Of a stretch of DNA of 33,546 nucleotides, positions 1 through 33,546 are shown piece by piece. Origin of the DNA: Nitrospirota bacterium (GTDB taxonomy: Bacteria > Nitrospirota > JACRHJ01); NCBI GenBank assembly GCA_021789495.1, contig JAJYJM010000014.1:1-33546 (forward strand), given 5' to 3'. The translations under genes were made by a program, and so were the position numbers. Within the stretch, counting starts at the first letter, position 1, and each line of letters begins with the position of its first letter. The notes below the pieces were generated by a model. That model had not been told where the DNA came from. It ran no database searches and saw nothing but the letters and a program-made list of their open reading frames with translations.

Positions 1-572
1 GCGACGAACGCGGCGGAGTTAAGCCCCAGTGTCGCTGCCGGGAGGACGAGATATGCCGGGTCTCCGCCGCCTGTCCCCGAGGGCGGGAAAATCGGCAGTA
101 TAAACGCGAAGAGGAGCATGAATACAAGCCCGACCCAGAAGACGGGAAGCGATATTCCGGCAAGCGAGATTGCGGAGAAAATCTTCTCCCAGGCCCCGCC
201 CCCGCTGACGGCGGAGAGGATGCCGAGTATCGTGCCGAAAAGGACGGAAATGAGCATCGCGGAGAAGGCGAGCCGGAGCGTGTTAGGGAACTTCTGTAGG
301 ATGTCCTTTGCGACGGAGCGCTTTGTGTAATACGACCTTCCCAGGTTACCGTGCGCAAGGAGCGTTAAATAACCAACAAACTGCTGCGGGAGCGGCTTGT
401 CCTCGCCCAGCTCCCTGCGTATTGCCGCGATTGCCTTCGGGTCGGCACGCTCCCCGACAAGCCCGATTGCCGGGTCTCCGGGTATCGCCCGGAGCAGTAG
501 GAACGTAACGAGGGCGAGACCAAGGAGGGTAGGCACGGCGATAAGGAGACGTTTTATTATATAAAAAATCAC
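1..572 (-). CDS. Oligopeptide/dipeptide ABC transporter permease (DppB/OppB type), 3' end beyond the window
   Basis: This is an inner-membrane permease subunit of a peptide/nickel-type ABC importer. About 190 codons are visible and the C-terminal half lies outside the left edge. The N-terminus reads IIKRLLIAVPTLLGLALVTF followed by LLLRAIPGDPA, the classic first membrane helix and P-G-D-P-A motif of DppB-like permeases. A periplasmic loop follows, with DKPLPQQF and then GNLGRSYYTKRSV, and further hydrophobic helices with the SLPVFWVGL segment. Translation starts at a GTG (572) that overlaps the TGA stop of the upstream receiver gene by 4 bases, so the two are probably translationally coupled. 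A GGAA-type ribosome site lies in the end of the receiver gene. The partner permease, ATPases and binding protein would be expected further left. The family call is firm. The substrate is unknown. Confidence 0.88.
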   Translation of the reverse strand, partial: MIFYIIKRLLIAVPTLLGLALVTFLLLRAIPGDPAIGLVGERADPKAIAAIRRELGEDKPLPQQFVGYLTLLAHGNLGRSYYTKRSVAKDILQKFPNTLRLAFSAMLISVLFGTILGILSAVSGGGAWEKIFSAISLAGISLPVFWVGLVFMLLFAFILPIFPPSGTGGGDPAYLVLPAATLGLNSAAFV

Positions 573-940
573 TTCTTTTCCATCGCCGCAAGCACCATGT
601 CAAGCACGGCCTTCTGGCTGGCGTCGTGCTTGTTAAGGACGCACAGGCAAAGTCCCATCGGTATGGCCTCGTGCAGGTAGTCCGCGTCCCGCCCGGATAT
701 TATAATTATTTTTTTTTTGTCCAGGCCGAGGGAGGTGGCGTACATAAGGAGCTTCTTGCCGTCAACGGCGGGCATCTCCAAGTCAATCATAAGGAGGTCG
801 AGGGAGTTGTTTATCAGGGACAATGCCTTTATGGGATTCTGGCAGGTGAGTATCTCTATGCCGGGGAAATTCTCCCGGATGTGCCGGGAAAGCTCCTCAA
901 GCATCGCCGGGTCATCGTCAACGTAAAGTAAGCGCTTCAT
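569..940 (-). CDS. Single-domain response regulator (CheY-like receiver)
   Basis: A 123-residue stand-alone receiver with no output domain. It has the acidic cluster D8-D9-D10, phosphoacceptor D53 in MIDLEMP, switch residue S82 in IIISGRD and conserved K104. Phosphorylation by an unseen histidine kinase would normally alter contacts with a partner protein. The last two residues are lysines, and the stop overlaps the start of the ABC permease by 4 bases, so it is the first gene of that transcript. No Shine-Dalgarno sequence is visible before ATG 940. Instead a -10-like TAAAAT ends 7 bases upstream, which suggests a leaderless transcript. Identity as a receiver is certain. Its role, and why it is coupled to a peptide transporter, are unknown. 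Confidence 0.93.
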   Translation of the reverse strand: MKRLLYVDDDPAMLEELSRHIRENFPGIEILTCQNPIKALSLINNSLDLLMIDLEMPAVDGKKLLMYATSLGLDKKKIIIISGRDADYLHEAIPMGLCLCVLNKHDASQKAVLDMVLAAMEKK

Positions 941-947
941 TGGAAGA

Positions 948-1009
948 ATTTTAATCCCGGCCGGGGTGCAAAGTCAATAATTGACTTGAAGAAGCCTTGA
1001 GGATAAAAT
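948..1009. promoter_or_regulatory. Back-to-back divergent promoters sharing a palindromic -35 region
   Basis: On the plus strand, TTGACT (981-986), a 17-base spacer and TAAAAT (1004-1009) precede the HAD gene, whose ATG is at 1016. On the minus strand, TTGACT (972-977), an 18-base spacer and TAAAAT (948-953) precede the receiver gene, whose ATG is at 940. The two -35 boxes lie 3 bases apart. They form a perfect inverted repeat with 8-base arms AAGTCAAT and ATTGACTT around one base (971-987). In both directions the predicted start of transcription falls on or next to the start codon. The hexamers are seen; promoter activity is inferred. Confidence 0.68.
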
Positions 1010-1015
1010 TACCGG

Positions 1016-1645
1016 ATGGACAAGACTAAAGGCATAAAGGCGGTGTTTTTCGACCTTGGCAAGGTGCTTTTGTTATTTAACCACGAGAATATCGTAAAAA
1101 GGCTCCTCTCGAAAGCGGATGCGGACGGCGATACGGAAACTGCGCTTTTTACCTTTCTGTTCGACGCAAAAAGCGGCATTTGCAACCTCTACGACGAAGG
1201 TCTTGTGTCCTCGCAGGATTTTTACAGGGAGATTAACTCACGCTTTCCACTTAACGCCTCATATGGCGAATTTACGGGCTTATGGAACGACATCTTCACC
1301 GAGAACAAGGACGTCTCCGCGCTGATGGACGAAGTCAGAAAGAGAACGCCGGTATACCTCCTCTCGAACGTCAACGAGCTTCACTGGAAGTTCTGCCGTG
1401 AGAAGTTCGCCTGCTTAAAGAGGATGGACGGCTGGGCGCTTTCTTACGAAATAAAATCAAAAAAGCCCAAGGCGGCCATATACAGGGCGGCCCTGGAGAT
1501 GGCAGGCGCCGGGCCTGGCGAGAGCATATTTACGGACGATATTGCCGAGAATACCGATGCCGCCGAGAAGATGGGAATAGATGGTATAACCTTTACCGGC
1601 GCAGCCGATTTGCGGGAAAGGTTTACGCAGGCAGGGCTTATTTAG
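1016..1645 (+). CDS. HAD-superfamily phosphatase, YihX-like subfamily
   Basis: A 209-residue soluble phosphohydrolase. Motif I is FFDLGKV (nucleophile D13) with glycine in place of the second aspartate, as in the DLGNV motif of YihX-type sugar-phosphate phosphatases. Motif II is LLSNVNE, the motif III lysine lies in KSKKPKAAIY, and motif IV is FTDDIAEN. The all-helical cap occupies roughly residues 20-100. The substrate could be a sugar phosphate but is not deducible. The start at 1016 has no convincing ribosome site, because the -10 box ends only 6 bases before it. A GTG at 1043 is an alternative start but would leave only three residues before the catalytic aspartate. The gene diverges from the receiver gene and is followed closely by the 3' end of ssrA on the other strand. 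Confidence 0.88.
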   Translation: MDKTKGIKAVFFDLGKVLLLFNHENIVKRLLSKADADGDTETALFTFLFDAKSGICNLYDEGLVSSQDFYREINSRFPLNASYGEFTGLWNDIFTENKDVSALMDEVRKRTPVYLLSNVNELHWKFCREKFACLKRMDGWALSYEIKSKKPKAAIYRAALEMAGAGPGESIFTDDIAENTDAAEKMGIDGITFTGAADLRERFTQAGLI

Positions 1646-1665
1646 AAGGCGCTGACAAGAAATTT

Positions 1666-2022
1666 TGGTGGAGGCGGCGGGAATCGAACCCGCGTCCGAA
1701 AACCCTTGACATTGAGCCGCTACATGCTTATCCGGCGTACGTTTAACCCCCTAAAGGCGCCCGCCGGCGGGCTCCTCGTCAGGAGGCTGTCCCGGCCATG
1801 GTCTCAGCCCGCCCTCGCGGGAAGGAAAGCGGGAAAAAGTCTGCGATTATGACACCCTGCTCCAGGCTCCGCAAACCAAAGCCCGGAAGGGCGTTAGCCG
1901 CGACTAAGCGGCTAAGGCGTACTCGTTGGTATTGGCGAGTATGTTTGTCCACCTGGTTACGGGTCGGTGGAACCCGGCATGCAGCCCAAGCCTCGATGTT
2001 CCCGTCGAAGCCTGTCGCCCCC
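1666..2022 (-). ncRNA. ssrA: Transfer-messenger RNA (tmRNA), one-piece
   Basis: tmRNA rescues stalled ribosomes by acting first as an alanyl-tRNA mimic and then as a short mRNA that adds a degradation tag. The 5' end reads GGGGGCG followed by ACAGGCTTCGACGGG. The 3' end carries a T-arm with GGTTCGATTCC and ends CGCCTCC-A-CCA with the CCA encoded. The two ends form a 7-bp acceptor stem containing one G-U pair. The tag reading frame runs from a GCC resume codon (1936) to TAG (1904) and encodes ANTNEYALAA, matching the usual AN...ALAA pattern. Length is 357 bases, typical for one-piece tmRNA, with no sign of the permuted two-piece form. Ends were set by pairing of the acceptor stem. Confidence 0.97.
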
Positions 2023-2030
2023 ATGTTGTT

Positions 2031-2059
2031 ATTATAATGAAAATCGACAGCTTTTGCAA
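2031..2059 (-). promoter_or_regulatory. Sigma-70 promoter of ssrA
   Basis: TTGCAA (2054-2059), a 17-base spacer and a perfect TATAAT (2031-2036) read on the minus strand. The -10 ends 8 bases before the mature tmRNA 5' end. It lies between the stop of the metallophosphoesterase gene and ssrA, so tmRNA has its own strong promoter. Confidence 0.85.
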
Positions 2060-2088
2060 GGACTGCCGAGTCTGGGGGTTTTTTAATG

Positions 2089-2805
2089 CTACCTGCCTTC
2101 GCGGAGCCTGTCCGCAAAGTATTCCGGCAGGCCGTTTTCCACAATGGCCGATGCGACCCGCTCGACATCGTAAGGCAGCCTTAAAAACTCCGACACGACG
2201 GTTTTTCCCTTGATTTCGAGCAGGACAACGCAGGCGCGGGTATCGCCGTCCTTGGGTTTTCCAACGCTTCCGGCGTTTATGAATATCTTGCCGCCGAGGT
2301 CTTTCCTGTAAGGTTTGTGCGTGTGTCCGTAGATTATCACGTCCGCGTCCGCCTTTGCGGCCATCCGCACAAAAAAGCCGTCGTCCCTGTCCTCGGTCCA
2401 GTAGAGGTTGTTCTTGGTAGGAGTTGCGTGGAACAGCGCGATTTTAAGATTTTCACAGGTAAAGGCCATTTTGAACGGCAGGTTCCTCAGGTATTCTTTT
2501 GTTTTCCGAGTTGCATGTTCCTTGGTCCAGTTAAAACCAATGTCCATCATCTTTGCCTGAAGTTCGTTCTCGTATCGGCAGCCGCAGTGTTCATTATTAT
2601 AGGCTACAGTCTCGTCATAGTTGCCTTGAACGCCTTCTATTTTATGGGCAATAAGAAAGTCCGCGACCTCGTTTATAAACGGCGCATAGCCGCCGAGGTC
2701 GCCAAGGTGATATATCTTTTCGGCCTTACGCTCCATGAGCGCCTGGTATGCGGCCACGAGGGCGTCAATGTTGCCGTGTATATCGCCGAAGATAGCTATT
2801 TTCAC
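2089..2805 (-). CDS. Calcineurin-like metallophosphoesterase (YfcE/MJ0936 type)
   Basis: A 238-residue binuclear-metal phosphoesterase. The metal-binding signature is complete: D8-x-H10 (FGDIHGN), D36 (HLGDLGG), N62 in GNYDE, H126 in ALFHATPT, and GHTH at 160-163. It starts with GTG at 2805, with GAGG about 6 bases upstream, only 18 bases after the chrA stop. It is therefore probably the last gene of the arsR-acr3-fmdE-chrA transcript. Such enzymes act on phosphodiesters or phosphoproteins. The natural substrate cannot be told from sequence. The insert around residues 70-110 with C74 and C76 (EHCGC) is not part of the core motifs. Confidence 0.9.
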   Translation of the reverse strand: MKIAIFGDIHGNIDALVAAYQALMERKAEKIYHLGDLGGYAPFINEVADFLIAHKIEGVQGNYDETVAYNNEHCGCRYENELQAKMMDIGFNWTKEHATRKTKEYLRNLPFKMAFTCENLKIALFHATPTKNNLYWTEDRDDGFFVRMAAKADADVIIYGHTHKPYRKDLGGKIFINAGSVGKPKDGDTRACVVLLEIKGKTVVSEFLRLPYDVERVASAIVENGLPEYFADRLREGR

Positions 2806-2823
2806 GCTGCCTCAGTGATAAAC

Positions 2824-4017
2824 TTATCTGACGACGCCGATAGTGCCAAGGACGGCCCCGATGGCAAGGACCCATGCCGGATGCCACTGAAAACGCGCCA
2901 GCAGAAAAAGGGCTGCCGCCAATAGACCCCAGGCGGCGATGTCGTGAAGGATTCCGGGGGACAGCAGCACAGCCGCGCCCGCGACCATGCCCACCACCGC
3001 CGGAGTGACGCCCCCCATAAAATTCTTGAAATACCTCGCGTCCTTCAGGCGGGAATACTCGCGCGACATAAATGTCATTAGCGCCAGGGCCGGCGCAAAG
3101 AGCGCAAGAGTGGCCGTCAGCGCCCCCATTACGCCGTGAAGATGAAACCCGGTAAAAGTAGCCAGGACGGCTATCGGGCCTGGGGTAAGATTGCTGATTG
3201 CGACTCCGTCCACAAACTCCTTCTTAGTGAGCCATCCGAGCGCCCGCAGCCTCTGCTGAAGGATGGGTATAAGGACGAAACCGCCGCCGAAGAATACGCA
3301 GCCGATTTTAAGAAATACCCATGCGACGTTGAATATCCCTGCGGATACGGAACCGGCAACAGGAAGCGCCGCTATCCCGGCAATAGGGGCGCCTCCGTCG
3401 CCGAGCGCCTGCGGTTTGTCCTGGTCCGTTTTTTCCGGAGGTTTGCCTTTGGCCTTGATTCGCCTACCGGCAATCAGCCCTATGATACCTGCGCCTGCAA
3501 GGATATAGACCGCGTTGATCTTGAAGAGAGAAAGTGTAAGCGCAAGCGCCGCCATCAATACGGACGGCCATGAGCGGACTGCCTTCCGTCCCATCGACCA
3601 CGCCGCCACAAGTATAAGAGCGATGACTACAGGCCCCAGGCCTCCTATGGCGCCCTGAAGGGCCGGTATGGCGTGAAAGCTGAAATACAGCCAGGAGAGC
3701 AGGATTACCATGAGAACGGAAGGCGCCATAAAGGCAAACGCGCATGCAAGACCGCCCAGCGTGCCGTACAGTCGGTTCCCGACGAACAGGGCGGTATTCA
3801 CGGCGAACGGGCCGAGCACCTGTCCCAAGCCTACCCCCTGAAGGAACTCATCCGCATCCAGCACGCGCCTTTTGCGTATGAGGTCCCGCTCCATCAGGGC
3901 GATTATCGCCATACCGCCCCCGAAGCCTATGGCGCCTATCTTCAGGAAATTAAGGAGCAGGGCCGGCAGAGAAATGGCCTGCACTGCTCCACCATTTTGC
4001 AAAGGTTCTCTTGTCAT
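2824..4017 (-). CDS. chrA: Chromate transporter ChrA, two-domain form
   Basis: A 397-residue inner-membrane protein of the CHR family, which exports chromate using the proton gradient. It consists of two homologous CHR halves. The first (about residues 16-185) contains GAIGFGGGMAIIALMERD and the GLGQVLGPFAVNTALFVG motif. The second (about 225-397) contains CVFFGGGFVLIPILQ and AISNLTPGPIAVLATFTG. A hydrophilic Lys/Pro/Glu-rich linker (about 190-215) separates them. Fused halves are the long-chain ChrA form. It follows the fmdE gene by 36 bases and precedes the phosphoesterase by 18. Its place in an ArsR/Acr3 operon suggests co-induction with arsenite export. CHR proteins are not always chromate-specific, so another oxyanion is possible. 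Confidence 0.92.
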   Translation of the reverse strand: MTREPLQNGGAVQAISLPALLLNFLKIGAIGFGGGMAIIALMERDLIRKRRVLDADEFLQGVGLGQVLGPFAVNTALFVGNRLYGTLGGLACAFAFMAPSVLMVILLSWLYFSFHAIPALQGAIGGLGPVVIALILVAAWSMGRKAVRSWPSVLMAALALTLSLFKINAVYILAGAGIIGLIAGRRIKAKGKPPEKTDQDKPQALGDGGAPIAGIAALPVAGSVSAGIFNVAWVFLKIGCVFFGGGFVLIPILQQRLRALGWLTKKEFVDGVAISNLTPGPIAVLATFTGFHLHGVMGALTATLALFAPALALMTFMSREYSRLKDARYFKNFMGGVTPAVVGMVAGAAVLLSPGILHDIAAWGLLAAALFLLARFQWHPAWVLAIGAVLGTIGVVR

Positions 4018-4053
4018 CCGAGCCGCACCTGTATATTGTTTGCAGCGCCGGGA

Positions 4054-4680
4054 CTATAAAGCGCTCTTTCTGCCCGTCGCCTTCTCGTAGCACGGGATGC
4101 AGACCTTCTTCTCTCCCAGTATGCGTCCGTAAGGTTCCACGGTCATCTCTCCGCAGGAATCGCAAACGAAACCGCTAAAGGAGTGAGGCGACTCCTCCCA
4201 CTTGTAATTCGTTACCGCGCCTATGTTAATCAGCGCGTCATCCGGGGCGTTTATGACACGCTCCACGAGGGGGGCCACCACCTCGTCCGGCACCCGGGAT
4301 GCCGGAATGCCTTTCTCCCGATATTTCGTGAAAAATTCGGTCTTCCTGTTAGCCTCCATCGCCTCCGCCTTCGGCGCAACACGCACTGCGCGGCCCGACT
4401 TCTTATCCACCAGCGTAACGCCCCATTTCCCGTAGTTAAGCTTCTTTATGTTGCCCTTGCCGAACGTGCACCCGGTAATCATCTGCACGCCGTCGGCAAA
4501 GCATGTCGCACAGTGCGCATCGCCTATCTCCACAAGGGCCATCAACTGGCCGTCCCTGGCCCGCTCCACGCCGAGGGCATTCATTGCCGCCGCGCCAACC
4601 CGGAGTCCCATCGGCATCGCGGGGCACTTGTGGCCGTGGAACATCAGGCCCGCCTCAAGATATTTCTTCGCGTCAGTCAT
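4054..4680 (-). CDS. FmdE-family protein with C-terminal zinc ribbon
   Basis: A 208-residue protein resembling formylmethanofuran dehydrogenase subunit E and its many bacterial relatives of unclear function. The N-terminal domain carries H15-G-H17-K-C19-P, then C57-A-T-C60 in GDAHCATC, then C71 in TGCTFGKGN. These are the usual FmdE residues expected to hold metal. A C-terminal C4 zinc ribbon has C173/C176 and C194/C197. In bacteria these proteins often sit near molybdenum/tungsten enzymes. Here the protein is encoded inside an arsenic/chromate resistance operon, overlapping a CxxC mini-gene by 8 bases and lying 36 bases before chrA. A metal- or metalloid-binding role is an inference. Family assignment is strong, function is open. 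Confidence 0.88.
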   Translation of the reverse strand: MTDAKKYLEAGLMFHGHKCPAMPMGLRVGAAAMNALGVERARDGQLMALVEIGDAHCATCFADGVQMITGCTFGKGNIKKLNYGKWGVTLVDKKSGRAVRVAPKAEAMEANRKTEFFTKYREKGIPASRVPDEVVAPLVERVINAPDDALINIGAVTNYKWEESPHSFSGFVCDSCGEMTVEPYGRILGEKKVCIPCYEKATGRKSAL

Positions 4681-4747
4681 GTTTCACCTCTATGATGTTA
4701 TTGTCCTTTTCCTCAAGCTCCCTTCCGCAGACCGGGCATATAAGCAT
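4673..4747 (-). CDS. 24-residue CxxC mini-protein upstream of fmdE
   Basis: A very short reading frame between acr3 and fmdE. ATG 4747 is preceded by a strong GGGAGG (4755-4760) with 7-base spacing, better than that of many full genes here. The product begins MLICPVCGRELEE, a CPxCG half zinc-ribbon (C4, C7), then an acidic stretch, and ends EVKHD. Its TGA overlaps the fmdE start by 8 bases, so translation of the two is likely coupled. It could be a real small zinc-finger peptide or merely a leader that delivers ribosomes to fmdE. With one CxxC pair it would need to dimerise or share a metal site. No family is recognised. Confidence 0.62.
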   Translation of the reverse strand: MLICPVCGRELEEKDNNIIEVKHD

Positions 4748-4774
4748 GTTATCGCCTCCCAATCAATCCGCCCG

Positions 4775-5860
4775 TCATTTTCCCGTGAGCGGATCAACTG
4801 CCGTTACCTTGCAGCGAGCCGGGCCGAAATATTTCTTCTGGAAATACAGCGAGACGTTCACCAGGCCGATAAGCGCCGGGACTTCGACCAATGGCCCGAT
4901 AACGGCAGCAAACGCGGCCCCCGAGTTTATGCCAAAAACGGCGACCGCGACGGCAATGGCAAGCTCGAAGTTGTTGGACGCGGCGGTGAACGAAAGCGTC
5001 GCGGCCTGTTCGTATGTCGCGCCGATCTTAAAGCTCATATAGAACGACACGAGGAACATGACGATGAAGTAAACAAGGAGCGGCACGGCGATTCTCAGCA
5101 CGTCGAGCGGCAGGCGGACTATGTATTCCCCCTTGAGGGAGAACATCACGACTATCGTGAAAAGCAGCGCGACAAGCGTAATCGGGCCTATGCGCGGCGC
5201 GAACTCCCGCTCGTACCACTTCCGCCCCTTTGCCTTAAGGAATATGAGACGCGTGAGCATCCCGGCGATGAACGGTATGCCCAGATATATGAAGACGCTC
5301 TTCGCTATCTGGCCCATGCTCACCTCGACAACGGCGCCGGACAGGCCAAACATCGGCGGGAGCACGGTTATGAACAGGTAGGCGTAAACGGAGTAGAACA
5401 ACACCTGGAATATGGAGTTGAAGGCGACCAGTCCTGCGGCATATTCCCTGTCACCGCAGGCGAGGTCGTTCCAGACGATAACCATCGCTATGCACCTGGC
5501 AAGGCCTATCATTATAAGCCCGACCATGTATTCCGGATAACCGCGAAGAAAAACCACCGCGAGGGCAAACATGAGGACAGGCCCGACAACCCAGTTCTGA
5601 ATCAGCGACAGGCCGAGGACCTTTGCGTCCCTGAAAACGCGCCCCATCTCCTCGTACCGGACCTTCGCAAGCGGCGGATACATCATCAGGATAAGACCGA
5701 CCGCGATAGGAATGGAAGTAGTGCCGACCTGAAAGCGCGTAATGAAATTGACCCAGCCTTTAAAGAGATAACCGGAACCGACGCCGACGGCCATCGCGAG
5801 GAATATCCAAAGCGTCAGATACCTGTCGAGATACGATAGCCTGCCCGCTATGCCCTTCAT
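4775..5860 (-). CDS. acr3: Arsenite efflux permease of the ACR3 family
   Basis: A 361-residue inner-membrane carrier with about ten hydrophobic helices that exports arsenite (sometimes antimonite). ACR3 signatures are present: the [19 protein letters not shown] segment with the conserved cysteine C123, and [15 protein letters not shown] followed by [10 protein letters not shown], with conserved acidic residues near the C-terminal helices. Its ATG overlaps the arsR stop by 4 bases (ATGA), so regulator and pump are translationally coupled. It is of usual length and complete. No arsenate reductase (arsC) gene is in the operon. In an anaerobe arsenite may be the form met directly, or arsC may be elsewhere. 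Confidence 0.95.
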
Positions 5861-6234
5861 CTATACGTCTCCTCATTTATGCGTATTTCTTTCAGGGCGC
5901 ATCCGTCACCGTCCTTGGTCTTCCTGAACTCCTCGAGGCGTCTTCTGTCTTTGGAGACCTTTCCCCCTTTGGCGCCTTCGAGCGCGGTAGGAAGCAAAAT
6001 CCGGCTCTGTATCGACGAGAAATCGAGGTCGTAATGGTTCCATCGGCCCTTTTTCAGGTCTTTAATAAACCCCGCCTCTTTCAGAATAGCCAGGTGAAAG
6101 GATACGTTCGGCTGGTTCATCTCAAGCGCGGCGGTTATATCGCAGACGCAGAGTTCGCCGTCCTCAAGGAGTTTTAATATCCTGAGGCGCGTTTCGTCGG
6201 ATAATGCCTTGAAGAGATATAAAATTTTTTCCAC
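5857..6234 (-). CDS. arsR: ArsR/SmtB-family metalloregulatory repressor
   Basis: A 125-residue winged-helix repressor, the first gene of the operon. The helix-turn-helix region spans about residues 35-58 ([20 protein letters not shown]). The As(III) site ELCVCDI (C29, C31) lies at the start of the recognition-helix region, as in arsenic-responsive ArsR. A C-terminal extension carries an extra cysteine (C112) that could act as a third ligand. Translation starts at GTG 6234, with GGAG (6241-6244) 6 bases upstream. An inverted repeat overlapping the -10 just upstream is the probable operator, so autorepression relieved by arsenite is expected. Confidence 0.94.
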
Positions 6235-6252
6235 GCCACTCTCCAGTATCAG

Positions 6253-6292
6253 TCTATTTTGATATTTAAATAGAATATACTTTTAAAGTCAA
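6253..6292 (-). promoter_or_regulatory. Promoter and probable ArsR operator of the arsenic operon
   Basis: Read on the minus strand, TTGACT (6287-6292), a 17-base spacer and TTAAAT (6264-6269). An inverted repeat with arms TCTATTT (6253-6259) and AAATAGA (6268-6274), 8 bases apart, covers the -10, where an ArsR dimer would block RNA polymerase. Just upstream lies a separate perfect 14-base palindrome, TTTAATATATTAAA (6297-6310), in very AT-rich DNA. It could be a second operator half or an UP-like element. Confidence 0.66.
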
Positions 6293-6322
6293 GCCATTTA
6301 ATATATTAAAATAAATTTTAAC

Positions 6323-8788
6323 TTATGAGTTTCTGCCGCCGAAAATACTTGCAAGCTCCCTTAAGACCTCTTCGGGCGGCAGGCCCGGCGGAGCCGCGAG
6401 GTATCCGGGTTCCCATACCGGGTTGAATTTCTCCTTGAATTTCCTGAGGCTGGGGGGCGAATCGAAGTGTTCCAGGTGGGTGTAGGGGAGGTCTTTGAAG
6501 GCGTTTTTGCCTTCTTTCGAATCGAGCGGCGCAGTTCCTAAGTTCAACCATTTAAAGCCTTTTTCCTTTCCCAGGCGGTAAATCCCGGCGATGAGCGGCA
6601 TAAGCGCGTCGGCGCCGGGTCTTAGGCGTATAACTACCGGGAAAAGCTCTGATTTTTCTTCGCATTGCCATACGTGTGCGAGGGCGGCGATACCGTCTTT
6701 GAACAGTGCCGCGACGGGTAATTTTTTAACCAAAAACCCATCCGCAGGCCCGGTCTCGTGCTCGAAAACCGCCCGCGCATCCGCCGGCAGCGCCGCCATG
6801 CCGCCCTCGAAATATCCGAAAACGAACCCCGCTTCTTCGGGGTAAACCAGCCCTTTCATGTCGCGTGTTATAATGGCCTTCGCCTCCTCGGAGACCTTCG
6901 TCAGGGTCAATCCCATGTCGATGTAAAACTGGCGGTTCTCTGACGGGATGTCGTAAAACGCGGGCTTTATATCGCGGTTTCTGTATTCCATGAAGCGCCA
7001 GGCAAGCTCTGTCCTGGCGGGAGGCGGTCCGGCCGGTTCACCCAGACATATATTTACTCTTTTGCCCTGCACCACCGGCAGAAAAGAGCCCGGCTCACCT
7101 GTAGACATGGCCCTGGCATTCGCGCTGAAAACAAGGTGCGATGGGGTCTGTCCGGACCGGCAGGCGATCCCCGGCGCGTCGGGTATTTCCTCCATCCTGT
7201 GCAGGACGAGTTTCGGAGTTTTCCGCCCAAGAGCTGTGCCCGCCGCTATGAATACAAGGGCCGCCGCCGCGCCGATGGTGGTCCGGAAGAACCTTGCGGC
7301 GTTTGCGAAGTAGCCGAATTCAAGCCACATCTCCCGCGTGTAGTGGACATGCCTGTAGACGAACAAGCCGACAGTAGCGGAGCTTGTAATCACAAGCCCG
7401 GCGGCCATCAGCCAGCCCGTTGAAAGCGGTTGCGTCTTAAGCGGCGCGGTCCTGTAGAATAGCCTCGGAAACGGCAGGATACCGGCGAGCACAACGAAAA
7501 GAAATATAGCCTCCTCGTAATCGAAAGCCCGCATGAGCGAAAAGACAATCCCGAAGAACAGCACAAGGACAGACAGTGAGTAGGCGCTCTTAATCCGCCT
7601 CTGAAGGCCCCTTGCGAGAAGCAGGAGGACGATGCCCGTGAGGCCCGCCATAATGTGCGCCGCCTCGACCGCCGGAAGCGGCAGAAGGGCCGACAGGGCG
7701 GACATCCTTCCGGGAATGGCGGGCGCCGCGCCCGTTATGAGGAGTATCGCCCCGGCTACGAATACGGCGATTCCGGCCAGGTCGGGGAGCAGAATCGGCG
7801 CGGCCCTGGAGGCCGAGAGCGCGGCGGTTTTAAAGAACTCCTTGTTTCGGAGCGCCTCCTGCGTGCCAAGCATGAGGATGCCGGCAATCATCGGCAGGAT
7901 GTAGTAAATGCCCCTGTATACCAGCAGAGAGGCAAGGACGGAGGCCGGTGGCGCGTACGGGGAGAGCATTATGAGGGCCACCATCTCGAATACGCCCAGG
8001 CCCCCTGGCGCCTGGCTTGCAAGGCCCGCAATCTGCGCGAACAGGAATATGCCGATGAAATCCATGTATGGCAGGTGCAGATCGTGCCGCAGGAGCACGA
8101 ACAGGACACTGCCCGCGAGGAGCCAGTCGAGCGAGGATACGCATATCTGTGCAAAGCATACGTAGAGGGACGGCACCTCGAACTCCATGCCGAAGACGCG
8201 GACGGGTTTCTTCCTTGTTAGACATACGGCGAGGTAGGATAATACGACGAGCAGGCATATAAGCCCTGCAACGAAGTCCGACGACACCGGCAGATTAAGC
8301 TCCGGCGGGACAGGCATGGGCCTTGAGAGAAATATCAGCGTCCCCATGAAACAGAACCCCGTCCAGAACGTAATGCCGTTGAACATCACGACCTTCGCCA
8401 CCTCCTTTGCGGAGAGTCCCCAGGAGGAATAGAGTCTGTATCTTACTCCGCCGCCGCTTATGGCCGAAGCGCCTATGCTGTGGCTTAAGGAGTAGGCGAC
8501 ATAAGACGCGAAGGCAGTCCTCCTGTAGGCAAGCGTCCGGCGGATGTAGTATATGGAGATTGTGTCGTAGCCGGTGAGCACTAAGTAGCCCGCGGCAGTG
8601 AGCAGGAGCGCCGCCAGGACGTCTCCGCGAGGCAGGTTCGTTATGTGCGCGACAATTTCGTGATAGCGGTATTTCCTGAGGGCATGGCGAAGGACGAGGA
8701 GCGCGGCCAGGAAAAGCGCTCCTCCCAGGAACGGCGCGAATCTCGACAGGACGTTTTTCAGCCTGCTACGCCCAGGACTGTCCGACAT
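6323..8788 (-). CDS. mprF: MprF-like phosphatidylglycerol aminoacyltransferase/flippase
   Basis: An 821-residue membrane protein. Residues about 15-500 are a long series of hydrophobic helices of the lysylphosphatidylglycerol flippase domain, including SHSIGASAISGGGVRYRLYS and FNGITFWTGFCFMG. Residues about 525-815 form a soluble DUF2156 (GNAT-like) synthase domain, with FMEYRNRDIKPAFYDIP and WLNLGTAPL. MprF transfers lysine or alanine from aminoacyl-tRNA to phosphatidylglycerol and flips the product outward, lowering surface charge and raising resistance to cationic peptides. The amino acid used cannot be told. ATG 8788 lies 23 bases inside the end of pyk, with AAGGTG 6 bases upstream, so it is co-transcribed with pyk. 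Length matches known full MprF. Confidence 0.9.
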   Translation of the reverse strand: MSDSPGRSRLKNVLSRFAPFLGGALFLAALLVLRHALRKYRYHEIVAHITNLPRGDVLAALLLTAAGYLVLTGYDTISIYYIRRTLAYRRTAFASYVAYSLSHSIGASAISGGGVRYRLYSSWGLSAKEVAKVVMFNGITFWTGFCFMGTLIFLSRPMPVPPELNLPVSSDFVAGLICLLVVLSYLAVCLTRKKPVRVFGMEFEVPSLYVCFAQICVSSLDWLLAGSVLFVLLRHDLHLPYMDFIGIFLFAQIAGLASQAPGGLGVFEMVALIMLSPYAPPASVLASLLVYRGIYYILPMIAGILMLGTQEALRNKEFFKTAALSASRAAPILLPDLAGIAVFVAGAILLITGAAPAIPGRMSALSALLPLPAVEAAHIMAGLTGIVLLLLARGLQRRIKSAYSLSVLVLFFGIVFSLMRAFDYEEAIFLFVVLAGILPFPRLFYRTAPLKTQPLSTGWLMAAGLVITSSATVGLFVYRHVHYTREMWLEFGYFANAARFFRTTIGAAAALVFIAAGTALGRKTPKLVLHRMEEIPDAPGIACRSGQTPSHLVFSANARAMSTGEPGSFLPVVQGKRVNICLGEPAGPPPARTELAWRFMEYRNRDIKPAFYDIPSENRQFYIDMGLTLTKVSEEAKAIITRDMKGLVYPEEAGFVFGYFEGGMAALPADARAVFEHETGPADGFLVKKLPVAALFKDGIAALAHVWQCEEKSELFPVVIRLRPGADALMPLIAGIYRLGKEKGFKWLNLGTAPLDSKEGKNAFKDLPYTHLEHFDSPPSLRKFKEKFNPVWEPGYLAAPPGLPPEEVLRELASIFGGRNS

Positions 8789-10187
8789 GGTGCACCTTCA
8801 GGAGGTTCGTGCCGGAGCCGAAAGGCACCCCCAGCGTTACCACGATGGCGTCTCCGGGCTTTACCAGGCCAAGTCCCAAGGCCGCCCGCTCTACCTCGCG
8901 TATCATCGCGTCCGTGTCCCGCTCCTCCCGGACTATCATCGGTATTACCCCGAAATACAGCCTCATCCTCCGGAATGTCTTTTCCGACGGCGTCGCGGCT
9001 ATAACGGAAGTCCTGGGCCTGTATTTCGATATTCTGAGGGCTGTGTCCCCGCTCCTGGTGAAGCAGATTACGGCCCTGGCGTTAAGGGCGTCCGCGCCGC
9101 GGCAGGCGGACAGGGCGATGACCTCGGAGGGCGTTGCCGACGCATCCGTATAATTGATGGACGAACACGAAGCGGCTTTAGCCGCCTCGGCGTTTGCGGC
9201 TATTTTGTTCATCACCAGCGCCGATGCGACAGGATATTTCCCCGACGCCGTCTCGCCTGAGAGCATCAGCGCGTCCGTGCCGTCCAATACCGCTCCGACC
9301 ACGTCCGACACCTCCGCCCGCGTGGGACGCGGGTTCCATATCATGGACTCCAGCATCTGCGTCGCGGTTATTACGGGCTTCTTCATCTCGTGGCATAGTT
9401 TAATTACCCGTTTCTGGACGAACGGGACTTTTTCAAGACGCATCTCCACGCCCAGGTCCCCGCGCGCGACCATCACGGCGTCGGAGTTTCTTATAATCTC
9501 CTTTATCTCCCGGAGGGCCTCCGGGCGTTCTATCTTCGAGATGACGGGAATATCGGAGCCCAGTTCGGCAATTTTCCTTTTCAGCATGAGCGGGTCTGAG
9601 GCCTTGCGGACAAACGACAGGGCAATATAGTCCACGTCCTCTTCCACGAGCAGCTTCAGGTCATCGAAGTCCTTGTCGGTCATCGTGGGCAGCTCAAGCG
9701 GAAGGCCGGGGAAGTTCACCCCCTTGTGCTCCAGGAGCAGACCGCCCTTCACGACTTTCGCCTTTACCTCTCCCACGGACGACGAGATTACCTTAAGTTC
9801 CATCATCCCGTCGTCAATCAGAATCCGGGAGCCGCGCCTTAGATCCGCCCCCAGCTTGTCGTAGCTTACATGTATGCGCCCGACGTCTCCGGTTATCTCC
9901 TCGGAGGTAAGGAATACGGTATCGCCCTCGTTTAGCTTGACCTTTCCGCCCGCGAGTCTTCCTACGCGCACCTTGGGCCCGCCGAGGTCTCCCAGTATGC
10001 AGAAAGGCCCCGTCCTGCCGGATTGCGTCAGGTTTCTTATCCGCCGGATAAGCCGGTGTTTCTCTTCCGCGTCCCCGTGGGACATGTTCAGCCGGAAGCA
10101 ATCCACGCCCGCCTTTATAAGCTCAAGGAGCGTCTCTTCGCTGTCCGATGCCGGGCCGACCGTCGCAACCACTTTTGTGCGCGCCAT
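8766..10187 (-). CDS. pyk: Pyruvate kinase
   Basis: A 473-residue cytoplasmic enzyme making pyruvate and ATP from phosphoenolpyruvate and ADP in the last step of glycolysis. Visible catalytic motifs are CFRLNMSHG (R32, N34, S36), GDLGGPKVRVG, SKIERPEA (K218, E220), ARGDLGVEM (241-249) and TATQMLESM (274-282). The length fits the plain bacterial type without the extra C-terminal phosphohistidine domain. ATG 10187 has only a weak AAGGG site 12 bases upstream. A promoter facing left is recognisable in the short gap to the divergent lipoprotein gene. The 3' end overlaps mprF by 23 bases. Confidence 0.96.
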   Translation of the reverse strand: MARTKVVATVGPASDSEETLLELIKAGVDCFRLNMSHGDAEEKHRLIRRIRNLTQSGRTGPFCILGDLGGPKVRVGRLAGGKVKLNEGDTVFLTSEEITGDVGRIHVSYDKLGADLRRGSRILIDDGMMELKVISSSVGEVKAKVVKGGLLLEHKGVNFPGLPLELPTMTDKDFDDLKLLVEEDVDYIALSFVRKASDPLMLKRKIAELGSDIPVISKIERPEALREIKEIIRNSDAVMVARGDLGVEMRLEKVPFVQKRVIKLCHEMKKPVITATQMLESMIWNPRPTRAEVSDVVGAVLDGTDALMLSGETASGKYPVASALVMNKIAANAEAAKAASCSSINYTDASATPSEVIALSACRGADALNARAVICFTRSGDTALRISKYRPRTSVIAATPSEKTFRRMRLYFGVIPMIVREERDTDAMIREVERAALGLGLVKPGDAIVVTLGVPFGSGTNLLKVHHVGQSWA

Positions 10188-10193
10188 AAATAA

Positions 10194-10223
10194 TTGAATC
10201 CCTTTGTGTTTGTATGTTATACT
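10194..10223 (+). promoter_or_regulatory. Promoter of the FN3 lipoprotein gene
   Basis: TTGAAT (10194-10199), an 18-base spacer and TATACT (10218-10223). Transcription would start near 10230, downstream of an in-frame ATG at 10214 but upstream of the TTG at 10274. This supports the TTG as the true start of the lipoprotein. Confidence 0.6.
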
Positions 10224-10245
10224 CCCGTTCCAATAATTATAGCAA
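10216..10245 (-). promoter_or_regulatory. Promoter of pyk
   Basis: On the minus strand, TTGCTA (10240-10245), an 18-base spacer and TATAAC (10216-10221). Its -10 overlaps the -10 of the rightward lipoprotein promoter, so the two promoters face each other and cannot both be occupied. Confidence 0.5.
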
Positions 10246-10273
10246 CTGCCTTATTATATTTGGAGAAACCCGT

Positions 10274-11347
10274 TTGAGAAAGGACTTTTTTTTAATCCCC
10301 GTCCTGATTGCAGCCCTGTTTATTGCCTCCTGCGGCAGGAAGGGGGACTTGATTATCCCCGGGACCGTGCTTCCAAGGCCAGTCACCGGGCTTTCCGTAG
10401 AGCTTAAGTCCGCCGCCGTGATACTCTCCTGGACCGCGCCCGACAAAAACACCAGGGATGACCCGCTGACAGACCTCGCCGGGTTTCTCGTGCTGCGCGC
10501 AGATGTTCCGGTGGGCGAGACGGGCTGCCCCTGCGCGTTTGAAAAAGTGGGATACATAGACATTGAATATCCCAAAGGCGCGGCGATAAACGGCAGAAAG
10601 GTCGTATGGGCGGACAGTTCCGGCGTCTTAGGCAGGAGATACGTCTACAGGGTAACGCCCATGAACAGGGACGGCTTTTACGGCAAGGTCGCGCAGACGC
10701 CCCCGGTGGATTTTCTCATGTCGCCGGAGAAAATATCGAATCTCGCGGCCTCTGCCGGCAACGGAATGGCCCTGCTCTCATGGAGCATTCCGACTAAAGA
10801 CGAAGGCGGGAGGGAAATGAACGATCTGGCCGGATACAACATCTACCGACACGAACAGGGCGTAAAAACGAAGGCCAAGATAAACGCCCGGCCCGTAAAA
10901 GAGAATAGATTTACCGACTCCGGGCTTGTCAACCGCAAGACATACTGCTACTCCGTAACCGCGCTGAGGGGCAAGGAGCCGCCCCTGACAGAAGGAGAGA
11001 AATCGAAAGAAGTATGCGTCATGCCTGCCAAGACTCAGGCCCCGCCCCCGCCAGCCGGGCTTCGGGCCGTCGGAGGCGAGGGTATGGTAATGCTGTCCTG
11101 GGAGCCGTCGTTCGAGCCGGACGTGGCCGGATATAATATTTACCGAAAGGCAGAAGGAGAGAAGACGTTTGCGAAGCTGACACGGACGCTCGTTGCAAGG
11201 ATAACATACACGGACAAGGATGTTACGCCGGGGGTAGGGTATACGTATTATGTGACTGCGGTGGACAATGTCGTTCCTCCTAACGAGAGCGCGCCCTCAA
11301 AGGAAGAGGAGGCCATCCCGCAGACTGTGCAGCCGGGACAAAAATAA
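10274..11347 (+). CDS. Lipoprotein with three fibronectin type III-like domains
   Basis: A 357-residue predicted lipoprotein. The chosen start is TTG 10274, preceded by GGAGA (10262-10266) with 7-base spacing. It gives a clean lipoprotein signal peptide ending in IASC (C20). The in-frame ATG at 10214 has no ribosome site and lies inside the promoter. After the cysteine comes GRKGDLIIPG, resembling the C-G-x-K-G-x-L-x-x-P start of LptM/YifL-type lipoproteins. Three repeats follow at about residues 36-145, 150-250 and 258-350. Each has an LSW core and a Y-x-V-T or YSVTA strand. The repeated GYNIYR motif in the second and third domains is typical of bacterial FN3 modules. Likely anchored in the outer membrane or on the periplasmic face. 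The ligand is unknown. Confidence 0.85.
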   Translation: MRKDFFLIPVLIAALFIASCGRKGDLIIPGTVLPRPVTGLSVELKSAAVILSWTAPDKNTRDDPLTDLAGFLVLRADVPVGETGCPCAFEKVGYIDIEYPKGAAINGRKVVWADSSGVLGRRYVYRVTPMNRDGFYGKVAQTPPVDFLMSPEKISNLAASAGNGMALLSWSIPTKDEGGREMNDLAGYNIYRHEQGVKTKAKINARPVKENRFTDSGLVNRKTYCYSVTALRGKEPPLTEGEKSKEVCVMPAKTQAPPPPAGLRAVGGEGMVMLSWEPSFEPDVAGYNIYRKAEGEKTFAKLTRTLVARITYTDKDVTPGVGYTYYVTAVDNVVPPNESAPSKEEEAIPQTVQPGQK

Positions 11348-11421
11348 TCAGTGAATCAGCTTTTGGAGATGTCGTGGCCCAATAACCCCGGCCCGTTGCA
11401 GCGCGAGTGCGATATTTAATC

Positions 11422-11598
11422 CTACGGCCTTATGGAAGCCCCCCCGATGCGCGGCAGGCCGTTCTTCTCATACTCCTGGAAAAAAGCGGCGTAGGTGGCG
11501 TTGATCCCGTCCTTGACGTGCGCCCCAAGCCGCCCGACAGGAAACCCCCTCTTTTTTGTCTTCAATGCAAACTTTGAATTAGCCTGATCGTTCTGCAT
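11422..11598 (-). CDS. 58-residue hypothetical protein
   Basis: A small gene on the minus strand between two plus-strand genes. ATG 11598 has an excellent AAAGGAGAG site directly upstream, and the frame closes with TAG at 11422. The product is basic at its N-terminal half (KTKKRGFPVGRLGAHVKDG) and then amphipathic (YAAFFQEYEKNGLPRIGG). It has no signal peptide, membrane helix or cysteine. A perfect TTGACA (11666-11671, minus strand) lies upstream, but the best -10 (TAAGAG at 16-base spacing) is poor. No family is recognised. The ribosome site and isolated position argue that it is a real gene. The rest of the 480-base gap between the flanking genes holds only AT-rich promoter-like DNA. Confidence 0.6.
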   Translation of the reverse strand: MQNDQANSKFALKTKKRGFPVGRLGAHVKDGINATYAAFFQEYEKNGLPRIGGASIRP

Positions 11599-11685
11599 AG
11601 CTCTCCTTTCGTAATAGTAATTAATACCCTTGTGATAATTAAACTCTTACACGGGACTGAATCTTTGTCAAGACATATTAATGTT

Positions 11686-11703
11686 TATAATTTTTGCTAT
11701 AAT
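11686..11703 (+). promoter_or_regulatory. Tandem TATAAT boxes upstream of the barrel protein
   Basis: Two perfect TATAAT hexamers (11686-11691 and 11698-11703) stand 12 bases apart. TTTGTC or TTGTCA upstream of the first (16- or 15-base spacing) is only a fair -35. They would give a leader of about 115-125 bases before the gene at 11827. Placement is suggestive, not proven. Confidence 0.45.
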
Positions 11704-11826
11704 ATGAGTATTGCATGGGAACAGGCAAACCAACTTATTGTTTTCCAAGGGATTTATGTAAAACAGCGGTATTAAAAACTTGCAAGCCTTTATCAGAACG
11801 GAATGAAAATCAAAAAGGAGGCGGGC

Positions 11827-12696
11827 ATGAAGGAAGTTGCGCTAATTACCTGTTTTTTTGTGCTGACAACGGCGGCGCCCGTATTTGCAGGGCAGGAACA
11901 GTTGTGCGGTGCGGGCGAGAACGGGTTCAAGTTCTCACTTGGATACAACGGAGCCTACATGCGCTATGCGGAGATAGAGCGCAACAACGGAGTTGAAGGG
12001 GTCTTCGACAAGGACATTGGCTGGCTGAACGGGCTGAACGCCGAACTCAGGTATGATCGTGCGACAACATATCCCCTTTTTGCCCGCGTGGACTTCGACT
12101 ACCTGAATTCCGGCCACGCAAAATACGTAGGCGCATTGTCAGACGGCACCCCGTATGACGCAACAACCCCGGAGACCTTTTATAAGACTGAATTCAACTT
12201 CGGCTACAAGGTATGGAATCCCGCGCATTTCTCGCTGGCCCCTTACCTGGGCGTGGGCTACAGGGACTGGGTGCGCGGCCAGGATGTGCTTCCAGACTAC
12301 AAGGAGACGTATACCTGGTGGTATGGAACCTTCGGCGTAGAGGCCAAGTACAGGGTTACCAAACATCTGCTGGCGGGGGTTGACGCCGCCCTTTTCTTGC
12401 CGTTCAACCAGGAGATGAAGACAAGCATAGCGCACATAATTGATACCGCGACGTTCCATATCAGGAGCCGCCCCGGCTGGCGGGTCGAAGTCCCGTTGTC
12501 ATATGACATTTATACGACCGGAACCCGGCGCTTTAAAGCGTTTGTGTTCCTGACGCCTTATTACGAACACTGGAATATCGGCCAATCGCAGACCATTGTT
12601 CTTACGCAGGACGGCACACCGGTCGGCGCGGCACTTGAGCCAACGAGTCATACCAACCTCTATGGCACGAGGGCCGGAATCGGGGTAAATTTTTAA
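11827..12696 (+). CDS. Outer-membrane beta-barrel protein of unknown function
   Basis: A 289-residue secreted protein. ATG 11827 is chosen over the in-frame ATG at 11803 because AGGAGG (11816-11821) sits 5 bases before it. It also yields a signal peptide ending at about TAAPVFA-GQ. The mature part is rich in aromatic, alternating segments such as FKFSLGYNGAYMRYAEI, LFARVDFDYLNS and GVEAKYRV. It ends in GIGVNF, with the C-terminal phenylalanine typical of proteins inserted by the Bam complex. About 10-12 strands are plausible. No precise family is recognised and an OmpA/OmpW-like small barrel is possible. It stands alone, with its own promoter region and terminator. Confidence 0.75.
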   Translation: MKEVALITCFFVLTTAAPVFAGQEQLCGAGENGFKFSLGYNGAYMRYAEIERNNGVEGVFDKDIGWLNGLNAELRYDRATTYPLFARVDFDYLNSGHAKYVGALSDGTPYDATTPETFYKTEFNFGYKVWNPAHFSLAPYLGVGYRDWVRGQDVLPDYKETYTWWYGTFGVEAKYRVTKHLLAGVDAALFLPFNQEMKTSIAHIIDTATFHIRSRPGWRVEVPLSYDIYTTGTRRFKAFVFLTPYYEHWNIGQSQTIVLTQDGTPVGAALEPTSHTNLYGTRAGIGVNF

Positions 12697-12711
12697 AGCA
12701 TTCCTGAACTG

Positions 12712-12754
12712 GCCTGCCCCGGATTTACAAAGCACGGGCAGGCTTTTATTTTTC
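12712..12754 (+). terminator. Rho-independent terminator of the barrel gene
   Basis: The stem GCCTGCCC (12712-12719) pairs with GGGCAGGC (12736-12743) around a 16-base loop. It is followed by TTTTATTTTTC. It lies 15 bases after the stop codon and separates this gene from the sulfate operon. Confidence 0.8.
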
Positions 12755-12807
12755 TTATGGCTTATCAGAAAATTTTATAATACTTTTCGATATATAGGCA
12801 TAGTCCC

Positions 12808-12835
12808 TTGACTTTCCACAAGTTATAGTTATAGG
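12808..12835 (+). promoter_or_regulatory. Candidate promoter of the sat-apr-qmo operon
   Basis: TTGACT (12808-12813), a 16-base spacer and TATAGG (12830-12835). It is the best -35/-10 pair in the 314-base gap before sat and would give a leader of about 225 bases. An AT-rich inverted repeat, ATTAAT-att-ATTAAT (12878-12892), lies downstream and could bind a regulator. Confidence 0.45.
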
Positions 12836-12921
12836 CTGGCCCGATGCCTTTCTTTTATGCCCGCCGTTTATCCCCTCATTAATATTATTAATTGGAAACC
12901 TATATAGAAAGGATGTAAACT

Positions 12922-12971
12922 CCCCCTCCGTGAAGGGCCATGCGTTTATGCATGAACAGGGGCGGAGGGGG
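12922..12971 (+). other. Long stem-loop in the sat leader
   Basis: CCCCCTCCG (12922-12930) pairs perfectly with CGGAGGGGG (12963-12971). Inside the 32-base loop, CATGC and GCATG form a second smaller stem. No T-run follows, so it is not a terminator. It sits about 100 bases before the sat start, where it could act as a structured leader or RNA stabiliser. Confidence 0.6.
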
Positions 12972-13068
12972 CTGAAGAGACGGTAAATGGCAGTTTTGGA
13001 AGGCGGACGGTTCCCATGCCTTTAGTTCCAAGGTTTCTGACCGATTTCATAACAAGGAGGAAGTGAAG

Positions 13069-14283
13069 ATGGCGCTTGTTAACCCGCACGGAAAAGCAAA
13101 AAAACTGATGCCTCTTCTCCTGGAGGGGAAGGCACTGGAGACGGCGACAGCCGCCGCGAAGAAGATGGAGCAGGTCAAGATGACCTCCAGGGAGACCTCC
13201 GACCTCATAATGATGGGCATCGGCGCGTTCACCCCGCTCACGGGCTTCATGACGAAGGCCGACTGGCAGGGCGTATGCGACAAGTTCGTCATGGCCGACG
13301 GCACGTTCTTCCCCATCCCCATCACGCTCTCGACCAGCAAGGAGCAGGCCGACAAGCTTAAGGTGGGCCAGGAAGTCGCGCTCGTGGACGGCGAGTCCGG
13401 CGAGCTTATGGGGTCTATGACCGTAAAGGAGAAGTATTCGATAGACAAGGCCTACGAATGCAAGGCAATATTCACCACGACCGACCTTGAGCACCCCGGC
13501 GTTCAAAAAGTCATGGAGCAGGGCGATGTCAACATAGCCGGCCCGGTGAAGGTCTTCTCCGAGGGACATTACCCGGAGGCCTACAAGGGTGTTTACATGA
13601 GGCCAGCCGAGACCAGGAAGCTCTTTGAAGAGAAGGGCTGGAGCACCGTCGCGGCGTTCCAGACCAGGAACCCGATGCACCGCTCCCATGAGTATCTTGC
13701 GAAGCTCTCGATTGAGATGCTCGACGGCTGCTGCATCCATATGCTCCTCGGCAAGCTGAAGCCCGGCGACATACCGGCGGACGTAAGGCAGAAGGCCATA
13801 GACGTCCTGGTTGACGAATATTTCGTGAAGGACACCTGCGTCGTCTCCGGCTACCCGATGGAGATGCGCTATGCAGGCCCCAGGGAGGCGCTTCTGCACG
13901 CGCTCTTTAGACAGAACTACGGCATGAGCCACCTGCTCGTCGGTCGCGACCACGCCGGCGTCGGGGACTACTACGGCCCCTTCGACGCGCACCACATCTT
14001 CGACAAGATACCGAAGGGCGCGCTTGAGACCGAGCCACTGAAGATAGACTGGACCTTCTACTGCAAGAAGTGCGACGGCATGGCCTCCATGAAGACCTGC
14101 CCGCACGGCAAGGAAGACAGGCTCATCCTCTCCGGCACCAAGCTCCGCAAGATGCTCTCCGAAGGCGAAGAGGTCCCCGATCACTTCAGCCGTCCGGAGG
14201 TGCTCACCATCCTCAGGAAGTATTACGAGGGCCTGACGGAGAAGGTCGAGATAAAAATGCACCGCTTCGCGGAAGGCAAATAA
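13069..14283 (+). CDS. sat: Sulfate adenylyltransferase (ATP sulfurylase), dissimilatory type
   Basis: A 404-residue cytoplasmic enzyme that activates sulfate with ATP to adenosine 5'-phosphosulfate, the first step of sulfate reduction. The nucleotide-binding motif [10 protein letters not shown] (198-207) and GRDHAG (292-297) are intact. A zinc site C332-KK-C335 ... C344-P-H346 is present, as in prokaryotic Sat of sulfate reducers. ATG 13069 is chosen because GGAGG (13056-13060) lies 8 bases upstream. The in-frame GTG at 13063 is only 2 bases from that site. It is the first gene of the sulfate operon, followed after 209 bases by aprB. Its strong preference for C or G in third codon positions suggests high expression. 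Confidence 0.97.
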
Positions 14284-14492
14284 CCGGGCGGGGCAGACGG
14301 CGTATGGCAAGGCAGGGCCAATGATCCGTCGCACCACAAAATTTAATGCGAGCAACAGGATTACTCACTTGATTCTCTGATAAAGGAGGTGGGAAGGAAA
14401 CAAGGTTTTCTTAGGGGGAATTTAGACGTTCTCAGTCTGAAGCCGGTTATCCGGCCAAACGCAAACGGAAGGTTTATCAGGAGGAGGTTAAG
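14284..14492 (+). other. Leader between sat and aprB with an orphan ribosome site
   Basis: This 209-base spacer contains AAAGGAGGTG (14382-14391), close to the perfect complement of 16S rRNA, yet no usable start codon follows within 15 bases. Further on is a small perfect hairpin, GCCGG-TTAT-CCGGC (14442-14455). The real aprB ribosome site, GGAGGAGG, follows just before 14493. No T-run terminator is visible, so transcription from sat can continue. Confidence 0.5.
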
Positions 14493-14915
14493 ATGCCAAG
14501 TTGTGTAAACGTCGATAAATGTGACGGCTGCAAGGGCAAGGACAAGACTGCCTGTCAGTACATCTGCCCGAACGACCTTATGAAGCTGGACAGGAACATG
14601 ATGAAGGCCTGGAACCAGGAGCCGGAAGCCTGCTGGGAGTGCTATTCCTGTGTGAAGATATGCCCCCAGAGCGCCATCGAAGTCAGGGCGTATGCGGACA
14701 TCGTCCCCTTGGGCGGCAGCGTTGTGCCTCTCAGGGGTTCGGACTCCATCATGTGGACCGTAAAGTTCCGCAACGGCAAGCTCAAGAGGTTCAAGTTCCC
14801 CATCAGGACCACCGCGGAAGGCTCCATAAAGCCTTACGAGGGTATGCCGGAGCCGGGCGACATAAAGGACCAGCTCCTGTTTACCGAAACCGGGAAAACG
14901 CTGCCGAAGCTTTAA
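14493..14915 (+). CDS. aprB: Adenylylsulfate reductase beta subunit
   Basis: A 140-residue iron-sulfur subunit that carries electrons to the flavin of AprA for APS reduction to sulfite and AMP. Two [4Fe-4S] cluster motifs are visible: C10-x2-C13-x7-C21-x3-C25-P and C47-x2-C50-x2-C53-x3-C57-P. The unusual x7 spacing in the first is characteristic of AprB. The C-terminal tail, from about residue 70 (GGSVVPLRGSDSIMW and beyond), is the part that wraps around AprA. ATG 14493 follows a strong GGAGGAGG. It is 39 bases ahead of aprA. No membrane segment is present, so the enzyme is cytoplasmic. Confidence 0.97.
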   Translation: MPSCVNVDKCDGCKGKDKTACQYICPNDLMKLDRNMMKAWNQEPEACWECYSCVKICPQSAIEVRAYADIVPLGGSVVPLRGSDSIMWTVKFRNGKLKRFKFPIRTTAEGSIKPYEGMPEPGDIKDQLLFTETGKTLPKL

Positions 14916-14954
14916 TCAGAACAAACAGTCCATAAAAGTCAAGGAGGGATTGAC

Positions 14955-16874
14955 ATGTCCTTAGAGAGAGAAAGCTGCACGTCTTCATACTGTGAAGACC
15001 CGCAGATAGTGGAGATGGATACCGATATACTGCTCATTGGCGGCGGCATGGCTAATTGCGGAGCGGCGTTCGAGGTTATGCCCTGGGCCAAGAAGTTCGG
15101 CCTCAAGGTAACGCTTGTCGACAAGGCGGCCATGGACCGCTCCGGCGCGGTTGCGCAGGGTCTCTCCGCCATCAACACCTACATGGGCGGACAGGATCCC
15201 GCCGATTACGTCCGGATGGTCAAGAACGACCTGATGGGCATCGTGCGCGACGACCTCATCTATGACGTGGGCCGTCACGTAGACGACTCCGTTCACCTCT
15301 TCGAGCGCTGGGGCCTCCCGGTCTGGAAGCAGGCGGGCGACGAGGGCAAGCCGCTTGAGAAGGGCGGCAAGTGTGTCCGTTCCGGCAAGTGGCAGATAAT
15401 GATAAACGGCGAGTCCTACAAGGTCATCGTCGCCGAGGCCGCTAAGAAGGCCCTTGGCGAAGAGAACATCTTCGAGAGGGTCTTCATCGTCAAGCTCATA
15501 CTCGACGAGAAGGAAGACAACAGGATCGCGGCGGCGGTAGGCTTCTCCACCCGCGAGAACAAGATATACTACATCCGCGCAAACGCGATACTCCTGGCCG
15601 CCGGCGGCGCCGTCAACATCTTCAGGCCGCGTTCCGTCGCGGAAGGTATGGGCCGCGCGTGGTACCCGGTATGGAACGCCGGTTCCACCTACACGATGGC
15701 CGCCCAGGTCGGCGCGGAGCTGACCATGATGGAAAACCGTTTCGTGCCCGCCCGCTTCAAGGACGGCTACGGCCCGGTCGGCGCGTGGTTCCTGCTCTTC
15801 AAGGCGAAGGCCACCAACGCCAAGGGCGAGAACTACATGGTAACCAACGGCGACATGCTTAAGGAGTATCCTCCCTACGGCCTCGCCGCAGTCCCGGCCA
15901 CCTGCCTCAGGAACCATCTGATGCTCAAGGAAATGAAGGAAGGCCGCGGCCCGATATACATGGACACCGCCACCGCGATGAAGGAGCTTGCGGCGACGAT
16001 GGACGAGAAGCAGGTCAAGCACCTCGAAGCCGAGGCGTGGGAAGACTTCCTCGACATGTGCGTCGGCCAGGCGGGCCTCTGGGCCGGCATGAACATCCAG
16101 CCGGAAGTCATAGGCTCCGAGCTTATGCCGACCGAGCCGTACATGCTTGGCAGCCACTCCGGCTGTTGCGGCATCTGGGTCTCCGGCCCCGAGGACATTG
16201 CCCCCGCCGAGTGGCAGTGGGGTTATAACAGGATGACCACTGTCAAGGGCCTCTTTACGGCCGGCGACGGCGTCGGCGCCTCCGGCCACAAGTTCTCCTC
16301 CGGCTCCCACGCCGAAGGCAGGATCGCGGCCAAGGCGATGGTGAAGTTCGTCCTGGACAACAAGGACTTCAAGCCCACTATCTCCAAGAGCGCCAAGGAT
16401 TTCGCCGCGGAGATACAGAAGCCCTTCAAAACCTTCGAGCAGTTCAAGAACGTCACCACGGACGACTACGTCAACCCGAACTACATCAGGCCGAAGATGC
16501 TTATGTATCGCCTGAACAAGATCATGGACGAGTACGTCGCCGGAACCTCCACCTACTACATTACCTCCGCCGCTCTGATGAACAGGGCGCTGGAGCTCCT
16601 CACCTGGCTGAAAGAGGATTCCGAGAAGATGGCCGCAAAGGACCTCCATGAACTGATGAGGTGCTGGGAGAACTACCACAGGATATTCACTGCGGAAGCT
16701 CACCTCCGCCACATCCTCTTCAGGGAAGAGACCCGTTACCCCGGCTTCTTCTACAGGGCTGATTTCCCGAAACTGGACGAGACGAACTGGAAGTGCTTCG
16801 TCAATTCCAAAATCAACCCGAAGACCGGTGAGTGGACCTGCCACAAGGTCGCACACAAAGACCTCGTGAAGTAA
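14955..16874 (+). CDS. aprA: Adenylylsulfate reductase alpha subunit
   Basis: A 639-residue FAD-containing catalytic subunit reducing APS to sulfite and AMP. The FAD-binding segment LLIGGGMANCGAAFE lies near residues 27-40, with a cap and substrate region containing RFVPARFKDGYGPVGAWFLLF. GSHSGCCGIWVSGPEDIAP and TAGDGVGASGHKFSSGSHAEG are further strongly conserved AprA segments. Length is within the usual range. GGAGGG precedes ATG 14955 by 6 bases. Physical linkage to qmoABC is typical of organisms running the enzyme in the reductive direction, though some sulfur oxidisers also carry Qmo, so direction is inferred. Its codon bias is extreme, leaving a 623-codon open frame on the opposite strand that is not a gene. 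Confidence 0.97.
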   Translation: MSLERESCTSSYCEDPQIVEMDTDILLIGGGMANCGAAFEVMPWAKKFGLKVTLVDKAAMDRSGAVAQGLSAINTYMGGQDPADYVRMVKNDLMGIVRDDLIYDVGRHVDDSVHLFERWGLPVWKQAGDEGKPLEKGGKCVRSGKWQIMINGESYKVIVAEAAKKALGEENIFERVFIVKLILDEKEDNRIAAAVGFSTRENKIYYIRANAILLAAGGAVNIFRPRSVAEGMGRAWYPVWNAGSTYTMAAQVGAELTMMENRFVPARFKDGYGPVGAWFLLFKAKATNAKGENYMVTNGDMLKEYPPYGLAAVPATCLRNHLMLKEMKEGRGPIYMDTATAMKELAATMDEKQVKHLEAEAWEDFLDMCVGQAGLWAGMNIQPEVIGSELMPTEPYMLGSHSGCCGIWVSGPEDIAPAEWQWGYNRMTTVKGLFTAGDGVGASGHKFSSGSHAEGRIAAKAMVKFVLDNKDFKPTISKSAKDFAAEIQKPFKTFEQFKNVTTDDYVNPNYIRPKMLMYRLNKIMDEYVAGTSTYYITSAALMNRALELLTWLKEDSEKMAAKDLHELMRCWENYHRIFTAEAHLRHILFREETRYPGFFYRADFPKLDETNWKCFVNSKINPKTGEWTCHKVAHKDLVK

Positions 16875-16875
16875 T

Positions 16876-16946
16876 CAGGTTTTGTCTAACCTGGCTAGGC
16901 CCGCCTTACGGCGGGCCCTGCCTGATTGGATGAGCAGGTGGCAGGG
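16876..16946 (+). other. Cluster of stem-loops between aprA and qmoA
   Basis: Three inverted repeats follow the aprA stop. They are CAGGTT/AACCTG (16876-16893), GGCCCGCC-TTAC-GGCGGGCC (16898-16917), and CCCTGCC/GGCAGGG (16916-16946), the last competing slightly with the second. None is followed by a T-run. They may protect the 3' end of a processed aprBA message or reduce read-through into qmoABC. Confidence 0.6.
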
Positions 16947-17015
16947 GTAATAAGCTCACCAATTTGTTAAACATCCAGGCCTGCGCGCCCGGAATATTAT
17001 GAATGGAGAGGCTGT

Positions 17016-18263
17016 ATGGCGGAGAACAAGAGCATCCTGGTCGTCGGGGGCGGAATAAGCGGAATTTCCGTGGCCGTCGAGGCGGCTGAAGTAGGGTACA
17101 AGGTCCATCTTGTCGAAAGGAACGCATACCTGGGCGGAAGGGTGGCCCAGCTTAACAAGTACTTCCCCAAGCTGTGCCCGCCCTATTGCGGCCTGGAGAT
17201 AAATTTCAGGCGTATCAGGCCCAACCCCGACATCGATGTCCTTACGATGAGCGAAGTCGTAAATATACAGGGCGGCCCCGGGAATTTTACAGTTACGGTA
17301 AAAACCAACCCGCGCTACATCAATTCGGCCTGCACCTCCTGCGGCAAGTGCGCGGAGGCATGTCCGGCTGAGCGCGCGAACGGCTTCAACTACGGCATGG
17401 ACAGGACAAAGGCGGCATACCTCCCGCACACTCTGGCCTTCCCGATGAGATACGTCATAGACCGCTCGGCGTGCGCCTCCGGTTGCAAGGCTTGCGAAGC
17501 GGCCTGTAAATACGGAGCAGTCGAGCTCGACCAGCAGCCGGTAACCACCGAGCTAAAGGTCGGCTCCATAGTATACGCTACCGGCTGGAAGCCGTACGAC
17601 ATGGGAAACCTGAAGCTCCTCGGCGAAGGGAAGATGAAGAACGTCATATCCAACGTCATGATGGAGCGTCTCGCCTCTCCGGGCGGGCCGACAGGCGGAA
17701 AGATACTCAGGCCCTCGGACGGCAAGGAGGCCAAGGTCGTCGGGTTTGTCCAGTGCGCGGGGAGCAGGGACGAAAACCACCTCTCTCACTGCTCATCCAT
17801 CTGTTGCATGGCCTCGATAAAGCAGGCGTTCTATCTCCGCGACCAGTATGCGGACTCTAAGGCGGAGATATTCTACATAGACTTGAGGACACCCGGACGG
17901 TATGAGAAGTTCCTGAACCGGGCGCAGGCCGACGAGAACATAAAGTTTACCAAGGGCAAGGTCGCGGCGGTATCCGAAGACCCGTCCACGGGCGACATAA
18001 CCGTAGAGCTGGAAGACGTGTTTGCCGGGACAAAGAGGAAGGCTACAGTGGACATGCTGGTGCTTGCCACCGGTATGGAGCCTGAGATGAAGGGAACCGC
18101 AGGCGCGGCTTCTGTAAGCCAGGACGGGTTCGCCCTGGCCGATATTCAGAAGCCGGGAATATATTCAACGGGGGTGGCCAAGAGCCCGGTGGACGTGATG
18201 ACGTCCATACAGGATGCGGCCGGGACGGCTCTCAAGGCGATGCAGTCGATAGTCAGGAGTTAG
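17016..18263 (+). CDS. qmoA: Quinone-interacting membrane-bound oxidoreductase subunit QmoA
   Basis: A 415-residue cytoplasmic HdrA-like flavoprotein of the Qmo complex, which links menaquinol to AprAB. An N-terminal FAD fold has GGGISGISVAVEAAE (11-25). Two cysteine groups likely hold iron-sulfur clusters: C106-x2-C109-x2-C112-x3-C116-P and C153-x3-C157-x2-C160-x3-C164. Further segments shared with HdrA include VQCAGSRDENHLSHCSSICC. ATG 17016 follows GGAGAGG. It ends 4 bases before qmoB. The 141-base gap from aprA carries stem-loops, so expression may differ from that of aprBA. Confidence 0.95.
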   Translation: MAENKSILVVGGGISGISVAVEAAEVGYKVHLVERNAYLGGRVAQLNKYFPKLCPPYCGLEINFRRIRPNPDIDVLTMSEVVNIQGGPGNFTVTVKTNPRYINSACTSCGKCAEACPAERANGFNYGMDRTKAAYLPHTLAFPMRYVIDRSACASGCKACEAACKYGAVELDQQPVTTELKVGSIVYATGWKPYDMGNLKLLGEGKMKNVISNVMMERLASPGGPTGGKILRPSDGKEAKVVGFVQCAGSRDENHLSHCSSICCMASIKQAFYLRDQYADSKAEIFYIDLRTPGRYEKFLNRAQADENIKFTKGKVAAVSEDPSTGDITVELEDVFAGTKRKATVDMLVLATGMEPEMKGTAGAASVSQDGFALADIQKPGIYSTGVAKSPVDVMTSIQDAAGTALKAMQSIVRS

Positions 18264-18267
18264 CCAT

Positions 18268-20541
18268 ATGGACAGAAAACTTGGCATTTATCTTTGCTCC
18301 GGCTGCGGCATATCCGATGCCGTTGATATGGAGAAGCTCGAAAAGGTGGCCTCAGGAGAGCTGAAAGCGGCCTCGTGCGCAGTTAGCCCCTTCCTTTGCG
18401 GGAAGGAAGGCTCTGCAAAAATAGCCGCGGACGTTAAAGACGGCGTGAACACCGTCGTAATCGGCGCGTGTTCGCCCAGGGTCATGTACGACGTATTCGC
18501 GTACGACCCGCACGTAGTACTGGAAAGGGTGAACCTGCGCGAGCATGTCGCCTGGTCCCAGCCGGGCGCGGAGATCAAGGTGGAAGGCGAGGGGGGCGAG
18601 GCCAAAACGGTCTTCACCGAGTCTACCCAGATGATGGCGGCGGACTACCTCCGCATGGGTGTGGCGAAGGCCATGAAGGCGGAGCCGCCGGAGCCGCTCA
18701 GGCAGGAGCTGACAAAGACGGTGCTGGTTGTCGGCGGCGGCGTGACGGGCATGAGGGCTGCGCTGGACGCTGCGGCTCTGGGATACAAGGCCGTACTGGT
18801 CGAGAAGACCGGAGCGCTTGGAGGCTGGAACGCAAAGTCATACATGCAGCTCCCGACCAAGGGAGATTTCTCCAAGGCGGAAGAGCCGATAGCAGGCGAA
18901 CTCATTGCTCAGGTTCGCGCCGACAGCAACATAAAGGTGTATCTTAACGCCGAGGTTACCAAGACCGCGGGCGCACCGGGAATGTACGACGTTACCATAA
19001 CCTCCAACGGCGCCGAGACGCAGGAAAAGATCGGCACCATTGTTATGGCGGTCGGCTGGCAGCCTTACGACCCCGCGAACCTCGCGGACAAGTACGGCTA
19101 CGGGAACCTCGCGAACGTGATAACGAGCGTCCAGCTCGAAGAAATGGCGAAGGACGGCGCAATCAAGAGGCCGTCCGACGGCAAGGCCGCTTCGAGCGTG
19201 CTCTTCATACAGTGCGCCGGTTCGCGTGACCCGCAGCACCTCCCTTACTGTTCTTCCACGTGCTGCGCGACGTCTCTTCGGCAGGCAGGCTACATACGCC
19301 AGAGTTCGGTAGATGCAAAGGCGATAATCGTCTACAAGGACATGCGGACTCCGGGCCTATACGAAAACTACTACAAACAGGCCCAGAACGATCCCGGCAT
19401 ATTCCTGACAAAGGGCGAGGTGACGGGTATAACCGAGGAGGGGAGCGGGAACCTCGTAGTCGAGGTTTCGGACAGCTTCCTGGGCGAGAAGGTGGGGATC
19501 AGGGCGGACCTCGTGGTGCTTGCCACGGGCATGGTCCCGAACACAAAGCCGCTTGACAGGGCATCGAACGATCTGCCCGTCAGGACTCTTGCGATGGACT
19601 ACGACGACCAGGCCAAGGGCGTAAAACCCCTCACGCCCGCGCCGGTATTAAACCTCCAATACCGCCAGGGGCCCGAAGTCCCGACCCTGGAATACGGCTT
19701 TCCGGACTCCCACTACATCTGCTTCCCGTATGAGACCCAGAGGACGGGTATCTACGCCGCAGGCGCGGTACGCTCCCCGATGGGTGTGGCCGAGGCCCTG
19801 CGGGATGCATCCGGCGCCGCCCTGAAGGCCATACAGTGCGTGGAGCTTACGTCGAGAGGCGCGGCGGTTCATCCAAGGGCCGGAGACATGACATACCCGG
19901 AGTTCCGCCTGGAATCCTGCACGCAGTGCAAACGATGCACGGAAGAGTGCCCGTTCTCCACGCTGGACGAAGACGAGAAGGGCACGCCGAAGCCGAACCC
20001 GACGCGCTGCCGCCGTTGCGGCGTGTGCATGGGCGCATGCCCTCAGAGGATAATTTCGTTTAAGAACTACTCCGTTGACATCATCGGCTCGATGATTAAG
20101 GCAGTGGACGTGCCCGCGGACGACGACTCACAGATGCGCTTTATCTGTCTGATGTGCGAAAACGACGCATACCCGGCGCTCGACATGTTGGGCATTAACC
20201 GGCTGAAATACCACAACAACCTGCGTATCGTGCCCGTGCGGTGCCTTGGTTCCGTCAACGTCGTCTGGATAGCGGACGCCCTCTCGCGCGGAGTTGACGG
20301 GATAATCATGGCCGGGTGCAAGTTCGGTGAAGATTACCAGTGCCACTTCATCAAGGGCTCGGAGCAGTGCAGCAAAAGGATGGACAACGTGCAGGAGACG
20401 CTCCAGAGGCTCTCGCTTGAGCCGGAGCGCGTCCAGCAGATACAGGTTACCGCCTCGGATTACGCCCAGCTTCCCGCGATGCTGGATAAAATAGTCGAAG
20501 GCATAAAATCAATGGGCCCCAACCCCTTCAAGGGCTTTTAG
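18268..20541 (+). CDS. qmoB: Quinone-interacting membrane-bound oxidoreductase subunit QmoB
   Basis: A 757-residue HdrA-like flavoprotein with extra electron-transfer modules. Residues 1-140 carry cysteines resembling the N-terminal HdrA part (C10, C13, C37, C44). The FAD fold begins at GGGVTGM (156-162). Two ferredoxin-type clusters follow: C551-x2-C554-x2-C557-x3-C561-P and C581-x2-C584-x2-C587-x3-C591-P. The last 130 residues are an MvhD/FlpD-like domain (FICLMCENDAYPALD, VRCLGSVN, AGCKFGEDYQCHF). The layout matches known QmoB and has prompted proposals of flavin-based electron confurcation. AGGAGT within the end of qmoA serves as its ribosome site. Confidence 0.95.
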   Translation: MDRKLGIYLCSGCGISDAVDMEKLEKVASGELKAASCAVSPFLCGKEGSAKIAADVKDGVNTVVIGACSPRVMYDVFAYDPHVVLERVNLREHVAWSQPGAEIKVEGEGGEAKTVFTESTQMMAADYLRMGVAKAMKAEPPEPLRQELTKTVLVVGGGVTGMRAALDAAALGYKAVLVEKTGALGGWNAKSYMQLPTKGDFSKAEEPIAGELIAQVRADSNIKVYLNAEVTKTAGAPGMYDVTITSNGAETQEKIGTIVMAVGWQPYDPANLADKYGYGNLANVITSVQLEEMAKDGAIKRPSDGKAASSVLFIQCAGSRDPQHLPYCSSTCCATSLRQAGYIRQSSVDAKAIIVYKDMRTPGLYENYYKQAQNDPGIFLTKGEVTGITEEGSGNLVVEVSDSFLGEKVGIRADLVVLATGMVPNTKPLDRASNDLPVRTLAMDYDDQAKGVKPLTPAPVLNLQYRQGPEVPTLEYGFPDSHYICFPYETQRTGIYAAGAVRSPMGVAEALRDASGAALKAIQCVELTSRGAAVHPRAGDMTYPEFRLESCTQCKRCTEECPFSTLDEDEKGTPKPNPTRCRRCGVCMGACPQRIISFKNYSVDIIGSMIKAVDVPADDDSQMRFICLMCENDAYPALDMLGINRLKYHNNLRIVPVRCLGSVNVVWIADALSRGVDGIIMAGCKFGEDYQCHFIKGSEQCSKRMDNVQETLQRLSLEPERVQQIQVTASDYAQLPAMLDKIVEGIKSMGPNPFKGF

Positions 20542-20551
20542 GAGGATGACG

Positions 20552-21703
20552 ATGAACGGGACAATCATTGAGCCTGATCTCGGATTTATAAAAGATTTGA
20601 CGGCTTCCGGGGCCGAATCCCTGAAAAAATGCTACCAGTGCGCGACATGCTCTGTTGTCTGCAGGATAGCCCCCGAAGGAAGCCCGTTCCCGCGCAAGGA
20701 GATGGTCTGGGCGCAGTGGGGACTGAAAGACAAGCTCGCGGCGGACCCTGACGTGTGGCTCTGCCACAACTGCGGGGACTGCACCACCAACTGCCCGCGC
20801 GGCGCAAAACCCGGCGACGTCCTGGGTGCGCTCCGGAAGGCGACGATAGAGAAATACGCCATGATAAGGCCGCTCGCGGCTCTCGGAGGCAACTTTGCCG
20901 CGCAGTTCATAGTGGGGGCGATAGTCATAACCGGCCTGCTCCTGGCCATCGGACACACGAACGTCCTCGCGAACTACCATTCGGTTGACAAGAACGGTCA
21001 TCTGCGTATCATCTTCAACAACTTCATCCCGACCCACGACATAGACAAGCTCTTCGCGCCGCTCTTCCTGCTCGGTGTCGTAACGGCCATATACGGGATA
21101 AGGAGGTTCTGGAACGACATATGCGATGCCGCCGGGCTTGGGAAATATACGGGCCGAAACGCACTGCCGAGCATCGCGCCGACAATCGGCCAGGTGCTCA
21201 AGCACAATGTCTTCGCCTCGTGCGGCGAGAACTCCGACAGGAAGACCCCGCACCTCCTGACGTTCTTCGCCTTCATCGCCCTGTTCATCACGACGAACTG
21301 GGCGGTGTTCTACCTGTACGTGCTCGGATGGAAGCCGGGCGATTACTCATCTCTGTCTAACCCCTTGAAATGGCTTGGAAACGCTGGCGCAATCATGCTG
21401 ATAGCCGGCTCGTACCTGCTGATCAAGAACCGCAAAGCAAAGTCCGAAAAGCAGACGAGTTCGAACTTCGACTGGAGCCTGTTGTATCTCGTCTTCTTTA
21501 TCGGCGTAACCGGTACTGCGGCGGAAGCCTTCAGGATTGTCGGGGCGTACGCGCCGGCGCAGGCCGTATATGTCATGCACCTCATCTTCATCGCGCAGCT
21601 CTTCATATTCGCGCCGTATTCCAAGCTCGCGCACATGTTCTACCGCACCACCGCGATGGTATTCGCCAAGCACACCGGGCGGGAGCTGAAGGCTGCGGCG
21701 TAA
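20552..21703 (+). CDS. qmoC: Quinone-interacting membrane-bound oxidoreductase subunit QmoC
   Basis: A 383-residue membrane subunit combining HdrC-like and heme-b domains. Two [4Fe-4S] motifs, C27-x2-C30-x2-C33-x3-C37 and C71-x2-C74-x2-C77-x3-C81-P, lie in the soluble N-terminal part. From about residue 107, six or so hydrophobic helices form the quinone-side cytochrome-b-like domain with several histidines (for example in PTHDIDKLFAP). GGAGG (20541-20545), which uses the last base of the qmoB stop, is 6 bases from ATG 20552. An ATG at 20546 touches the GGAGG directly and is unlikely to be used. It is the last gene of the operon; qmoD is not found after it. Confidence 0.94.
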   Translation: MNGTIIEPDLGFIKDLTASGAESLKKCYQCATCSVVCRIAPEGSPFPRKEMVWAQWGLKDKLAADPDVWLCHNCGDCTTNCPRGAKPGDVLGALRKATIEKYAMIRPLAALGGNFAAQFIVGAIVITGLLLAIGHTNVLANYHSVDKNGHLRIIFNNFIPTHDIDKLFAPLFLLGVVTAIYGIRRFWNDICDAAGLGKYTGRNALPSIAPTIGQVLKHNVFASCGENSDRKTPHLLTFFAFIALFITTNWAVFYLYVLGWKPGDYSSLSNPLKWLGNAGAIMLIAGSYLLIKNRKAKSEKQTSSNFDWSLLYLVFFIGVTGTAAEAFRIVGAYAPAQAVYVMHLIFIAQLFIFAPYSKLAHMFYRTTAMVFAKHTGRELKAAA

Positions 21704-21780
21704 TACCCTGAGAGGTTCTGCGGCAGCGGGCGTTATGTTGCCGACAAGTTCTGGTTATTGCTGGATTTACCTATGAAGAG

Positions 21781-21808
21781 ACGGGAGGCGGATGCCTCCC
21801 GTTTTTTG
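21781..21808 (+). terminator. Rho-independent terminator of the sulfate operon
   Basis: A 9-bp perfect stem, ACGGGAGGC paired with GCCTCCCGT around GGAT (21781-21802), runs straight into a T-run. It lies 77 bases after the qmoC stop. It marks the end of the sat-apr-qmo transcript and has no matching T-run on the other strand. Confidence 0.92.
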
Positions 21809-21824
21809 TCGCCGGGATGACGGG

Positions 21825-22073
21825 CTAATTCCCGGTCTTTTTTGCCGCCTGCGCCTGTGCTTCGCCCATTTTTTTGACTATTGGCACGGCGAGCTTCGTG
21901 ACCGCTTCGGGCACGTCTTCGTTCAATACCCAGTATAAAGCCGTCATGTAGGTAGCCTGTCTGGCCACCTTGAAGAAATCCTCCGGCTGCACCTCGCTCT
22001 TAGCCGTAAAATCTTTCAGGGCCTCCAGGCTGTCCTGTATCTTTGCGCGTATTTCGGCTTCGCTTCTTATCAT
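21825..22073 (-). CDS. 82-residue hypothetical helical protein
   Basis: A small soluble, probably all-helical protein: MIRSEAEIRAKIQDSLEALK, then a QPEDFFKVARQATYMTALYWVL segment, and a Lys/Ala/Gln-rich tail. It has no cysteines or signal peptide. ATG 22073 has GGAG (22079-22082) 5 bases upstream. The in-frame GTG at 22076 is only 2 bases from it. A near-consensus promoter (22164-22192) drives it alone, and the sulfate-operon terminator lies just beyond its stop, convergent with it. No family is recognised. Confidence 0.7.
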   Translation of the reverse strand: MIRSEAEIRAKIQDSLEALKDFTAKSEVQPEDFFKVARQATYMTALYWVLNEDVPEAVTKLAVPIVKKMGEAQAQAAKKTGN

Positions 22074-22163
22074 CACTACTCCTTTGGATAGCGGATTAAG
22101 TTAAAAAGTTCCGAATTTTTAATAAATTATCGAATTCTCAGAGTTGCCGCCGTCAACCCTTTG

Positions 22164-22192
22164 ATAATAAAGGCACGCCCGCCATTTGTCAA
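22164..22192 (-). promoter_or_regulatory. Promoter of the 82-residue gene
   Basis: On the minus strand, a perfect TTGACA (22187-22192), a 17-base spacer and TATTAT (22164-22169). The leader to the ATG at 22073 is about 85 bases and AT-rich. The strength of this promoter implies steady expression of the small protein. Confidence 0.72.
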
Positions 22193-22238
22193 GAAATCAT
22201 AAGCATTTTAAGGCGAAATATATTAAAACCACAAATAA

Positions 22239-22267
22239 TTTATTTTGTTTGTAATATATGGTAAAAT
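22239..22267 (+). promoter_or_regulatory. Weak candidate promoter of the HD-GYP gene
   Basis: TTTATT (22239-22244), a 17-base spacer and TAAAAT (22262-22267) lie in AT-rich DNA 44 bases before the ATG. The -35 is poor, so an alternative sigma factor or activator is possible. Confidence 0.35.
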
Positions 22268-22310
22268 TTAAATTGTCCGTAACCGTGGAACCTCAAAACA
22301 GGAGAAGCCC

Positions 22311-23627
22311 ATGAATAATCTTAAGCGTGGTAAATCGGTCAATGATTTCGCGGCGGCATTCAGGTTCTCAATGCTCGCGATATACACGATACCCATGTTC
22401 GTAATCGCCTACATCTACATTACATATATATATCCCATGTTCTCCGCCGGGAGCGGCGCCAGGGCTATAGGAGTCATGGCGGTGCTCGTCCTTTCCGTCG
22501 TGCTTTCCCTGCTTGGTCTGGCGCACCTGTCAAAAACCTTTAAAAAGGAAGGCGATACGCTGATGCGCCTCGACGAGCGAATGCGTATTTTCATGAATGC
22601 GACAAAACGGTTCGAGGAGGTCGGATACTCCGACCTGCTGATAGATTCCATCGCGGAGTCCGCCAGGGAGCTACTGGACGCGGAGGCGAGTTCGCTTCTT
22701 CTGTTCGACAAGGAAGGCCTGCTGAAGGTCGAGTATGTCGAAGGCACAAAGGCGGCGGCATGCGCCATGAAGGGAAGGACGATTCAGCCGGGGCAGGGAA
22801 TAGCCGGCTGGGCGGCCAAAGAGAGGCGTCCTATTATAGTAAATGATGTAAAATCTGATCCGCGCTTCGAGGAAAAGCTGGAAAGGGAATGCGGGTTTTA
22901 TGCCAAAGCCGTGATGTGCGCGCCGCTTGTCTTCGCGGGCCGTAATTTCGGCGTCCTGGAGGTCGTAAACAAGCGGGACGGCAGCAGCTTTTCAGAGAAC
23001 GACTTAAAGACCCTGGTATCGCTCTCGGAGAGAGCGGCCTCGGCAATACACCGCATAAGATTGGAAGAGGAAATGAAGTCGGATTTTGTCCACATGTTCG
23101 ATATACTGATGATTGCTATTGATAACTTCATGCCCGAAAAAAAAGGCCATTCGAGAAGGGTCGCCCGTTACGCCGTCAAGCTCGCCAAGGGCCTTGGGCT
23201 GGGAGAAGAGGATGTGAAAAGGGTTTATTTTGGGGCGCTTCTGCACGACGTGGGTTTTTTGAAGTTCGACATAGTGGAAAACCAGATTAAAAAGAGAAGC
23301 AAGCTCCACCCGCAGATCGGTGCGGAGATGATAAAGGACATATCGCAGTGGAAGGATATTGTCCCGGTGATACGGGAGCATCACGAGCGTTACGACGGCA
23401 CCGGCTATCCGGCGGGGCTTAAGGGCAGCGACATCTCGCTTGGCGCAAGGATTGTCGGCATCGCCGAGGCCTTCGACGCCATGACAAGCCCGGACAACTA
23501 TAAACCCGCCGTAGGTTTCCAACAGGCCATTGAAGAGATAAAGGCATTGTCGGGAAAGCAGTTCGACCCGGAGGCGGCGGACGTCCTGCTCACGACATTC
23601 AGGAAGGAGGACGTGACGGAGAGTTGA
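22311..23627 (+). CDS. Membrane-anchored GAF/HD-GYP protein, likely cyclic-di-GMP phosphodiesterase
   Basis: A 438-residue signalling protein. Two N-terminal membrane helices (about 22-44 and 53-71) are followed by a GAF sensory domain (about 105-250) and an HD-GYP hydrolase domain (about 265-435). Metal and catalytic residues are present: H280, H312-D313 in LLHDVG, H333 in HPQIGAEM, H357-H358, and the YDGTGYP signature (361-367), with D389 in AEAFDA. HD-GYP enzymes break cyclic-di-GMP down to pGpG or GMP, so this is expected to lower c-di-GMP in response to a ligand or redox signal sensed by GAF. GGAG stands about 9 bases before ATG 22311. It converges on the acyl-CoA ligase gene with a 16-base gap. 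Confidence 0.92.
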   Translation: MNNLKRGKSVNDFAAAFRFSMLAIYTIPMFVIAYIYITYIYPMFSAGSGARAIGVMAVLVLSVVLSLLGLAHLSKTFKKEGDTLMRLDERMRIFMNATKRFEEVGYSDLLIDSIAESARELLDAEASSLLLFDKEGLLKVEYVEGTKAAACAMKGRTIQPGQGIAGWAAKERRPIIVNDVKSDPRFEEKLERECGFYAKAVMCAPLVFAGRNFGVLEVVNKRDGSSFSENDLKTLVSLSERAASAIHRIRLEEEMKSDFVHMFDILMIAIDNFMPEKKGHSRRVARYAVKLAKGLGLGEEDVKRVYFGALLHDVGFLKFDIVENQIKKRSKLHPQIGAEMIKDISQWKDIVPVIREHHERYDGTGYPAGLKGSDISLGARIVGIAEAFDAMTSPDNYKPAVGFQQAIEEIKALSGKQFDPEAADVLLTTFRKEDVTES

Positions 23628-23643
23628 GGATGGCTCTATTCCC

Positions 23644-25125
23644 TTATTTCCTTAGTTCCTTTTTCAGTATCTTTCCGGCAGCATTAGTCGGAAGCGCGTC
23701 CATGAACACCACATGCCGGGGGAGCTTATACAGCGCGAGGCGCCCCTTGAGGAACAATTTAAGCTCTTTTTCGGTCGCGGCGCTGCCTTCGTGCAGGGAT
23801 ACGTAGGCCTTCGGAACCTCGCCCCGCCCCTCGTCCGTTACCCCGACCACCGCAGCCTGACGCACCGCCGGGTGGGCGTAGAGTGCCTCCTCGATTTCTC
23901 TCGGATAGATGTTCATGCCGTGCGATATTATAAGGTCTTTCTTCCTGTCCACTATGAAGATGTATCCGTCCCCGTCGATGTAGCCCAGGTCGCCCGTATG
24001 AAGCCAGCCGTCTTTCAATGTCTCAGCCGTCGCCTCAGGCGCGTTCAGATAACCCTTCATGACATTAGGCCCACGGACGGCAATCTCGCCCACCTGCCCG
24101 CGCGGCAGGTCTGAGCCGTCCTCCGAGAGTATCCGCGTCTCCATGCCGGGCAGGGGCAGGCCGACGGAACCGGGCTTACGCACGCCGTCCAGCGGGTTGC
24201 ACGAGACCACCGGCGATGCCTCCGTCAGGCCGTAACCCTCAAGCAGCGGTATAGGGTAGTTCTTATCCCAGCGCGCAAGCGTATCCTTCGAGAGCGGAGC
24301 CGCTCCGCTCACGCATATCCGAAGCGGCAGGAGCCTCAATATCAGCCTTGGGAAGCGCTTCATGGACAGGAGATTGTATACCGGCGGAATGGCTATAAAA
24401 AAAGACGCGCGCCCGAAGACCACGGCCTTTATGACATTCGAGAAGGGTTTCACGGAGCGAAGGATTATTACCCTTGCCCCGATGGTTACGGGAAGGAGCA
24501 GGCATACCATGAACGAAAACGCATGGAACATGGGCAGGAAAAGAAGGAAGCGGTCTTTTCTTGTAACCTTGAACATTTTCACGCAGGCGTCGGCGTTTGA
24601 AAGGAGGTTTTCGTGCGTGAGCATCACGCCCTTGGGTTTCCCGGTCGTTCCGGAGGTATAGAGTATCGCCGCGGGTTCGTCTTCTTTCGCCGCGTCAGGG
24701 TAGGGGCGCAATTCATTGCGCCCGCTTATCATCTCCTCAAAAGCGCCCCCGGTGGAAATTATTTCGATGCCTCGCAGGGAAACAGTTATATTATTGAATT
24801 CCGGCGACGTTACGAGGACTTTTGCCCCGCAGTCGGACAGGATATATTCGATTTCCGGCGCGGCAAGGAAGGTATTCAGGGGCACCGCAGCGGCCCCGGC
24901 CTTGACTATCCCGAAGTATGCGACAGCGAATTCCGGGGAGTTATTGAGCAGGATTGCGACGGCCCCGCCTCTTTTAACGCCGAGCGACGCCAGGGAACCT
25001 GCGAATGCCGAAGAGAGGTCGTCAAGTTCGCGGTAGGAGATTTTCCGGCCCTCAAACGAAAGCGCCGTCCTGGAAGGGTATTTTTTTGCGGTTAATTCAA
25101 GCCGACTCCCAAGCGTAATACTCAA
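23644..25125 (-). CDS. AMP-forming acyl-CoA ligase (long-chain fatty-acid type)
   Basis: A 493-residue adenylate-forming enzyme that couples a carboxylic acid to CoA through an acyl-AMP intermediate. The P-loop-like motif YTSGTTGKPKGVMLTH, the GYGLTEASPVVSCNP segment, the hinge region with HTGDLGYIDGDGYIFIVDRKKD, and a C-terminal lysine in AAGKILKKEL are all present. Chain-length preference cannot be read directly; the family resemblance is to medium/long-chain ligases. The start is TTG 25125, with GGAGG (25130-25134) 4 bases upstream. It follows the DUF2007 gene by 27 bases and is probably expressed from the same promoter. Confidence 0.92.
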   Translation of the reverse strand: MSITLGSRLELTAKKYPSRTALSFEGRKISYRELDDLSSAFAGSLASLGVKRGGAVAILLNNSPEFAVAYFGIVKAGAAAVPLNTFLAAPEIEYILSDCGAKVLVTSPEFNNITVSLRGIEIISTGGAFEEMISGRNELRPYPDAAKEDEPAAILYTSGTTGKPKGVMLTHENLLSNADACVKMFKVTRKDRFLLFLPMFHAFSFMVCLLLPVTIGARVIILRSVKPFSNVIKAVVFGRASFFIAIPPVYNLLSMKRFPRLILRLLPLRICVSGAAPLSKDTLARWDKNYPIPLLEGYGLTEASPVVSCNPLDGVRKPGSVGLPLPGMETRILSEDGSDLPRGQVGEIAVRGPNVMKGYLNAPEATAETLKDGWLHTGDLGYIDGDGYIFIVDRKKDLIISHGMNIYPREIEEALYAHPAVRQAAVVGVTDEGRGEVPKAYVSLHEGSAATEKELKLFLKGRLALYKLPRHVVFMDALPTNAAGKILKKELRK

Positions 25126-25152
25126 GCAGCCTCCGAGCAGTTGACTCTCAAA

Positions 25153-25419
25153 TTATTTCCCGTCCGTCGCCGGTCTGCCGGCCTCGTCCGGCCTCTGCAC
25201 CCTCGCGGCCTCCATGATTTTGGCGGCCTTGTCGAAATCCTCCGGATGCACAAGTATCCTTATTTCGCCAATCTTCCCGACCGAAACCGGTATCTGGGAG
25301 ACCCTGGACGACTCGACGCGGCTGGAGATGCCTTCGTTTTCCAGAAAGCCGCTGATAATCGCGGCCTCGGACTCGTCATAGGTGGTGTAGATGTCTATCC
25401 ATCTCTCTTTCTTCTCCAT
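25153..25419 (-). CDS. DUF2007-family small protein
   Basis: An 88-residue soluble protein beginning MEKKERWIDIYTTYDESEAA, then the segment SGFLENEGISSRVESS, and a strand with IRILVHPEDFDKAAKIMEA. This is the compact beta-alpha-beta pattern of DUF2007, a small family annotated only as putative signal-transducing proteins. A strong GGGAGG precedes ATG 25419. It is first in a two-gene operon with the acyl-CoA ligase, behind a good promoter with a leader of only about 14 bases. Molecular role unknown. Confidence 0.8.
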   Translation of the reverse strand: MEKKERWIDIYTTYDESEAAIISGFLENEGISSRVESSRVSQIPVSVGKIGEIRILVHPEDFDKAAKIMEAARVQRPDEAGRPATDGK

Positions 25420-25439
25420 GGGCCACCTCCCGGAAACCG

Positions 25440-25468
25440 ATTATATTCGCCTTGCAAACATACTTCAA
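25440..25468 (-). promoter_or_regulatory. Promoter of the DUF2007/acyl-CoA ligase operon
   Basis: On the minus strand, TTGAAG (25463-25468), a 17-base spacer and a perfect TATAAT (25440-25445). Transcription would start about 14 bases before the DUF2007 ATG, just upstream of its ribosome site. Confidence 0.75.
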
Positions 25469-25512
25469 GGAAAAGCTTGAAATTACACCCGCCTGCTATT
25501 ATATTATAACAT

Positions 25513-25545
25513 CCGGTTGGCAAAACCGGCCCTGCCTGCTATAAT
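25513..25545 (+). promoter_or_regulatory. Promoter with inverted repeat over the -35, aldolase/TldE operon
   Basis: TTGGCA (25517-25522), a 17-base spacer and a perfect TATAAT (25540-25545). An inverted repeat CCGGTT/AACCGG (25513-25518 and 25524-25529) with a 5-base centre covers the -35, a likely repressor site or a short hairpin in DNA. The leader before ATG 25599 is about 46 bases and carries GAGGAGGGG. Confidence 0.75.
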
Positions 25546-25598
25546 ATTGATTTTACGCTATATTCTTACGCATTTACATATTCCACAGAGGAGGGGTT

Positions 25599-26690
25599 AT
25601 GGGACTTGCACAGAACGCGCAGAAGCTGATGGACAGAAGGCCGCCGCAGGTAACGAAAAAGCTGGGGAGCGGCGCAAAGGCGCTCCTGGTTTCCTCCGAC
25701 CCGGTATTCCGCGCCCTTCGGGAGCACAAGGTCATAATCATGGCCTGCAACACGCGCATCAAGCATGTAATCCCCGGAATAATGCGGGCGGCGGAGGAAC
25801 TGGACGCGATAGTCGCCTTCGAGCTGGCAAAGTCCGAAGGGAACTTAAAAGGGGGATATACCGGGATGGACCCGTACATATTCTTCGATGTCCTGATGGG
25901 ATATGCCGAAAAGACGAAGTTCACGAAACCGTTCTTCATACACGGCGACCACACCACCACGAAATCGAAGGCCCCGGAGGTAATCGCGGACTCCAGGGCG
26001 CTCATCAAGGCGGAACTCGATGCGGGCTATACCTCCGTCGCCATCGACGCCTCGTTCAACCAGATACCGGATAACATCATAGTTACGACCGACCTGGGCC
26101 GTGACGTCATGGCGGCGGGTGCGGGGCTGGAGGTCGAGGTGGGCGAGATAAAATCCGTCGGCTACGAGGGTGAGATAACCACTGTGGAAGAGGCGGTGGA
26201 TTTTATCGCCGGCCTTGAGGCAGGCGGAATAAGGCCGAACCTGCTTGCCATAAACAACGGCTCCAAACACGGGAATTACCTGCCGGGCGAGGAAGTGCAT
26301 ATCGACCTGAAACGCACGGGCGAGGTGTATAACGCCGTAAAGAAGTGGGGCGTGAACATTGCCCAGCACGGCATCACCGGCACACCGCTTGAGCTTGTCG
26401 GCCAGTTCGCGGACTACGGCATCAGGAAGGGCAACGTCGGCACGAACTGGCAGAACATCGCCCACCAGGGCCTGCCTGCCGACCTCATGCAGGCCATGCG
26501 GGACTGGGCAAAGAAAGAAAACAAGGACATAAAGTTCGCCACCAAGCAGTTCTACAAGGAAATCGACAATATCCCGGAGGCGGACAAAAATAACATCGAG
26601 GACATGGCGTACAAGTCCGCGCTGGAGTTCATCAAGGCCTTCCGCGCAAAGGGGACGGCGACACTGTTCCTGGAGAGCGGAGTGGTGTAA
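25599..26690 (+). CDS. Class II fructose-bisphosphate aldolase-family protein
   Basis: A 363-residue TIM-barrel protein of the zinc-dependent class II aldolase family. Recognisable are H115-G-D117-H118 (the catalytic Asp and first zinc His), LEVEVGEIK (178-184), NNGSKHGNY with H223, and AQHGITGTP with H257. The remaining phosphate-binding and sugar-binding segments diverge from the well-known FbaA/GatY types; for instance IRKGNVGTNWQ replaces the usual KVNIDTDxQ. It may serve as the cell's fructose-bisphosphate aldolase in gluconeogenesis, or act on another sugar or ketose phosphate. The stop overlaps the next start by one base (TAATG). The promoter carries an inverted repeat, so it is probably regulated. 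Confidence 0.85.
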   Translation: MGLAQNAQKLMDRRPPQVTKKLGSGAKALLVSSDPVFRALREHKVIIMACNTRIKHVIPGIMRAAEELDAIVAFELAKSEGNLKGGYTGMDPYIFFDVLMGYAEKTKFTKPFFIHGDHTTTKSKAPEVIADSRALIKAELDAGYTSVAIDASFNQIPDNIIVTTDLGRDVMAAGAGLEVEVGEIKSVGYEGEITTVEEAVDFIAGLEAGGIRPNLLAINNGSKHGNYLPGEEVHIDLKRTGEVYNAVKKWGVNIAQHGITGTPLELVGQFADYGIRKGNVGTNWQNIAHQGLPADLMQAMRDWAKKENKDIKFATKQFYKEIDNIPEADKNNIEDMAYKSALEFIKAFRAKGTATLFLESGVV

Positions 26691-27997
26691 TGCTCCAATA
26701 CCTTACAGACGCACTTAAAGCCCGCACCGATTTCTCCGCCTGGCAGGTGATGAAGGCGGTCAAACGCAGCCACCAGCTCTTCCTCATACACGAGGAAACC
26801 GAGTCCGTCCGGCGTGTGGACACGGTGAAATATTACGTTACCGTCCATCAGAAACGGGAGGATGGCGGGGGCCGAGGCCCGTCTACCGGCGTCTTGGGCG
26901 AATCGAGTTTTGTCTTTCTCGAAGGAGACGACATTGCCCCGAAGCTCGACCTGGCGGCTGAAATGGCCTCCCGCGTATCGAACCAGCCCTGGCTTCTCCC
27001 CGGCCCCGACCAGAGATTCATGGGCGCGGAGATAAAGGACAACTCGATTGTCGCAAACCCGGACAAGGTTATAGAGAAGGTAAAAGAGGAGATACTGCAT
27101 ACGGTCGGCGGACTCGACGGAGTGCGGCTTTCGTCCTCGGAGCTTTTCGCGGACTATACCGAATACGAGCTTGTAAACTCCCTCGGCCTCAAGGTCTCTT
27201 CGGCGGATACGGATATGCTGTTCGATTTCGTGCTTCTTACGGGAGAAGGACACGGAGAGGTGGAGTCTTCCGGGTTCAAAACCTGCCGGTTCTACAAAGA
27301 CCTGCATGTCGGAGAGACGCTCAGGAAATACGCGCAATATGCGCGGGATTCGCTCACGGCGGCCCTTCCGGAGAACGGGAAGGCTGACGTGGTTTTCGCC
27401 GATGAGGCCCTCGATACGCTTTTCAATTCGTTCATCGCCCACGCGGGCGGGTCTTCCGCATACCAGGGCTGGAGCAGATTCGAGAAAGACAGGCCCGTAA
27501 TCGACGCGCCGGAGGGGGAGCTTCTGACCATGTTTTCCAACCCGCAGCTTCCCGGAATGATGAGAAGCGGAGCCTTCGACGACAGCGGGCTGGCCAGGAA
27601 GCGCGTGGAGGTTATCCGGGAAAACATCTTCAAAAAGCGCACGCTGGACAAGCGATATTCGGACTACCTGGGCCAAGAGGCGACGGGCGCGTTTGCCAAC
27701 GTTGAGGTGGAGGCGGGGGCGAAGAAGATGGACGAACTGCTGTCCGAGGGAACCTATTTATTGCTCCGTTTTTCCACGTTCGAGCCGAACCCCGTAACCG
27801 GGAACTTCTCCGGCGAGATACGCACGGGCTACAGAATCGAGGGCGGAAAACGCATCCCCATAAAGGGCGGGAGCGTCTCCGGCGTCATCCAGGACGCCTT
27901 CCGCAGGGCGTGGTTCTCCTCCGAAAAGGTCACCCGCTCGGCCTACAGAGGCCCCGCGGGTATAAAGCTCCTCGGGCTGGACCTGGCGGGGGAGTAA
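26690..27997 (+). CDS. TldD/PmbA (TldE)-family protein without HExxxH
   Basis: A 435-residue member of the TldD/TldE family, known from peptide maturation (microcin B17) and antitoxin degradation. The C-terminal barrel segments are clear: HAGGSSAYQGWSRF (from H251), then AFDDSGLARKRVEVIREN, then NVEVEAGAKKMDELL, then the sequence FSGEIRTGYRIEGGKRIPIK leading to GGSVSG. The zinc motif HExxxH of catalytic TldD is absent, so this is the TldE/PmbA-like type, which normally needs a TldD partner. None is encoded here. ATG 26690 overlaps the aldolase stop (TAATG), so the two proteins are made together. Whether it processes the aldolase, or has a separate job, is unknown. Confidence 0.82.
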   Translation: MLQYLTDALKARTDFSAWQVMKAVKRSHQLFLIHEETESVRRVDTVKYYVTVHQKREDGGGRGPSTGVLGESSFVFLEGDDIAPKLDLAAEMASRVSNQPWLLPGPDQRFMGAEIKDNSIVANPDKVIEKVKEEILHTVGGLDGVRLSSSELFADYTEYELVNSLGLKVSSADTDMLFDFVLLTGEGHGEVESSGFKTCRFYKDLHVGETLRKYAQYARDSLTAALPENGKADVVFADEALDTLFNSFIAHAGGSSAYQGWSRFEKDRPVIDAPEGELLTMFSNPQLPGMMRSGAFDDSGLARKRVEVIRENIFKKRTLDKRYSDYLGQEATGAFANVEVEAGAKKMDELLSEGTYLLLRFSTFEPNPVTGNFSGEIRTGYRIEGGKRIPIKGGSVSGVIQDAFRRAWFSSEKVTRSAYRGPAGIKLLGLDLAGE

Positions 27998-28031
27998 AAG
28001 CTTTACACCAGCCCGCCGCCTCATTCCCTCG

Positions 28032-28060
28032 TTGCTTTTTTTAAATTAAAAAACTATAAT
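28032..28060 (+). promoter_or_regulatory. Promoter upstream of the alaS leader
   Basis: TTGCTT (28032-28037), a 17-base AT-only-plus-C spacer and a perfect TATAAT (28055-28060). The first transcribed base would be near 28067, just before a terminator-like hairpin. Confidence 0.65.
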
Positions 28061-28073
28061 CTTCCCTATGCTT

Positions 28074-28095
28074 AAGGGGTTTTGCCCCTTTTTGT
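28074..28095 (+). terminator. Terminator-like hairpin in the alaS leader
   Basis: AAGGGG (28074-28079) pairs with CCCCTT (28085-28090) around TTTTG and runs into a T-run to 28093. It may end the aldolase/TldE transcript, or act as an attenuator for transcripts started at the promoter immediately upstream. Confidence 0.7.
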
Positions 28096-28116
28096 CTTAT
28101 TACTTTAAGAATAAAA

Positions 28117-28148
28117 CCTGGATTCCCGATTAAACATTCGGGAATGAC
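28117..28148 (-). repeat. Dispersed palindromic repeat, copy 1 (minus orientation)
   Basis: The palindrome ATTCCCGA / TCGGGAAT with an 8-base centre has flanks GTC on one side and CCAGG on the other (read on minus). It matches the copy after alaS in core and flanks but in the opposite orientation. It ends 21 bases before the alaS start codon. The ATTCCC-N-GGGAAT core resembles the dRS3-type repeats known from Neisseria and similar elements in many environmental genomes. Confidence 0.7.
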
Positions 28149-28169
28149 GAAATTAAGGGAGATATAACC

Positions 28170-30836
28170 TTGACCGCAAGCGAGCTACGTCAGGCATTCA
28201 TAGACTATTTCGTCTCCAAGGGCCACGCGCATATAAAGTCCTCGTCGCTGGTGCCGGAGAAAGACCCGACGCTCATCTTTACGAACGCCGGCATGGTGCA
28301 GTTCAAGAGCGTATTCCTCGGCGAGGAGAGGCGGGATTATTTCCGGGCCGTTACGGCGCAGAAATGCGTCCGGGCCGGGGGCAAGCACAACGACCTCGAG
28401 AACGTCGGACGCACGGCCCGGCACCATACCTTCTTCGAGATGCTCGGGAACTTTTCCTTCGGAGATTATTTTAAAAAGGACGCCGTAAAATTCGCCTGGG
28501 AACTGCTCACGGAAATTTATAAGCTCCCTAAGGAGAAGCTCTGGGTTACGGTATACAAGGACGACGACGAGGCATATAACCTGTGGAAAGATATGATAGG
28601 CGTTCCGGAAGACCGGATCCTCCGCCTCGGCGAGAAGGACAATTTCTGGCAGATGGCCGATACGGGCCCGTGCGGCCCGTGCTCGGAGATACTGATCGAC
28701 CAGGGCGAAGACTTCTCCTGCGGGCCGGAGTGCGGCATCGGGAAATGCGACTGCGACAGGTATCTTGAGATATGGAACCTCGTCTTCATGCAGTTCGACC
28801 GCGACATCAAGGGGAATCTCCATCCCCTGCCCAAGCCCAGCATCGACACCGGCATGGGCCTGGAAAGGCTGACTGCCGTCGTGCAGGGGAAGCGGAGCAA
28901 CTATGAATCCGACCTCTTCATGCCGTTGATTAACGCCGTGGCCGATACCGCCGGGATCGCTTACGGGGACGACCCGAATAAAGACGTCTCGATGCGGGTA
29001 ATAGCAGACCATCTAAGGGCCATGAGCTTCCTGATTGCGGAGGGCGTCATACCCTCCAATGAAGGCCGCGGCTACGTGCTCCGGCGCGTTATGCGCCGGG
29101 CGATGCGCCACGGGAAGCTACTTAGCCTGGACAAGCCGTTTCTCTACCGCCTTACCGGAAACGTGGCCGACATGATGGGCGGAGTATACCCGGAGCTTAG
29201 GGACTCCCGCGAATATATCGCAAGGCTCGTGCTCGTGGAGGAGGAGCGGTTCATCGGGACGCTCGAATACGGCACGAGGATGCTCGACGAGATTATAAAG
29301 GCGGCGCGCGCGAAAGGCTCGGATACCCTGCCGGGCGACGAGCTTTTCAAGCTCTACGACACCTACGGCTTCCCGATGGACCTGGCGCAGGATGTAGCCC
29401 GGGAACAGGGGCTGGCGCTTGACGTAGTCGGCTATGAACGGGCGATGGAGGCCCAGAAGACGAAGGCGAAGGCCGCCCAGGCCGCATTCGGGGAGGAGCG
29501 CGTGAAGGAGGTCTACAGGGCTGCCCTTGAAAAGACAGGCCATACCGTCTTTATGGGATACGAGAAAACCGAAGCGGACGCCAGGGTGCTGGCCGTCATA
29601 AAGGGCGGGAAACTTGCCGAATCTGCGCAGGAAGGCGACGAGGCGGAAGTCATCCTCGACAGGACGCCGTTCTACGCCGAGTCCGGCGGGCAGGTGGGCG
29701 ACAGGGGCGCGCTATACAGCGACGGGGCGAGGTTCGAGGTCGAGGGCACGATAAAGCCGCTGCCCAGGCTGCATGTCCACAAGGGCAAGGTGATGCGCGG
29801 GACGGTAAAGGCGGGGGACAGAATCTCCGGCAAGGTGGACGGGGTATTGAGGCGCGCGACGGAGAGGAACCATACCGCGACGCACCTGCTCCATGCGGTG
29901 CTTCGATACATCCTGGGCGACCACGTCAAGCAGTCCGGCTCGCTCGTGGCACCGGACAGGCTGAGGTTCGATTTCACGCACTTCGCCCCCCTGACGGCGC
30001 ACGAAAAGGAGCGCGTCGAGGAGCTTATGAACGAAAGGATTCTCGAAGCGATTCCCATGACCGTAACCGAGATGGACACGTCCGAGGCGCTCAAGACGGG
30101 CGCAATGGCTCTATTCGGCGAGAAATACGGAGACCGGGTGCGCGTTGTCCGCGTGGGAGATTTTTCGCAGGAACTCTGCGGCGGGACGCATCTCGGCAAT
30201 ACCGCTTACGTCGGCCTTTTCAAGCTGGTGTCCGAATCCGGAGTGGCGGCGGGCGTGCGAAGGATAGAGGCCGTCACGGGCGCGCGGGCTTACAGGCTGA
30301 TAAAGGAGCATGAGAAGGAGCTTGTCGAGGCGGCTTCGGCGATAAAGTCTCCGGATTTGAAGTCCGTGGCGGAGAGGGTTAAAAAACTTTCCGACGAGGC
30401 GCGTGAGCTCAAGAAACAGGTACGCGAATTAAAGGGCAAGGCGGTCGGAGTAAATCCCCTGGAAACCGACCGGCTGAAAAAAATCTCCGGCATAAACGTC
30501 CTTTCCTGGCAGGAGGAGGATAAAGACATGGAGGAACTCCGGGCGATGGGAGACATGCTCCGGGACAAGCTTGGCTCCGGCGTGGTTGCCCTGGGTTCGG
30601 TAAAGGACGGAAAACTCTCGCTTGTATGCATGGTTACGAAAGATTTGTTGGACAGGATAAAGGCCGGTGATATAATTAAGGAAACGGCGAAGATTGTCGG
30701 CGGAGGCGGAGGCGGCAGGCCCGACATGGCCCAGGCCGGGGGCAAAGACCCCTCAAAGCTTCCCGCGGCGCTGGAAAGGGTATACGAAATTGTCCGCCAG
30801 GCGGGTAAGCCTCCCCGTATTTCACCTTTTGGTTAA
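28170..30836 (+). CDS. alaS: Alanyl-tRNA synthetase
   Basis: An 888-residue cytoplasmic enzyme charging tRNA-Ala. The N-terminal class II catalytic domain begins with ELRQAFIDYFVSKGHAHIKS and contains FTNAGMVQFKSVFLG and the RxxxRxxGKHNDLENVG region. The editing domain zinc ligands are H568-x3-H572 and C670-x3-H674 (CGGTH). A Gly-rich DHHA1 C-terminal domain holds a GGGGGG run before RPDMAQAGG. Full length for the family. The start is TTG 28170, with AGGGAG (28156-28161) 8 bases upstream. It is preceded by a promoter, a terminator-like hairpin and a palindromic repeat, and followed by a second copy of that repeat. Confidence 0.97.
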   Translation: MTASELRQAFIDYFVSKGHAHIKSSSLVPEKDPTLIFTNAGMVQFKSVFLGEERRDYFRAVTAQKCVRAGGKHNDLENVGRTARHHTFFEMLGNFSFGDYFKKDAVKFAWELLTEIYKLPKEKLWVTVYKDDDEAYNLWKDMIGVPEDRILRLGEKDNFWQMADTGPCGPCSEILIDQGEDFSCGPECGIGKCDCDRYLEIWNLVFMQFDRDIKGNLHPLPKPSIDTGMGLERLTAVVQGKRSNYESDLFMPLINAVADTAGIAYGDDPNKDVSMRVIADHLRAMSFLIAEGVIPSNEGRGYVLRRVMRRAMRHGKLLSLDKPFLYRLTGNVADMMGGVYPELRDSREYIARLVLVEEERFIGTLEYGTRMLDEIIKAARAKGSDTLPGDELFKLYDTYGFPMDLAQDVAREQGLALDVVGYERAMEAQKTKAKAAQAAFGEERVKEVYRAALEKTGHTVFMGYEKTEADARVLAVIKGGKLAESAQEGDEAEVILDRTPFYAESGGQVGDRGALYSDGARFEVEGTIKPLPRLHVHKGKVMRGTVKAGDRISGKVDGVLRRATERNHTATHLLHAVLRYILGDHVKQSGSLVAPDRLRFDFTHFAPLTAHEKERVEELMNERILEAIPMTVTEMDTSEALKTGAMALFGEKYGDRVRVVRVGDFSQELCGGTHLGNTAYVGLFKLVSESGVAAGVRRIEAVTGARAYRLIKEHEKELVEAASAIKSPDLKSVAERVKKLSDEARELKKQVRELKGKAVGVNPLETDRLKKISGINVLSWQEEDKDMEELRAMGDMLRDKLGSGVVALGSVKDGKLSLVCMVTKDLLDRIKAGDIIKETAKIVGGGGGGRPDMAQAGGKDPSKLPAALERVYEIVRQAGKPPRISPFG

Positions 30837-30858
30837 GAGGGGGCGGCGTTATGTGGTT

Positions 30859-30886
30859 GTCATTCCCGCGAAAGCGGGAATCCAGG
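30859..30886 (+). repeat. Dispersed palindromic repeat, copy 2 (plus orientation)
   Basis: GTC followed by the palindrome ATTCCCGC / GCGGGAAT around GAAA, then CCAGG. It lies 22 bases after the alaS stop and 33 bases before the phasin-like gene, in opposite orientation to copy 1. Confidence 0.75.
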
Positions 30887-30919
30887 AATTTGGTTTTTTC
30901 TTAATTCCGGAGGTGGCCT

Positions 30920-31246
30920 ATGGTATACGACATGGTAAGGAAGGCGCTTCTCGCCGGGCTCGGTATGCAGGAGAAGGTCAAGGAGCTTGTAGACGACCTC
31001 GTCAAAAAAGGCGAGCTTAACGAGCGCGAAGGCGCGAAGCTCATGAAGGAGTGGATGGAGAAGGCGAAAAGCTCGACGGAAGACATGAGCAGGATGGCAT
31101 CGGAGAGCCTCGGCGCGGCGTTCGACAAGATGAACCTGGCGAGCCGGGACGATATGAACGCGCTGTCAAAGAAAGTCCAGCAGCTATCCGTCCGCGTAAA
31201 GAAACTGGAGGCGGAGATAAAGGCGGGTCACGAGGACGTTGCATAA
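30920..31246 (+). CDS. Phasin-like coiled-coil protein
   Basis: A 108-residue helical protein beginning MVYDMVRKALLAGLGMQEKV, followed by a charged helix (DDLVKKGELNEREGAKLMKEW) and a C-terminal coiled coil with leucine/valine heptads (LSKKVQQLSVRVKKLEAEI). The pattern fits the poly(hydroxyalkanoate) granule-associated (phasin) superfamily. In anaerobes such genes commonly occur without PHA synthase, so a general surface- or membrane-associated role is as likely as granule coating. GGAGG lies 6 bases before ATG 30920. The ABC1 kinase gene starts 6 bases after its stop, so they form one operon. Confidence 0.75.
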   Translation: MVYDMVRKALLAGLGMQEKVKELVDDLVKKGELNEREGAKLMKEWMEKAKSSTEDMSRMASESLGAAFDKMNLASRDDMNALSKKVQQLSVRVKKLEAEIKAGHEDVA

Positions 31247-31252
31247 ATATAA

Positions 31253-32947
31253 ATGCCCCTAACCTCATTTATTCTCGGACGACGCTACAAGAACATAGCC
31301 AGGCTCAGGCACATCGCCCAGGTATTTCTGGGCAAGGGGTTCGGCCATATAATCGCCCAGCTTGGACTTAACCGCGCACTCCCGTTCCGCCGCAGGTTTG
31401 CAAGGCTGCCGGAGCCTGAGAGAAGCTCCATCCCGGTGCGGCTCCGCGAGGCGTTCGAGGAGCTTGGCCCCACCTTCATAAAGCTCGGGCAGGTCCTTTC
31501 AGGCCGTCCGGACCTTATCACCATTGCATACGCAAATGAATTCAAGAAGCTCCAGGACGAGGTGCCTCCCTTCCCGTTCGAGGAGGCCGGCGCCATAATC
31601 GAGACGGAGCTCGGCGCGCCGCTCGAAGAACTCTTTGCCTCTTTCGATAAAGTTCCAGCCGCCGCCGCGTCGATAGCGCAGGTGCATTACGCGACCCTCC
31701 CGGACGGCACGGAAGTTGTCGTGAAGGTGCAGAGGCCGAATATACAGGAAAGCATAGAGCAGGACATACAGATTCTGAGGGCGGTTGCAGCGCTCCTCGA
31801 TAAGCATATCCCGGAGGCGCGCGTATATAACCCGACCGCCATAGTCGAGGAGTTCGCCCGCACCGTGCGCCGCGAGATGGACTTCGGAATGGAGGCGGAC
31901 AACGCGCTCAAGCTCGCGGATAATTTCCGCGACAGCCCGACGATATACATACCCCGCATATTCGGCGCCCATTCCAGCAGGAAGGTGCTGACGATGGAGA
32001 GGCTGACCGGAATACGGATAGACATGGTGGCCGAGCTTGACGCAGCGGGGTTCGACCGCCATGCCCTGGCAAATAACGGCACAAACGCCTTCTTCAAGCA
32101 GGTATTCGACGACGGCTTCTTCCATGCGGACCCGCACCCCGGCAACATGTTCGTTATGGAAGACGGCAGGATAGGGGTGGTGGATTTCGGCATCGTAGGA
32201 AGGCTCACCGAGGAAAACCGCGAGGTGATAGCGGACACGTTCCTCGCCCTTGTCAATAAAGACTTCGACAAGCTTGTCCGGCAGTATATAGACATGGGTT
32301 TCGTCTCGGACGACGTAGACCTTGAGATCTTCAAGCGCGGCTTCAAGGCGGACCTGGTTGACCTCATCGAGCCGCTCTATACTAAGAAACTGGGGCAGAT
32401 AAAGCTCTCCGATTACCTTGAGCGGATTACCGCGCTGGCGACGAAGCACGGGCTTCGGTTCCCGCGCGAGCTTATACTCATGAACAAGGCCCTCCTTACG
32501 ATGGAGGGGCTGGGAAGGGAGCTCGACCCCGGCTTCGACTTCATGGAGGCCGCGCGGCCTTACGCGCACAAGCTTATAACCGGGAAATACGCGCCCGGGA
32601 AGATTGCAGGAAAAATCGAACGGGTGGCCGAAGACCAGGCGGATTTCTACCTGCACCTGCCGCGCCACTTAAGGACGATTATCAGGAAGATAATCAAGGA
32701 AGACCTTAAGATGAACCTGGAGATAGTTCACCTCCAGAGGTTCATCACGGAGTTCGATCGTTCCACGAACAGGGTATCCTTTGCGCTTATAATCACCGGG
32801 ATAATAATCGCCTCCTCGGTCATAATTCACGCGGGCAGGGGGAAGCTCGTGTTCGGTTATCCCTCGCTTGGGATAATCGGGTATCTTATCGCGGTGTTTC
32901 TCGGACTGTGGCTCGTCTGGGGCATAATCCGCTCCGGAAGGCTGTAA
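31253..32947 (+). CDS. ABC1/UbiB-family kinase-like protein
   Basis: A 564-residue member of the atypical ABC1 (AarF/UbiB/ADCK) kinase-like family, linked to quinone biosynthesis and membrane lipid handling. Family motifs include FIKLGQVLSGRPDL (the KxGQ motif), AAAASIAQVH, VVVKVQRP, FHADPHPGNMFV and VVDFGIVG. Two C-terminal membrane helices (about 505-525 and 532-555) anchor it. In a menaquinone-using anaerobe it may assist quinone synthesis or extraction. The start at 31253 lacks a good ribosome site and probably relies on coupling to the phasin-like gene 6 bases upstream. Its stop overlaps the ruvX start by one base. Confidence 0.92.
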   Translation: MPLTSFILGRRYKNIARLRHIAQVFLGKGFGHIIAQLGLNRALPFRRRFARLPEPERSSIPVRLREAFEELGPTFIKLGQVLSGRPDLITIAYANEFKKLQDEVPPFPFEEAGAIIETELGAPLEELFASFDKVPAAAASIAQVHYATLPDGTEVVVKVQRPNIQESIEQDIQILRAVAALLDKHIPEARVYNPTAIVEEFARTVRREMDFGMEADNALKLADNFRDSPTIYIPRIFGAHSSRKVLTMERLTGIRIDMVAELDAAGFDRHALANNGTNAFFKQVFDDGFFHADPHPGNMFVMEDGRIGVVDFGIVGRLTEENREVIADTFLALVNKDFDKLVRQYIDMGFVSDDVDLEIFKRGFKADLVDLIEPLYTKKLGQIKLSDYLERITALATKHGLRFPRELILMNKALLTMEGLGRELDPGFDFMEAARPYAHKLITGKYAPGKIAGKIERVAEDQADFYLHLPRHLRTIIRKIIKEDLKMNLEIVHLQRFITEFDRSTNRVSFALIITGIIIASSVIIHAGRGKLVFGYPSLGIIGYLIAVFLGLWLVWGIIRSGRL

Positions 32948-33375
32948 TGGGTGAGGTTTTGCGCGTCCTTGGGCTTGATCTCGGTGAGAAGACCATAGGC
33001 GTCGCGGTATCAGACGGGCTTGGGATAACGGCCCAGGGCGTGTGCGTGATAAGGCGGCAGTCAAAAGATAAAGATTTTGCGGCTCTTTTAAAAATTATCG
33101 ATGAATATGACATAAATAGTATTATAATCGGGCTTCCCATGAATATGGACGGCTCCCTGGGGCCGCAGGCGGAAAAGGCGCTCGCATTCGCCGGGGCGGC
33201 AAGGGAGCGTTTCAGCCTGCCGGTCGAGACGACCGACGAGAGGCTTACCACGGCGCTTGTCCAGAAGACCCTCATAGAGGGCGGCGCATCGCGCGCGAAA
33301 AGGAAGACGGTAATCGACATGCTCGCGGCGCAGGTGATACTCCAGGGCTGGCTGGACAGCCGTCGCCGTCGATGA
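32947..33375 (+). CDS. ruvX: RuvX/YqgF-family Holliday junction resolvase-like nuclease
   Basis: A 142-residue RNase H-fold protein. Motifs are LGLDLGEKTIGVAVSD, IIIGLPMNMDGSLG, TTDERLTT and DMLAAQVILQGWL. The family has roles in 16S rRNA 5'-end processing and is also named putative Holliday junction resolvase. The start is ATG 32947, which overlaps the UbiB stop as TAATG and has GGAAGG a few bases upstream. An in-frame ATG at 32908 lies inside the upstream gene and would add residues not usual for the family. Confidence 0.93.
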   Translation: MGEVLRVLGLDLGEKTIGVAVSDGLGITAQGVCVIRRQSKDKDFAALLKIIDEYDINSIIIGLPMNMDGSLGPQAEKALAFAGAARERFSLPVETTDERLTTALVQKTLIEGGASRAKRKTVIDMLAAQVILQGWLDSRRRR

Positions 33376-33386
33376 CCCCGGTGTCT

Positions 33387-33434
33387 GTCGTTCTGAGGCG
33401 GCAGCCGAAGAATCCGCATTTAAGATTTTTCAGG
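33387..33434 (+). repeat. Dispersed-repeat-like element between ruvX and the next gene
   Basis: The stretch starts GTCGTTCTGAGG, continues GCAGCCGAAGAATCC and ends AAGATTTTTCAGG. It resembles a degenerate copy of the widespread GTCATTCTGAGG...GAAGAATC intergenic repeat seen in many bacterial genomes. Only one copy is in the window, so the call rests on recognition of the motif. Confidence 0.45.
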
Positions 33435-33442
33435 ATTTTCTA

Positions 33443-33546
33443 ATGAGAGATATACCCGCAAAGAGATGGAAGGCGACATTGTTTTTTCTGCCGGCCGTGG
33501 CGGTATTTCTCGCCGCCTGCGCGCATCATGCCGCCGCGCCCGCCGC
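33443..33546 (+). CDS. Putative lipoprotein, 5' end only
   Basis: Thirty-four codons are visible before the right edge. The N-terminus is basic (MRDIPAKRWKAT), followed by a hydrophobic stretch (LFFLPAVAVFL) and a lipobox LAAC (C26), then an Ala/His/Pro-rich region. AGGA lies about 8 bases before ATG 33443. The signal peptide is clear; the mature function cannot be judged. Gene order (ruvX followed by an envelope gene) often places mltG here, but the lipobox does not favour that. Confidence 0.65.
   Translation, partial: MRDIPAKRWKATLFFLPAVAVFLAACAHHAAAPA

Follow-up and report, generated by a model that had tools for sequence, protein, structure and literature searches.

The stretch of Nitrospirota DNA analysed here (the window, 33,546 nucleotides in all) carries a short operon whose two genes appear to have two separate jobs, one encoding a housekeeping aldolase and the other a relocated TldE2 subunit, a reading to which we give a probability of about 0.8. 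The first gene encodes a zinc-dependent class II ketose-bisphosphate aldolase and the second TldE2, the metal-free partner of TldD2, a second metallopeptidase of TldD type whose gene lies on another contig. The two partners would assemble into a hollow heterodimer, the metal site coming from TldD2 and the rest of the chamber from TldE2, and unfolded peptides may be threaded into this chamber and trimmed, by analogy with E. coli TldD/TldE. The ancestral order would have been a TldD2-TldE2 tandem, with the pair presumably separated in the Nitrospirota family of the window and the TldE2 gene settling behind the aldolase in the ancestor of one genus, where it would now be co-transcribed with it. 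The pairing of the two genes seems to be a recent and ordinary accident of gene order, and the apparent oddity of an aldolase beside a TldE mostly dissolves. The features of the locus are as follows.

25513 to 25529, no strand assigned: inverted repeat CCGGTT-N5-AACCGG (exact 6+6), overlapping the -35 hexamer
25517 to 25545, plus strand: sigma-70-type promoter TTGGCA-17-TATAAT with an extended -10 (TGC before it), 11/12 matches
25599 to 26690, plus strand: gene for a divergent class II (zinc) ketose-bisphosphate aldolase, 363 aa
26690 to 27997, plus strand: TldE2 gene, for a non-catalytic TldE/PmbA-type subunit, 435 aa
28074 to 28090, plus strand: terminator-like hairpin plus trailing T run, lying between the TldE2 gene and alaS

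A preliminary description of this DNA had reported a one-base TAATG overlap joining the two open reading frames, and their coordinates bear this out, the start codon of the TldE2 gene sharing one base with the stop codon of the aldolase gene. The five species of the genus all had an identical overlap. The promoter is near consensus, with a TG preceding its second hexamer, and its hexamers were conserved across the genus; G005, the only genome of the same family outside the genus, has TTGGCA...TATACT. Between the two genes no strong promoter-like site was found, the only match being a weak one (9/12) inside the aldolase gene. A two-gene operon is supported, the genes being presumably co-transcribed, and translation of the aldolase and TldE2 is probably coupled in the genus. 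The single promoter previously proposed is present as one near-consensus site in front of both genes; the dedicated regulation attributed to it is unsupported.

The earlier assignment of the two proteins to the class II aldolase and TldE/PmbA families was borne out by Pfam matches. The aldolase matched F_bP_aldolase (PF01116) with 109.5 bits (cut-off 25.5), and its model showed a fold match to class II aldolases, resembling equally those that act on fructose bisphosphate (FBP), tagatose bisphosphate or sulfofructose phosphate. Asp117, His118, His224, His257 and Asn279 were invariant and aligned with conserved class II positions, the first four lining up with the metal ligands and catalytic Asp of known aldolases. 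The protein is like the known FBP/ketose-bisphosphate aldolases of PF01116 in fold and in its aligned metal-site and catalytic positions, but it differs in the alignment with 7nc7 by having HGITG for HGGTG and NVGTN for NVNTE, and its NCBIfam aldolase scores all fell far short of the cut-offs (for cbbA, 71 bits where 215.6 is required, and for the FBP aldolase equivalog TIGR01859, 64.6 bits where 343 is required).

The absence of families from the genome was assessed by separate profile searches, in which the window aldolase was the only PF01116 protein found. No match was obtained with PF01791 or PF01950; PF00274 gave no match in the genome and none in its control either. This divergent protein is the one FBP aldolase candidate that the genome yielded, and most likely serves the cell as its FBP aldolase. 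A 450-aa type of class II aldolase was present in most other relatives and absent from the nine genomes that have the window type, which suggests, from gene content, replacement between the two types in a housekeeping role. The 450-aa protein also belongs to PF01116, is about 30-35% identical to the window aldolase and shares its GDH, G(T/S)xHG, QHG and QN blocks, and it differs by a longer N-terminal part. In the window (8766-10187) and the whole genome (G000), aldolase and pyruvate kinase were present, yet the profile searches for fructose bisphosphatases (PF00316, PF03320 and PF01950) had no hit. With none of these three families found in the genome, the assignment to the FBP pathway has a gap, and the enzyme may act on a different substrate.

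The second protein matched Pfam PmbA_TldD_3rd with 84.9 bits (cut-off 22). As had been noticed from the sequence, it has no HExxxH, and it also has no metal-ligand Cys-Gly-Lys motif. Its model was closest to solved TldE structures, with Foldseek E values down to 2e-22, residues 253-339 being poorly predicted. Structure comparison (5nj5, 3qtd, 6j6a) showed the same fold as E. coli TldD/TldE (PmbA), of MEROPS M103, and the resemblance extends to the division of the pair into a TldE-type subunit that lacks HExxxH and a TldD partner that bears the catalytic signature. The window protein scored only 27.6 bits against the canonical PmbA equivalog NF008268, whose cut-off is 438.

Profile searches found four TldD/TldE members in the genome: a canonical TldE (contig C7), a canonical TldD (contig C13), TldD2 (contig C47) and the TldE2 of the window. 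The statement that the window protein has no TldD partner is consequently correct for the immediate neighbourhood and wrong for the genome; the search for a TldD that had been put forward as a test yielded both a canonical TldD with its TldE and a cognate second TldD. Two proteins of the genome, TldD2 and the TldD of C13, have the HExxxH and Cys required of a partner. The motifs HExxxHGxExD and C-G-K are both kept in TldD2. In E. coli TldD they correspond to H262, E263, H267, E270, D272, C454 and K456, whose roles as metal ligands, catalytic glutamate or structural residues have been described (PMC5810440). In the genome G011 a TldD is encoded directly upstream of the TldE2 ortholog, and TldD2 shares 61% identity with that TldD.

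Among 99 relatives, orthologs of TldD2 and TldE2 occurred in the same 11/11 genomes, in tandem in five and apart in six, the latter all from the family of the window. This co-occurrence points to a TldD2/TldE2 pair whose genes have been split, with the window protein as its inactive member. When about 85,000 GTDB species genomes were scanned with TldE2 as the query, 23 loci were obtained, from Nitrospirota, Desulfobacterota, Firmicutes and one record titled Campylobacterota. TldE2 adjoined TldD2 at 16 of these loci and the aldolase at three (all in the genus of the window); three had neither neighbour and one lay at a contig end. TldD2 relatives were found directly upstream of TldE2 relatives in other Nitrospirota, in Desulfobacterota and in Firmicutes. 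In the tree, D2 and E2 each formed a clade of their own with full support, separate from canonical TldD and TldE, and the branching within the two clades agreed; their identity matrices were correlated (r = 0.95, 12 genomes, a value that includes shared species history). TldD2 and TldE2 are thus a separate and divergent clade pair with respect to the E. coli type, which the genome also keeps. What remains useful is this divergent second TldD/TldE pair, with its catalytic signature intact, in Nitrospirota, Desulfobacterota and Firmicutes. Separation of the two genes has a parallel in E. coli, where tldD and tldE are normally at separate locations.

The window protein might instead be an orphan, acting as a TldE homodimer or as partner of the canonical TldD of C13 and not of TldD2. 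Homodimeric TldE crystal structures exist and a canonical TldD is at hand in the genome, but those homodimers have no recognisable catalytic site or activity (PMC5810440), the canonical TldD has a canonical TldE available to it, and the constant co-occurrence of TldD2 and TldE2, their tandem order in most genomes and their matching trees all speak against this arrangement, which we consider unlikely.

A search for functional neighbours conserved beside TldD2/TldE2 turned up Memo-like and HtrA-like genes, neither of them general. In the family of the window, TldD2 stands divergently beside an HtrA/Deg-like trypsin-PDZ protease gene (L118:227-3123, which is C47 of G000; L112:4679-7646; L113:6385-10153), and another HtrA-like gene precedes TldE2 in G005 (L010:58-1383). 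A Memo-like gene adjoins three close TldD2/TldE2 loci of Desulfobacterota/Proteobacteria. An isolated TldE2 in a Deltaproteobacteria genome stands beside two B12-binding radical SAM genes (L089:2842-5757).

The linkage of the aldolase with TldE2 was confined to one genus. Across 396 Nitrospirota genomes, the window type of aldolase was present in nine and TldE2 in ten, in addition to one copy truncated by a contig end (G001). Both were found in six genomes and were adjacent in five, all of one genus. G005 has both genes unlinked, on different contigs; its aldolase gene has the same HD-GAF, ligase and DUF2007 genes upstream and an 86-aa ORF downstream. The order of the flanking genes of the genus (ligase, DUF2007, alaS and ubiB) was likewise conserved, and to much the same extent, so that the adjacency of aldolase and TldE2 in the genus is not above background.

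These results bear on the proposal of functional coupling within the operon, by which TldE2, on its own or together with TldD2, would process, degrade or regulate either the aldolase itself or a substrate, peptide or sugar-linked, that the aldolase helps to make, co-expression keeping the two in balance. The overlap kept in five species is compatible with selection for co-expression, and the single promoter in front of the genes, with only the weak 9/12 match inside the aldolase gene besides, also speaks for such coupling. Linkage was nevertheless absent from G005 and from all other TldE2 or aldolase genomes examined, five TldE2 genomes of the phylum do not have the window aldolase, three aldolase genomes do not have TldE2, and the neighbours within the genus are conserved as well as this pair, so that we regard coupling as very improbable. 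The survey of both families that the preliminary description had called for thus ends at one genus of five species, and the functional tie that this description suggested between aldolase and TldE is not supported, both findings that it had named as refuting the idea having been made: the lack of wider linkage, and a canonical TldD and TldE elsewhere in the genome. Judging by titles and abstracts, the literature contains no report tying an aldolase to TldD/TldE. There is only a slim chance that TldD2/TldE2 makes up a separate subfamily of peptidases, specific for a substrate of its own, and that the genus recruited TldE2 from it into the biology of the aldolase, for processing or controlling the enzyme or a linked product.

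The inverted repeat described on the -35 is present, being exact (6+6) in the window genome and in G004, that is in two of the four aligned members of the genus. Its conservation is partial: one pair was broken in G001 and G002, and in G005 the repeat was absent while TTGGCA and the -10 persisted. The 221-base stretch around it contains ten inverted pairs of at least 6 bases, so one further repeat is unremarkable. No DNA-binding regulator was found among the adjacent genes that were profiled. Because the repeat is not conserved in relatives whereas the promoter hexamers are, a dedicated repressor, as had been suggested, finds no support; the promoter itself explains the conservation at this site, and the repeat is probably not an operator. 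The exact repeat across the -35 in two genomes leaves a repressor-controlled operon with a very small probability, given its poor conservation beside persisting hexamers, the lack of a DNA-binding regulator among the profiled neighbours and a near-consensus promoter that suits constitutive expression.

Elsewhere in the window, genes for sulfate adenylyltransferase, aprB and aprA and qmo-like genes (13063-21703) represent dissimilatory sulfur metabolism, and a tmRNA gene on the minus strand (1666-2022) encodes the tag ANTNEYALAA.
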